Origin: Gammaproteobacteria bacterium
Lineage (GTDB): Bacteria > Pseudomonadota > Gammaproteobacteria > Thiohalomonadales > Thiohalomonadaceae
Direction of reading: 5' to 3'
Length of the DNA: 64,000 nucleotides
Assembly (NCBI GenBank): GCA_024709225.1
Contig: JANJXC010000073.1
Coordinates: 55,877 to 119,876, forward strand
In this document: positions 1-64,000 of the stretch, piece after piece
How the letters are laid out: every line of letters starts with the position of its first letter
How positions within the stretch are numbered: the first letter of the stretch is position 1
Position numbers and translations under genes: made by a program
Notes under the pieces: generated by a model
What the model was told of the DNA's origin: nothing
The model's input: only the letters and a program-made list of their open reading frames with translations
Database searches by the model: none

Positions 1-83
1 TCCACCGGACAGTGATTGATTTATGCAGCGTCAGCGGGTAAGCTTCCGCGCTGTTTTTGCACCGATTTGGGGAGATAGGGCTG

Positions 84-836
84 ATGCGACGACCGCTCGT
101 GGCCGGTAACTGGAAGATGAACGGCTCCAGGGCCAGTATCAAGGCGCTGCTGGACGGCATCAAACAGGGTATCGGCAGCGTGACCAAGGCGGAAGTCGTG
201 GTTTGTGCCCCCTATATCTACCTGCCCGATGTGGCGACGCAGCTTGACGGCAGCCCCGTCGCCTGGGGTGCGCAGAACCTGAGCACCGAGGCCTCCGGCG
301 CCTTTACCGGTGAGATCGCCGCCGCGATGCTGCTGGATTTCCACTGCCGCTACGTGATTGTCGGCCATTCCGAGCGCCGCTCGCTGTACGGCGAGGACGA
401 TGCGGTGGTGGCGAAGAAATTTGCCGTGGCGCGTGCCGCCGGTCTGGTGCCCATACTGTGCGTGGGCGAGACCCTGGCGGAGCGCGAGCAGGGCATCACC
501 GAGCAGGTCGTCGCGCGCCAGTTGCAGGCGGTGATCGACCTGGAAGGTGTGGCCGCCCTGGCGGCCGGCGTGATTGCCTATGAGCCGGTATGGGCCATCG
601 GCACCGGCAAGACCGCCAGTCCCGAGCAGGCGCAGGAGGTGCATGCCTTCATCCGTGGCAGCATCGCCGCTCATGATGCCGCCGTGGCGGGCAAGGTGCA
701 GATTCTGTACGGCGGCAGCATGAATGCTGCCAATGCGTCTTCGCTGCTGGCCCAGGCCGATATCGACGGCGGCCTCATCGGCGGCGCTTCGTTGAAGGCC
801 GAAGACTTTTTGACCATTTGCCGCGCCGCCAACTAG
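84..836 (+). CDS. tpiA: Triose-phosphate isomerase
   Basis: MRRPLVAGNWKMNG start; AYEPVWAIGTGKTASPEQAQ and LYGGSM motifs; internal ATG at 84 preferred over the ORF start at 57. Confidence 0.97.
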   Translation: MRRPLVAGNWKMNGSRASIKALLDGIKQGIGSVTKAEVVVCAPYIYLPDVATQLDGSPVAWGAQNLSTEASGAFTGEIAAAMLLDFHCRYVIVGHSERRSLYGEDDAVVAKKFAVARAAGLVPILCVGETLAEREQGITEQVVARQLQAVIDLEGVAALAAGVIAYEPVWAIGTGKTASPEQAQEVHAFIRGSIAAHDAAVAGKVQILYGGSMNAANASSLLAQADIDGGLIGGASLKAEDFLTICRAAN

Positions 837-855
837 GCCGCGCCGGATAGAGAAT

Positions 856-1191
856 ATGCAGACGGTTATTGTGATTGTTCATGTATTGGCGGCCATGGGT
901 GTGGTTGGCCTGGTGTTGTTGCAGCAGGGCAAGGGTGCCGACGCCGGCGCTGCCTTCGGCAGCGGTGCATCGGCCACCATGTTCGGTGCGCGCGGTTCGG
1001 GCTCGTTCCTTACCCGCTCCACGGCCATCCTGGCCACGGTGTTCTTCCTGACCAGCCTGTCGCTGGCCTATTTTTCGGGTCGCAGTGCCGCACCGGCCAG
1101 CGTGACCGAGATCATCGCGCCGGCGACCCCGGCAGCTGCTGACGCACCTGCAGCGCAGGACAAGCCGGACCTGCCGGCACCCAAGCAGTAG
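856..1191 (+). CDS. secG: Preprotein translocase subunit SecG
   Basis: Short two-TM protein with VLLQQGKGADAGAAFGSGAS signature, directly after tpiA. Confidence 0.95.
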   Translation: MQTVIVIVHVLAAMGVVGLVLLQQGKGADAGAAFGSGASATMFGARGSGSFLTRSTAILATVFFLTSLSLAYFSGRSAAPASVTEIIAPATPAAADAPAAQDKPDLPAPKQ

Positions 1192-1204
1192 CACTTCAGA
1201 TTTC

Positions 1205-1289
1205 GCGGACGTGGTGGAATTGGTAGACACGCCATCTTGAGGGGGTGGTGGCGCAAGCCGTGTGGGTTCGAGTCCCACCGTCCGCACCA
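1205..1289 (+). tRNA. tRNA-Leu (anticodon GAG)
   Basis: 85 nt; acceptor GCGGACG/CGTCCGC, encoded ACCA, GGTTCGAGTCC T-arm, anticodon stem CCATC/GGTGG with loop TTGAGGG, long variable arm. Confidence 0.96.
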
Positions 1290-1292
1290 AAC

Positions 1293-1332
1293 AAAAAACC
1301 CGGTTCGGAACTGAGCCGGGTTTTTTTTTCGT
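1293..1332 (+). terminator. Rho-independent terminator after tRNA-Leu
   Basis: CCCGGTTC-GGAACT-GAGCCGGG stem followed by a run of T. Confidence 0.85.
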
Positions 1333-1579
1333 CTCCTGCAATGCGTGCCTGCGATGACTGTGAGGCAGCGAGTGATGCGCGGTGTACCTTGTGTCGGTTC
1401 TGCTGCAGCGGCGCAAGCTGCGTGATTTCGGCAGTACGTCTTTCGCGACGAATGATGATGCGGTGTTGTTGCACGAGTCATGCGGCCTGTCTGTCGACGG
1501 CATGATGCAAGTTGTTCCCTAAAAAATTTAATGACTGCATAACGTCATGAAACAAAAAGAGAAATGTCATAACGCAAAC

Positions 1580-1609
1580 TTGACACTGGATCAGCCGCTG
1601 GCCTAGACT
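1580..1609 (+). promoter_or_regulatory. Probable sigma70 promoter for the nuo operon
   Basis: TTGACA (1580-1585), 18 bp, TAGACT (1604-1609), upstream of nuoA. Confidence 0.6.
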
Positions 1610-1703
1610 CCCTGGACTCTAATAACCAGTAAAACAACATAATTATTCTGTCGGAATTTGCAGGGGTGTAGTGCGAATTTCGCTTCTTGGAGCGTAGGCA
1701 AGC

Positions 1704-2060
1704 ATGCTGGAAAATTACCTGCCGATACTCGTTTTCGTGATCGTCGGCCTGCTGTTCGGTACCTTCTTCATCGTCCTAGGTTTCATCCTCGGTCCGCGTA
1801 AGCCGGATGCGGAAAAACTCTCTGCCTATGAGTGCGGTTTCGAGGCCTTCGAAGATGCGCGCATGAAATTCGACGTGCGTTATTACCTCGTTGCCATCCT
1901 GTTCATCATCTTCGATCTGGAAATCGCCTTCCTGTTTCCCTGGGCCGTGGCACTGCGCGAAATCGGCATGTTTGGTTTCATGGCCATGATGCTGTTCCTC
2001 GGCCTGCTGGTCATCGGTTTCATCTACGAATGGAAGAAGGGGGCCCTGCAATGGGAATAG
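1704..2060 (+). CDS. nuoA: NADH-quinone oxidoreductase subunit A
   Basis: [20 protein letters not shown] motif; first gene of nuo operon. Confidence 0.97.
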
Positions 2061-2527
2061 AAGGTATTCTCGAGCAGGGCTTTGTCACCACCTCTGCCGA
2101 CAAGCTGATCAACTGGGCCCGCACCGGCTCCATGTGGCCGATGACCTTCGGCCTGGCCTGCTGCGCCGTGGAGATGATGCACGCCGGCGCCTCGCGCTAT
2201 GACCTGGACCGCTTCGGCATCATCTTCCGTCCCAGTCCGCGCCAGTCCGATGTGATGATCGTCGCCGGCACCCTGTGCAACAAGATGGCGGCGCCGTTGC
2301 GCAAGGTCTATGACCAGATGCCGGAGCCGCGCTGGGTGATCTCCATGGGGTCCTGCGCCAACGGCGGCGGTTATTACCACTATTCCTACTCCGTGGTGCG
2401 CGGCTGCGACCGCATCGTGCCGGTCGACATCTACGTGCCGGGTTGCCCGCCGACGGCGGAGGCGCTGCTGTACGGTATTCTGCAGTTGCAGAACAAGATC
2501 CGGCGCACCAGCACCATAGCCCGTTAA
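2051..2527 (+). CDS. nuoB: NADH-quinone oxidoreductase subunit B
   Basis: [51 protein letters not shown] at 2051 overlaps nuoA by 10 bp. Confidence 0.97.
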
Positions 2528-2546
2528 ACAGCGAGAGTCCTGCGGC

Positions 2547-3170
2547 ATGTCTGATTACTATCAGAATCTTTCAACGCGCGTGCAGCAAAGCTTGCCGGGC
2601 CGTATCGGCCAGTGCAGCGTGGCGCTGGGCGAGCTCACCGTCGAGGTGCCCAAGGCACACCTGCTCGAAGTTTGCCGCGTGCTGCGCGACGAGCCCGAGT
2701 TCGCCTGCGAGCAGCTCATCGACCTGTGCGGGCTGGACTATTCAGAATATGGCAACGGCAGCTGGAGCGGCCCGCGCTATGCCGTGGCCTATCACCTGCT
2801 GTCGGTGCAGAACAATCATCGCATCCGCCTCAAGGTGTTTACCGACGGCGAGGTGCCGCTGGTGGACTCGGTGGTGTCCATCTGGAGTTCGGCCAACTGG
2901 TACGAGCGCGAGGCCTTCGACCTGTTCGGTATCGTGTTCGAGGGGCATCCGGACCTGCGCCGCATCCTCACTGACTATGGTTTCGTCGGCCATCCCTTCC
3001 GCAAGGATTTTCCCATCAGCGGCAACGTGGAGATGCGCTACGACCCGGAGAAGGGGCGCGTGGTGTATCAGCCGGTCAGCATCGACCCGCGCAATCTGGT
3101 GCCGCGCGTCATCCGCCACGACCACCGCTATGTGACGCCGGAAGTGCCGGCAGCGCAGGGAGACAAGTAA
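2547..3170 (+). CDS. nuoC: NADH-quinone oxidoreductase subunit C
   Basis: [31 protein letters not shown] signature. Confidence 0.97.
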
Positions 3171-3171
3171 C

Positions 3172-4431
3172 GTGGCCGAGATCCGTAATTTCACCCTCAA
3201 CTTCGGTCCGCAGCATCCGGCCGCGCACGGCGTGCTGCGCCTGATCCTGGAGATGGATGGCGAAGTGATCCAGCGCGCCGACCCGCACATTGGCCTGCTG
3301 CACCGTGCCACCGAGAAGCTGGCCGAGCAGCGCCATTACGTGCAGAACCTGCCCTATATGGATCGCCTCGACTACGTGTCGATGATGTCCAACGAACACG
3401 CCTACTGCCTCGCAGTGGAAAAAATGCTCGGCATCGAGGTGCCGGAGCGTGCGCAGTACATCCGCGTGATGTTCGACGAGATCACCCGCATCCTCAATCA
3501 CCTGTTGTGGATCGGCTCGCACGCCCTCGACGTGGGTGCCATGGCCATGTTCCTCTATGCCTTCCGCGAGCGTGAGGATTTGATGGACTGCTACGAGGCA
3601 GTGTCCGGCGCGCGTCTGCATGCGGCCTATTACCGTCCGGGCGGCGTCTATCGCGACCTGCCCGAGCGCATGCCGCAGTACGCCACCAGGGCCACCAAGT
3701 GGCACTCGGAGGCCTCGCTCAAGGCGTCCAACCAAAACCGTCAGGGTTCGCTGCTCGACTTCATCGAGGACTTCGCCAACCGTTTCCCCGGTTACGTCGA
3801 CGAGTACGAAACCCTGCTCACCGACAACCGCATCTGGAAGCAGCGTACCGTCGGCATCGGTGTGGTATCGCCGGAGCGGGCCCTGCAGATGGGTTTCACC
3901 GGCCCGATGCTGCGCGGTTCGGGGGTGGCCTGGGATCTGCGCAAGAAGCAGCCCTACGAGGTGTACGACAAACTGGCCTTCGACATCCCGGTGGGCAGCA
4001 ACGGTGACAGCTACGACCGTTATCTGGTGCGCATCGAGGAGTTCCGCCAGTCCAACCGCATCATCAAACAGTGCGTTGACTGGTTGCGCAGGAATCCCGG
4101 CCCGGTGATGGTGGATGACCACAAGGTCGCCCCGCCGCCGCGTGCCGAAATGAAGCAGGACATGGAAGCGCTGATCCACCACTTCAAGCTGGTCTCCGAG
4201 GGCATCAGTCTGCCGGCGGGGGAGGCGTATGCGGCGGTGGAGCATCCCAAGGGCGAGTTCGGCATCTACCTGGTGTCCGACGGCGCCAACAAACCCTATC
4301 GCATGAAGATCCGCGCCCCCGGTTTCGCCCATCTGTCGGGCTTCGACGAGATGGTGCGCGGCCACATGCTGGCCGACGTGGTCACCGTGATCGGCACGCA
4401 GGACATCGTATTCGGAGAGATTGACCGCTGA
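3172..4431 (+). CDS. nuoD: NADH-quinone oxidoreductase subunit D
   Basis: [32 protein letters not shown]-type motifs; GTG start. Confidence 0.97.
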
Positions 4432-4925
4432 TGGCACAGGCAAATATCGAATTGCTGACGCCGGCCTCGCGTGCCGAGATCGACACCTGGGTCGCCAAGT
4501 ATCCGCCCGAGCGCAAGCAGTCGGCGGTGATGGCGGCGCTGCGCATCGCGCAGGACCAGAACGGCGGCTGGCTCACCACCGAGCTGATGGACGCCGTGGC
4601 CGGCTATCTGGAGATGGCGCCCATTGCCGTATACGAGGTGGCCACCTTCTATTCCATGTATCAGCTGGAACCGGTGGGCCGTCACAAGATCAACGTCTGC
4701 ACCAACATCTCCTGTCTGCTGCGCGGTTCCGAGGACGTGGTGGCGCATCTGCAGCAGCGCCTTGGCATCAAGCTGGGTGAGACCACCGCCGACGGCCGCT
4801 ACACGCTGAAGGAAGTGGAGTGCCTCGGCGCCTGCGTCAACGCACCGGTGGCGCAGATCGCGCGGCAGTATTACGAGCAGCTCACCCCTGAGCTCATCGA
4901 CCGCATCATCGACGGCCTGGAATAA
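4431..4925 (+). CDS. nuoE: NADH-quinone oxidoreductase subunit E
   Basis: 2Fe-2S thioredoxin-like: VCTNISCLLRG, VECLGACVNAPVAQI. Confidence 0.96.
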   Translation: MAQANIELLTPASRAEIDTWVAKYPPERKQSAVMAALRIAQDQNGGWLTTELMDAVAGYLEMAPIAVYEVATFYSMYQLEPVGRHKINVCTNISCLLRGSEDVVAHLQQRLGIKLGETTADGRYTLKEVECLGACVNAPVAQIARQYYEQLTPELIDRIIDGLE

Positions 4926-4940
4926 GGGGGCGTACTGCAC

Positions 4941-6206
<1,266 letters not shown>

Positions 6207-6213
6207 CACCAGC

Positions 6214-8592
6214 ATGAGCGGAAGCCCTATGGTAACGATTGAGATCAACGGTAAGCCGGTACAGGCCCGTCCAGGCGCGATGCTGATCGAGGCCGCCGAC
6301 GAGGCGGGCATTACCATCCCGCGTTTCTGCTACCACAAGAAGTTGTCGGTAGCGGCCAGTTGCCGCATGTGCCTGGTGGAGGTGGAGAAGGTGGCCAAGC
6401 CGCTGCCCGCCTGCGCCACGCCGGTGACCGAGGGCATGAAGGTATGGACCCGCTCGCCCAAGGCCATCTCCGCCCAGCGCAACGTGATGGAGTTCCTGCT
6501 CATCAACCACCCGCTTGACTGCCCGATCTGCGATCAGGGCGGCGAGTGCGACCTGCAGGAAATGGCCATGGGCTACGGCAAGGACGTATCCCATTTCAGC
6601 GAAGGCAAGCGCGTGGTGGTCTCGCCCGACATCGGCCCGCTGGTCGCCACCGACATGACCCGCTGCATCCACTGCACCCGCTGCGTGCGCTTCAGCGACG
6701 AGATCGCCGGCGTGACCGAGCTGGGTGCGCCGGGGCGCGGCGAGCACATGCATATCGGCACCTACGTGGAGAAGTCGTTGTCCTCCGAGGTGATCGGCAA
6801 CGTCATCGACCTGTGTCCGGTGGGCGCGCTCACCTCCAAGCCGTACCGCTACAGCGCGCGGCCGTGGGAGCTGACCAGCCACAGTTCCGTCTCTCCGCAC
6901 GATTGCGTCGGTGCCAACCTGACCGTCGATGTGCGCGGCCGCCAGGTGATGCGCGTGCGCCCGCGCGAGAACGAAGAGGTCAACGAAGTCTGGCTGGCCG
7001 ATCGCGATCGCTACAGCTATCTGGCGCTGTCCCACGCCGAGCGCATCACTGCGCCGCAGGTGAAGCGCGACGGCGCGTGGCAGACGGTGGACTGGAATAC
7101 CGCGCTCACCGCGGCCGCCCACGGCCTGCGCGGCGTGGTGGAGAAGCACGGTGCGCAGCAGATCGGCGCGCTGGCCGGCTACGGTGCCACCACCGAAGAG
7201 TTCTATCTGCTGCAGAAGTTCATGCGCGGCCTCGGCAGCGACAACATCGATCACCGTCTGCACCAGATCGACTTCTCCACTCAGGGTGCCATGCCGGCGT
7301 TCCCTTGGCTGGGCCAGGCGCTGGCCGATCTGGACAATCTCGACGCCGCGCTGCTGGTGGGTTCCAACGTGCGCAAGGAACAGCCGCTCGTTGCGCTGCG
7401 TCTGCGCAAGGCGGCCCGGGGCGGTGCGCGCCTGATGGCGGTCAATCCCATCGATTACGAGCTCAATTTCCCGCTCACCGCGCGCCGCATCGTGGCACCG
7501 ACCGCCATGGTGTCGGAGCTCATCGCCATCGCCCAGGCGCTGCTGGAGTCGGGTGGCGAGGCCCCGGCGGGTTTCGCCGCGCTGGCCGCCGGTGTGGCGG
7601 TGCTGGATGAGCACCGTGCCATTGCCCGCCATCTCAAGGACGCGCCGCAGTCCACCGTACTGGTGGGCAATGGTGTGGCGCAGCATGCACAGCAGGGCGC
7701 ACTGCAGATGCTGGCCGCCCTGGTGGCGCGCCTGTCCGGTTCCCGTTTCGGTTTCCTCAGCGAGGGCGGCAACAGTGCCGGCGCATGGCTGGCCGGCGCC
7801 GTGCCCCATCGCCGTGCCGGCGGTGCGGCCGGTGCGGCAGGTCTGGATGCACGCGGCATGTTGACGGCCAAGCTGAATGGATATGTGGTCCTCCATGCCG
7901 AGCCGGAGCTGGACTGCATCGACGGCGCTGCGGCACGCGCAGCATTGCAGCAGGCCGAATGTGTGGTGGCGCTTACCCCGTATGTCACCGACACCATGCG
8001 CGACTATGCCGATGTGTTGCTGCCGCTGGCGTTGTTTGCCGAGACCTCGGGCACCCTGGTCAACGCCGAAGGCCGTTGGCAGAGCTTCACCGGTTGCACC
8101 ACGGCGCCGGGCGAGACCCGTCCGGGCTGGAAGGTGCTGCGCGTGCTGGGCAATCTGTGCAACCTGGACGGCTTCGACTACGAGGCCTCCGACGAGGTGC
8201 GGCGCGAACTGGAGGCGGCGTGCAGCGCCGTGCTGCCGAGCAGCAAGCTGGAGTGGCAGGCGCCAGTGCCGGCGGCCGCTGGCAGCGGCCTGTGCCGTAT
8301 CGCCGACTATCCGATCTACGCGGTGGACGGCATGGTGCGGCGCAGCGCGGCCCTGCAACAGACCCCCGATGCCACCAGCGGCGTGGCGCGTCTCAATGCG
8401 GCTACCGCGGCGCAGTACGGTGTGGCTGGCGCGGCCAAGGTGCAGGTGGTGCAGGGCGGCGGCGGTTGCGTGCTACCGCTGGCGCTGGATGAGCGGGTGC
8501 CCGACGGCTGTGTATACGTGCCGGCGGGACTGGCGGCAACCGCTGCGCTGGGCGCGGTGGATGCGGTGGTGGAACTGAAGGCGGCCGAGTGA
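6214..8592 (+). CDS. nuoG: NADH-quinone oxidoreductase subunit G
   Basis: 2Fe-2S plus molybdopterin-oxidoreductase-like domains: CRMCLVEVEKVAKPLPACATPV, HPLDCPICDQGGECDLQE, RCIHCTRCVRF. Confidence 0.96.
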   Translation: MSGSPMVTIEINGKPVQARPGAMLIEAADEAGITIPRFCYHKKLSVAASCRMCLVEVEKVAKPLPACATPVTEGMKVWTRSPKAISAQRNVMEFLLINHPLDCPICDQGGECDLQEMAMGYGKDVSHFSEGKRVVVSPDIGPLVATDMTRCIHCTRCVRFSDEIAGVTELGAPGRGEHMHIGTYVEKSLSSEVIGNVIDLCPVGALTSKPYRYSARPWELTSHSSVSPHDCVGANLTVDVRGRQVMRVRPRENEEVNEVWLADRDRYSYLALSHAERITAPQVKRDGAWQTVDWNTALTAAAHGLRGVVEKHGAQQIGALAGYGATTEEFYLLQKFMRGLGSDNIDHRLHQIDFSTQGAMPAFPWLGQALADLDNLDAALLVGSNVRKEQPLVALRLRKAARGGARLMAVNPIDYELNFPLTARRIVAPTAMVSELIAIAQALLESGGEAPAGFAALAAGVAVLDEHRAIARHLKDAPQSTVLVGNGVAQHAQQGALQMLAALVARLSGSRFGFLSEGGNSAGAWLAGAVPHRRAGGAAGAAGLDARGMLTAKLNGYVVLHAEPELDCIDGAAARAALQQAECVVALTPYVTDTMRDYADVLLPLALFAETSGTLVNAEGRWQSFTGCTTAPGETRPGWKVLRVLGNLCNLDGFDYEASDEVRRELEAACSAVLPSSKLEWQAPVPAAAGSGLCRIADYPIYAVDGMVRRSAALQQTPDATSGVARLNAATAAQYGVAGAAKVQVVQGGGGCVLPLALDERVPDGCVYVPAGLAATAALGAVDAVVELKAAE

Positions 8593-8617
8593 GCGCTAAG
8601 GCGAGCGGAATAGACGC

Positions 8618-9685
8618 ATGATCGAGATGCTGCAGACATTGATAATGTGGGACGCCTGGCCGGCCGGCTTGCAGACGCTGGTCGTAATCATGCTGAAGAT
8701 CGTGGCGATCCTGGCGCCGCTGATGGTGGCGGTGGCCTATTACACCTATTTCGAGCGCAAGGTCATCGGCTACATGCATGTGCGCATCGGCCCCAACCGC
8801 GTCGGTCCGCGCGGCTGGTTGCAGCCCATCGCCGATGCCGTGAAGCTGATGTTCAAGGAGATCGTCATCCCCAGCGGAGCGGACAAGAAGGTATTCCTCA
8901 TCGCGCCGGTGCTGGCGATGGCCCCGGCCCTGGCCATGTGGGCGGTGATCCCCTTCAACGATACCCTGGTGCTGGCGGACATCAACGCCAGCCTGCTGTA
9001 CGTGCTGGCCATCGGCTCCATGGGCGTCTACGGCATCATCCTGGCCGGCTGGGCCTCCAATTCCAAGTATGCCTTCCTCGGCGCCATGCGCTCGGCGGCA
9101 CAGATGGTGTCCTATGAGATCGCCATGGGCTTTGCCCTGGTGGTGGTGCTGATGGCCGCCGGCAGCCTCAATCTGGGCGACATCGTGCGCGCCCAGCAGG
9201 GCGACTACGGCCTGTTCAACTGGTACTGGCTGCCGTTGCTGCCGATGATGGTGGTGTACTTCATTTCCGGCGTGGCGGAGACCAACCGTGCGCCGTTCGA
9301 CCTGGCCGAGGGTGAGTCGGAGATCGTGGCCGGTTTCCACGTGGATTATTCCGGCACCACCTTCGCGGTGTTCTTCCTCGCCGAGTACGCCAATATGATC
9401 ATCGTCGGCATGCTCTCCGCCCTGCTGTTCATGGGCGGCTGGCTGTCGCCGTTCCAGGGTTGGACCGATTCCTGGCTGGGCCAGCCCAGCCTGTTCTGGC
9501 TGCTGGCCAAGGCGTCCATCTTCCTGTTCCTGTTCCTGTGGTTCCGTGCCACCTTCCCGCGCTATCGCTATGACCAGTTGATGCGCCTGGGCTGGAAGGT
9601 GTTCATTCCGCTGACCATTGTCTGGCTGGTGCTGGTCGGCGTGGCCGTGATGGCCGGTCTGGAACCCTGGTTCGGCAAGGCGTGA
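8618..9685 (+). CDS. nuoH: NADH-quinone oxidoreductase subunit H
   Basis: [40 protein letters not shown]-type motif. Confidence 0.97.
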
Positions 9686-9695
9686 GGAGACGGCG

Positions 9696-10184
9696 ATGAA
9701 AACTGTAATGCGTTTCTTCAAGAGCCTGTTCCTGCTCGAGCTGCTGCAGGGCATGCGCGTCACCGGGCGCTACATGTTCGAGCGCAAGATCACCGTGCAG
9801 TACCCGGAAGAGAGGGCGCCGCTGTCGCCGCGCTTCCGCGGCCTGCACGCCCAGCGCCGCTTTCCCAACGGCGAGGAACGCTGCATCGCCTGCAAGCTGT
9901 GCGAGGTCGTATGCCCGGCGTTGGCCATCACCATCGAGTCAGCCCAGCGCGAGGACGGCAGCCGCCGTACCACGCGCTATGACATCGACCTGACCAAGTG
10001 CATCTTCTGCGGTTTCTGCGAGGAGGCCTGCCCGGTGGATGCCATCGTCGAGACCAACATCTACGAGTATCACGGCGAGCAGCGCGGCGACCTGTTGATG
10101 ACCAAGGACAAGCTGCTGGCAGTGGGCGACAAGTACGAGCAACAGATCGCGGCGGACCGGGCGGCGGACGCCCCGTACCGGTAA
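9696..10184 (+). CDS. nuoI: NADH-quinone oxidoreductase subunit I
   Basis: Two 4Fe-4S motifs [13 protein letters not shown] and [16 protein letters not shown]. Confidence 0.97.
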
Positions 10185-10221
10185 TCATGCGGGCCCAATC
10201 CATTACCAAGAGTATCCTGGC

Positions 10222-10827
10222 ATGACCTTTGAGCAGATTCTGTTTTACGCGTTTGCCGCTATCCTGGTATTTGCCGCCGGGATGGTGATCACGGTACGTA
10301 ACGCGGTGCATGCGGCGCTGTTCATGGTGCTGGCCTTCTTCACCAGCGCCGCGCTGTGGCTGCTACTGGAGGCGGAGTTCCTCGCCATTACCCTGGTGCT
10401 GGTCTATGTCGGCGCGGTGATGGTGCTGTTCCTGTTCGTGGTGATGATGCTGGACCTGAACACCGCACCGATGCGCGAGGGCTTTGCGCGTTACCTGCCG
10501 GTGGGCATCGTGGTGGCGCTGCTGGTCATTGCGGTAATGGCCATGGCGGTGGGCCAGCGCCACTTCGGCCTGGAGCAGATGCCGGTGCCGGTGCCGCACG
10601 GCGCCGACTACTCCAATACCCGCGAACTGGGCCTGTTGCTCTACACCACCTACGTCTATCCGTTCGAGATCGCTGCGGTGATCCTGCTGGTGGCCATTGT
10701 CGCCGCCATCGCCCTGACGCTGCGCCAGCGCGGCGGCACCAAGACGCAGAACATAGCCGAGCAGGTGGCGGTGCGCCGCGACGACCGCGTGCGTCTGGTA
10801 CAGATGGACGCGGAACAGCGCAAGTAA
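10222..10827 (+). CDS. nuoJ: NADH-quinone oxidoreductase subunit J
   Basis: Membrane protein with [18 protein letters not shown]; operon position. Confidence 0.96.
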
Positions 10828-10843
10828 GCGAGGCCCGAGAAGA

Positions 10844-11149
10844 ATGATCCCACTTTCCAATTATCTGATTCTGGGCGCCATCCTGTTCTGTATCAGCATG
10901 GCCGGCGTGTTCATCAACCGCAAGAACCTGATCATCCTGCTGATGTGCGTGGAGTTGATGCTGCTGGCGGTGAACATGAATTTCATCGCCTTCTCCCATT
11001 ATCTGGGCGATACCGGCGGCCAGATCTTCGTGTTCTTCATCCTTACGGTGGCCGCGGCGGAGGCCGCCATCGGCCTCGCCATACTGGTGGTCCTGTTCCG
11101 CAACCGGCGCAGCATCAACGTCGCCGATCTGGATAGCCTGAAGGGGTAG
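10844..11149 (+). CDS. nuoK: NADH-quinone oxidoreductase subunit K
   Basis: [20 protein letters not shown] signature. Confidence 0.97.
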
Positions 11150-11153
11150 GCCC

Positions 11154-13187
11154 GTGCTCGATAACCTGCACAACGTAAACATCGCCATCGTCGCGGCGCC
11201 GCTGCTCGGCGCCATCATCGCCGGTCTGTTCGGCGGTGCCATTGGCCGCGCCGGCGCGCACACGGTGACCATCATCGGTGTGGCCATCGCCTTCCTGCTG
11301 TCGCTGGTGATGTTCAACCATGTGGTGATTCAGGACGCCGGCATCGTCAGCCACAGCGTGTATACCTGGCTGGTGTCCGACGGCATCACCTTCGAGGTGG
11401 GCTTCCTGGTGGACAAACTGTCGGTGATGATGATGGTGGTGGTCACCTTCGTCTCCCTGATGGTGCACGTCTACACCATCGGCTACATGGCCCACGACGA
11501 GGAGAACTGGCCGGAGGGCAGCGGCGCCGGCAAGAACTCCTACCAGCGCTTCTTCAGCTACATCTCGCTGTTCACCTTCTCCATGCTGATGCTGGTAATG
11601 GCCAACAACTTCATGCAGCTGTTCTTCGGCTGGGAGGCGGTGGGTCTGGTGTCCTACCTGCTCATCGGTTTCTGGCTCAAGCGCTCCAGCGCGACCTATG
11701 CCAACCTCAAGGCATTCCTGGTCAATCGGGTCGGCGACTTCGGCTTCCTGCTCGGCATCGCCGCTGTGCTGATGTACTTCAATACCCTGGATTACGCCGC
11801 GGTGTTCAACGCCGCTGAGCTGCAAAAGGATCTGGTGATCTCCCTCTGGCCCGGTACCGAGTGGAGCGTGATGACGGTGATCTGCATCCTGCTATTCGTC
11901 GGCGCCATGGGCAAGTCGGCGCAGGTGCCGTTGCACGTGTGGCTGCCGGATTCGATGGAAGGCCCGACCCCGATCTCCGCCCTGATCCACGCCGCCACCA
12001 TGGTCACCGCCGGCATCTTCATGGTGGCGCGCATGTCGCCGCTGTTCGAGCTGTCGGAGACGGCGCTGTCCTTCATCCTGATCATCGGCGCCATCACTGC
12101 GCTGTTCATGGGCTTCCTCGGCATCATCCAGAACGACATCAAGCGGGTGGTGGCCTATTCCACCCTGTCGCAGCTCGGCTACATGACCGTGGCGCTGGGC
12201 GCCTCGGCCTACGCCGCCGGTGTGTTCCACCTGATGACCCACGCCTTCTTCAAGGCGCTGCTGTTCCTCGCCGCCGGTTCGGTGATCATCGCCATGCACC
12301 ACGAGCAGGACATGCGTCGCATGGGTGGCCTGCGCAAGTACATGCCGATCACCTGGATCACCTCGCTCATCGGTTCCCTGGCGCTGATCGGCACCCCCGG
12401 TTTTGCCGGCTTCTTCTCCAAGGATCTGATCATCGAGGCGGTGCACGCCTCGCAACTGCCCGGCGCTGGTTTCGCCTATTTCTGCGTGCTGGCCGGCGTG
12501 TTCGTCACCGCCTTCTATTCCTTCCGCATGTACTTCCTGGTGTTCCACGGCAAGGAGCGTTTCCGCGACGCGCACCACGGCCACGATGCCCACGGCCATC
12601 ACGCCGTGCATGAGCCGCACGAGACGCCCTGGGTGGTGACACTGCCGCTCATCGCGTTGGCTATACCATCGGTGCTGGCCGGCGGCATGTACATCACCGA
12701 CATGGGCTTCGGCAATTTCTTCGGTTCCGCCATTCAGGTGTTGCCGCAGCACGATGTGCTGGGCCAGCTGGCGCAGGACTATCACGGCCCGTGGGGCATG
12801 GTGCTGCACGGCTTCCTCACCGCGCCGTTCTGGCTGGCGCTGGCCGGCGTGGTCACCGCCTGGCTGCTGTACATGAAGTACACCCATGTGCCGGCGCTGA
12901 TCCAGGCGCGGCTGCAGTTCCTGCATACCCTGCTGGAGCAGAAATATTATGCCGATCGCTTCAACGACTGGTTCTTTGCCGGCGGCAGCCGCGGCATCGG
13001 CCGTCTGCTGTGGCAGTGGGGTGATGTGCGCCTCATCGACGGCCTGCTGGTCAACGGCAGCGCGCGCACGGTGGGTTGGCTGGCGGCGGTGGTGCGCCAT
13101 GTCCAGTCCGGCTATCTGTTCCACTATGCCTTCGCCATGATCCTGGGGCTGTTGCTGATGTTCGCCCTGTTCGTCATCGCCGGATAA
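11154..13187 (+). CDS. nuoL: NADH-quinone oxidoreductase subunit L
   Basis: Antiporter-like subunit; WEAVGLVSYLLIGFW, LPDSMEGPTPISALIHAATMVTAG; GTG start. Confidence 0.97.
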   Translation: MLDNLHNVNIAIVAAPLLGAIIAGLFGGAIGRAGAHTVTIIGVAIAFLLSLVMFNHVVIQDAGIVSHSVYTWLVSDGITFEVGFLVDKLSVMMMVVVTFVSLMVHVYTIGYMAHDEENWPEGSGAGKNSYQRFFSYISLFTFSMLMLVMANNFMQLFFGWEAVGLVSYLLIGFWLKRSSATYANLKAFLVNRVGDFGFLLGIAAVLMYFNTLDYAAVFNAAELQKDLVISLWPGTEWSVMTVICILLFVGAMGKSAQVPLHVWLPDSMEGPTPISALIHAATMVTAGIFMVARMSPLFELSETALSFILIIGAITALFMGFLGIIQNDIKRVVAYSTLSQLGYMTVALGASAYAAGVFHLMTHAFFKALLFLAAGSVIIAMHHEQDMRRMGGLRKYMPITWITSLIGSLALIGTPGFAGFFSKDLIIEAVHASQLPGAGFAYFCVLAGVFVTAFYSFRMYFLVFHGKERFRDAHHGHDAHGHHAVHEPHETPWVVTLPLIALAIPSVLAGGMYITDMGFGNFFGSAIQVLPQHDVLGQLAQDYHGPWGMVLHGFLTAPFWLALAGVVTAWLLYMKYTHVPALIQARLQFLHTLLEQKYYADRFNDWFFAGGSRGIGRLLWQWGDVRLIDGLLVNGSARTVGWLAAVVRHVQSGYLFHYAFAMILGLLLMFALFVIAG

Positions 13188-13205
13188 CAAGAAAGGTACG
13201 GCTGC

Positions 13206-14720
13206 ATGTTCGCTGATTTGCCACTGCTCAGTCTGGTTATCTGGACCCCCATCATCGGCGGTTTGCTGGTGCTCGCCGCGGGTAGCCGCAACGCCCTGGA
13301 GGCCAAGGTGCTGGCGCTGCTGGTCGCCCTGGCCACCTTCCTGCTCTCGCTGCCTCTATACAGCGGTTTCGATACCGCCACGGCGGCGATGCAGTTCACC
13401 GAATTCCGCCCCTGGATCGCCACCTGGTCCATCAACTACCACCTCGGTGTGGACGGCATCTCCATGCCGCTGATCCTGCTCACCACCTTCATCACCGTCC
13501 TGGTGGTGATTGCCGGCTGGGAAGTGATCCAGAACAAGCCGGCCCAGTACATGGCAGCCTTCCTGATCATGGCCGGCCTGATGAACGGCGTGTTCGCCGC
13601 CCTCGATGCGATGCTGTTCTACGTGTTCTGGGAGGCGATGTTGATCCCGATGTTCATCGTCATCGGTGTGTGGGGCGGCCCACGCCGCATCTATGCCACC
13701 ATGAAGTTCTTCCTCTATACCTTCCTCGGTTCGGTGTTCATGCTGGTGGCGCTGATCTGGATGTACCTGCAATCGGGCAGCTTCGCCATCCTCGATCTGC
13801 ACGCCATGCCGATTGGCCTTACGGCACAGATCCTGATCTTCCTGGCCTTCCTGCTGGCCTTCGCGGTGAAGGTGCCCATGTGGCCGGTACACACCTGGTT
13901 GCCGGATGCCCACGTCGAGGCGCCCACCGGCGGTTCAGTGGTACTGGCGGCGATCATGCTGAAGCTGGGCGCCTACGGCTTCCTGCGCTTCTCCCTGCCC
14001 ATCACGCCGGACGCCAGCCAGCAGCTCGACTGGTTGATGATAGCCCTGTCGCTCATTGCGGTGGTGTACATCGGCTTCGTGGCGCTGGTGCAGCAGGACA
14101 TGAAGAAGCTCATCGCCTATTCCTCCATTTCGCACATGGGCTTCGTCACTCTGGGTATGTTTATCGCCTGGCGCATCGCCGCCAACACCGGCAGCATGCA
14201 GGGCGCCGGCATGGGCATCGAGGGCGCCATGGTGCAGATGATCTCCCACGGTTTCATCTCCGGTGCCATGTTCCTCTGCGTCGGTGTGCTGTACGACCGC
14301 CTGCACAGCCGCGAGATTGCCGACTACGGCGGCGTGGCCCACACCATGCCGCGCTTCGCCGGTTTCATGGTGCTGTTCGCCATGGCCAACGCCGGCCTGC
14401 CCGGCACCTCCGGCTTCGTCGGCGAGTTCATGGTGATCCTGGCCAGCTTCAAGGCCAACTTCTGGTTTGCCTTCCTCGCCGCCACCACCCTGATTCTCGG
14501 CGCCGCCTATACCCTGTGGATGGTGCGCCGCGTGGTGTACGGCGAGGTGGCCAGCGACAAGGTGGCGGCGCTCAAGGACCTCAACGGCCGTGAATTCCTG
14601 ATCCTCGGTGTGCTGGCGCTGGTGGTGCTGCTGTTCGGTCTGTGGCCGGCGCCGCTGCTCGACGTGATGCGTCCGACGGTGGAGCATCTGGTGCAGCACA
14701 TGGCCGTATCCAAGCTGTAA
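13206..14720 (+). CDS. nuoM: NADH-quinone oxidoreductase subunit M
   Basis: HLGVDGISMPLILLT, PDAHVEAPTGGSVVLAAIMLKLGAYG. Confidence 0.97.
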   Translation: MFADLPLLSLVIWTPIIGGLLVLAAGSRNALEAKVLALLVALATFLLSLPLYSGFDTATAAMQFTEFRPWIATWSINYHLGVDGISMPLILLTTFITVLVVIAGWEVIQNKPAQYMAAFLIMAGLMNGVFAALDAMLFYVFWEAMLIPMFIVIGVWGGPRRIYATMKFFLYTFLGSVFMLVALIWMYLQSGSFAILDLHAMPIGLTAQILIFLAFLLAFAVKVPMWPVHTWLPDAHVEAPTGGSVVLAAIMLKLGAYGFLRFSLPITPDASQQLDWLMIALSLIAVVYIGFVALVQQDMKKLIAYSSISHMGFVTLGMFIAWRIAANTGSMQGAGMGIEGAMVQMISHGFISGAMFLCVGVLYDRLHSREIADYGGVAHTMPRFAGFMVLFAMANAGLPGTSGFVGEFMVILASFKANFWFAFLAATTLILGAAYTLWMVRRVVYGEVASDKVAALKDLNGREFLILGVLALVVLLFGLWPAPLLDVMRPTVEHLVQHMAVSKL

Positions 14721-14735
14721 GCGGAGAAACGCTTG

Positions 14736-16175
14736 ATGAATTTCGTGATGCCCGATTTCATGCCCGCCCTGCCCGAGATGTTCCTGCTCGGCATGGTCTG
14801 CTTCATCCTGTTGCTGGACCTGTTTCTCAGTGAACGCAGCCGCGTGGTCACCTATCTGCTGGCCCAGTCCACCCTGCTCGGTGCGCTGCTGCTCACGGTG
14901 AGTCTGTATGAAGAGGGCAGGGCGCTGACCTTCAGCGACACCTTCGTCCATGACCCCATGGGCTCGGTGCTCAAGGTGTTCATCTACCTGGCCACCTTCC
15001 TGGTGTTCCTCTACGCCAAGGACTATCTGCGCGCGCGCAACATGTTCAAGGGCGAGTTCTATGTCCTCGGCCTGTTCGGCGTGCTGGGCATGAACGTGCT
15101 GGTGTCGGCGCACAGCCTGCTTACCATTTACCTGGGCCTGGAGCTGCTGTCGCTGTCCATGTATGCCATGGTGGCCTTGCAGCGCGATTCCGTGCAGGCC
15201 TCCGAGGCGGCGATGAAGTATTTCGTGCTCGGCGCCATGGCCTCGGCAATGCTGCTGTACGGCATGTCCATGCTGTACGGCATCACCGGCAGCCTGGACC
15301 TTGGCCAGATCAACACCAGCACGGCGGCCATGGACAATAACTCCATGCTGCTGGCCTTCGCCCTGGTATTCATCGTCATCGGTGTGGCCTTCAAGCTCGG
15401 CGCGGTGCCGTTCCACATGTGGTTGCCCGACGTTTATCACGGCGCACCGACTGCAGTGACCCTGTATCTGAGTTCCGCGCCCAAGTTGGCCGCCTTCGCC
15501 ATGATGATGCGTCTGCTGGTGGACGGCCTGGGCGGTCTGCAGGAGCAGTGGGAGGGCATGCTGATCCTGCTCACCGTGCTGTCGCTGGCTGCCGGCAACA
15601 TCATCGCCATCGCCCAGACCAACCTGAAGCGCATGCTGGCCTATTCCGCCATCTCCCACGTCGGTTTCCTACTGCTCGGCGTATTGTCGGGTACCCAGGC
15701 CGGTTATGCCGCCGCCATGTTTTACGCCATTGTGTACGTGATCATGGGGCTGGGCGGTTTCGGTATGATCGTGCTGATGAGCCGCGCCGGCTTCGAGGCG
15801 GACAGCATCGAGGACTTCAAGGGGCTCAACGAGCGCAGCCCGTGGTTCGCCCTGATGATGCTGATCCTGATGTTCTCCATGGCCGGCGTGCCGCCGTTCC
15901 TCGGTTTCTGGTCCAAGTTGGCGGTGATACAGGCCGCCCTCGGCGCCGATCTGGTGTGGCTGGTCGCCGTGGCGGTGGTGTTCTCGGTGATTGGTGCGTT
16001 CTACTACCTGCGTGTGGTCAAGGTGATGTACTTCGACAAGGCCGACGTGGGTGCGCCCACGGTGAGCGCCGGTTTCGACCTGCGCGTGGTGTTGAGCGCC
16101 AACAGCCTGGCCGTGCTGGGCCTGGGCTTGTTCCCTGGCAGCCTGCTGGCGCTGTGCGTGGCGGCGCTGGCGTAG
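14736..16175 (+). CDS. nuoN: NADH-quinone oxidoreductase subunit N
   Basis: [38 protein letters not shown] at 14736 preferred over TTG at 14733. Confidence 0.96.
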
Positions 16176-16191
16176 CACGGCGTGCCGCGCG

Positions 16192-16294
16192 GTTTCGAGT
16201 TCGGAGTTTCGAGTTTCGAACGGCGCGTCCCTTGACCCGGCAGTGCCGATAATCGAAACTTCGGGTCCGAAACTCGAAACTCGAAACTCGAAAC
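16192..16294. repeat. Heptamer locus A: inverted pair of 7-bp arrays, (GTTTCGA-type)x4, 33-nt core, (TCGAAAC-type)x6
   Basis: Left units GTTTCGA GTTCGGA GTTTCGA GTTTCGA (16192-16219); core 16220-16252; right units TCGAAAC TTCGGGT CCGAAAC TCGAAAC TCGAAAC TCGAAAC (16253-16294). Confidence 0.93.
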
Positions 16295-16301
16295 TGATCC
16301 C

Positions 16302-16610
16302 ATGCTTCCAGCCCTGACCCTGATTCTCATCGCCGTGGTTGCCGCTAACCTGCCCTGGTTGAGCGATCGTGTCCTGCTGGTGCGGCGTGCCGGCGAGCAG
16401 GGGAAGGGGGCGTGGTGGCGCTGGCTGGAGTGGCTGCTGCTGTATTTCGTCGTGGGCGGCCTGGCCCTGGGCCTGGAAAACAAGCTCAACGGCGAGGTCT
16501 ATCCCCAGGCCTGGGAGTTCTATGCCGTCACCCTCTGTCTGTTCCTGGTCTTTGCCTTGCCTGGGTTTATCTATCGTTACGAATTCAAGCGCTTACTGGA
16601 ACGGCGTTGA
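16302..16610 (+). CDS. DUF2818-type small membrane protein
   Basis: MLPALTLILIAVVAANLPWLSDR, WWRWLEWLLLYFVVGGLALGLENKLNG; position after nuoN typical of the family. Confidence 0.75.
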   Translation: MLPALTLILIAVVAANLPWLSDRVLLVRRAGEQGKGAWWRWLEWLLLYFVVGGLALGLENKLNGEVYPQAWEFYAVTLCLFLVFALPGFIYRYEFKRLLERR

Positions 16611-16680
16611 TATTTTGACGTTTCGGTGCCGGTTCCCTTGCTATGCAGGGGCATGATATGTAAAATGCGCCTCCATCGAA

Positions 16681-16757
<77 letters not shown>

Positions 16758-16773
16758 CTCGATTTGACGCAAA

Positions 16774-16797
16774 GGCCCCGGTTTCGGGGCTTTTTGT
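16774..16797 (+). terminator. Terminator/attenuator after tRNA-fMet
   Basis: GGCCCCG-GTTT-CGGGGC followed by TTTTTG. Confidence 0.75.
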
Positions 16798-16929
16798 TAT
16801 GGTCGGCAGGGCGCCGGCCATACCGGTCATAACCTGGCGTTTTTCATGGAAAAACGCTATTATGCCGGGCCATAGTTTGGGTAACAGAGTGGGCCTTGGG
16901 CCCATTTTTTATTTCCGGGGTTTGTTTGG

Positions 16930-17385
16930 GTGACGCAGGCAGCAAAACAGTTGCAGCAGTTGTTGGAACCGGGGGTGTCTGCCCTGGGCTACGAACTGCT
17001 GGGTATTGAGCACCTGGCGCAGGGGCGCCATTCCCTGCTGCGCCTGTATATCGACAGTCCCGACGGCATCACCGTGGAGGATTGCGAGCGGGTCAGCCAC
17101 CAGGTCAGCGGCGTGCTGGAGGTGGAGGACCCCATCAAGGGGCAATACACCCTGGAGGTGTCGTCGCCGGGTCTGGACCGTCCGCTGTTCAAGCCGGAAC
17201 ACTATGCCCGCTTCGTGGGTGAGGTCGTGTCGCTGCGGTTGGCGCGCCCGCTGGGCGAGCGGCGCAGGTTCAAGGGGCGTCTGCTGGCGCTGCGCGACGA
17301 GTCGGTAGTGATCGACCAGGATGGCGCCGAGGTGGTGGTGCCGCTGGAGGACATCGACAAGGCGCAACTGGTGCCGCAGTGGTAA
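16930..17385 (+). CDS. rimP: Ribosome maturation factor RimP
   Basis: DYISPDGIT-like IDSPDGITVEDCERVSHQVSGVLEVEDPI, LEVSSPGLDRPLF; GTG start. Confidence 0.96.
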   Translation: MTQAAKQLQQLLEPGVSALGYELLGIEHLAQGRHSLLRLYIDSPDGITVEDCERVSHQVSGVLEVEDPIKGQYTLEVSSPGLDRPLFKPEHYARFVGEVVSLRLARPLGERRRFKGRLLALRDESVVIDQDGAEVVVPLEDIDKAQLVPQW

Positions 17386-17446
17386 GCATGCCATCGGCTC
17401 AATTTTTTCAAGTATGCGAAGAATACGGGCTCTATAGAGGCTGGAT

Positions 17447-18949
17447 ATGAACAAAGAAATCCTGATGGTTGTCGACGCGGTGTCGAACGAAAAGGGCGTG
17501 GCCAAGGAAATCATTTTCGAGGCCCTGGAAGCTGCCCTGGCTACCGCGACCAAGAAGCGCTACGGCAGCGAGGTCGAGGTGCGCGTGTCCATCGATCGTC
17601 AGACCGGCGACTATGAGACCTTCCGTCGCTGGCTGGTGGTGGATGACAGCGAAGGTCTGCCGCTGGAGCATCCGACCCGCGAGTTCACCCTCAGTGCTGC
17701 ACGCGAGGACGATGCCAATATTCAGCCCGGTGACTACCTCGAGGAGCAGGTCGAGTCGGTGTCCTTCGGCCGCATTGCGGCGCAGACCGCCAAACAGGTG
17801 ATCGTGCAGAAGGTGCGCGAGGCCGAGCGTGCCCAGGTGGTCGACCAGTATCAGGGGCGTGTCGGCGAGTTGCTCAACGGTGTGGTCAAGCGCCTGGAGC
17901 GCGGCAGCGTGATCCTCGACATGGGCAACAATATCGAGGCCCTGATCAGCCGTGAACACCTCATCCCCCGCGAGGCCATCCGCCCGGGCGATCGTGTGCG
18001 TGGCTATCTCTATGATGTGCATTCCGAGCCGCGCGGGCCGCAGCTGTTCGTCAGCCGCACCATGCCGCAGTTCCTGGTGGAACTGTTCAAGCTGGAAGTG
18101 CCTGAAGTGGGTGAAGGCCTCATCGAAATCAAGGCTGCGGCCCGTGACCCGGGTTCCCGCGCCAAGATCGCCGTCAAGTCCAATGATCAGCGCATCGATC
18201 CGGTGGGTGCCTGTGTCGGCATGCGCGGTTCACGCGTGCAGACCGTGACCAACGAGCTGAACGGTGAGCGTATCGACATCATTCTGTGGAATGACAACCC
18301 GGCGCAGTTCGTGATCAACGCGATGTCACCGGCGGAAGTCGTTTCCATCGTCATGGACGAAGAGAGCCACAGCATGGATATCGCGGTGGAAGAATCGCAG
18401 CTGGCCCAGGCCATCGGCCGTAATGGCCAGAACGTGCGCCTGGCCACCGATCTGACCGGCTGGAATCTCAACGTGATGAGCGAGAGCCAGGCAGAAGAGA
18501 AGAGCGAGGAAGAGGCCCAGGCCCTGGTCAAGCTGTTCATGGAGCAGCTGGATGTGGACGAGGAGGTGGCCGCCATCCTGGTACAGGAGGGTTTTTCCAG
18601 CATCGAGGAAGTGGCCTATGTGCCGGTGCACGAAATGCTGGAGATCGAGGAATTCGACGAGGCCATCGTCGAGGAGTTGCGCGCCCGCGCCAAGGATATC
18701 CTGGTGACGCGCGAGATCAGCAGCGAGGAGCACGGCGGCAAGGAGCCGGCCGCCGACCTGCTGGGCATGGATGGCATGGACCAGCAGACGGCCTTTGCGC
18801 TGGCCGATATCGGTGTGCAGACCATGGAAGACCTGGCCGAACAGGCGGTGGATGACCTCATGCAGATCGAAAGCATGGATGAGGCACGCGCCGCCAACCT
18901 GATTATGACCGCACGCAAGCCCTGGTTTGAGGAAGACTCCCAGGGTTGA
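17447..18949 (+). CDS. nusA: Transcription termination/antitermination protein NusA
   Basis: S1 and KH domains; [33 protein letters not shown]. Confidence 0.97.
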
Positions 18950-18966
18950 GGCAGGAGTACCGTTGC

Positions 18967-21576
18967 ATGTCAGAAGTGACCGTCAAGCATTTTGCAGAAA
19001 CCATCGGCATCGCTGTCGATCGGCTGTTGGTCCAGTTGCAGGAGGCCGGCGTGTCCGTGCGCGATGCCGAGGGGAGTCTTTCCGATCAGGATAAGGCGAA
19101 GCTGCTCGGTTACCTGCGCGACAAGCATGGCGGCGCTGCGCCGGAAGAAGAGGAGGCCGCGGAATCCGGTCCCACCAAGATTACCCTGAGCCGGCGCACC
19201 ACCAGTGAACTGAGGGTGCCGAGCACCGGCGGCAAGGCCAAGACGGTGACGGTGCAGGTGCGCAAGAAGCGCACCTACGTCAAGCGTAGCCTGGTGGCCG
19301 ACGCCGCAGAGGCGCCTGAGGACGAATCCAAGCGCGTCGACGAGGAGCTGGTCGAGCGGCTGGAGCAGCATGTTCGCGCCGATGCCGAGCGTGCTGCCAC
19401 CGAGTCGCGCCATCGTGCCGAGGAAGAGGCCCGGCGCCAGGCCGAGGAGGCCGCCCGTGCCCACGCCGAGACCGAGGCCCGGCGTCAGGCGGAGGAAGAG
19501 GCGCGCCGTGGCGCCGCCCTGGTGATGGAGCGTCCGGCCGAGCCGGCGCCGGCACCCGCCCCGGCCAAGGGCGCAGACAAGGCCAAGCCGGCCCGTCCGG
19601 CCGTCGCCGCCCCCAAGGTGGAGCGCGAGGCGCCCAAGGGCGGCAAGAAGGGTGGCAGCGGCCGTCGCCGTGGTGGTGACGAGGAAGGTGGCGGTGCGGC
19701 GCGTGAAGAGTTGCATGTTGCCCCTGGCAAGGGGGGACGCCGCGGCAGCAAAAAGCGCCCGGCCCGTGTCGCGGCACCGGCCACCGGTGGCGGTCAGCAC
19801 GGCTTTGCCATGCCCACCGCACCGGTGGTGCGTGAGGTCGCCATCCCCGAAACCATCACCGTGGGCGAACTGGCCCAGAAGATGTCGGTGAAGGCGGCCG
19901 AGGTGATCAAGTTCATGATGAAGATGGGCAGCATGGTGACCATCAACCAGGTGCTGGACCAGGACACTGCCGTGCTGGTGGTGGAGGAGCTGGGCCACAC
20001 CGCGAAGGTGCTCAAGACCGACGCGCTGGAAGATGAGATCGCCGTGGTGGAAGAGGCCGGCACGGCCGTGACGCGTCCGCCGGTGGTCACCATCATGGGC
20101 CACGTCGACCACGGCAAGACCTCGCTGCTCGACTATATCCGCCGTACCCGCGTCGCCGCCGGCGAGGCGGGTGGCATCACCCAGCATATCGGTGCCTATC
20201 ATGTGGAAACGCCGCGTGGCGTCGTCACCTTCCTTGACACCCCGGGCCATGCCGCGTTTACCGCCATGCGTGCCCGCGGCGCCCAGGCCACCGACATCGT
20301 GGTGCTGGTGGTGGCGTCCGACGACGGCGTGATGCCGCAGACCAAGGAAGCCATCCAGCATGCCAAGGCGGCCGGTGTGCCGCTGGTGGTGGCGGTGACC
20401 AAGATCGACAAGCCCACGGCCGATCCGGACCGGGTGAAGAACGAACTGGCGCAGCAGGACGTGATTCCGGAAGACTGGGGCGGCGATACCATGTTCGCGC
20501 ACGTGTCCGCCAAGACCGGCGACGGCATCGACAAGCTGCTGGAGCTGATCCTGCTGCAGGCGGAAGTGCTGGAGTTGACCGCCGTGAAGGACGGCCGCGC
20601 CAGCGGCGTGGTGATCGAGTCGCGTCTGGACAAGGGTCGCGGCGCCGTGGCCACCGTGCTGGTGCAGAGCGGTACCCTGCGCAAGGGCGATGTGCTGCTG
20701 GCCGGCCATGAATTCGGCCGCGTCCGCGCCATGCTTGACGAGAACGGCCATCACATCGAAGAGGCCGGCCCGTCGATTCCGGTGGAGGTGCTCGGCCTGT
20801 CCGGCACGCCGTCCGCCGGTGAGTCTGCGGTGGTGGTGGCCGACGAGCGCAAGGCGCGCGAAGTGGCGCTGTTCCGTCAGGGCAAGTTCCGCGACGTCAA
20901 GTTTGCCAAGCAGCAGCAGGCCAAGCTGGAGGACATGTTCACCCAGATGCAGGAAGGCGAGGTCAACACCCTCAACATCATGCTCAAGGCCGACGTGCAG
21001 GGTTCGCTGGAAGCCATTTCCGATGCCCTGGTCAAGCTGTCCACCAGCGAGGTGAAGGTGAAGATCGTCGGCAGCGGCGTGGGCGGCATCAGCGAGTCCG
21101 ACGTCAATCTGGCCGTGGCCTCCAACGCCATCATGATCGGCTTCAACGTGCGTGCCGACGGCAGCGCCAAGCGCATGATCGAGGAGCAGGGCGTCGATCT
21201 GCACTACTACAGCATCATTTACGAGCTGCTGGATCAGGTGAAGAACGCCATGACCGGCATGCTGGCCCCGGAGTTCAAGGAGCAGATCATCGGCCTGGCC
21301 GAGGTACGCGATGTATTCCGCTCGCCCAAGTTCGGCGCCGTGGCCGGTTGCATGGTGGTGGACGGCGTGCTCAAGCGCAGCAACCCGATCCGTGTGCTGC
21401 GCGACAACGTGGTGATCTACGAGGGCGAACTGGAATCGCTGCGCCGCTTCAAGGACGACGTCGCCGAGGTCAAGCAGGGCTTCGAGTGCGGCATCGGCGT
21501 GAAAAACTACAACGACGTACGCCCGGGCGACCAGATCGAGGTCTACGAGCGCGTCCAGGTACAGCGCACGCTCTGA
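18967..21576 (+). CDS. infB: Translation initiation factor IF-2
   Basis: [57 protein letters not shown]-terminus. Confidence 0.97.
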
Positions 21577-21580
21577 TTCG

Positions 21581-21955
21581 ATGGCACGGGAATTCACTCG
21601 CAGCCGCCGCGTCGGCGAGCAGATGCAGCGCGAGCTGGCGCTGCTGATCCAGCAGGAGCTCAAGGACCCGCGCCTGGGCATGATTACCGTGTCCGGCGTG
21701 GAGGTGGCGCGTGATTTTGCCCATGCCAAGGTGTTCGTCACCGTGCTCAGCGACGACCCGGCGCAGGTGGCGCAGTCGCTGGAAGGACTGCGTCACGCCG
21801 CCGGCTTCCTGCGCCGCGAACTGGGTCGCCGCATGCAGCTGCGCTCCATCCCGGAACTCCATTTCACCCACGACACATCCGTCGAGCGGGGCTCGCGCCT
21901 GTCGGCCCTGATCGACCAGGCCGTCGCCGCCGACGGCACCAAAAAAGACGACTGA
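21581..21955 (+). CDS. rbfA: Ribosome-binding factor A
   Basis: RSRRVGEQMQRELALLIQQELKDPRLGMITVSGVEVARD. Confidence 0.96.
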   Translation: MAREFTRSRRVGEQMQRELALLIQQELKDPRLGMITVSGVEVARDFAHAKVFVTVLSDDPAQVAQSLEGLRHAAGFLRRELGRRMQLRSIPELHFTHDTSVERGSRLSALIDQAVAADGTKKDD

Positions 21956-21961
21956 GGCACA

Positions 21962-22885
21962 ATGACACGTCGCCAGCGCCAGCGGGGCCGTGAAGTCAAC
22001 GGCATCCTGCTTCTTGATAAACCCATCGGCATTACCTCCAACGACGCCCTGCAGCAGGTCAAACGCCTGTTCGACGCGCGCAAGGCCGGTCATACCGGGA
22101 ATCTCGACCCCATGGCCACCGGGCTGCTGCCGCTGTGCCTGGGCGAGGCCACCAAGGTGTCGGCCTTCCTGCTCGACGCCGACAAGCGCTACCGCGGCAC
22201 CTGCAAGCTGGGGGTGCGTACCAATACCGGCGACGCCGACGGCGAGGCCATCGAGACCAGGCCGGTAGGGGAGTTCAGTGAGGCTCAGGTGCGTGAGGTC
22301 CTGGCGCGCTTTACCGGCGAGATCGAGCAGATCCCGCCCATGCACTCGGCCATCAAGCACCAGGGGCAGCCGCTGTACAAGCTGGCGCACCAGGGGCTGG
22401 AGGTGGAGCGCCAGCCGCGCCGGGTCACCATTTATGAACTGAGCCTGGTCCGCCTCGCAGGCGACGAGCTGGAAATCGACGTGCATTGCTCCAAGGGTAC
22501 CTATATCCGTACGCTTGCCGAGGAAATTGGCGCGGCCCTGGGTTGTGGCGCCCACCTCAACCAGCTGCGCCGCACCATGGCCGGCCCCTTCACCGAGGCG
22601 GGCATGGTGACCATGGACCAGCTCAAGCAACTGCTGCTGGAGGGGGGGCAGGCCGCCATCGACGGGCTGCTGCTGCCCATCGAGGGGGCCCTGGCCGGCT
22701 GGCCGGCCATCAATCTCACCGCCAACCTGGCCTATTACGTGCGGCAGGGACAGGCGGTGCAGGTGTCCCAGGCGCCTACCCAGGGCTGGGTACGCCTGAT
22801 CGGCCCGGAAGGGGATTTCATCGGCGTCGGCCACATTCTGGACGATGGCCGGGTCGCCCCGAAACGGCTGTTCCATGCCGCTTAA
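21962..22885 (+). CDS. truB: tRNA pseudouridine(55) synthase
   Basis: GILLLDKPIGITSNDALQQVKRLF...KAGHTGNLDPMATGLLPLCLGEATK. Confidence 0.96.
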   Translation: MTRRQRQRGREVNGILLLDKPIGITSNDALQQVKRLFDARKAGHTGNLDPMATGLLPLCLGEATKVSAFLLDADKRYRGTCKLGVRTNTGDADGEAIETRPVGEFSEAQVREVLARFTGEIEQIPPMHSAIKHQGQPLYKLAHQGLEVERQPRRVTIYELSLVRLAGDELEIDVHCSKGTYIRTLAEEIGAALGCGAHLNQLRRTMAGPFTEAGMVTMDQLKQLLLEGGQAAIDGLLLPIEGALAGWPAINLTANLAYYVRQGQAVQVSQAPTQGWVRLIGPEGDFIGVGHILDDGRVAPKRLFHAA

Positions 22886-22970
22886 GTCCGTAATTCTGCT
22901 TGTTTACTTGTCCGGCGCACGGTTAAAATACCGCGCTTAAACCTCACCCCAGTTTAGGAGTTGTAGTTAG

Positions 22971-23240
22971 ATGTCTCTGAACGCCACCCAGAAAGCTGAA
23001 ATCGTCCAGGATCACGGCAAGGCCGCGACCGACACCGGTTCCGCCGAAGTACAGATCGCCCTGCTGTCCGCCCGCATCGACGACCTGTCCGGCCACTTCA
23101 AGGAACACACCCACGATCACCACTCGCGCCAGGGTCTGCTGCGCATGGTGAGCAAGCGCCGCAAGCTGCTCGACTACCTGAAGGGTAAGGACATCGAGCG
23201 CTACCGCGCCATTGTTGCCCGCCTCGGTCTGCGCAAGTAA
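22971..23240 (+). CDS. rpsO: 30S ribosomal protein S15
   Basis: [51 protein letters not shown]. Confidence 0.98.
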
Positions 23241-23281
23241 TCCACGGCCGCACCGGCCCCGCCACCAGAAGGGAATACGAC

Positions 23282-25369
23282 GTGACTCCAGTTGTAAAAG
23301 AATTCAAATACGGCGATCGAACCGTTCGTCTGGAAACCGGCGAGATAGCACGTCAGGCCTCTGGCGCCGTCATGGTGAGCATGGGCGACACGGTGGTGCT
23401 GGTGACGGCTGTGGCCATTGCGGAGGCCGTGGAAGGCCGTGACTTCTTCCCCCTCACGGTCAACTACCAGGAGCGCACCTACGCGGCGGGCAAGATCCCC
23501 GGCGGTTTCTTCCGCCGTGAGGGCCGTCCCACCGAGAAGGAAACCCTGACCTCCCGCCTGATCGATCGTCCGCTGCGTCCGCTGTTCCCGGAAGGTTTTA
23601 CCAACGAAGTCCAGGTTATCGCCACCGTCGTGTCCCTGGACCCGGAGATCGATCCGGACATCCCGTCGATGATCGGTGCCTCCGCCGCCCTGTGCCTGGC
23701 CGGCGTGCCGTTCAAGGGCCCCATCGGCGGCGCCCGCGTCGGCTACAAGGATGGCCAGTACCTGCTCAACCCGAGCCTGACCGCCCTGCAGACCTCCGAG
23801 CTGGACCTGGTGGTGGCCGGTACCGCCAATGCCGTGCTGATGGTGGAGTCGGAGGCACGCGAGCTGTCGGAAGAGGTGATGCTGGGTGCGGTGATCTTCG
23901 GTCACGACCAGATGCAGACGGTGATCAAGGCGATCAACGAGCTGGTGGCGGAGGCCAAGGTCGCGTCCTGGAACTGGCAGGCGCCGGCGGCGGATACCAC
24001 CCTGAAGTCCCGCGTTGCTGAACTGGGTGAGGCTGCGTTCAGCGAGGCATACACCATCAAGGAAAAGCAGGCGCGCTACAGCCGCCTGAACGAGATCCGC
24101 AGCGGTATCATGAGCAAGCTCACCGGCGAAGGCGCCGATCCCTGCTTCCCGGCAGAGAAGGTGCGCGTGGCCATCGAGACCCTGGAATACAACACCGTGC
24201 GCGGCAGCATCCTGGCCGGCAAGCCGCGTATCGACGGCCGCGATACCCGCACCGTGCGTCCGATCACCATCCGTACCGGCGTACTGCCGCGTACCCACGG
24301 TTCCGCACTGTTCACCCGTGGCGAGACCCAGGCCCTGGTGGTGGCGACCCTGGGCACGGCCCGCGATGCGCAGGTCATCGATGCCATCGAAGGCGAGCGC
24401 AAAGAGTCGTTCATGCTGCACTACAACTTCCCGCCGTACTGCGTCGGCGAGACCGGCATGGTGGGCAGCCCGAAGCGCCGCGAGATCGGTCACGGCCGTC
24501 TGGCCAAGCGTGGCGTGCAGGCCGTGATGCCGACCATGGAGACCTTCCCCTACACCGTGCGTGTGGTGTCCGAGATCACCGAGTCCAACGGCTCCAGCTC
24601 CATGGCCTCGGTATGCGGCTCCAGCCTGGCGCTGATGGATGCCGGCGTGCCCGTCAAGGCACCGGTGGCCGGCGTGGCCATGGGCCTGATCAAGGAGGGC
24701 GACAAGTTCGCCATCCTCACCGACATCATGGGCGACGAGGATCACCTCGGCGACATGGACTTCAAGGTGGCCGGTACCGAAAGCGGCGTCAGCGCGCTGC
24801 AGATGGACATCAAGATCGACGGCATCACCCGCGAGATCATGGAAGCCGCCCTGAAGCAGGCGCGCGAAGGCCGCCTGCACATCCTCGGCGAGATGAACAA
24901 GGCGCTGTCCAAGCCGCGCGAGCAGATGTCCGATTTTGCGCCGCGCTACGAGACCTTCAAGATCAACCCGGACAAGATCCGCGACGTCATCGGCAAGGGC
25001 GGCGCCACCATCCGTGCCCTCACCGAGGAGACCGGCACCAGCATCGACATCAGCGATGACGGTACCGTCAAGATCGCCTCGGTGGACGGTGCCGCCGGCA
25101 AGGAAGCGCGCCGCCGCATCGAGCAGCTGACCGCCGACGTGGAAGTGGGCATGGTCTACGAAGGCCGCGTGGCCAAGCTGATGGACTTCGGCGCCTTCGT
25201 CACCATCCTGCCGGGCAAGGACGGTCTGGTGCATATCTCCCAGATTTCCGACGAGCGCGTCGAGAAGGTGAGCGACAAGCTGGCCGAAGGTGACCTGATC
25301 AAGGTGAAGGTGCTGGAAGTGGACAAGCAGGGGCGCATCCGCCTGTCCATGAAGGCGCTGGCGGAATAA
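23282..25369 (+). CDS. pnp: Polyribonucleotide nucleotidyltransferase
   Basis: Two RNase PH repeats, [17 protein letters not shown] and S1 domains; after rpsO; GTG start. Confidence 0.97.
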
Positions 25370-25395
25370 ATCTCCGCGCCGAAAGCAATGCACGG

Positions 25396-25420
25396 AAGGG
25401 GCCGCAAGGCCCCTTTTGTT
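25396..25420 (+). terminator. Terminator after pnp
   Basis: AAGGGGCC-GCAA-GGCCCCTTTTG. Confidence 0.85.
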
Positions 25421-25471
25421 TGTGCAGTGCCCCAGGCCTGCCGTGCATAAGGCGCACACACGCACAATTTC

Positions 25472-26014
25472 ATGGAACGACTGTATAAATTCAGCGACTT
25501 CTTCACCCCCCACCTGCGCCTGATCCTGGCGCTGCTGTGTGCTGCCCTGACGCTGATGTTGGTCTCCCATGCCTCTCCCTGGACGGCCGCACCGCTGCTG
25601 TGCGCGCTGCTGCTGCTGTGGGACTACATCCGCAACAGCGGTGTATGGATCGGTTTTCGCGCCTTCCGCCAGGGCCATCTGCCACGCGTGCGGCGCAGCC
25701 TGGCGAGCGTGCGCTGGCCGCAGTTGCTGTCGCGCCGCAGTCGCGCCTATTACCACTGGCTGCGCGGGGTGCTGGAGGCCGCCGACGGCCGCCTGCAGGC
25801 GGCGCGGGTGCACCTGCTGGTGGCGGCGACCGGCGCCCTGCGCACCGAGAATGATCGCAGCCTGGTGCAATGCCTGCTGGCGGAACTGGCCCTGCAGGAA
25901 GGCAACAACACGGCAGCGGCGGAGCATGTGCGCCTGGCCAATGCGCTGGGACATCATGGCGAGGTGGCGCGCATCATCACCGCCTTGCGGAGGCGGCTGG
26001 ATGGCCCGGCCTGA
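25472..26014 (+). CDS. Membrane-anchored hypothetical protein with TPR-like C-terminus
   Basis: N-terminal TM segments, helical repeat-like region LVQCLLAELALQEGNNTAAAEHVRLANALGHH. Confidence 0.6.
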   Translation: MERLYKFSDFFTPHLRLILALLCAALTLMLVSHASPWTAAPLLCALLLLWDYIRNSGVWIGFRAFRQGHLPRVRRSLASVRWPQLLSRRSRAYYHWLRGVLEAADGRLQAARVHLLVAATGALRTENDRSLVQCLLAELALQEGNNTAAAEHVRLANALGHHGEVARIITALRRRLDGPA

Positions 26015-26333
26015 AACCTGGTGCCGACTGGAGGATGCGACGCTGCGCCTGCATGGTGAGCTGGATGCGACGGGCATTCCCGCTTTTGCGGCGGAGATTG
26101 CTGCACTGCAGCCCATGTCCGGTCCACTGCTGCTCGAGTTGGCTGATTTCGATATCGCCGACGGCATGGCGGCGGTGGCCGCCGTCAACGCCGTCCGTCA
26201 CCTGGCACGTGGTCGCCATCTTGTGCTGCGGGCCGCGCCGCAGTTGCTGGCCCACAATCTGTATCGTGTCGGCGACCTGGAAGGCGGCAGCCTGGTGCTG
26301 GAGGCGACCCGTGAGGAAGAACCCTTCGGTTGA
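26001..26333 (+). CDS. STAS-like small protein
   Basis: ATG at 26001 overlapping the previous gene; LRLHGELDATGIPAFAAEI...LLLELADFDIADGMAAVAAVNAVRHL resembles a STAS fold pattern. Confidence 0.5.
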   Translation: MARPETWCRLEDATLRLHGELDATGIPAFAAEIAALQPMSGPLLLELADFDIADGMAAVAAVNAVRHLARGRHLVLRAAPQLLAHNLYRVGDLEGGSLVLEATREEEPFG

Positions 26334-26499
26334 GCCAGCCCCGGCGTAGCTGTCGCGGTGGATACGGTTTGGCTAAAATCGACGCGGTACATCAGCGCGC
26401 TGTCGAGGCGCATCGCGTCGCCCGGGCGCTACTGTGCGGGCACCGCATGGTATGGCAGCGTCCTGATGTCTTCGCCCGCTGTCGCTACTCGCGAGGAAA

Positions 26500-27084
26500 A
26501 TGACCATGGCACTGACCCCTTCCACCATGCTGGAGCTGGGTACCCCGGCGCCGGATTTCGATTTGCCGGAGCCGGCCAGCGGCGGCACAGTCAGCCGCCG
26601 GCAGTTTGCCGGCCGGCCGCTGCTGGTGGTGTTTACCTGCAATCATTGCCCCTATGTCAAACATATCGCGGACGCCTTTGACGACTTTGCCCGCGAGTTC
26701 CAGGGGCGCGGCCTCGCGGTGGTGGCGATCAGCGCCAACGACCCGGCTCACCGGGCCGAAGACGGCCCGGAATTCATGGCGGCGCAGGCCCGCGCCCGCG
26801 GCAACCCGTATCCCTATCTGTTCGACGCCAGCCAGGCGGTGGCCAAGGCCTACCGCGCAGCTTGCACGCCGGATTTCTTTCTGTTCGATGCGACGCACCG
26901 CCTGGTCTACCGCGGTCAGTTCGACGACAGCCGGCCAGGCAACAGCCGTCCGGTGACCGGCAGCGACTTGCGCGATGCAGTGCAGGCGTTGCTGGCCGGC
27001 GTGCCGCTAACTGAGGAGCAGCGCCCCAGCATCGGCTGCAACATCAAGTGGCAGCCGGGCAATGAGCCGGATTACTTTGGTTGA
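26500..27084 (+). CDS. Thioredoxin/peroxiredoxin-family protein
   Basis: APDFDLPEPASGG, VVFTCNHCPYVKHIADAFDDFARE. Confidence 0.8.
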   Translation: MTMALTPSTMLELGTPAPDFDLPEPASGGTVSRRQFAGRPLLVVFTCNHCPYVKHIADAFDDFAREFQGRGLAVVAISANDPAHRAEDGPEFMAAQARARGNPYPYLFDASQAVAKAYRAACTPDFFLFDATHRLVYRGQFDDSRPGNSRPVTGSDLRDAVQALLAGVPLTEEQRPSIGCNIKWQPGNEPDYFG

Positions 27085-27347
27085 TGAGGCTGTCTGATCT
27101 CGCATAGATCAAAAAACATGCCTGCATATCGTGTACATCACCGTGCTGCAGGACGGTTGCGCCGGCCTTGCATTGCACGGCTGTAAACCGTGGCGTAGAC
27201 TCAAAACAGTGAGCAGCTCCGCGGTTAACTTAATGCTCATGCGGCGCAGGCAGACGTACCACACGACGTTCGCCGGCGCGGGCCGGACAATAACCAATAA
27301 AGTAACCGGGCGGGCGCGGCGCACGGCGTAGCGGTGCGGGTGCGTCC

Positions 27348-30233
27348 ATGCGTTTGCAGACCAAGTTGCTGGCGGTATTCGGTGCGGTGTTCCTCAGTCT
27401 TTATCTGGCTGTGGAGTACCACCAATATCGGCAGAATCGCGCCGCCATCGTCGCGCAGCTGCTCGACGAGGCCGAAGTGATCGCCGGAACCCTGCAGGCC
27501 GTGCGCCGGGTCTATCAGCATCAGTTCATTGCCAGCGGTCTGCCGGTGAACGATGCCACCATCGGTTTTCTTCCTGCCCATGCCATGCCGCGCATCTCCG
27601 CAGAATTTCTGCACTTCGTACGTACCGGCCTGTCATTCAACAATGTCTCCGATCGCGCGCGCAATGCGCACAATGCGGCGGACAGTGTCGAGCTCGAGGC
27701 CATCAATTATTTCCGCGCTGATGTGGAGGCAACCTCGCGCATGGTGCCGTTCACCAGCGCCGATGGACGCCATTTCTACCATTACGCCAAGCCGTTGCGC
27801 ATCGAGCAGTACTGCCTGCAATGTCATGGCAGCAGGCAGGATGCGCCGGACACCATACGCGCACAGTATGACAGCGGATTTGACTATCAACTGGGCGATG
27901 TGCGGGGCATTCTCAGCATAAAATTGCCGGCCGATGAGCTGGAAAAACGTGTGGCTGCACGCCAGTACCGCGAGATGGGAACGCGACTGGCGGTGTTTGC
28001 CGCGGCCTTTGTGCTGCTGTCCCTCTTGCTCAAGCATGTGGTGGTGCGTCGGTTGGCGCAGCTCAAGGGGCAGATGCAACGTCTGCGCGACGGGGACTAT
28101 GCCGCACGGGTCTCCCTGGCCGGGGAGGATGAGCTGGCCGAGCTGGCCCAGTCCTTCAATGCCATGGCTGATGCCGTCGCCGCCGGCAATACCCAGATAG
28201 AACATGAGCGCGTGTTTTTGCAGACCGTCATCGACGGTGCCCTCGACCCCATCATGGTGATCGCCGACGATTACCAGGTGTTGATGATGAACCGGGCGGC
28301 GCGGCGCTATTTGCGGCACGGTGAGGATTTGCCGCTGCGCTGCCACCGGGTGTCGCACAACCAGGATCAGCCCTGTGGCGGCAACGGCCACCCCTGCCCG
28401 CTGGACGAGGTGCGGCGCACCCTGCGGCCGGTGACCATGGTGCATGAACATGTACTGGCCGATGGCAGCCGCCGCCTGTTCGAACTGGAGGCGACGCCGC
28501 TGCTGGATGAACGCGGCACCTTCAAGGGCATCATCGAAACCTCACGCGATATCACCGATCGTGTGCGTGCGGAGGAACGCCTGCGCAAGCTGTCGCAGGC
28601 GGTGGAGCAGAGCCCGGTATCGGTGATCATCACCGATCTGAACGGCGCCATCGAATACGTCAATCCAAAATTCGAAGAGGTGACCGGTTACCGGCTGGAA
28701 GAAGTGCAGGGCAGCAATCCGCGCGTGCTCAAGAGCGGCCATACCGCCTCGGCCGAGTACCGTACCTTGTGGGAGACCATCAAGCGCGGCGATATCTGGC
28801 GCGGCGAATTCCTTAACCGGCGCAAGAACGGTGAATTGTTCTGGGAATACGCCTCCATCTCCCCCATCCGCAACGCGCAGGGTGACGTGGACCATTTCCT
28901 GGCGGTCAAGGAAGACATCACGGTGCGCAAGGAGTACGAACAGCGGCTGTTGCATCAGGAGAGCTACGATGCCCTCACGGAGCTGCCCAATCGCATGCTG
29001 GCGGCCGACCGCGTTGGTCAGGCGGTGGTGCATGCGCGGCGTGAAGGGCGCCGGGTCGGTGTGGTGTCACTGTACCTCGATAACTTCAAGAACATCAACG
29101 ACAGCCTCGGACACGGCAGCGGTGATGAAGTGCTGCTGCAGCTGGCGCGCCGCCTCGTCGCGGCCATGCGCGAGGGGGATACGGTGGCCCGTCTCGGCGG
29201 CGACGAATTCCTCATCGTATTGGCCGAGCTGGCGACGCCCGAGGACGCCGAGCGCGTGCTGGACAAGGTGCGGACGGTGTTTGAACGGCCGTTCCTGGTG
29301 GAGGACAAGAGTATTTACCTCACCCCCAGCATGGGGGTGACCGTGGCGCCTGACGACAGCGAGGATGTGCATATTCTGTTGCGCAATGCCGATGCCGCGC
29401 TGCATCGTGCCAAGGAATTGGGACGCAACATGACGCAGTTCTTTACCCCGGAGATGAATGAGCGCGCCATCAAGCGGCTGGAGCTGGAACTGCAGCTGCG
29501 TCATGCCCAGGAGCGCGGCGAGCTGTCGCTGCATTATCAGCCGCAGGTGATCAGCGGCAGCGGACGGGTGATCGGCGCCGAGGCCCTGTTGCGCTGGCAG
29601 CATCCGTCGTTTGGCGCCGTCAGTCCCGAGCGCTTCATTCCGTTGGCCGAGGAGACCGGTCTGATTGTGTCCATGGGGCGCTGGGTTCTGGAAACGGCTT
29701 GCCGCGAGGCGGTTGCCTGGCCGCAGCCGCTGCGGGTGAGCGTGAATGTTTCCTCACGCCAATTCCGCGACGGCGACCTGGTGGAAACGGTGTTGCAGGT
29801 GCTGAACGATACCGGTCTGGCGCCGGAGCGGCTGGAGCTGGAGGTGACCGAAAGCCTGCTGCTGCAGGATATGGAGGGGACGGCGCAGATCCTCGAGCGC
29901 CTGCAGTTGCTCGGTGTGCGCATCGCCCTGGATGACTTCGGTACCGGCTATTCTTCGCTCTCCTACCTCAAGCGTTTTCCCTTTGGGGTGCTCAAGATCG
30001 ATCGCAGTTTCGTCAACGATATCATCGATGACCCCGATGATGCGGCGTTATGCGAGGCCATTATCCAGATGGCACATGTGCTCAATCTCAAGGTGATTGC
30101 CGAGGGCGTGGAAACGGCTGAACAGATGGAATACCTCGCGGCCCGCGGTGTCGATCTGGTGCAAGGTTATTACTACAGCCGGCCCCTGCCGGCCGCGGAG
30201 TTCCTGCTCTATCTGGCGCGAAATGACCAGTGA
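27348..30233 (+). CDS. Diguanylate cyclase/phosphodiesterase: DUF3365-like c-heme sensor, HAMP, PAS, PAS, GGDEF, EAL
   Basis: YCLQCHGSRQDAPDTIRAQY heme motif; HAMP; PAS; RLGGDEF with upstream RxxD; EALLRW and C-terminal EAL motifs. Confidence 0.9.
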   Translation: MRLQTKLLAVFGAVFLSLYLAVEYHQYRQNRAAIVAQLLDEAEVIAGTLQAVRRVYQHQFIASGLPVNDATIGFLPAHAMPRISAEFLHFVRTGLSFNNVSDRARNAHNAADSVELEAINYFRADVEATSRMVPFTSADGRHFYHYAKPLRIEQYCLQCHGSRQDAPDTIRAQYDSGFDYQLGDVRGILSIKLPADELEKRVAARQYREMGTRLAVFAAAFVLLSLLLKHVVVRRLAQLKGQMQRLRDGDYAARVSLAGEDELAELAQSFNAMADAVAAGNTQIEHERVFLQTVIDGALDPIMVIADDYQVLMMNRAARRYLRHGEDLPLRCHRVSHNQDQPCGGNGHPCPLDEVRRTLRPVTMVHEHVLADGSRRLFELEATPLLDERGTFKGIIETSRDITDRVRAEERLRKLSQAVEQSPVSVIITDLNGAIEYVNPKFEEVTGYRLEEVQGSNPRVLKSGHTASAEYRTLWETIKRGDIWRGEFLNRRKNGELFWEYASISPIRNAQGDVDHFLAVKEDITVRKEYEQRLLHQESYDALTELPNRMLAADRVGQAVVHARREGRRVGVVSLYLDNFKNINDSLGHGSGDEVLLQLARRLVAAMREGDTVARLGGDEFLIVLAELATPEDAERVLDKVRTVFERPFLVEDKSIYLTPSMGVTVAPDDSEDVHILLRNADAALHRAKELGRNMTQFFTPEMNERAIKRLELELQLRHAQERGELSLHYQPQVISGSGRVIGAEALLRWQHPSFGAVSPERFIPLAEETGLIVSMGRWVLETACREAVAWPQPLRVSVNVSSRQFRDGDLVETVLQVLNDTGLAPERLELEVTESLLLQDMEGTAQILERLQLLGVRIALDDFGTGYSSLSYLKRFPFGVLKIDRSFVNDIIDDPDDAALCEAIIQMAHVLNLKVIAEGVETAEQMEYLAARGVDLVQGYYYSRPLPAAEFLLYLARNDQ

Positions 30234-30320
30234 CAAGTGGCAGATGTTTTTATGTCAACTTGAAACTGTTTCGGCTCCGGCGTAGCCTGCAATTCATTCG
30301 ATGAATTACCTTGATGCACC

Positions 30321-30911
30321 ATGGGAAAATCACACGACATCCGCCGTCAGGAAATCGTCGAGGCGACCCTTGCACTGGCGGCCGAGCAGGGATTGAGGAA
30401 TCTCACTACCCAGGCCATCGCCGAGCGGGTGGGCATCGCGCAGCCGACGATCTTCCGCCATTTCGCCAGCCGTGATGCCATCTTTGCTGCCGTGATCGGC
30501 TGGGTGGCGGAAAACCTGTTTTACGTGCTGGAGCAGCTGGAGCACGATCCGGCTCCGCCGGACGAGCGGCTGCGCCGCCTGCTGCAAAGACAACTGGCTT
30601 TCATCGGCAAGCGTCGCGGCATCCCGCGGGTGGTGTTTTCCGACCGCCTGCAAGTGGAGTCGCCGGCACTCAAGGCAGCGGTGCGCGAGATCTACCAGCA
30701 TCTGCTCGGCCGCATCGCCCGCTTGCTGGAGGAGGGGCGGACGTGCGGCTGTTTCCGCGCCGATCTCCAGCCGGAGCAGGATGCGCGCTACATCGGGGCC
30801 CTGTTGCAGGGGACGATCATGCGCTGGTCGGTGCAGGATTTCTCCTTTCCCCTGGAGGATGAGGCCGAGGCGTTGTGGCGTTTTCTGTGGCCGGCACTGG
30901 AGCGGCGCTAA
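30321..30911 (+). CDS. TetR/AcrR family transcriptional regulator
   Basis: RRQEIVEATLALAAEQGLRNLTTQAIAERVGIAQPTIFRHFASRDAIF. Confidence 0.92.
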   Translation: MGKSHDIRRQEIVEATLALAAEQGLRNLTTQAIAERVGIAQPTIFRHFASRDAIFAAVIGWVAENLFYVLEQLEHDPAPPDERLRRLLQRQLAFIGKRRGIPRVVFSDRLQVESPALKAAVREIYQHLLGRIARLLEEGRTCGCFRADLQPEQDARYIGALLQGTIMRWSVQDFSFPLEDEAEALWRFLWPALERR

Positions 30912-30977
30912 GGCCATGTCCCGGCCCGGCTGTTCCGGCCCTGGCGGCACCTACCCCTTGGATTTGCGAGTGAGCCT

Positions 30978-32381
30978 ATGAAGATCAGCTTTCATGGTGC
31001 GGCAGGCGAGGTGACCGGATCCTGCTATCTGGTGGAGACCGCGCAGGTCAAGTTTCTGGTGGACTGCGGCATGTTTCAGGGACCGCCGGAGCACGAGGCA
31101 CGCAACCGCCGCGCCTTTCCTTTCGATCCAAGGCATATCGATTTTGTCCTGCTCACCCACGCCCATATCGATCACAGCGGCCTGCTGCCCAAGCTGGTGC
31201 TGGATGGCTTCAAGGGCCCGATCTACACCACCGCCGCTACCGCCGATCTGCTGGCGGTGATGCTGCCGGACAGCGGCCACATCCAGGAGATGGAGGCGGA
31301 GCGGGCACAACGCTACATCAGGCGCGGCGGCAAGCCGCGCTATCAAAGCGACCGGCCTGTCTATACGGTGCTCGATGCCAAGCGCAGTCTCGAGCAGCTG
31401 GTGCCGCTGGCCTACGATGACGATCTCGAAGCGCACGCCACGGTGCGTTGCCGCTTCCGTGATGCCGGCCATATCCTGGGTTCGTCCATCATTGAGGTCT
31501 GGGTGCAGGAGGGATATCGCCGCACCAAGCTGGTCTTCTCCGGTGATCTGGGACAGCCGCACCGCCCGATCCTGCGCGACCCGACCCTCATCGAGCAGGC
31601 CGATATCCTGCTGGTGGAGTCCACCTACGGCAACCGCCTGCACAAGGACATGGCGGCGACGCTGGACGAGTTCGTCACCGTTGTGAACGATACCCTGCTG
31701 CGCAAGCAGGGCAATGTCATCATCCCGGCCTTTGCCGTGGGACGCACGCAGGAGCTGCTTTATCACTTTCACGAGCTCACCCGCCAGGGCCGCTTCCGCA
31801 ACCTGAACCTGTTTGTCGACTCCCCCATGGCCACCGAGGTGACGCGCATCACCATGCATCATCTGCAGCTGTTCGATGCGGCCGCCAGGGAACTGGCGGC
31901 GTGGCGCGCCGCCGGCCAGGGGTTGCCGGTATTGAAGTTCACCGGCTCCGTGGAGGAGTCGATGGCGCTGAACAACATCCACAGCGGTGCGGTGATCATC
32001 TCCGCCAGCGGCATGTGCGACGGCGGCCGTATCAAGCACCATTTGCGCCATAATCTGGGCCGGCGCGAGAACAGTGTGCTTATCACCGGCTTCCAGGCCG
32101 AGGGCACCCTGGGGCGGCGCCTGGTGGACCGGGCGGCAGCGGTGCGGATCTTTGGTCAGGATGTGCCGGTCCGTGCCGACATCCATACCCTGGGCGGATT
32201 TTCCGCCCATGCCGATCGTGCGGCCTTGCTGCACTGGCTGCGTGCCTTCAGGGAGCCGCCCCACCGGACGTTCGTGGTGCATGGTGAGGCGGCGACGGCG
32301 GCGGTATTTGCAGATGCCCTGCGGCAGGAGTTGGGCTGGAAGGCGCAGGTGCCGGGTTTGGGCGAGCATGTGACCGTCTGA
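30978..32381 (+). CDS. MBL-fold/beta-CASP RNA-processing exonuclease-like protein
   Basis: KISFHGAAGEVTGSCYLVET, LTHAHIDHSGLLP, FSGDLG, SGMCDGGRIKHHL, GGFSAHADRAALLHWL. Confidence 0.9.
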   Translation: MKISFHGAAGEVTGSCYLVETAQVKFLVDCGMFQGPPEHEARNRRAFPFDPRHIDFVLLTHAHIDHSGLLPKLVLDGFKGPIYTTAATADLLAVMLPDSGHIQEMEAERAQRYIRRGGKPRYQSDRPVYTVLDAKRSLEQLVPLAYDDDLEAHATVRCRFRDAGHILGSSIIEVWVQEGYRRTKLVFSGDLGQPHRPILRDPTLIEQADILLVESTYGNRLHKDMAATLDEFVTVVNDTLLRKQGNVIIPAFAVGRTQELLYHFHELTRQGRFRNLNLFVDSPMATEVTRITMHHLQLFDAAARELAAWRAAGQGLPVLKFTGSVEESMALNNIHSGAVIISASGMCDGGRIKHHLRHNLGRRENSVLITGFQAEGTLGRRLVDRAAAVRIFGQDVPVRADIHTLGGFSAHADRAALLHWLRAFREPPHRTFVVHGEAATAAVFADALRQELGWKAQVPGLGEHVTV

Positions 32382-32474
32382 ACCACTGGTGCCAAATACT
32401 GTTGTGTCGCCTGGCCTGTGGCGATTCCGGCGTAGTGATTATTGGGTGGTTGTGTGGAGCAGGAGAGGACAGCA

Positions 32475-33182
32475 ATGAGCAAGCAGGCGCTGGCCATACG
32501 CCATGTGGCTTTCGAGGATGCCGGCAGTTTTGCCGCGGTACTGGAGCAGCGGGGGTATACCCTGCGCTATCTGGAGGCGGGGTATGACGACCTGCGCGGC
32601 CTGGCTGCGCGTGCCGCCGACCTGGTGCTGATACTGGGCGGTCCTATCGGTGCCTATGAGGAGGACAGCTATCCCTTCCTGCGCGATGAGCTGGACTTCA
32701 TTGCCCGGCGCCTGGCCGCGCAGCAACCCATCGTGGGGATTTGTCTCGGGGCGCAGCTGATGGCCCGCGCCCTGGGAGCGCCGGTGTTTCCGGGGCGCAA
32801 CGGCAAGGAGATCGGTTGGGCGCCGCTGCAACTGACCGCAGCGGGTCAGGCCTCCGCCCTGCGTCACCTGGCCGCGGAGCTGACCCCGGTGCTGCACTGG
32901 CACGGCGATACCTTCGATATCCCTGCCGGCGCCGAGCGGCTGGCCGGCAGCAGCCAGTATCCGAACCAGGCCTTCGCCATTGGCCATCACGCCCTGGCGC
33001 TGCAATTCCATCCCGAGGTCACCGCAGCCGGCCTGGAGCGCTGGTTCATCGGCCATGCCTGTGAAATCGGTGCCACCCCGGATATTTCCGTCACGCAGCT
33101 GCGGGCCGCGACCGCCCGCTGGGCAGCGGGCCTGCAATCCCAGGGGCAGCAGATGTTCGGCGCCTGGCTTGAACAGCTATGA
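32475..33182 (+). CDS. Class I glutamine amidotransferase (GMP synthase glutaminase-like)
   Basis: VLILGGPIGAYEEDSYPFL, IVGICLGAQLMARALGA, ALQFHPEVT. Confidence 0.88.
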   Translation: MSKQALAIRHVAFEDAGSFAAVLEQRGYTLRYLEAGYDDLRGLAARAADLVLILGGPIGAYEEDSYPFLRDELDFIARRLAAQQPIVGICLGAQLMARALGAPVFPGRNGKEIGWAPLQLTAAGQASALRHLAAELTPVLHWHGDTFDIPAGAERLAGSSQYPNQAFAIGHHALALQFHPEVTAAGLERWFIGHACEIGATPDISVTQLRAATARWAAGLQSQGQQMFGAWLEQL

Positions 33183-33240
33183 CGTACTGTTCGCGCAGCA
33201 TCCGTCACGCCACGGATCGCGGCAGCTAGCGCAGCGCAGC

Positions 33241-36200
33241 ATGTATCTGTTCCGCATGCGGCCATTGCTGCTGGTTCTGCTCGGGGTGATCACGCTCATC
33301 TCGCTGGCGGCCGTGGCATGGGGCGGTCGGTTGGCGGTGCGTGATCTGAACGAGGCCCGTCATCTGCTGCTGGTGAACCGCATCGCCGAATTCACTTTGC
33401 AGCTCAATACCAGCGCGGCCATGGAGCGGGGCGTCACGGCAGCCCTGCTGGCGAACCCGGCACAGTCCAGTGAGGCCATGGCGGCGGAGATGCGGCGTCT
33501 GCGGCGCGACAACGAGGAGCAGGTTCTCGCCTTGCTGGGCATGACGGAGGCGCTGTTGGACAGCCAGGCGTGGTCGGCGCTGCACGAGGCCCTGGATGCA
33601 TTGCGCCGCGAGCGGCAGCGCCTGCTGCGGGCACGCAGCACGGCCGATGTCATGCTGCAGCGCGCCGAGCGGGGCGGCGAGGCCTATTTCCTGTCGGCCA
33701 TCACCTCCTTTATCGAGGCCACCGCCGCCGTGCGCGCCCGGGCACTGGCCGAGGCCTGGCGTGGCGACGTGATACGGCGTGACCATCTGACGCTGAATGA
33801 GGCGCTCTATGCTGCGAGTGAGTATGCCGGGCGCGAGCGGGCCATCCTCGGCATCGCGATCGCCCAGGCGCGGCCGCTGACCACGGCTGAACGCGAGTTG
33901 TTGATCGGGCTGCGCCATACCGCGAGCGTTGCCCTGGGGCAGCTGGATACGGCGATGGCCGTATTCGCCGACATCGAGAGCGTCACTGCCGCGCATGCCA
34001 CCATGAATGCGGCGTTTCGCCACCGTTACCAGGCCCTGCGCGACGCGGTCTATGCGGCAGCCATGCAGGGGGCGGCCTATCCGGTCGATGTGGCAACCTG
34101 GTATCAGGAGGCCAGTCTGGGGATAGACGCCATCATCCAGCTGGGTGGGGCCGTCAATGCAGTGGTCCGCACGCTGGTGACCCGGCGCGAACAGCAGGCG
34201 CGGGATGCAGTAGTGGTGTTTGCGCTTGCCGCCGTGCTGGTGGTGGTCACCTTGCTGGTGGTGGCAGTGCTCATCCGCAGCCGCATCATGTTGCCACTGC
34301 GGCAACTGGAGCAGATGGCCGAGGCCATCGGCCGCGGTGATCATGCGCAGCCGTTGCAGCTGCCCCGCGGGGATGAGCTGGGCGAGCTGGGGGCGGCACT
34401 CGACACCATGCGGCAGAATCTGCTGGAGCAGATGCAGGAGCGAGACCGCATCGAAACCCTGCTGCGCACCAGTGCGCAGCGTTTTCGCAATCTGGTTGAG
34501 AGCACCAACGACTGGCTGTGGGAGATCGATGGCGCCGGGCGGTATACCTATGTCAGTCCCCAGGTAAAAAACATCCTGGGCTACGAACCCGATGAGGTGC
34601 TGGGGCGCTCACCCTTCGAATTGATGCCGGCAGACGAGGCCTCCCGCCTGGAGCGGATGTTTGCCGAACTGGTGGCGCGCCGTGCGCCGATACGTGCAGT
34701 GGAAAACATCAATCGCCACAAGAACGGCCGTCTGGTGGTACTGGAAACCAACGGTGTGCCGGTGCTGGATGCGCACGGCGAGTGTGTCGGTTACCGCGGC
34801 ATCGACCGCGATATCACTGAACGCCGCCAAGCGGAACAGGCACAGCGCGAGTCGGAGCGCCGCTTCCGCGACCTGCTGGAAAACATGCGGCTGATGGCGG
34901 TGATGCTGGATGATGCCGGCAACATCACCTTCATCAATGACTTTCTGTTGCGCAGTACCGGGCGTACCCGGGACGAGGTCATGGGGCACAGCTGGTTCAA
35001 TCTGTTCATTCCCGATGAGATGCGCGGCGCGCTGCGTGCCGGCTATCTGCGCTCCATGGCCGGGGGACTGCCTGCCTCGCCCCATGAATACGAAATTCTT
35101 ACCGCTGCCGACGCACGGCGGCGGGTGGTGTGGAATACCATCCTGATCCATGGTCCGGACGAACGTCCGGTCGGCAGTGCCAGCGTCGGCGCGGACGTCA
35201 CCGAGCAGCGCAAGAGCGAGGCAGAAATGCAAAAGCTGTTGCGTGTGGCGGAACAGACCGATGATGCCGTGATGATCACCGATCCCAGCGGCGTCATCGA
35301 ATATGTCAACGCGGCGTTCGAGCGGATTACCGGCTATCAGCGTGATGAAGTCATTGGCCAGCACGCCCGCCTGCTGAACTCCGGGCAGCAGGATGCGGCC
35401 TTCTACGAACGTCTGTGGGCAACGATTTCATCCGGTCAGCCGTTTCGCGCCCTGATGACCAACCGGCGCAAGAACGGCGAGATGTTTCACGAAGAGAAGA
35501 CCATTACGCCATTGCGCGACGGCACGGGGGCCATTACGCACTACTTGTCCACTTCCAAGGATGTGACCGAGCGGCGGCGCATGGATGAACAGCTGCAGCA
35601 GTCGGAAAAGCTGGCCTCCATCGGCCAGCTGGCTGCCGGCGTGGCCCACGAGATCAACAATCCGGTGGGTTACATCAGCTCGAATATCGTTACGCTCAAC
35701 CGTTACCTGAACGACATTTTCCAGCTGCTGGCGGTTTATGAACAGATGGAGAGTGCCGTGACGGATACCGCGCTGCAGCAGCAGTTGCAGGCCCTGAAGC
35801 AGGCGCTGGACCTTGACTACCTGCGCAAGGATATCCCCGCCCTGATCGGTGAATCTGCGGAAGGCGTGGCCCGGGTGAAGAAGATCGTGCAGGACCTGAA
35901 GGATTTTTCACGCCAGGACGAGGCGGAGTGGCAGATGGCGGACCTGCACAAGGGGCTGGAAAGCACGCTCAACATCGTACACAACGAAATCAAATACAAG
36001 GCGGAGGTGGTGCGCGAGTATGGCGAGCTGCCAATGGTGCAGTGCATCCCGTCACAACTCAACCAGGTATTCATGAATCTGCTGGTGAACGCCGCGCATG
36101 CCATTGACGAGCGCGGAGTGATCCATGTGCGCAGCGGCACCGAGGGCGACTGGGTCTGGGTGGAGGTGCAGGATAACGGCAAGGGGATCCGGCCGGAGCA

Positions 36201-36390
36201 CCTGGGCCGCCTGTTCGATCCCTTCTTTACCACCAAACCGGTGGGCAAGGGCACCGGGCTGGGGCTGTCCATCTCCTATGGCATAGTGCAGAAGCATGGC
36301 GGCCGCATCGAGGTGGAGAGCGAGCTCGGGCAGGGGAGCCGGTTCCGGGTCTGGCTGCCGCTGCAGCAGGCAGACCAGGCAGCGCACTGA
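33241..36390 (+). CDS. Sensor histidine kinase: NIT-like sensor, HAMP, multiple PAS, HisKA, HATPase
   Basis: AMERGVTAALL periplasmic region; HAMP; PAS repeats; AAGVAHEINNPVGYI; GTGLGLSISYGIVQKHGG. Confidence 0.9.
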   Translation: MYLFRMRPLLLVLLGVITLISLAAVAWGGRLAVRDLNEARHLLLVNRIAEFTLQLNTSAAMERGVTAALLANPAQSSEAMAAEMRRLRRDNEEQVLALLGMTEALLDSQAWSALHEALDALRRERQRLLRARSTADVMLQRAERGGEAYFLSAITSFIEATAAVRARALAEAWRGDVIRRDHLTLNEALYAASEYAGRERAILGIAIAQARPLTTAERELLIGLRHTASVALGQLDTAMAVFADIESVTAAHATMNAAFRHRYQALRDAVYAAAMQGAAYPVDVATWYQEASLGIDAIIQLGGAVNAVVRTLVTRREQQARDAVVVFALAAVLVVVTLLVVAVLIRSRIMLPLRQLEQMAEAIGRGDHAQPLQLPRGDELGELGAALDTMRQNLLEQMQERDRIETLLRTSAQRFRNLVESTNDWLWEIDGAGRYTYVSPQVKNILGYEPDEVLGRSPFELMPADEASRLERMFAELVARRAPIRAVENINRHKNGRLVVLETNGVPVLDAHGECVGYRGIDRDITERRQAEQAQRESERRFRDLLENMRLMAVMLDDAGNITFINDFLLRSTGRTRDEVMGHSWFNLFIPDEMRGALRAGYLRSMAGGLPASPHEYEILTAADARRRVVWNTILIHGPDERPVGSASVGADVTEQRKSEAEMQKLLRVAEQTDDAVMITDPSGVIEYVNAAFERITGYQRDEVIGQHARLLNSGQQDAAFYERLWATISSGQPFRALMTNRRKNGEMFHEEKTITPLRDGTGAITHYLSTSKDVTERRRMDEQLQQSEKLASIGQLAAGVAHEINNPVGYISSNIVTLNRYLNDIFQLLAVYEQMESAVTDTALQQQLQALKQALDLDYLRKDIPALIGESAEGVARVKKIVQDLKDFSRQDEAEWQMADLHKGLESTLNIVHNEIKYKAEVVREYGELPMVQCIPSQLNQVFMNLLVNAAHAIDERGVIHVRSGTEGDWVWVEVQDNGKGIRPEHLGRLFDPFFTTKPVGKGTGLGLSISYGIVQKHGGRIEVESELGQGSRFRVWLPLQQADQAAH

Positions 36391-36443
36391 ACGGATGGCA
36401 TAGATATTCCGGATGGGTATCTATCTCATGCCCGGCACGTCAT

Positions 36444-39400
36444 CTAGTCAGTCACCTTCGCCTGCAAGGTGCGATACAGTCCGAAGGCCTTGCGCACCTG
36501 TTCGCGCAACTCATCATCATCCCAGGGCTGGCTGAAATATTTGTGGATCACCCCGTCGGTGACGGCCTGGCCGACTTGTTCCAGGTCGCCATGCCCGCTC
36601 AGCACGATGCGTATGGTCTCCGGATAGATGCTTTTCACCCGCTTGAAGAAGTCGATGCCGCTCATGTCCGGCAGGCGCTGATTGCTGATGATGACGCCGG
36701 CGCCGTGCAGCGCCAGCAGATTGAACGCCTCCTGGGTGGTGCTGGCGGCAAGCAGGTGATAGCCGGCGTGCTGAAACAGACGTTGCAGGGCGCTGAGGAT
36801 GTTGCGCCTGTCTTCCAGCAACAGCAGGGTCTTGGTTTCCCGTGTGCTGTCGCGTTGCGGCAGATGCAGGGTCCGCCCCTCCTGCAGCAGTTGCGCCAGC
36901 TCAGCGGCGGGCAGCGGCCGGCTGAACAGATAGCCCTGCAGCAGATCGCAGCCCTTGTCGCGCAGGTACACCGCCTGGGCCTCGGTTTCCACGCCCTCGG
37001 CCACCACCGTGAGGCGCAGGCTCTCGGCCATGGCGATGATGGTCATGGCGATGGTGGCCTGATCCGGCGCGGTAGTGATATGGGTGACGAAGCTGCGGTC
37101 GATCTTCAGGGTATCGAAGGGGAAGCGGCCCAGATGCGACAGGCTGGAGTAGCCGGTACCGAAATCATCCACTGCGAGGCTCAGGCCCAGGGCCTTGAGC
37201 TGCTGCAGCACCTCGGCGGTAGCCTCCGGGGATTCCATTACCGCGCTTTCGGTCAGCTCCAGTTCCAGATAACGCGGCTCGAGCGCGGTCTCCTCCAGCA
37301 CCCGGGTGACAGCGGCCACCAGCGAGGGCTGCCGCAACTGGTGGGCAGAGAGATTGACGGCGATAGTGATCGGCGGCAGGCCCGCCGTCTGCCAGCGCCG
37401 GTTCTGACGGCAGGCCTCGCGCAAGGCCCATTCCCCCAACGCCTGGATCAGCCCGGTCTCTTCGGCCACCGGGATGAAGCGTTGCGGCGAGATCCAGCCT
37501 TCGGTCGGATGGCACCAGCGGGCCAGCGCCTCGACGCCGACGATGTGGCCAGTGGCCAGGTCGACCTTGGGCTGGTAATGCAGCTCCAGTTCGTTCTGTT
37601 CCAGCGCACGACGCAGGGCGTGCTCCAGCGACAGGCGGGCCGCGGCGACGGCATTCAGCTCCTCGGTGTAGAAGCGGAAGTGATTGCGCCCCTCCCGCGC
37701 CGCCTGGTGCAACGCCGTGGCGGCGTTGCGCAGCAACGTGCCAAGGTCTTCGCCATCCTGCGGCATCAGGCTGATGCCGATGTGCAAGGCCAGGCGCAGC
37801 TCGTGACCTTCCAGCTCGATGGGCAGCGCTACCGCATCGATCATGCGCTGGGCCACGGCGCTTACGTCGTCGGCGTGCTGCACGTCGGGTAGCAGGACCA
37901 CGAATTCGTCGCCGCCATAGCGGGCGACGGTGTCATGGCCGCGCGCCACCTGGTTCAGGCGCTTGGCGATGGTGCGCAGCACGGCATCGCCGATGCGGTG
38001 GCCGAGGCTGTCGTTGATCAGCTTGAAGCGGCTCAGGTCCAGTGACATCACCGCCAGCAGGGTGTCGTCGCGACGGCTGGCGACGGCCTGGCTAAAACGC
38101 TGGGTGAGCAGGTTGCGGTTGGGCAACTGCGTCAGCTCGTCGTAATAGGCGAAGAAGTTGATCTGTTCTTCCAGCTTCTTGCGCTCGCTGATGTCGTGTT
38201 GCAGTCCGACGTAATGGGTGATGGCGCCCTGCTCGTTGCGCACCGGGCTGATGGAGATCAGTTCCCAGTACAGTTCGCCGTTCTTGCGCTTGTTGATGAG
38301 CTCGCCTTCCCACACTTTGCCTTGCGTGATGGTGCCCCACAGCTCGCGATAGCGCTCCGCCGAGGTGCGGCCGGATTTGAGTATGCTGAGCTTGCCGCCG
38401 CGTACCTCGTCGGCGGTGTAGCCGGTGGTACGGGTGAACTGTGGATTGACGTATTCGATGAGCCCCTGCGGGTTGGTGATGACAACGCCACTTACGCTGT
38501 GCTCGATGGCCTGGCTCAGCTTGCGCAGCTCGGCCTCGGTACGGATGCGCTCGGTGACATCCTTGCCGCTGGAGATGTAATGGGTGATGGCGCCATGGCT
38601 GTCGCGCACCGGGCTGATGGCGACCTCCTCGTAATAGGGGGTGCCGTCGGCGCGGCAGTTGGTGAGGGTGGCGCGGAATATCTCGCCGTGGCTCAGCGCC
38701 TCGTGGAAGCGCTGGTACAGCACCGGATCGTTGAGCTCGCTCTTGAAGATGGCCGCGTTCTTGCCCAGCACCTGCGTCCGCCGGAAGCCGCGGATGCGTT
38801 CGAAGGCGGCGTTGACGTATTCGATGGTGCGGTCACTGTCGGTGATGATCATCGAGTCGGCGCTCTGCTCCAGGGCGAGGGAGAAGATGCGCAGTCGGGC
38901 CGCATCGGCCTCGCGCTGGCGCAGGTCTTCTAGCAGGGTCAGGCGCATGCGCTCGAAGGCGGTCGCCAGATGGCCCAGTTCGTCGTTCTGGAAGCTGGGC
39001 AGGGGCTGGTTCAGGTTGCCCTTGCTGATGGTGTCTGCCGCCGCCTCCAGGCGCTGCAGGGGGGCGAGGATGCGGCGGCGGATGCTGCGCACGACGAGGA
39101 AGAACACCGTGGCGGTGATCAGCAGCGCCAGGATCAGCAGGGTGGTGTCGAGCATGGCCTTGTGGCGCAGCTGGGCGATATCGCGACGCAGGTGGCTGCT
39201 CATGGCCTCGGACAGCGCAATGATGGTATCGATGGCCTGTGTCGCCTCGTTGTACCAGAGCGTTGCGTCGATGGCATAGGGCTCGCCGCTGCGGCTGGCG
39301 GCATAGACCTGCTGGCGCACCTCTTCGTAGCGGGCGAGAAACACGCTGGTGACATTGGCGGAGGCCAGGGTCAGTTCGCGCGAGGCGGGAAACTGGCGCA

Positions 39401-40124
39401 CGATGCGCTCGGCACGGGTCAGGGCCAGATCGACGATGTTGCGATACTGGTGCAACTGCGCCAGTTCGCCTTCGGTCAGGCGGCGCTGGCGGGCGATGGC
39501 GGAGCCGATAATGGCGCGCTCGCGGCCGGCGTATTCGCTGACCGTGAACAGGGCCTCCTTCATCACCGGATTGGGCATGTAGGAGTACATATTGCCCGGC
39601 AGCGGCACCATGCAGGCGCGGCGCACGTCGGCCAGTGCCTCGATATGCGCGCTGGCCAGGGCGATCCAGGTTTCGGCGTCACCGGGCAGCTGACCCTGGT
39701 CGATGAGGGTACGGGTGGCCTCCAGTTCGCCGCGGCTGCGCGCCAGGTCGTGCAGGGCCAGGGTGAGCGGGTGGTTGGGGGGCAGGTTGTGGATGGCTTG
39801 GGCGCCGTCCAGCAGGCGCTGATACTGCGTGTCGACGTCCTGGCGCTGGCGCGCCATTTCCTGCTGCATCTCGGTCTGCGGGCCGGGGCTGGCGAGCAGG
39901 GCGGCGGTGATGCCGCGCTCCATGGCCATCACGGCACTGGCGCGCAGGGACAGGTCGGCGAGGTGATTGGTCTGCTCGATCCAGGTGACCGCGTGCAGCT
40001 TCTCGCGCGCCTCGCGGAACTCCCACAGACTACCCGCCAGAATCAGCAGGCCGAGCAGGGCCAGCAGCGTGATGAGCAGGCGGCGTATGGACATTGGCAT
40101 CCCCATATCCCGGCGATCATCCAT
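36444..40124 (-). CDS. NIT-like sensor, HAMP, PAS, PAS, GGDEF, EAL, C-terminal degenerate REC protein
   Basis: AMERGITAALL; RGHDTVARYGGDEF; VEALARW; C-terminal ISNQRLPDMSGIDFFKRV receiver-like. Confidence 0.9.
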   Translation of the reverse strand: MDDRRDMGMPMSIRRLLITLLALLGLLILAGSLWEFREAREKLHAVTWIEQTNHLADLSLRASAVMAMERGITAALLASPGPQTEMQQEMARQRQDVDTQYQRLLDGAQAIHNLPPNHPLTLALHDLARSRGELEATRTLIDQGQLPGDAETWIALASAHIEALADVRRACMVPLPGNMYSYMPNPVMKEALFTVSEYAGRERAIIGSAIARQRRLTEGELAQLHQYRNIVDLALTRAERIVRQFPASRELTLASANVTSVFLARYEEVRQQVYAASRSGEPYAIDATLWYNEATQAIDTIIALSEAMSSHLRRDIAQLRHKAMLDTTLLILALLITATVFFLVVRSIRRRILAPLQRLEAAADTISKGNLNQPLPSFQNDELGHLATAFERMRLTLLEDLRQREADAARLRIFSLALEQSADSMIITDSDRTIEYVNAAFERIRGFRRTQVLGKNAAIFKSELNDPVLYQRFHEALSHGEIFRATLTNCRADGTPYYEEVAISPVRDSHGAITHYISSGKDVTERIRTEAELRKLSQAIEHSVSGVVITNPQGLIEYVNPQFTRTTGYTADEVRGGKLSILKSGRTSAERYRELWGTITQGKVWEGELINKRKNGELYWELISISPVRNEQGAITHYVGLQHDISERKKLEEQINFFAYYDELTQLPNRNLLTQRFSQAVASRRDDTLLAVMSLDLSRFKLINDSLGHRIGDAVLRTIAKRLNQVARGHDTVARYGGDEFVVLLPDVQHADDVSAVAQRMIDAVALPIELEGHELRLALHIGISLMPQDGEDLGTLLRNAATALHQAAREGRNHFRFYTEELNAVAAARLSLEHALRRALEQNELELHYQPKVDLATGHIVGVEALARWCHPTEGWISPQRFIPVAEETGLIQALGEWALREACRQNRRWQTAGLPPITIAVNLSAHQLRQPSLVAAVTRVLEETALEPRYLELELTESAVMESPEATAEVLQQLKALGLSLAVDDFGTGYSSLSHLGRFPFDTLKIDRSFVTHITTAPDQATIAMTIIAMAESLRLTVVAEGVETEAQAVYLRDKGCDLLQGYLFSRPLPAAELAQLLQEGRTLHLPQRDSTRETKTLLLLEDRRNILSALQRLFQHAGYHLLAASTTQEAFNLLALHGAGVIISNQRLPDMSGIDFFKRVKSIYPETIRIVLSGHGDLEQVGQAVTDGVIHKYFSQPWDDDELREQVRKAFGLYRTLQAKVTD

Positions 40125-40280
40125 GTCGGCAGGTTATTGTTGTTGTCCTCGAACGTGCTGGAGAGGGGTCTATGCTACCCCGCGAACAACACCGCCTGGC
40201 GGTGCGCTGGTCGTCATTGCCCACTGTCAGACTAAGGATTGGGCCTATGCCGACACTCTAAGTGGGGTATATGCAAAAAG

Positions 40281-40318
40281 CAAGGCCGCGGCCGTTGCCG
40301 GTCGCGGCCTTTGTTTTT
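40281..40318. terminator. Bidirectional-looking terminator downstream of acs
   Basis: AAAAAGCAAGGCCGCG-gccgttgccggt-CGCGGCCTTTGTTTTTT. Confidence 0.7.
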
Positions 40319-40321
40319 TGG

Positions 40322-40393
40322 GTAGGAGCGGATCGTATCCGCGATACAGCGCCCGGCAGAGGCACGCCGGGCGCGAATGCGATTCGCTCCTGC
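40322..40393. repeat. BIME (pair of facing REP hairpins)
   Basis: GTAGGAGCGGATCGTATCCGCGATA...GCGCGAATGCGATTCGCTCCTGC. Confidence 0.9.
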
Positions 40394-40398
40394 AGGTT

Positions 40399-42336
<1,938 letters not shown>

Positions 42337-42593
42337 GGGTTTCTCCTAGGTCAATAAATGCTATGGCGAAAAGCTTCAAAAAATAAACGGCGACACGCCC
42401 TGTTGCGGTGACGCATCTGGCCGCAGGCTGGTGAACAGAAGCTGTTTACCGGTGCTCTTTTGTAGTTTTATTGTCTCCCCACGCAGGACACTGGACAGCG
42501 TCCCGCGGCGGCCGCCCACATCGCTGAAACCGGCCGCAACCCGCTCCGAAACGGGTTCGCCCACTATACCATGCCGGTTGCGCCCGTGGGTCA

Positions 42594-43286
42594 TCATGGC
42601 CGCAGCATCAGGTCTTTCAGCGGCAGGGGATGGTTGCCCTCGCGCTCCGCCAGCTGGGCCAGGAACAGCTCGGCGGCCGCCAGGGCATCGACCAGCGCGT
42701 CGTGGGCGCGGTAGCGGGGCAGGTTATAGCGGTTGCGCAGGTTGCCAAGGCGCAGTTCCCCGGGGCGGTAGCTGCGGTTGCGGCGCTCAAACCACTGCTG
42801 GGCGATGCGCTGGGTGTCGACGGTCGGGATGAGAAAGCCGCCGCCGTACAGTTGTTCGCAGGCCGTATTGAGAAAGCCGAGCTCGATGCGGGCATGGTGG
42901 GCGATCAGCACCTTGCCGGCGAGCAGGGGCAGCAGCTCGGCCATCACGGTGGCGAGGTCCGCGCCGGCGGCGGCGGCATCGTCGGTGATTTGGTGAATCA
43001 CCGCGCTGGCCTCGGGGATGGCGCCGTGCTGGCGCACCAGGCGGTGGCTGGCGGAGGCCAGGTCGATGCGGTTGCCGCGCAGCAAAACCCAGCCGAAACT
43101 GATGATGGCATCCTTCTTCGGATCGAGGCCGGTGGTCTCCAGATCCAGGGCGACATATTCCAGCTGGCGGCAGTCCGCCTTGCGTGCGACGAAAGGTGTC
43201 TCGAGGTAGTCCCGCAACGGGCCGGCCGGCACCTTGGCGGCCAGGCGCCGGCGCCGGTAATCGAGACTGAACAGCCGCTCCAGCAT
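42594..43286 (-). CDS. DNA polymerase III epsilon-like 3'-5' exonuclease
   Basis: YVALDLETTGLDPKKDAIISFG; HHARIELGFLN; YRAHDALVDALAAAELFL. Confidence 0.88.
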   Translation of the reverse strand: MLERLFSLDYRRRRLAAKVPAGPLRDYLETPFVARKADCRQLEYVALDLETTGLDPKKDAIISFGWVLLRGNRIDLASASHRLVRQHGAIPEASAVIHQITDDAAAAGADLATVMAELLPLLAGKVLIAHHARIELGFLNTACEQLYGGGFLIPTVDTQRIAQQWFERRNRSYRPGELRLGNLRNRYNLPRYRAHDALVDALAAAELFLAQLAEREGNHPLPLKDLMLRP

Positions 43287-45154
43287 CAGTAGAAACGCCC
43301 GGTCTGGTAGCGCTGGGCCAGCGCCGTCTGCAGGTCGCTGATCGCCCCGAAGGCGTCCTTCAGGTGGTTGCGCTCCAGCGGCGTCAGCTCTTCGGGCGTG
43401 ACGTAATTGTCCGGCGCGATGCCCTGCTTGATCTGCTGGGCCTGATGGCGCGCGCGCAGGGTGCCGATGAACTCGAAGGCATCCTCCAGGTTGTCGGCGC
43501 CTTCCTGACTGAGGGAGTGGGCATCGGCCGCCGCCTTGAGGCGCTCCACCGTGTTGATCTCCGGGATGCCGGCCGACAGGGCGTAGATGCGCGCCAGATT
43601 GATCACCGGCAGGATGCCGCGCAGCTTCAGGTCGAAGCTGTTGGCGTGATCGCCCTCGCCGATGAGGACGAAGTTGCGGAAGAAGCCGAGCGGGGGCCGG
43701 GTGCTCAGCGCATTGGTCGCCATGTAAGCGAGGAAGATCTTGTTCTCCTTGGCCTGACGCAGCACCTCGGCGTGCAGCCGCGCGTGCAGCATCTCATCGC
43801 CATAGATGGCGCGCATGTCGATGAAGTTGGTGGCCAGCATCGCCGCCTTGCGGTCGACGCGCATGATCCAGTCGTCGAAGTACTGGCGCCACACGCGCCA
43901 CGGCTGGCGCCACTGCGGATTGCTGGCCATGATGCCGCCGGGGCAGTTGACGAATCCGCAGGCGTTGAGGCCGTCGGTGACGAATTGTGCCAGTTGCGTG
44001 AAGTAGCTGCCGTGCGCTTCCGGCTGGTAGTCGTCGGAGAGGAGCAGGGCGTTGTCCTGATCGGAATGCACGGTCTGTTCGCGCCGGCCCTGCGAGCCGC
44101 CGGCGACCCATACATAGGGCACCGGCGCCGGGCCGAACTGCGCCTCGCCCAGTTCCAGCAGACGCCGGGTGATGGCGTCGGTGACGGCGGAGATGGCCTG
44201 GCCCAGCTGATAGGCGCTGGCGCCGGCGGCGACCAGCTGCACCTGCAGTTCGGGCAGTTCGGCGCTGGCCTGCACCAGTTCGGCAACCGACTGGCACTTG
44301 CGCACGCTGCCCACCGAATAGATGGCATTGGCGCTTTGATAACGGATCAGGTCGGTGGTGGAGATGATGCCCTGGACGCCACCGCTGTCCACCACCGGCA
44401 GGTGATGGATGTTGTAGCGCGTCATGTTGATCAGCGCCTCGAAGGCCGGCGTGTCCGGCGTCACCTTGTGCAGGGTGCGCGTCATGATCGCGGTGACCGG
44501 CTGGGTGCAGGAAATACCTTGGGCGATGCAGCGCGAGCGCAGGTCGCGGTCGGTGATGATGCCCACCAGCAGGCGCTCGTCGGTGATGAGCAGGGCCGAG
44601 ACGCGCTCACGGGTCATGAGCTGGGCGGCCTCCTGGATGGTGGTGGTGGGCGGCGCGGTGACCGGGCTGCGCCCGATCAGCGCGCGGACCTCGACGGTCA
44701 TCAGATTGCCGCCGGAGCGTGGTGTGTCCTGGAGGATTTCCCGCGCGCGGCGCAGGCGGGTGCTGATGGACTGGGTGAAGTAATCGTTGAAGGCACTGTC
44801 GGCGTCGCGCAGGGTCTGCAGGCGGTCGCACGGCAGGAGGTAGAACAGGCTGTCCTCGACAGCGGTGCCGCTCAGGGTATGGGCCGGGTCATGGGGTAGG
44901 CAGGCCGACGCATACACGTCGCCTTCGGCATATTTGGCCACCAGTTCATCATTGGGATTGCGCAGTTCGATGGCGCCCTTGCGCACGATGTACAGGCAGT
45001 TCTGTCCGGCGTCCTGCGGCGGAAACGGCGTGCCGCGGCGCAGATAACGGATGGTCAATTCCCTGGGCAGGTGATCGAGCGCCTCGTCACTGAGCTGATC
45101 GAAGGGCGGATGACTGGCCAGAAATTCACGTATTTCAATCAGTTCGACTTCCAT
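43286..45154 (-). CDS. cNMP-binding/CBS/DUF294 nucleotidyltransferase-like protein
   Basis: cNMP-binding N-terminus, CBS pair, GGSQGRREQTVHSDQDNALL nucleotidyltransferase-like motif. Confidence 0.88.
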   Translation of the reverse strand: MEVELIEIREFLASHPPFDQLSDEALDHLPRELTIRYLRRGTPFPPQDAGQNCLYIVRKGAIELRNPNDELVAKYAEGDVYASACLPHDPAHTLSGTAVEDSLFYLLPCDRLQTLRDADSAFNDYFTQSISTRLRRAREILQDTPRSGGNLMTVEVRALIGRSPVTAPPTTTIQEAAQLMTRERVSALLITDERLLVGIITDRDLRSRCIAQGISCTQPVTAIMTRTLHKVTPDTPAFEALINMTRYNIHHLPVVDSGGVQGIISTTDLIRYQSANAIYSVGSVRKCQSVAELVQASAELPELQVQLVAAGASAYQLGQAISAVTDAITRRLLELGEAQFGPAPVPYVWVAGGSQGRREQTVHSDQDNALLLSDDYQPEAHGSYFTQLAQFVTDGLNACGFVNCPGGIMASNPQWRQPWRVWRQYFDDWIMRVDRKAAMLATNFIDMRAIYGDEMLHARLHAEVLRQAKENKIFLAYMATNALSTRPPLGFFRNFVLIGEGDHANSFDLKLRGILPVINLARIYALSAGIPEINTVERLKAAADAHSLSQEGADNLEDAFEFIGTLRARHQAQQIKQGIAPDNYVTPEELTPLERNHLKDAFGAISDLQTALAQRYQTGRFY

Positions 45155-45330
45155 ACGGTACTCTCTTGCCGTGATGGCCAGGACCGGCTGCCACAGAATC
45201 GGCGCAGCGGAACTGAAGAATTCGTTGGGCTAAAAATCCAATGGGCGCTCATCACGCCCATTGGCTGTATTTCCTCTGTGTCGCCGCGCCGCCCTGCGCG
45301 GGGCAGGGCGGCGGACGGACAGCTTACCGC

Positions 45331-47112
45331 TTAGTGACCGGTGGCAGTACCGGCACCGCGGGGGATACGGATATCCTCCACCATGTGCTGGATGTGCTCC
45401 GGCGTCGGCGCGGTCATCTTCGACACGATGACGGCGGCGATGAAGTTCAGCAGCGCGCCCACGGCACCGAAGGAGCCCGGGGAGATGCCGAACAGCCAGT
45501 TGGCGGCGTTGTCGGGCAGGTTGTTGGTGCCGGGGATGAAGAACCAGCCCTTGTACACGAAGATGTATACAACGGTGGTGATCAGACCCACCAGCATGCC
45601 GGTCACGGCGCCCTGACGGTTCATGCTCTTCATGAAGATACCCATCATCAGCACCGGGAACAGCGACGCGGCCGCGATACCGAAGGCCAGGGCCACCACC
45701 TGCGCGGCGAACCCGGGCGGATGCAGGCCGAGGTAACCGGCAACGAGGATGGCGCCGGCCATGGCGATACGCGAGGCCATCAGCTCGTTCTTCTCGCTGA
45801 TATCCTTCACGAACACGCCCTTCAGCAGGTCGTGGGACACGGCGGAGGAGATGGCGAGCAGCAGGCCGGCAGCGGTGGACAGCGCGGCGGCCAGACCACC
45901 GGCAGCGACCAGGGCGATCACCCAGTTCGGCAGCTTGGCGATTTCCGGGTTGGCCAGCACCATGATGTCGGCGTCAACGGTCACCAGCTCGTTGCCGTTC
46001 CAGCCGAACTCAGCCTTGGCCTTCTCGGCAAAGGCGGCGTTCTTGTCGTTGTAGTACTGGATGCGGCCGTCGCCGTTCTTGTCTTCGAACTTCAGCAGAC
46101 CGGTCTTTTCCCAGTTCTGGAACCAGCTCGGACGGTCCTCGTACTTGAGGTTGCCTTCCGGAGCGCCGACCGCAGCGATCTGGGTGGTGTTGGTCAGGTT
46201 CAGACGGGCCATGGCGCCGACGGCGGGAGCGGTGGTGTACAGAATGGCGATGAACACCAGGGCCCAGCCGGCAGAGGCGCGGGCATCACGGACCTTCGGC
46301 ACGGTGAAGAAACGCACGATGACGTGCGGCAGGCCGGCGGTACCGATCATCAGCGACAGGGTCAGCAGCGCCATGTTCAGCGAACCGGTCTGGTTCACGT
46401 AGGTGCCGAAGCCGAGGTCGGTGATGGTCTGGTCCAGCTTCTGCAGCAGGTACATGTCGGAGCCGTCGCCCATGGTGGAGCCCAGGCCCAGCTGCGGCAG
46501 CGGATTGCCGGTCAGCTGCAGGGAGATGAAGATCGCCGGGATGGTGTAGGCGAAGATCAGAACCACGTACTGGGCAATCTGGGTGTAGGTGATACCCTTC
46601 ATGCCGCCCAGCACCGCGTACAGGAACACGGTCGCCATGCCGATGTACAGGCCGGCATCGTAGGAGATCTCCAGGAAGCGGGAGAACGCCACGCCGACGC
46701 CCTTCATCTGGCCGATTACATAGGTGATGGAGGCCACGATCAGGCAGATCACCGCGACGATGCGCGCGGTCTGCGAGTAGTAGCGATCACCGATGAACTC
46801 CGGCACCGTGAACTTGCCGAACTTGCGCAGGTACGGAGCCAGCAGCATGGCCAGCAGCACGTAGCCGCCGGTCCAGCCCATCAGGTAGGCGGAGGCGCCA
46901 TAGCCGTTGAAGGCGATGAGGCCGGCCATGGAGATGAAGGAGGCCGCGGACATCCAGTCGGCGCCGGTGGCCATGCCGTTGGCGATGGGATGCACGCCGC
47001 CGCCGGCGATGTAGAACTCCTTGGTACTGGAGGCACGGGCCCAGAAGGCGATACCGATGTAGACGGCGAAGGTAAAGCCGACTACCAGGTAGGTAATTGT
47101 TTTCAGATCCAT
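45331..47112 (-). CDS. Sodium:solute symporter (VC_2705-like, probable monocarboxylate/acetate)
   Basis: SSS fold, GGVHPIANGMATGADWMSAASFISMAG; adjacent DUF4212-type subunit and acs. Confidence 0.88.
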   Translation of the reverse strand: MDLKTITYLVVGFTFAVYIGIAFWARASSTKEFYIAGGGVHPIANGMATGADWMSAASFISMAGLIAFNGYGASAYLMGWTGGYVLLAMLLAPYLRKFGKFTVPEFIGDRYYSQTARIVAVICLIVASITYVIGQMKGVGVAFSRFLEISYDAGLYIGMATVFLYAVLGGMKGITYTQIAQYVVLIFAYTIPAIFISLQLTGNPLPQLGLGSTMGDGSDMYLLQKLDQTITDLGFGTYVNQTGSLNMALLTLSLMIGTAGLPHVIVRFFTVPKVRDARASAGWALVFIAILYTTAPAVGAMARLNLTNTTQIAAVGAPEGNLKYEDRPSWFQNWEKTGLLKFEDKNGDGRIQYYNDKNAAFAEKAKAEFGWNGNELVTVDADIMVLANPEIAKLPNWVIALVAAGGLAAALSTAAGLLLAISSAVSHDLLKGVFVKDISEKNELMASRIAMAGAILVAGYLGLHPPGFAAQVVALAFGIAAASLFPVLMMGIFMKSMNRQGAVTGMLVGLITTVVYIFVYKGWFFIPGTNNLPDNAANWLFGISPGSFGAVGALLNFIAAVIVSKMTAPTPEHIQHMVEDIRIPRGAGTATGH

Positions 47113-47127
47113 GTAGGAATCCCCCGC

Positions 47128-47388
47128 TTAGTCTTCGTGGACGTCAAACTGACGGTCCAGCTTGTTCATGCGCGATGCATAGAAGAAGATCAGCGCCACG
47201 AAGACGTAGATCGATCCCTGCTGTGCGAACCAGAAGCCGAGCGGGTAGCCGCCGAGGCTGATGTTGTTCAACGGGCCGACGAGCATGATGCTGAGCACAT
47301 ACCCAACGACGAACCAGATGACCAGGCAGAGCATCAAAAGGCGAACATTCGCCTTCCAGTACTCCGCCGCTTTCTCATTTAACGACAT
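47128..47388 (-). CDS. DUF4212-type small membrane subunit
   Basis: EYWKANVRLLMLCLVIWFVVGYVLSIMLVGPLNNISLGGYPLGFWFAQQGSIYVFVALIFFYA. Confidence 0.88.
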   Translation of the reverse strand: MSLNEKAAEYWKANVRLLMLCLVIWFVVGYVLSIMLVGPLNNISLGGYPLGFWFAQQGSIYVFVALIFFYASRMNKLDRQFDVHED

Positions 47389-47468
47389 GGTTGCTTCCTC
47401 CTCGTTGTGAATGAATCACAGTGGTTGCTGCTTTACGCCACCGTCCCCAGCTTGGACGGCAGTTGTTT

Positions 47469-49433
47469 CTAAAGCTGATACTCCAGGGCAAGCTTGGACT
47501 GCAGTTTGCGCGCCTGGCGAAACGCCTCCTTCAGGATGCGTCGATCCAGTTCGTTCAAGGTATCCGGATCGACGTGGTTGGACAGCGGCTGTCCCTGCTC
47601 TGACTGTCGCCGGTGTACGCGTACACGCAGCAGCTGGATGAAGTGATAGGACTCGGCCCAGGCCTCCACATCGGCCGGATTGAGTGCCTTGGCGGCAGCG
47701 GCGGCGCGCAGCCGCTCGACGGTGTTGGTGGCGGCGATGCCGTGGGCAATGGCGGTGATGCGTGCGGCATCCACGAACGGTGCCAGACCGTGCAGTTTGA
47801 GATCGATGCTGTGCGGGTGCTTGCCGCCGCTGGATACCTTGAAGTCGCCGAACAGTCCCAGCGGCGGACGGTTACGCAGGGCGTTCTCCGCCATCTGGCG
47901 GCGGAAGCGGCTGTTGGGTTCGACGCGCTTGAGCATCCACACGCGCAGTTCCTCCACCGGCGCCGGCTCGCCGTAGAGCGAACGGAAATCGAAATAGATG
48001 GAGGCGTTGAGCAGGTGCTGCGGGGTGCCCTGATCGATCCAGCGGCTGAAGCGGTTCTGCCACTCCTCCATGCTCAGGCAGCACTCCGGGTTGCTGGCCA
48101 TGATGTTGCCCGGGCAGAGCGGGAAGCCGACCATCGCCAGGGCGTCGTTGATGCGCTTGGCGATGGGCAGCAGTTCGGCGCGTACCTCGTCGGTAGTCTT
48201 GCTGGCCGGGGTGCGGAACAGGATGCCGTTGTCCTGATCGGTCTTCAGGGTCTGCTCGCTGCGGCCCTCGCTGCCGAAGGCAAGCCAGGTGAAGTCCACC
48301 GTCGGCTTGCCGGTCTCGGTGAGCACCAGGGTGATGGCGCGCTGGGTGAGGCTGTCGTTGAGGGTGGTGATGATCTCGGTGATCTGATCCACCGAGGCGC
48401 CCTGGGCCAGCATCTGTTCCACCAGGCGGTGCACGTTGCTGCCCAGCTGGGCCAGTTGCTCGATGCTGTCGGCGCGGGCGATGGAGCGCGACAGGTTGAC
48501 CAGGCCGATGCGCTGCAGCGAGAACAGGTCGCGCTCCGACACCACGCCGGCCAGTTTGCCGTCCTTGACCACGCAGATGTGACCGAAGCCGTGCTGCGCC
48601 ATCAGCAGCGCCGCCTCGTAGGCGCGCGCCTGCGGCGGCAGCGACAGCGGCGCGGGGCTCATCAGCTCTGCCATCGGCGTGGTCGGGCTGCGCTGCGGCA
48701 GCGCCACGCGCGACAGCACGTCGTGCAGGGTGAACATGCCGATGGGGGCCTGGGCGGGGTCGGTGACCACGATGCTGCCGATGTGCTCGCGATCCATGAT
48801 CGCCAGCGCCTCGCCTACCGGGGTGGTGGCGGTGCAGCTGATGGGGGCGCGCTGGATCAGGCTCTGCAGCGGCGAGCTGAGCGAGGTGTCTTCGGAGACG
48901 CGGGTGGCCGAGTTGGCCTGCACCGTGCGCAGGGCGTTGTCCAGCAGGTTGGCCAAGCGGCGGGTGCAGAAGTCGTGGAATACCGGGCTCTGACTGAACA
49001 GCTTGTCGAAGTCCTCCCGCTCCAGCTCGAAGCAGAAGGTGTCCTCCACCGCGCGGTTGATGGTGCGTACCGGGCGGCGCGAGAGCAGGGCGCCGATGGG
49101 GAAGCTTTCGCCGGTCACCAGTTCCCAGGCGCCTTCGTCGTCGGGCTCGTCCTTGCCCAGCTCGCCGCGGATGCGGCCCTGCTTGATAATAAAAAAGCGG
49201 CTGGCCGGACCGTCCTCGGGACGGGTGACGGCTTCACCGCGGGCGTAAAAACCGAGTTTCAGGCGCTTGGCCAGATAGTCCAGATGCGCCGGCGCCATCT
49301 GGTCGAACGGCGCATGCTGCCGCAGGAAGTCCAGGATGGGGGCTAGGGGCTGATGGGTGGCTATCTGGTTCAACGCTGTCCTTCCACGTGCGCACGTGAG
49401 ATTTGGCGAATCAGATAGCAATCGCCGTACCAT
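47469..49433 (-). CDS. Second cNMP-binding/CBS/DUF294 protein
   Basis: FDQMAPAHLDYLAKRL N-terminus; CBS pair; FGSEGRSEQTLKTDQDNGILF; start may be downstream of 49433. Confidence 0.86.
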   Translation of the reverse strand: MVRRLLSDSPNLTCARGRTALNQIATHQPLAPILDFLRQHAPFDQMAPAHLDYLAKRLKLGFYARGEAVTRPEDGPASRFFIIKQGRIRGELGKDEPDDEGAWELVTGESFPIGALLSRRPVRTINRAVEDTFCFELEREDFDKLFSQSPVFHDFCTRRLANLLDNALRTVQANSATRVSEDTSLSSPLQSLIQRAPISCTATTPVGEALAIMDREHIGSIVVTDPAQAPIGMFTLHDVLSRVALPQRSPTTPMAELMSPAPLSLPPQARAYEAALLMAQHGFGHICVVKDGKLAGVVSERDLFSLQRIGLVNLSRSIARADSIEQLAQLGSNVHRLVEQMLAQGASVDQITEIITTLNDSLTQRAITLVLTETGKPTVDFTWLAFGSEGRSEQTLKTDQDNGILFRTPASKTTDEVRAELLPIAKRINDALAMVGFPLCPGNIMASNPECCLSMEEWQNRFSRWIDQGTPQHLLNASIYFDFRSLYGEPAPVEELRVWMLKRVEPNSRFRRQMAENALRNRPPLGLFGDFKVSSGGKHPHSIDLKLHGLAPFVDAARITAIAHGIAATNTVERLRAAAAAKALNPADVEAWAESYHFIQLLRVRVHRRQSEQGQPLSNHVDPDTLNELDRRILKEAFRQARKLQSKLALEYQL

Positions 49434-49493
49434 GATTTGTTCCCTTGCTTTACAAGGAGTTACAAAAAATGCGCGCGCGAAGTGTGGGTAAGT

Positions 49494-49531
49494 GTTACGG
49501 GGTGTAACGGGGGAGTGTTACGGAAGGTAAC
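49494..49531. promoter_or_regulatory. Two GTTAC-N5-GTAAC palindromes upstream of the second DUF294 gene
   Basis: GTTACGGGGTGTAAC (49494-49508) and TGTTACGGAAGGTAACA (49516-49532). Confidence 0.6.
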
Positions 49532-49540
49532 AGAAAGGCG

Positions 49541-49605
49541 GTTTCAAGTTACAAGTGGTAAGTTGCAAGAAAAGGCAGTTTCAAGTTTCAAGTTGCAAGT
49601 TACAA
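49541..49605. repeat. Heptamer locus E-left: two 4-unit arrays of GTTNCAA-type repeats separated by 9 nt
   Basis: GTTTCAA GTTACAA GTGGTAA GTTGCAA / gaaaaggca / GTTTCAA GTTTCAA GTTGCAA GTTACAA. Confidence 0.9.
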
Positions 49606-49628
49606 GATAAAGACAAACACTCTTGTCA

Positions 49629-49768
49629 TCCTTAGTCCTTAGTCCTTAGTCCTTAGTCCTTAGTCCTTAGTCCTTAGTCCTTAGTCCCTAGTCCCTAGTC
49701 CCTAGTCCCTAGTCCCTAGTCCCTAGTCCCTAGTCCCTAGTCCCTAGTCCCTAGTCCCTAGTCCCTAG
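49629..49768. repeat. Heptamer locus E-right: (TCCTTAG)8(TCCCTAG)12
   Basis: 20 consecutive 7-bp units read directly; overlaps the stop codon of the PilZ gene. Confidence 0.98.
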
Positions 49769-50517
49769 TCCCTGCTTCTCCTCCGTTCCAGCTCGATGCG
49801 GTGGATGTAGCGCAGGATGGCGGCGTTGCTGCGGGAGTCCAGTTGCAGCAGGCGGCAGCCAACACGGTAGACCGGTTCGCCGTGCTCGCTGCCGACCTGG
49901 TAGCGGTTGCGGATCTCGACGTCGGCGTGGATCACGCCCTCCTCGGGAAGCTCGATGCGGCAGTTGGGAACCACGGTGCCCGCGTCCCAGCCGCACTGCC
50001 GTCCCTCCGGCGGCTCGATGATGCCGACGCCGCCGACGCTGATGTCGACGATATGGGCGTGGATCATGCTGCCGTCAACGCCGACCAGACTGAGGTTGAG
50101 GTGACGGCCGATGGGAGGGGCGAGGCGGTAGTACTCGCGCCGCTGGATGCGGATGATGGAGGCGGGCAGGGGAACGACGAAGACCGGCGCGCCCTGATAG
50201 GTACCCTTTTGCAGCGTCTTGCTGTCGAACTGGACACGCACCTGGTTGTGGCGGGTGACGAACAGGGCGTGGCGGGCATCGAGCAGGCGCTGGTTGAGCG
50301 TATCGTCCGGGCCGTAATCAAGCACCAGGCGGTTGTTTTCATCGTCCAGGCGCAGGGCCGAGGTAAGGATAAAGTCGCGGCCCTCGTTGAAGTAGACGGT
50401 GATCAGCTGCAGGGTGCGGGTGAGGTCGTTGAGCACGCGCACGATCTCCGCACGGGAGTCCACCCGAAAACGTTCCAGATCAGCAACTCCGTCGCTGTGC
50501 ATGTCATCGGCGCTCAT
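49765..50517 (-). CDS. PilZ-domain flagellar-brake-like protein
   Basis: YcgR-like N-domain and PilZ: RREYYRLAPPIGRHLNLSLVG...HIVDISVGGVGII. Confidence 0.82.
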   Translation of the reverse strand: MSADDMHSDGVADLERFRVDSRAEIVRVLNDLTRTLQLITVYFNEGRDFILTSALRLDDENNRLVLDYGPDDTLNQRLLDARHALFVTRHNQVRVQFDSKTLQKGTYQGAPVFVVPLPASIIRIQRREYYRLAPPIGRHLNLSLVGVDGSMIHAHIVDISVGGVGIIEPPEGRQCGWDAGTVVPNCRIELPEEGVIHADVEIRNRYQVGSEHGEPVYRVGCRLLQLDSRSNAAILRYIHRIELERRRSRD

Positions 50518-50635
50518 AGGCTTGCGTGCTCGTTAAGTGTAGCAGTCCAGTTTTCGGGAGGCGGGGCGGTACACCCCGACGGGCGCATGCGCAGCGCGGC
50601 GTTCGGGTCATCGGTGCCTTCTGCCGCTGTGCTGA

Positions 50636-51400
50636 TTATCCCCTGTTTTGCAGGGCCTTTTGTTCAATCTGTACCCGATGGATGTAGCGCTGGATAACGG
50701 CGTTCTTGTCCAGCGGCAGACCGGCAAAGGCGCAGCCGATGCGGCGTACCTGATTGCCATCGTTCTGCGCCTGCAGAAAGCTGTTGCGCACCACCAGGTC
50801 CAGTACCAGGGTGCCGGTTTCCGGCAGCACGATGCGACAGCCCGCCAACAGCGTGCCCACCTCGGGGTTGAAGCGCCGCTGCGGGTCGACCAGGCCGGCA
50901 CCGCCGCAGCTGATGTCGGCCACATGCAACACCATTTCGCTCCCGTCCGGCTGCGGGACATAGCATTTGACGGCATTGACGATCGGCAGGGCGACACGGA
51001 AGAATTCGCGCCGCTGCTGGCGGAACAGGCTCTCCGGCAGGGAAGCGGCCAGGGCCTGACGGTCCTGGTATTTGGCGCGCTGCAGGATATTGCAGCCGAA
51101 CTTGATGTTGATGTTGTCGTGCTTGGTGACGCAGACCGCGCGGCCGTATTCCAGCAGGCGCTGATTCAGCTTCTCGTCGGCGCCGTAGTCCAGCACCAGC
51201 AGGTTGCGCTCGGGCATGACCGCGAGCACGGCGGTGAGAATGTACTCGTGGCCCTGGTTGAAATAGGCGGTGAGGATGTCCGGGCGCTTGCCCAGATCGA
51301 CCAGCACGTTGGCGATAGCCGCCTTCGACGTCAGCAGGAAGCGCTCGTCATCACCGCCATCGAACAGCTCGGTCTTTTTGTTTTCGGCCTCGTCTGCCAT
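50636..51400 (-). CDS. PilZ-domain protein, paralogue of the preceding gene
   Basis: RREFFRVALPIVNAVKCYV...HVADISCGGAGLVDPQ; same layout as 49765-50517. Confidence 0.82.
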   Translation of the reverse strand: MADEAENKKTELFDGGDDERFLLTSKAAIANVLVDLGKRPDILTAYFNQGHEYILTAVLAVMPERNLLVLDYGADEKLNQRLLEYGRAVCVTKHDNINIKFGCNILQRAKYQDRQALAASLPESLFRQQRREFFRVALPIVNAVKCYVPQPDGSEMVLHVADISCGGAGLVDPQRRFNPEVGTLLAGCRIVLPETGTLVLDLVVRNSFLQAQNDGNQVRRIGCAFAGLPLDKNAVIQRYIHRVQIEQKALQNRG

Positions 51401-51570
51401 TTCGCTGAAAGAGTGTCCCGTCCCCGAGGGATGCCGTTCCCGGCAATTATTATTGGTGAGCTATCGGCCGTGGTGCCGCAAACTTGCGCATTCTACCCAC
51501 ATTGGGCGGTTTGTGCAGGGTGTCTGCGGGTGCGGGGCATACCCCGCCAGGGGTAACCCGCCGCTGGCGA

Positions 51571-52008
51571 TCAGGCAAACAGCCGCTGCCACCAGCGCCG
51601 GCGGCTGGCGGTGGGCTGCATCGCCGCCAGGCCCGGCGGGGCCAGGCGCGACAGCACCCAGCCGGGCAGCGGCGGCGGGTTATTGCCGGACGAGCCGCAG
51701 GAACTGCCCAGATTGTGCGGGTCGTAGATCTTCACCATGGCGGGATGTTCCATGTCGTCGGCATAGACGATGCCGCAGTAATCCTCGTCATGATCGCGGC
51801 GCAGCAGGGCGTCGATTTCGCTGAGGAAGGTGGTGAACTGGGCGCGGCTCACCGGTGCCGCGGGCGGCTCTTCACCGACCGCGTAGACATACCAGCCGTC
51901 GTCGGCCTGCGCGCGCAGCGTCTGCCACAGCCGGTCCAGGTCCTCCCAGCGCAGGGCGCTGGCGAAGAAGCCGCGGAAGGCGGTCAGATAGGGATCGGTG
52001 TGTTCCAA
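51571..52008 (-). CDS. Conserved hypothetical protein
   Basis: EHTDPYLTAFRGFFASALRWEDLDRLWQTLRA; the ORF start at 52041 lies in the heptamer array, so a TTG at 52008 is preferred. Confidence 0.6.
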   Translation of the reverse strand: MEHTDPYLTAFRGFFASALRWEDLDRLWQTLRAQADDGWYVYAVGEEPPAAPVSRAQFTTFLSEIDALLRRDHDEDYCGIVYADDMEHPAMVKIYDPHNLGSSCGSSGNNPPPLPGWVLSRLAPPGLAAMQPTASRRRWWQRLFA

Positions 52009-52029
52009 AGTCGAAGTCCTTACAAATAA

Positions 52030-52122
52030 TTCAAAATTCAAAATTTAAGGTTCAAGGTTCAAGGTTCAAGAGCGAGTCAGCCTAAAATTTGCCGTCATTA
52101 ATCTTGAATTTTGAATCTTGAA
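52030..52122. repeat. Heptamer locus B: inverted arrays (TTCAARR)x6, 30-nt core, (TYTTGAA)x3
   Basis: TTCAAAA TTCAAAA TTTAAGG TTCAAGG TTCAAGG TTCAAGA (52030-52071); TCTTGAA TTTTGAA TCTTGAA (52102-52122). Confidence 0.93.
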
Positions 52123-53466
52123 TTAGGTTTTCAATCTCGGCAGGCCCAGCTTCTGGCGCCGCTCCCACAGGGTCTTACGGCTGATGCCGAGATGGCGCGC
52201 CAGGTCGGTTTCCGTCATCTGCCCCTCATTCTCACGCACGAAGCGGCGGAAGTAGTCATCCAGGGACAGGGCTTCATCGCTGCCGACGGTTGCGGGGCTA
52301 TCCTGCCCGTTGCCGGGTGGGTTGTCGATAGCCAGCAGCTGCGCGGTGATCTGTGGCCCGTCGGCGAGAATAACCGCACGCTCGATGACGTTTTCCAGTT
52401 CACGCACGTTGCCGGGCCAGCTGTGATGCAGCAGGCGCTCCATGGCCTCCGCCGTGAAGGTCATGGGCGGGCGGTTGAGGCGCTGGCGGGTCTTGTCCAG
52501 CAGCACCTCGGCCAGCTGGCGGATATCCTCGCCGCGCTCACGCAGCGGGGCGAGACGGATCTCCATCACATGCAGTCGATAGTACAGGTCGCCGCGAAAG
52601 GTGCCGTCGTTGACGCATTGCTGCAGGTCGCGGTGGGTGGCGGCGATGAGGCGCACGTTGACCTTGCGTGATTGGGTGGAGCCGACGCGGCGGATCTCGC
52701 CCTCCTGGATCACGCGCAGCAGCCGCGCCTGTGCCTCCAGCGGCAGCTCACCGATTTCATCCAGGAACAGGGTGCCGCCGTCGGCCGCCTCGACCAGGCC
52801 GCGGTGGGTGCCCACCGCGCCGGTGAAGGCGCCTTTCTCGTGGCCGAACAGTTCCGACTCGATGAGTCCGGCGGGAATGGCGGCGCAGTTGACGGCGATG
52901 ATCGGTGCGTCGCGGCGCATGCTTTGTTCGTGCACTGCACGCGCCACCAGCTCCTTGCCGGTGCCCGATTCGCCCAGGATCAGCACCGTGGTATCGGTAG
53001 GCGCCACCTTGCGGATGCGCTCGAACACCTCCTGCATGGCTGGGCAGCAGCCGATCATGCCGCCGGCGGGGTAGGCGCGTGAGATGTCCTGCTTGAGCAC
53101 GGCATTCTGTCGCTCCAGCGTGCTCTGCTTGAGGATGCGCTCCACGGTGAGCAGCATCTCGTCGTGATCGAAGGGTTTGGCGATGTAGTCCACCGCGCCC
53201 ATCTGCATCGACTCCACCGCCGAGCGTACGCTGGCATAGCTGGTCATCACCAGCACCGGTACACCCTGTGCCTTGTGTATGACCGCCGTGCCCGGTTCGC
53301 CCGGCAGGCGCAGGTCGGTGATGATCAGGTCGAAGTCGGGCAGGGCGTGCTGTTCCGCTTCGGCCACCGAACCGGCCTCGGTCACGTGATAGCCGGCACG
53401 CTGCAACAGGCGGCGCAGCGAGGCGCGGATCACGGCTTCGTCTTCGATGATAAGAATCTGACTCAT
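52123..53466 (-). CDS. Sigma54-dependent NtrC-family response regulator
   Basis: REC IITDLRLPG; GESGTGKELVARAVH; GAFTGA loop; Fis-type HTH C-terminus. Confidence 0.93.
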   Translation of the reverse strand: MSQILIIEDEAVIRASLRRLLQRAGYHVTEAGSVAEAEQHALPDFDLIITDLRLPGEPGTAVIHKAQGVPVLVMTSYASVRSAVESMQMGAVDYIAKPFDHDEMLLTVERILKQSTLERQNAVLKQDISRAYPAGGMIGCCPAMQEVFERIRKVAPTDTTVLILGESGTGKELVARAVHEQSMRRDAPIIAVNCAAIPAGLIESELFGHEKGAFTGAVGTHRGLVEAADGGTLFLDEIGELPLEAQARLLRVIQEGEIRRVGSTQSRKVNVRLIAATHRDLQQCVNDGTFRGDLYYRLHVMEIRLAPLRERGEDIRQLAEVLLDKTRQRLNRPPMTFTAEAMERLLHHSWPGNVRELENVIERAVILADGPQITAQLLAIDNPPGNGQDSPATVGSDEALSLDDYFRRFVRENEGQMTETDLARHLGISRKTLWERRQKLGLPRLKT

Positions 53467-53477
53467 GGCTTTGCCTG

Positions 53478-53549
53478 GTAGGAGCGAATCGTATTCGCGA
53501 CCGATATGCCTCTGCCCGGCGCGGTATCGCGGACACGGTCCGCTCCTAC
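53478..53549. repeat. BIME between response regulator and kinase genes
   Basis: GTAGGAGCGAATCGTATTCGCGA...GCGGACACGGTCCGCTCCTAC. Confidence 0.9.
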
Positions 53550-53566
53550 GGGTGCATGTCGTTCGT

Positions 53567-56500
53567 TCATTCGCCGATTCCTTCCTTCTTTTCCTCGTCC
53601 CTCGTCCCTCGTATCTCGTACCTCGATACGGGCAGGCGCAGGATTACCGAGGTGCCTTCGCCGGGGCGGCTGCGCAGGGTGACGCTGCCGGCGTGCTCGG
53701 CGACGATGTTGTAGACCATGGGCAGGCCGAGGCCGGTGCCTTCGCCCGGCTGCTTGGTGGTGAAGAAGGGCTCGAACACCTGATCCTGCAGTTCCTCCGC
53801 GATGCCGCGGCCGTAATCGGTCACCACCACCTCGATGAAGTTGCCGTCATTGCGTCCGTTGACGATGACGCGGTCACCCGGCTGCGAGGCATCACAGGCA
53901 TTGGTGAGCAGGTTGACGAACACCTGGATCATGCGCTGGTGATCGCCGTGCAGGACCAGATCGGCCTCGCAGCGATTGCTGAACTCGATCTGCTTGCCGG
54001 CCTGGGACAGGCGCACCAGACGCATGGCGTCCTCGATGCAGGCGTGCAGGTTGAACGGTGCCGGGGTGTGGTCCACTGCCGTGCCGCTGTGGCTGAAGCT
54101 GACCAGCGAGTGCACGATGTTGGTGATGCGCCGCGTCTGTTCCAGGATCTGTTCGATGCTCTCCTCGACGAAGGCCGGGTCGCCCTTGTCGTACAGCACG
54201 TTCTGCGCCAGGCAGGCGATGCCGGTGACCGGATTGCCGATCTCGTGGGCCACGCCGGCGGCGAGGCGGCCGATGGAGGCGAGGCGTTCGCTGTGCGCCA
54301 GTTCCGACTCCAGCATGTGCAGGTCGGTGAGGTCTTCGATGAGGATCACCGTGCCGCCGCTGTGGGGGCGGCGCAGGGCGGCATCGATGCCGGCGGGGTC
54401 TTCGATGGCGGCCTTGTGCAGGTTGAACACACGGGCACGGCCTTCGCTGTTCACCTTCACCTTGCGCAGGTGGCGGTCCTGGGTGCGCAGGAAGCCGTTG
54501 AACAGCCCGGCCCAGGGGTCGGGCAGTTCACGCAGCGGGCGGCCGACGGTCTGGTAGTCCTCCAGGCCGGAGAGGGCGGCCATGGCCTGATTCCAGGAGA
54601 TCACTTCCAGCTCCGGGCTGACGGCGCAGACGCCCAGCGGCAGGTCGAGCAGCACCTGGCGGTGGTAGCGGCGCAGGTTGTCCAGTTCGGCGGCGAGGCC
54701 GCGCAGCTGCGAGCGCGACTCCTCCAGCCGCTGTTCGACGAAGCGCACGCTGGCGGCGAGGGCGTTGCGGGTGGTGGTGTCGGTGCGCAGGCGCTCGTCG
54801 ACGATCATGCGCGCCAGCAGCGGGCCCACCAGGCCGGACAGGTTGCGCTCGATGCGCTCGCGCAGGCGGCGCAGTTCGGTCTGCCGCTCCTCGTCCGCCT
54901 CCAGGCCGAGGTCGGCCAGGGCCTGCGCCACTTCGCGTTCGGCCATCTCCGCGCCGGTGATCTGGGCCAGCTGCTCCTTGAACTGGGCCGGCGAGATGGC
55001 CAGCGGCACGCCGGTGGGCGGGGTCATGCTTTCCTTGCAGCAGGCCCGCGCCGCCTCCTGTTCGTCCTCGCTCGCCCGGGTGATGAGGGAGATGCCCGCA
55101 AACAGCAGGCCGTTCACCGCCAGGGTCCAGAAGGTGGCGTGACTCCACGGCTGGCCCTCCACCTGGCCCCAGCCGGTGAGCCAGCCGAGCGAGGCGGGCA
55201 GGATGCCGGAGCGTTCCAGCAGCGGCAGTACCAGCAGCACCGCCCATACCGTGCCGCCACCCAGTAGGCCGCTGATGAAGCCGAGGCGGGTGGCGCGGCG
55301 CCAGTACAGCAGGCCGATGATGCCGGGCAGGAACTGCGCCACGGCGACGAAGGAGATCAGGCCCAGCTGTACCAGGCCCTGGTTGTGTTCCAGCAGCAGA
55401 TAGAAGCCGTAACCGGCGAGGATGATGATGGTGATCAGCACGCGGCGGCCCCACAGCAGCCAGCGGTAGATATCGGTGTCCGGCGACAATCGCGGCGGGA
55501 AGCTGGCCGGCAGCACCAGGTGATTCATGCACATGGAGGCCAGGGCCAGGGTTTCCACGATCATCATGGCGCTGGCGGCGGAGACGCCGCCGAGAAAGGT
55601 GAGCACCGGCAGGATGGGGCTGTTGCCGAACAGCGTGATGCCGAGAACGTAATAGTCCGGCGAGGCCTGCGGCGTCAGGTGCTGGCCGGCCCACAGGATG
55701 GGCGGAATGGCCAGATTGAGCAGCAGCAGAAACAGGGGAAAGGCCCACGCAGCGAAGTTCAGCGTGCGCGGCTCGATGTTCTCGGTAAAGGTCATGTGGA
55801 ACTGGCGCGGCAGCAGGAAGGCGGCGGCGAAGGCCAGCAGCAGCAGGGTGGCCCACGGTCCCTCGCGCACCGGCTGGTACAGCCTGTTCAACGCCTCCGG
55901 ATGGGCCGCCAGCCAGGTCTCCATGTCGCCGAAGCCGCCGAACACGCCGTAAACGGCGAACAGCCCCACCGCCAGCAGCGCCAGCAGCTTGATCAGCGAC
56001 TCGAAGGCGATGGCCACCACCAGGCCTTCGTGTTTCTCGCGCGCCGAACTGTGGCGCGCGCCGAACAGCACGGCGAACAGGATCAGGGTGAGGCAGAAAC
56101 CCAGGGCCAGGAACAGCTGCGGCGTGGTGTCCTGGGTCAGCACCTGCAGCGACTCGGTCACCGCGCGCACCTGCAGGGCCAGATAGGGCAGGATGCCGGC
56201 GAGCATGAACAGGGTCACCAGCACACCGGCCAACTGGCTTTGGTAGCGGAAGGCAAACACGTCGGCCAGCGAGGCCAGCTGATACTCCCGCGTCAGGCGC
56301 AGGATCGGCTTCAGCAGCACCGGCGTGAGCAGAAAGGCCAGGGTGACGCCGAGGTAGATGGTGAGGAAGTTGTAGCCCTGCGCCTGGGCAAAGCCGACGC
56401 TGCCGTAAAAGCTCCACGAGGTGGCATACACCCCGAGCGACAGGGTGTAGGTGAGCGGGTGGCGCGCCAGCTTCGTCGGCAGCCAGCCGCGCTCGGCGGC

Positions 56501-56572
56501 ATAGGCGATGAGAAACAGCAACAGCAGGTAGCCGACGCCCGCCAGAAACAGCTGCCACAGATCAAAGGTCAT
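53567..56572 (-). CDS. Sodium:solute-symporter-fused sensor histidine kinase (CbrA/CrbS-like)
   Basis: 13-TM-like SSS N-terminus; AAGVAHEIGNPVTGI; GTGLGLPMVYNIVAEHAG. Confidence 0.9.
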   Translation of the reverse strand: MTFDLWQLFLAGVGYLLLLFLIAYAAERGWLPTKLARHPLTYTLSLGVYATSWSFYGSVGFAQAQGYNFLTIYLGVTLAFLLTPVLLKPILRLTREYQLASLADVFAFRYQSQLAGVLVTLFMLAGILPYLALQVRAVTESLQVLTQDTTPQLFLALGFCLTLILFAVLFGARHSSAREKHEGLVVAIAFESLIKLLALLAVGLFAVYGVFGGFGDMETWLAAHPEALNRLYQPVREGPWATLLLLAFAAAFLLPRQFHMTFTENIEPRTLNFAAWAFPLFLLLLNLAIPPILWAGQHLTPQASPDYYVLGITLFGNSPILPVLTFLGGVSAASAMMIVETLALASMCMNHLVLPASFPPRLSPDTDIYRWLLWGRRVLITIIILAGYGFYLLLEHNQGLVQLGLISFVAVAQFLPGIIGLLYWRRATRLGFISGLLGGGTVWAVLLVLPLLERSGILPASLGWLTGWGQVEGQPWSHATFWTLAVNGLLFAGISLITRASEDEQEAARACCKESMTPPTGVPLAISPAQFKEQLAQITGAEMAEREVAQALADLGLEADEERQTELRRLRERIERNLSGLVGPLLARMIVDERLRTDTTTRNALAASVRFVEQRLEESRSQLRGLAAELDNLRRYHRQVLLDLPLGVCAVSPELEVISWNQAMAALSGLEDYQTVGRPLRELPDPWAGLFNGFLRTQDRHLRKVKVNSEGRARVFNLHKAAIEDPAGIDAALRRPHSGGTVILIEDLTDLHMLESELAHSERLASIGRLAAGVAHEIGNPVTGIACLAQNVLYDKGDPAFVEESIEQILEQTRRITNIVHSLVSFSHSGTAVDHTPAPFNLHACIEDAMRLVRLSQAGKQIEFSNRCEADLVLHGDHQRMIQVFVNLLTNACDASQPGDRVIVNGRNDGNFIEVVVTDYGRGIAEELQDQVFEPFFTTKQPGEGTGLGLPMVYNIVAEHAGSVTLRSRPGEGTSVILRLPVSRYEIRGTRDEEKKEGIGE
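53594..53628. repeat. Heptamer locus F: five CTCGTNN-type units inside the 3' end of the kinase CDS
   Basis: CTCGTCC CTCGTCC CTCGTAT CTCGTAC CTCGATA. Confidence 0.85.
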
Positions 56573-56768
56573 GGTGATCCTGCGGCGTACGCCCCTGCAA
56601 TCGGTACAGGGCCACGATCAGCCCGAGCCAGATGAGATAGGGCAGATACCAGGGATTGCCGTCCGCCGCCCACCAGTCGAGCAGGGGCGAGACGAGCAGG
56701 AACAGGGCCAGCAGGAACAGGAGGATCACCCGGTCCAGTTGTCGCTCATTTTGGGGAGAAAGTGCCAT
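56562..56768 (-). CDS. Small membrane hypothetical protein upstream of the SSS-kinase
   Basis: Two hydrophobic segments; overlaps kinase start. Confidence 0.65.
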   Translation of the reverse strand: MALSPQNERQLDRVILLFLLALFLLVSPLLDWWAADGNPWYLPYLIWLGLIVALYRLQGRTPQDHHDL

Positions 56769-56788
56769 CGGCGCAGCTTACCAGAAAC

Positions 56789-56803
56789 GTTACGAAAGGT
56801 AAC
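56789..56803. promoter_or_regulatory. GTTAC-N5-GTAAC palindrome upstream of the kinase operon
   Basis: GTTACGAAAGGTAAC, same arms and spacing as at 49494-49531. Confidence 0.55.
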
Positions 56804-56807
56804 AGTC

Positions 56808-57095
56808 GTAGGAGCGGATGGTATCCGCGCTACCGTGCCGCAGCCGGGTCCGGCAGGTCGCGAATGCGATAAAGGGTTCGTAGGAGCGGATGGTATCCGC
56901 GCTACCACGCCGCGGCGGGGCCCGGCAGGTCGCGAATGCGATAAAGGGGGCGTAGGAGCGGATGGTATCCGCGCTACCGTGCCGCGGCGGGGCCCGGTAG
57001 GTCGCGAATGCAATAAAGGGGTCGTAGGAGCGGATGGTATCCGCGATACAGCGCTAGTCGGAGCTCGCTAGGTCGCGAATACGATTCGCTCCTAC
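56808..57095. repeat. 72-bp tandem REP array (4 units) closed by one complete inverted REP
   Basis: GTAGGAGCGGATGGTATCCGC at 56808, 56880, 56952, 57024; final TCGCGAATACGATTCGCTCCTAC. Confidence 0.95.
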
Positions 57096-57979
57096 AGGGG
57101 CACGGCGCGGGTGGTCGGGATCGCCGTGCTGTCCCAGTGCCCCACCGCCCAGCGCCAGAGCGCAGGTACATCACCCTCCAGCAGGTCCGGGGGCGGCCGC
57201 TGGCCGAGGAAGGCGAGGGCCTGCCACAGGGAAGGCAGCGGGTCATCCATGGGCAGGGCAGGGGCGTAGGTCTGCTTGGAGAGCTTTTCCCCGGCCGCAT
57301 TGACCGCCACCGGCAGGTGCAGGTAGGTCGGCGTGGGCCGGTCGAGCAGGTGTTGCAGATGGATCTGGCGCGGGGTCGAGTCGAGCAGGTCGCTGCCGCG
57401 CACGATATCGGTAATGCCCTGGGCGGCATCGTCCACCACCACGGCGAGCTGGTAGGCCCACAGGCCGTCGGCACGGCGCACCACGAAGTCGCCCACCTCA
57501 CGCTCCAGGGCCTGGCGCTGGGGCCCCTGCAAGCGGTCGGAAAACGCGATCAGCGCGCCATCGGTACGTACCCGCAAGGCGCCAGGGCCATCGACGGCAT
57601 GGCCTGCGGTGCGGCAGGTGCCGGCATAGACGCCGGGCGTCAAACGGGCGGCGGCCGCCGCCTCCATTGCTTCGCGGCGCGAACAGCGGCAGGCATACAG
57701 TGCGCCGGTTCGGTGCAACTCATTCAGCGCGGCACGGTAGGCCTCATGGCGTCGGCTTTGATACAGCACCGCTCCGTCCCACTCGAAGCCATAGCGTTCC
57801 AGCGTGCGCAGGATCAGGTCGGCAGCCCCCGCCACCTCGCGCGGCGGGTCGATGTCCTCCATGCGCACCAGCCACTGACCGTCCCGGCGGCGTGCCTCCA
57901 GACAGCTCGCCAGCGCGGCGAGCAGGGAGCCGAAGTGCAGCGGGCCAGTGGGCGAGGGGGCGAAGCGGCCTATGTACAT
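57092..57979 (-). CDS. gluQ: Glutamyl-Q tRNA(Asp) synthetase
   Basis: MYIGRFAPSPTGPLHFGSLLAALAS; CSRREAM; VRGSDLLDSTPRQIHLQ; EKLSKQTYAP; start at 57979 preferred. Confidence 0.92.
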   Translation of the reverse strand: MYIGRFAPSPTGPLHFGSLLAALASCLEARRRDGQWLVRMEDIDPPREVAGAADLILRTLERYGFEWDGAVLYQSRRHEAYRAALNELHRTGALYACRCSRREAMEAAAAARLTPGVYAGTCRTAGHAVDGPGALRVRTDGALIAFSDRLQGPQRQALEREVGDFVVRRADGLWAYQLAVVVDDAAQGITDIVRGSDLLDSTPRQIHLQHLLDRPTPTYLHLPVAVNAAGEKLSKQTYAPALPMDDPLPSLWQALAFLGQRPPPDLLEGDVPALWRWAVGHWDSTAIPTTRAVPL

Positions 57980-57983
57980 CAGA

Positions 57984-58070
57984 TTCAACATTCAAAATTG
58001 AAAATTCAAGATTGTAGATTCACAGGCGGACAACGCCGGCCTTATCGAATTTTGAATCTTGAATCTTGAA
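57984..58070. repeat. Heptamer locus C: inverted arrays (TTCAANA-type)x6, short GC-rich core, (TCTTGAA-type)x3-4
   Basis: TTCAACA TTCAAAA TTGAAAA TTCAAGA TTGTAGA TTCACAG (57984-58025); TATCGAA TTTTGAA TCTTGAA TCTTGAA (58043-58070). Confidence 0.88.
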
Positions 58071-58071
58071 T

Positions 58072-58734
58072 TCACTCGTACCAACGCGTGAAGCTGTCCA
58101 CCGGCTCGCGCTCGGTGCGGTAGCGGTTCACCGCCGCGTCCGGGTCGGCATAGCCCAGGGCGATGCCGCCGAGCAGGGCGAGTTCCGGGTCGATGCCGAG
58201 CAACCCGCGCACCACGTCCGGATATTCGCCCAGCGAGGCCTGCGGGCAGGTGGCGAGGCCCTGTTCCTGCGCCGCCAGCATGATGCTCTGCATGAACATG
58301 CCCATGTCGATCCAGGCGCCCTGGCCGAGGCGGCGGTCGAGAAACAGCAGCAGGCCCACCGGGGCGTCGAAGAAACGGTAGTTGTTGTTCCACGCCGCCT
58401 TCTGCCGGTCGGTGTCCTCGCGGCGGATCTCCAGCGCCTGGTACATTGCCAGACCGCAACGCTTGCGCCGTTCCTTGAACGGGTCGAACCACTGTGCCGG
58501 GTAATACTGATAGTCAGGATTGGAGGCCCCGGCCTCCCGCGCGGCAATGAGGGCGTCGGCCAGCTTCTGCTTGGTCTCCCCGCGCACCACGGCCACCTGC
58601 CAGGGCTGGATGTTCACGCCGGATGGGGCCCAGCGGGCGGCATCGAGGATGGTACGTACCTGCTCATCGCTGACCGGTTTGTCGAGAAAGGCGCGGATGG
58701 AGCTGCGCTGGGTAAGGGCGGTGGTGACATCCAT
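58072..58734 (-). CDS. Nitroreductase family protein
   Basis: TQRSSIRAFLDKPVSDEQVRTILDAARWAPSGVNIQPW; GYADPDAAVNRYRTEREPVD. Confidence 0.9.
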   Translation of the reverse strand: MDVTTALTQRSSIRAFLDKPVSDEQVRTILDAARWAPSGVNIQPWQVAVVRGETKQKLADALIAAREAGASNPDYQYYPAQWFDPFKERRKRCGLAMYQALEIRREDTDRQKAAWNNNYRFFDAPVGLLLFLDRRLGQGAWIDMGMFMQSIMLAAQEQGLATCPQASLGEYPDVVRGLLGIDPELALLGGIALGYADPDAAVNRYRTEREPVDSFTRWYE

Positions 58735-58763
58735 CGATACGGTTCCCCGTTGGTGGTGGTTGC

Positions 58764-58831
58764 GTAGAAGCGGCTCCGCCGCGATAGGCCCGTCCGTTGC
58801 CATTAAACCATCGCGGCGACACCGCTCCTAC
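58764..58831. repeat. Diverged BIME
   Basis: GTAGAAGCGGCTCCGCCGCGATA...TCGCGGCGACACCGCTCCTAC. Confidence 0.75.
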
Positions 58832-58926
58832 AGAAAGAGTGGGTCGTGCGATTGTAACTTTTTCCCGGCCTGCCCGTGCAATGCCGCCTATGCTTATTGC
58901 ATCGGCAACGGTACAGAGTTGGCATC

Positions 58927-59226
58927 ATGGACAGGGAGACAGATGACCGCATCATCATCGAAAGCGTGCGCGAGGATGGGCGCGCCTTTCGTCCCAACGA
59001 TTGGATCGAACGGATGTCGGCACTGCTCGCCACCTTCGGTCCCGATCACCGCCTGCATTACGCCAGCAGCGTGCAGCCCTGTATCATCGGCGGCGAGAAG
59101 TGCCTGGTGATGGAACGCGGGCTGGCGCAGAACAATCCTGCCGCCTATGAGTTCATTCTCAAGTTCGCCCGCGACAATGCCTTGCGCATCCAGGAGGAGC
59201 GCCGGCAACAGGCGCGGCCTGCGTAG
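58927..59226 (+). CDS. DUF3579-type conserved protein
   Basis: RIIIESVREDGRAFRPNDWIERMSALLATFG...LVMERGLAQNNPAAYEFILKFARDN. Confidence 0.75.
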   Translation: MDRETDDRIIIESVREDGRAFRPNDWIERMSALLATFGPDHRLHYASSVQPCIIGGEKCLVMERGLAQNNPAAYEFILKFARDNALRIQEERRQQARPA

Positions 59227-59504
59227 GAGCGAATACCATTCGCTCCTACAAGTGATGGGGCGGTAGGAGCGGATGGTATCCGCGATGCTGCGCCGGGAGG
59301 GCCCCGGCAGTTCGCGAATACCATTCGCTCCAACAAGTGATGGGGCGGTAGGAGCGGATGGCATCCGCGACGCAGCGCCGGGAGGGCCGCGGCAGTTCGC
59401 GAATACCATTCGCTCCAACAAGTGATGGGGCCGTAGGAGCGGATGGTATCCGCGATGCAGCGCCGGGAGGGCCGCGGCAGTTCGCGAATACCATTCGCTC
59501 CTGC
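59223..59504. repeat. REP cluster: one perfect palindromic REP pair plus three 85-bp tandem BIMEs
   Basis: GTAGGAGCGAAT-ACC-ATTCGCTCCTAC at 59223-59249; GTAG heads at 59263, 59348, 59433. Confidence 0.95.
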
Positions 59505-59516
59505 GAGCGCGGGACA

Positions 59517-59545
59517 ACAAAAAAGGGCCTTGCGGCCCTTTTTCT
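59517..59545 (-). terminator. Terminator downstream of dksA
   Basis: AAAAAAGGGCC-TTGC-GGCCCTTTTT, T-run on the minus strand. Confidence 0.85.
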
Positions 59546-59561
59546 GTTCGAGACTCGCGCC

Positions 59562-60308
59562 TCAACCCATCTGCTTTTCGCGGATTTCGTCCAGCGTCTT
59601 GCAGTCGATGCACAGGGTGGCGGTGGGACGCGCCTCCAGGCGGCGGATACCGATCTCTACGCCGCAGGAGTCGCAGTAGCCGTATTCGTCCTTGTCCAGC
59701 TTGTCCATCGCCTCGTCGATCTTCTTGATCAGCTTGCGCTCGCGGTCGCGGGTGCGCAGTTCCATGGTGAACTCGGATTCCTGCGTGGCGCGGTCGTTGG
59801 GGTCGGGGAAATTGGCCGCCTCGTCCTGCATGTGGTGCACGGTGCGGTCCACTTCTTCCATCAGCTCGCGCTTCCAGGCGCGCAGAATGTCGCGGAAGTG
59901 CTCCTTCATCGCGTCACTCATGTACTCCTCGCCCTTCTTCTCCTTGTAGGGAGTGAAGGCGCCGAAGCCTTCAACGGAGGACTTGGTCTTCTTGGCCGCC
60001 GGGGCGGTCTTGCTGGCTGCGCTGCTCTTCATGGATGGGGTGCTTTTCTTGCTCGTCGTCGTTTTGGGTTCGGGGGCTGCTTTGGCCGCTTCAGCCTTTT
60101 GCGCCGCAACAGGCTTTTTTTCCGCGACGGTCTTTTTTGCCTCAGCCGGCTTCTTCGCCGGAGCTGCCTTCTTGGTCGCCGCGGGCTTCTTCTCCGGCGC
60201 AGCCTTTTTCGGTGCAGGCGCCTTCTTGGCCGGGGCCGCCTTCTTGGCAGTCGTCGCTTTCTTCGCGGGTGCGGTGGCCTTTTTGGCCGGAGCTTTCTTT
60301 GTTGGCAT
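59562..60308 (-). CDS. dksA: DksA family protein with long Lys/Ala/Pro-rich N-terminal tail
   Basis: C-terminal [39 protein letters not shown] zinc finger; about 110-aa KKAAPAKK tail; ATG at 60308. Confidence 0.92.
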
Positions 60309-60438
60309 ACGCCTGTCTCCTGACTGAGCGCAAAAACAAGCCGGCATAAATACCAGAAAAGGGTACACACCTGCAACCAAGGCACGGGTGGGGTAAAGGC
60401 TATTCGGCCCCGTCGCCCCGTGCATCAGGGTATGGCGC

Positions 60439-60681
60439 GCAGGAGCGAATGGCATTCGCGATGGGCTGGCTCCGGCCGGCGGAATAGCGCGAATACCATT
60501 CGCTCCTACCTGGCACAGTAGGCGCGGACCGCGCCCGTGATAAGGCGCCGGGGTAGCCCCGGAGGTCGCGAATACCATTCGCTCCTACAGAACCACGCAA
60601 CCACGGGTCCGTAGGAGCGGACCGCGTCCGCGATGAGGCGCCGGGGCCGCCCCGGCGGTCGCGAATACGATTCGCCGCTAC
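60439..60681. repeat. Cluster of three BIMEs
   Basis: BIMEs at 60439-60509, 60518-60588, 60611-60681. Confidence 0.92.
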
Positions 60682-60792
60682 AGAGGGGCGCGGGCCGTGG
60701 GTGTTATATCCAAGCCTACTTGTCGGGTTTATTTTCTCAATCGCTCAGGTAAGCTATGCCCCCTTCATGACCACCGACACTACAGGAATCCC

Positions 60793-61557
60793 ATGACCGA
60801 GTTGCAAGCTCTGCTGTTCGATGTGGACGGCACCCTGGCGGATACCGAGCGCGACGGCCATCGCCCCGCCTTCAACCGCGCCTTCGCCGATGCCGGCCTG
60901 GACTGGGACTGGTCGCCGGAGCTGTACGGCGAACTGCTGGCCGTCACCGGCGGCAAGGAGCGCATCCGCTACTATCTGGACCGGTACAACACTGGCTTCC
61001 GCTACGCCGGCGACCTCGACGCCCTCATCGCCTCGCTGCACAAGGCCAAGACGGCCCATTACACCCGCATGCTGGCCGAAGGCGCCATCCCGCTGCGGCC
61101 CGGCGTCAAGCGCCTGATCCAGGAGGCCCGCACCGCCGGCCTGCGCCTCGCCGTCGCCACCACCACCACCCCGGAGAACGTCACCGCCCTGCTCAGGCAT
61201 GCCCTGCATCCGGAATCGGAGTCCTGGTTCGAGGTCATCGCCGCCGGTGATGTGGTCCCGGCCAAGAAGCCGGACCCGGGCATCTATCTCTACGCCATGG
61301 AAAAGATGGGGCTGACCCCGGCCCAGTGCATCGCCTTCGAGGATTCCCGCAACGGCATCCTGGCCTCTCGTGGCGCCGGCCTGGCCACCATCATCGCCGT
61401 CAACGGCTATACCCGCGACGACGACTTCGACGGCGCCGCCATCGTGCTGGACCACTGGGGCGAACCGGGCCTGCCGTTCACCGTGCTGCGAGGCGACGCC
61501 GCCGGGCAGGACCACCTGACTCTGGACCTGGTCAGGCGGCTGCACGCGGCGGGATGA
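60793..61557 (+). CDS. HAD-IA hydrolase, CbbY-like phosphatase
   Basis: ALLFDVDGTLADTERDGHRPAFNRAF; IAFEDSRNGILASRGAG. Confidence 0.9.
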   Translation: MTELQALLFDVDGTLADTERDGHRPAFNRAFADAGLDWDWSPELYGELLAVTGGKERIRYYLDRYNTGFRYAGDLDALIASLHKAKTAHYTRMLAEGAIPLRPGVKRLIQEARTAGLRLAVATTTTPENVTALLRHALHPESESWFEVIAAGDVVPAKKPDPGIYLYAMEKMGLTPAQCIAFEDSRNGILASRGAGLATIIAVNGYTRDDDFDGAAIVLDHWGEPGLPFTVLRGDAAGQDHLTLDLVRRLHAAG

Positions 61558-61566
61558 GGCAAGACC

Positions 61567-61829
61567 GGTCGCGAATGCCTTCGCTCCTACAGAACCACGC
61601 AACCACGGGCCCGTAGGAGCGGACCGCGTCCGCGATAAGGCGCTGGGTCCGCCCCGGCGGGGGTCGCGAATACCATTCGCTCCTACAGAACCATGCAACC
61701 ACGGGCCCGTAGGAGCGGACCGAGTCCGCGATAAGGCGCTGGGTGCGCCCCGGCGGGGGTCGCGAATACCATTCGCTCCTACAGAACCACGCAACCACGG
61801 CCCCGTAGGAGCGGACCGCGTCCGCGATG
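61567..61829. repeat. 96-bp tandem BIME array upstream of RAYT
   Basis: Inverted REP 61567-61590; GTAG heads at 61613, 61709, 61805. Confidence 0.94.
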
Positions 61830-61899
61830 AGGCCGCCTATTGGCAGCAAAGTTGTTACTGGGCTATATCAGTAACGCAGTGACACACAGGGAGGTGTCT

Positions 61900-62367
61900 A
61901 TGAACGACGAGGAACGTCGCCCACACGGTCGTGACTTGCGGAAGGGCCGTCACTCTGGCTTTGGGCAAATTTATTTGCTGACTTTGGTTACCTGGCAGCG
62001 TCTACCCGCTTTCTCCGACCTGGCAACCGCGCGCCTGGCCATACAGGCCATGCATTATCACCACAGGCAGGGTGACGTTGTTTCGCTGGCCTATGTACTG
62101 ATGCCTGATCATATGCATTGGTTAATCCAGCTACAGAACGGAACGCTCGCCGGATTGATGCGGCGATTCAAGGGATACTCTGCATTGCAGGTTAACCGCA
62201 TGCGCATGCAATCCGGCAGGTTGTGGCAGCCGGGTTATCATGATCACGCTTTGCGCGAAGAAGAGGACCTGCGGGAAATCTCTCGTTACGTCATCGCCAA
62301 TCCTTTGCGTGCGGGGTTGGTGGAGCGTATCGGCGATTACCCGCATTGGGATGCGGTTTGGTTGTGA
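61900..62367 (+). CDS. REP-associated tyrosine transposase (RAYT, Y1/HUH family)
   Basis: YVLMPDHMHWLIQL HUH motif; GRLWQPGYHDHALREEEDLREISRYVIANPLRAGLV catalytic Tyr region; AGGGAGG RBS; flanked by REPs. Confidence 0.93.
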   Translation: MNDEERRPHGRDLRKGRHSGFGQIYLLTLVTWQRLPAFSDLATARLAIQAMHYHHRQGDVVSLAYVLMPDHMHWLIQLQNGTLAGLMRRFKGYSALQVNRMRMQSGRLWQPGYHDHALREEEDLREISRYVIANPLRAGLVERIGDYPHWDAVWL

Positions 62368-62384
62368 GAACTGTGGAGCGACTA

Positions 62385-62556
62385 TCGCGAATACCATTCG
62401 CTCCTACCCGGCTCGGTAGGAGCGGACCGCGTCCGCGATAAGGCGTCCGGGGCAGCCCCAGAGGTCGCCAATGCCATTCGCCCCTACCCGGCATGGGTAG
62501 GAGCGGACCGTGTCCGCGATGACGCAGTGGCTGGCAGGAGCGCGTCGTATTCGCGA
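62385..62556. repeat. REP/BIME cluster downstream of RAYT
   Basis: Inverted REP 62385-62407; BIME 62416-62487; single REPs near 62497 and 62534. Confidence 0.9.
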
Positions 62557-62602
62557 TATGATCCCTGAACGAAGCTGAAACAACCCAGGGAATCCCTGCC
62601 CC

Positions 62603-63799
62603 ATGACTGACGCCCATCCGCCCCGTCTCGCCCACCGCATGGCGGACATCGAATCCTTCCAGGTGATGGACCTGCTGGCCCGTGCCCGCGTGCTGGAAGG
62701 GCAGGGGCGCGACATCATCCACATGGAGATCGGCGAGCCGGATTTCCCGACGCCGGAGCCCATCACCGCCGCCGCCCAGCGCGCCCTGGCCGAGGGCAAG
62801 ACCCACTACACCCCGGCCCTGGGCCTGCCTGCCCTGCGTGAGGCCATTGCCGGTTTCTACCGGCAGCGCTACGGCGTCGGCGTCTCCCCCGAGCGCATTA
62901 TCATCACCCCCGGCGCCTCCGGCGCCCTGCTGCTGGCCCTCGGCGTGCTGCTCAATCCGGGGGAAAAGGTGCTGCTGGCCGACCCGGGCTATCCCTGCAA
63001 TCGCCACTTCGTGCGCTTCCTCGACGGGGCGGCGCGCGCGGTGCCGGTGGATGCCGACACCGCGTGGCAACTGGCGCCGCACCATATCGAACGGTACTGG
63101 GACAGCCAGACCGTCGCCGCCATGGTCGCCAGCCCGTCCAACCCCACCGGCACCCTGCTGGGCCGCCAGGAACTGGCCGCCCTGGCCGGGGCGGTCGCCG
63201 CCCGCGGCGGCACCCTCATCGCCGACGAGATCTACCACGGCCTGACCTACGGCGAGCATGCTGTCTCCGCCCTGGAAGTGGCTGAGGAGGCCTTCGTCAT
63301 CAACAGCTTCTCCAAGTACTTCCAGATGACCGGCTGGCGCCTGGGCTGGCTGGTGGTGCCCGAGGGCTATGTGCGCGAGGTGGAAAAGCTGGCACAGAAC
63401 CTGTTCATCGCCCCGTCCACCCCGGCCCAGTACGCCGCCCTGGCCGCCTTCGAGCCGGAAACCCTCGCCATCCTCGAGGCGCGCCGCGCCGAGTTTCAGC
63501 GCCGCCGCGACTACCTGGTACCGGCCCTGCGCGAGCTGGGTTTCGACGTCCCGTTGACCCCGCAAGGCGCGTTCTACATCTATGCCGACTGCAGCCGGCT
63601 CGCCGCCGACAGCCGGCAGTTCAGCCGCGATCTGCTGGAGCAGGCCGGCGTTGCCGTCACCCCCGGCGCCGATTTCGGCAGCCACCATCCCGAGCGCTAC
63701 CTGCGCTTTGCCTACACCACCGACCTGGCGCGTCTGCAGGAAGGCGTTGAGCGTATCCGTCGCCTGATGGAGGAGATGGGGAAAAATAGGACTGCGTAG
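62603..63799 (+). CDS. Class I/II PLP-dependent aminotransferase
   Basis: HMEIGEPDFPTPEPI; NPTGTLL; INSFSKYFQMTGWRLGW. Confidence 0.92.
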   Translation: MTDAHPPRLAHRMADIESFQVMDLLARARVLEGQGRDIIHMEIGEPDFPTPEPITAAAQRALAEGKTHYTPALGLPALREAIAGFYRQRYGVGVSPERIIITPGASGALLLALGVLLNPGEKVLLADPGYPCNRHFVRFLDGAARAVPVDADTAWQLAPHHIERYWDSQTVAAMVASPSNPTGTLLGRQELAALAGAVAARGGTLIADEIYHGLTYGEHAVSALEVAEEAFVINSFSKYFQMTGWRLGWLVVPEGYVREVEKLAQNLFIAPSTPAQYAALAAFEPETLAILEARRAEFQRRRDYLVPALRELGFDVPLTPQGAFYIYADCSRLAADSRQFSRDLLEQAGVAVTPGADFGSHHPERYLRFAYTTDLARLQEGVERIRRLMEEMGKNRTA

Positions 63800-63853
63800 A
63801 GAGGCAGGACTGAGGGGAAAAAAATAGGACTGCGTAGAGAGGCAGGACTGAGG
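63782..63853. repeat. Two copies of a 34-bp sequence at 38-bp period, first copy overlapping the aminotransferase stop codon
   Basis: AAAAATAGGACTGCGTAGAGAGGCAGGACTGAGG at 63782 and 63820. Confidence 0.93.
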
Positions 63854-63866
63854 ACTCCCCCACCAG

Positions 63867-64000
63867 CCTCAGTCCCCAGTCCTCAGTCCCCAGTCCTCAG
63901 TCCCCAGTCCCCAGTCCCCAGTCCCCAGTCCCCAGTCCCCAGTCCCCAGTCCCCAGTCCCCAGTCCCCAGCCCCCAGCCCCCAGCCCCCAGCCCCCAGCC
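63867..64000. repeat. Heptamer locus D: 19 units CCTCAGT/CCCCAGT, then (CCCCAGT)9, then (CCCCAGC)5, truncated by window end
   Basis: Read directly; left arm GGACTGAGGACT is the reverse complement of the array start. Confidence 0.97.

Follow-up and report, generated by a model that had tools for sequence, protein, structure and literature searches.

Tandem arrays of heptamers have been described in several bacteria. In Xanthomonas they form convergent pairs of the unit GGGAATC, 70 and 75 per genome, which have been attributed to G-quadruplexes (Rehm et al. 2015, PMC4692102). These repeats are approximately 90% intergenic and sit beside the 5' neighbouring ORF, their pairs are always convergent and are rare between divergent genes, their length varies between species, and they were reported to be absent from other Gammaproteobacteria; Nostoc carries heptamers of the unit GGGGA(C/T)T (PMC4692102). 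In marine Beggiatoaceae, TAACTGA heptamers occur in 169 direct sets and one inverted set (MacGregor 2015, PMC4679880). They are intergenic and lie just 5' of start codons, where canonical ribosome-binding sites are rare, a placement that they share with the repeats described below, although here inverted pairs are common and the units are different and degenerate. Geobacter metallireducens contains 49 GGACCGG elements of four heptamers each, which are dispersed multicopy tandem heptamers as ours are; the part of PMC2700814 that we draw on gives them as direct repeats, found also within genes, and describes no convergent partner arm, in which they differ from the pairs reported here. Exact-string literature searches for the heptamers of this study returned nothing relevant.

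Within the window (the whole 64,000-nt stretch of DNA that was analysed), convergent heptamers lie at the junction of nuoN, which encodes chain N of NADH:quinone oxidoreductase (14733-16175, + strand; PF00361, Proton_antipo_M, E 1.8e-74; TAG stop codon at 16173-16175), and a downstream DUF2818 gene (16302-16610, + strand; PF10993, E 4e-37). Read on the + strand, the left arm (16192-16219) consists of the heptamers GTTTCGA GTTCGGA GTTTCGA GTTTCGA, which belong to the unit class CGAGTTN (class I), and is followed by a core of 33 nt (16220-16252) that has no second copy in the genome. The right arm (16253-16294) consists of TCGAAAC TTCGGGT CCGAAAC TCGAAAC TCGAAAC TCGAAAC, its unit being the inverse of that of the left arm, and ends 7 nt upstream of the DUF2818 start codon. 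The first-pass annotation had described four GTTTCGA-type units, a 33-nt core and six TCGAAAC-type units, and both units and coordinates are exact in the sequence. The arms form a 30-nt inverted repeat that is 90% complementary, and GACCCG in the core pairs with the CGGGTC of right-arm units 2 and 3. Both arrays were detected by TRF. Seven arrays of period 7 were found in the window, and none of periods 4-6 or 8-11.

That annotation missed that the element belongs to a genome-wide class, further members of which lie in the window. The 14-mer CGAAACTCGAAACT occurs 53 times at approximately 17 loci in the genome, against 0 for its backwards control. A left array is often followed by a core (mostly 2-55 nt as delimited by the array finder) and then by a right array whose unit is the inverse. 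The final sample of pairs covered approximately 2.8 Mb, made up of the element's own genome (G000), the related genomes G001, G002 and G004, and a 75-kb piece of G076, which belongs to another family; the genomes used were mostly drafts. It contained 72 pairs in left-right order and none in right-left order (p ~4e-22 if the pairs are independent, which orthologous copies are not, the pair counts being inflated), and an earlier subset had given 31 against 0.

The arms are also placed in a regular way with respect to genes. Nearly all were intergenic (92/94 in the first subset) and most lay nearer to the gene on the expected side (75/88, p 9e-12, in the same subset); left arms often begin at, or even within, the stop codon of the gene to their left, and right arms typically finish a few nucleotides upstream of the right gene. 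Pairs between divergent genes (7/58, against 243/1251 gaps) are only weakly depleted, on gene calls that outside the window came from a simple codon-usage caller with at least three wrong gene-orientation contexts in G004. Other pairs lie between convergent genes with no start codon nearby. Most cores are unrelated between loci. The nuoN element is a member of a class, found across the genus, of imperfect palindromes with convergent heptamer arms that lie between genes, and it is the arms, not the core, that define it.

Among 369 genomes sampled from the class, 3 contained the strict class I/II pair pattern, namely G000, G001 and G076, with G002 and G004 lying outside this sample. G076 carries AGTTCCA units together with other heptamers. 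All unit classes are present in G000, G002 and G004, those of G001 are almost exclusively class II, and arms are few in G003, a further member of the genus. Class II arrays were also seen in G011 and G013, of the same family, the counts in G011 not being specific because the backwards control also matched often there. The head-to-head strand order prompted us to consider heptamer addition by a reverse transcriptase or telomerase-like enzyme, which was rejected since no RVT_1 match was found in G000-G004, some of which are draft genomes.

These elements resemble the Xanthomonas pairs in their 7-nt unit, convergent inverted order, intergenic position and gene-side preference, and this likeness in layout would favour a G-quadruplex element of the kind proposed for the Xanthomonas and Nostoc heptamers (PMC4692102). 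Two other heptamer arrays of the window are capable of forming G-quadruplexes on the minus strand, a TCCYTAG array at 49629-49773 (approximately 20 copies) and a CAGTCCC array at 63870-64000 (approximately 18 copies, running off the end of the window). However, the units CGAGTTN, CAAGTNN and CAARATT have no G-tracts, and no quadruplex motif is present at 16192-16294 on either strand. Moreover, at the slot at 49374, the quadruplex-capable array of G000 is replaced by CTTGYCA, without G-tracts, in G001 and G004. A quadruplex is refuted for the nuoN locus by the absence of G-tracts, and we regard it as extremely improbable as an explanation of the element. Further differences from Xanthomonas are the presence of several classes per genome, which differ between orthologous slots, and the common 60-nt core of part of the copies. 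Since the layout rules that were tested are common to both and the G-tracts are not, the nuoN-type elements therefore work like the convergent Xanthomonas pairs but are not quadruplex elements.

The units fall into three related classes, CGAGTTN (class I), CAAGTNN (class II) and CAARATT (class III). The outer-stem unit is of the CRARWTT or CAAGTNN type on the left and its reverse complement on the right, and both arms were of the same class in 55 of 56 pairs (mean 34.5 and maximum 45 in within-genome shuffles). The variable NN of CAAGTNN agrees between arms no more often than in shuffles (0.48 against 0.51). A first set (n=18) had hinted at avoidance of matching (0.35 vs 0.46), which was not borne out by the set of n=33 (p_low 0.09). 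Neighbouring units of one arm are more alike (0.50) than units of opposite arms (0.25). Because the variable bases are unmatched, neither arm is a recent copy of the other and each evolves alone, and copying from arm to arm by snap-back synthesis was rejected on the same ground. Homogenisation acts within each arm separately, in the way expected of slippage, although the two arms have their class in common. Purine composition was uninformative as a marker of orientation.

It could be argued that nothing more than neutral slippage is at work, with a preference for 7 nt (the idea, cited in PMC4679880, that this period reflects polymerase contact), so that arrays arise wherever they are tolerated and pairs are chance neighbours. 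The independent homogenisation of the arms and the several unit sequences within one genome are as such slippage would have them, and period 7 dominates, with 30 arrays in 442 kb of G000 against at most 5 for any period outside the multiples of 7. However, neutral slippage explains neither the 72:0 strand order nor the concordance of class in 55 of 56 pairs, nor the joint difference in class of both arms at a slot. It is thus disfavoured as the sole cause, in which role we consider it unlikely; slippage together with a separate origin of the palindromes remains.

The turnover of classes at orthologous positions is seen at several slots of the window. A second slot with the same class of element, at 49534-49773, has left arms of AGTTNCA (class II) followed by the 20-copy TCCYTAG array; at this slot (49374) three species have related left arms and cores, and the right array is TCCYTAG in G000, CTTGYCA in 45 copies in G001 and CTTGYCA in 4 copies in G004. 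The heptamer-armed hairpin at 52028-52123 has class III arms (AATTCAA / TTGAATT), and its slot (52009) has class I arms in G004 and another repeat, without such arms, in G001. A further heptamer-armed hairpin with class III arms lies at 57983-58071, in a slot (57992) that has class I in G004 and a class II left arm in G001. At 40095, the counterpart of an armed hairpin in G004 is a GTAGGAGCGG repeat in G000. Orthologous gaps variously hold different classes, other palindromes, or nothing. Inverted arms that are not heptameric, of the CGCAAAGACGCAAAGG and CGCAAATAAACGCGAATGGACG types, occur at G001:C1 ~1184567-1184744 and G002:C17:43548-44022, where relatives have heptamer arms. Other repeats were also observed. 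A CCTCGTA heptamer array at 53593-53625 of the window lies inside a predicted gene, a long ORF (53465-55267) without a Pfam match, and repeats with a period of 18 nt at 60143-60263 lie in a gene and possibly encode the Lys/Ala-rich tail of a histone-H1-like protein. A 6-kb region of G004 (G004:C59:244682-250578), with few genes called, contains many GGGTTCA/GGTTCAA heptamer arrays and a long CCTGACC/CCTGAAC array.

One core does recur. It is an imperfect palindrome of approximately 60 nt, GAATGAACTCGCTGCGC...GCGCACTCATCC (for example at G000:C51:20878-20944), of which there are 34 copies in G000, 17 in G001, 38 in G002, 43 in G004 and 1 in G003; none were found in G011 or G013. Most copies in hand are flanked by heptamer-type arms with several units, including CTAGGGA and CGAGGGA; when the flanks of 28 copies were scored, the strict pattern was present on the left in 15, on the right in 12 and on both sides in 7, the remainder being assigned by eye. 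Such copies fit the REP/BIME, REPIN (PMC3116915) and ERIC elements, which are likewise imperfect palindromes of short length, dispersed between genes and able to fold in mRNA. An outer stem of tandem heptamers subject to slippage sets our elements apart from these, as do their mostly unrelated loops. A conserved palindrome in many copies, which defines a REPIN, is seen in the 60-nt core, whereas at the nuoN element only the arms recur. A classical MITE with one conserved sequence was rejected, the nuoN core being single copy and most cores unrelated.

The palindromes may instead be non-autonomous elements of a REPIN or MITE kind that are moved by a Y1 (RAYT) transposase, with the heptamers as part of their ends. 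The 60-nt core with its heptamer flanks, the class-matched arms and the presence of Y1_Tnp genes in every member of the genus would fit such mobilisation. Against it, the majority of cores are unrelated, which would not be expected if whole elements were simply copied and pasted, and G003 has four Y1_Tnp matches but a single core copy. Since Y1/RAYT genes are present also in G003, where arms are few, no mobilising enzyme is linked to the class. At the one Y1_Tnp locus that was read, the RAYT-like gene of the window (61975-62292, + strand), the surrounding repeats are of another kind, GTAGGAGCGG. We therefore consider this explanation improbable. The GTAGGAGCGG...CCGCG palindromic repeats, many of them around this gene and partly in tandem (56805-57049, 59229-59501, 60611, 61567-61833 and 62416-62497), resemble the GTAG-tagged REP superfamily in their GTAG start, as that superfamily is presented in PMC3733652.

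The history of the nuoN locus can be followed among the relatives. The element is present at the nuoN-DUF2818 junction in G000, G001, G002 and G004, with a largely conserved core and with arms that are 7 or 14 nt longer or shorter from one congener to another. It is absent from G003, which has a gap of 23 nt at this junction, and from some other members of the family or class, which have gaps of 5-6 nt. The first-pass annotation had raised presence or absence among strains as a check, and relatives do differ, both in presence, as the absence from G003 shows, and in copy number, as the steps of 7 nt show. The pattern that it named as refuting, an identical sequence conserved across all relatives other than as a repeat, was not seen. 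From its presence in four congeners, and not in G003 or the relatives with short gaps, the element was most likely gained at the operon junction after the split from G003. An alignment of the four sequences contains 29 pairs, two of which have changed in both partners (GACCCG/CGGGTC, for example, is GACCGG/CCGGTC in G001). At four sequences, this covariation is suggestive only.

The RNA of 16192-16294 is predicted to fold at -60.8 kcal/mol (z = -6.1), none of 200 shuffles being as good, so that the single long stem proposed for the transcript on first reading is possible. The core hairpin proposed with it, CGGCA-G-TGCCG, cannot stand as written, with its loop of 1 nt. A CGGC-AGT-GCCG hairpin can form (-3.7 kcal/mol), but as a conserved feature it was rejected, since it is unused in the fold of the whole element and is abolished by a change in G004 (CGACAGTGCCG). 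The suggestion of termination also fell away: an intrinsic terminator, with a GC-rich stem and then a T-run, was rejected because the element has no T-run and the scanner gave no terminator-like site there. A promoter in the core was rejected as well, TTGACC and GATAAT being just 10 nt apart and the promoter scan giving none. Rfam, at gathering score, gave no match at the element and only two tRNAs in the whole window.

As the junction is codirectional and without a terminator, the nuoN element is likely read through in the mRNA as a long stem. Of 23 starts that adjoin arms, 3 have a Shine-Dalgarno-like motif, against 527 of 1256 other starts (p 0.005), and the DUF2818 start is among those without one, because the right arm fills that region. 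These observations would also suit an array of binding sites for a Csp/S1-like protein with affinity for single strands or RNA, of the kind proposed for the TAACTGA repeats, that controls translation from the ribosome-binding site position, and one cold-shock protein per heptamer has been reported (cited in PMC4679880). However, a single slot can carry any of three sequence classes, and pairs occur also between convergent genes, far from any start codon. A binding array thus appears very unlikely.

On balance we lean towards the view that these elements are a dispersed, slippage-prone class of palindromes which is read through in mRNA and displaces the ribosome-binding site, with a role that can be proposed only by analogy. 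Each arm gains and loses whole 7-nt units, in the manner of replication slippage, orthologous slots carry palindromes of different classes with the two arms differing jointly, and arms beside start codons occupy the place of the Shine-Dalgarno motif. New copies, at least those with the common core of approximately 60 nt, presumably spread as palindromes, and the nuo-DUF2818 transcript would carry the element as a long non-terminating stem. REP and ERIC hairpins have been proposed to shield mRNA from 3'-5' decay. As is thought for REP/BIME/ERIC, the element could lower or separately set the translation of DUF2818 and affect the stability of the mRNA, and it may protect the nuo transcript from this decay. 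Such benefit as there is would probably be weak, and the nuoN element may equally be nearly neutral.

A more far-reaching possibility, which we hold to be doubtful, is that intergenic segments are flanked on each side with convergent 7-nt repeats by a previously unrecognised bacterial process that needs neither G-quadruplexes nor reverse transcriptase. Such a process could convert both arms to another unit without moving the element and, in some copies, without altering its core. If this were true, the heptamers of Xanthomonas and Nostoc, and perhaps those of Geobacter and Beggiatoa, would be outputs of the same process. Heptamers are an odd favourite among the longer tandem repeats of bacteria, and their best-studied case has been explained by G-quadruplexes. 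The elements described here have the same layout, strand order and gene-side preference with units that are incapable of forming quadruplexes, and the cause is therefore to be sought in the palindrome, in its spread, or in slippage. With four closely related genomes in which different unit classes prevail, that cause is open to testing.
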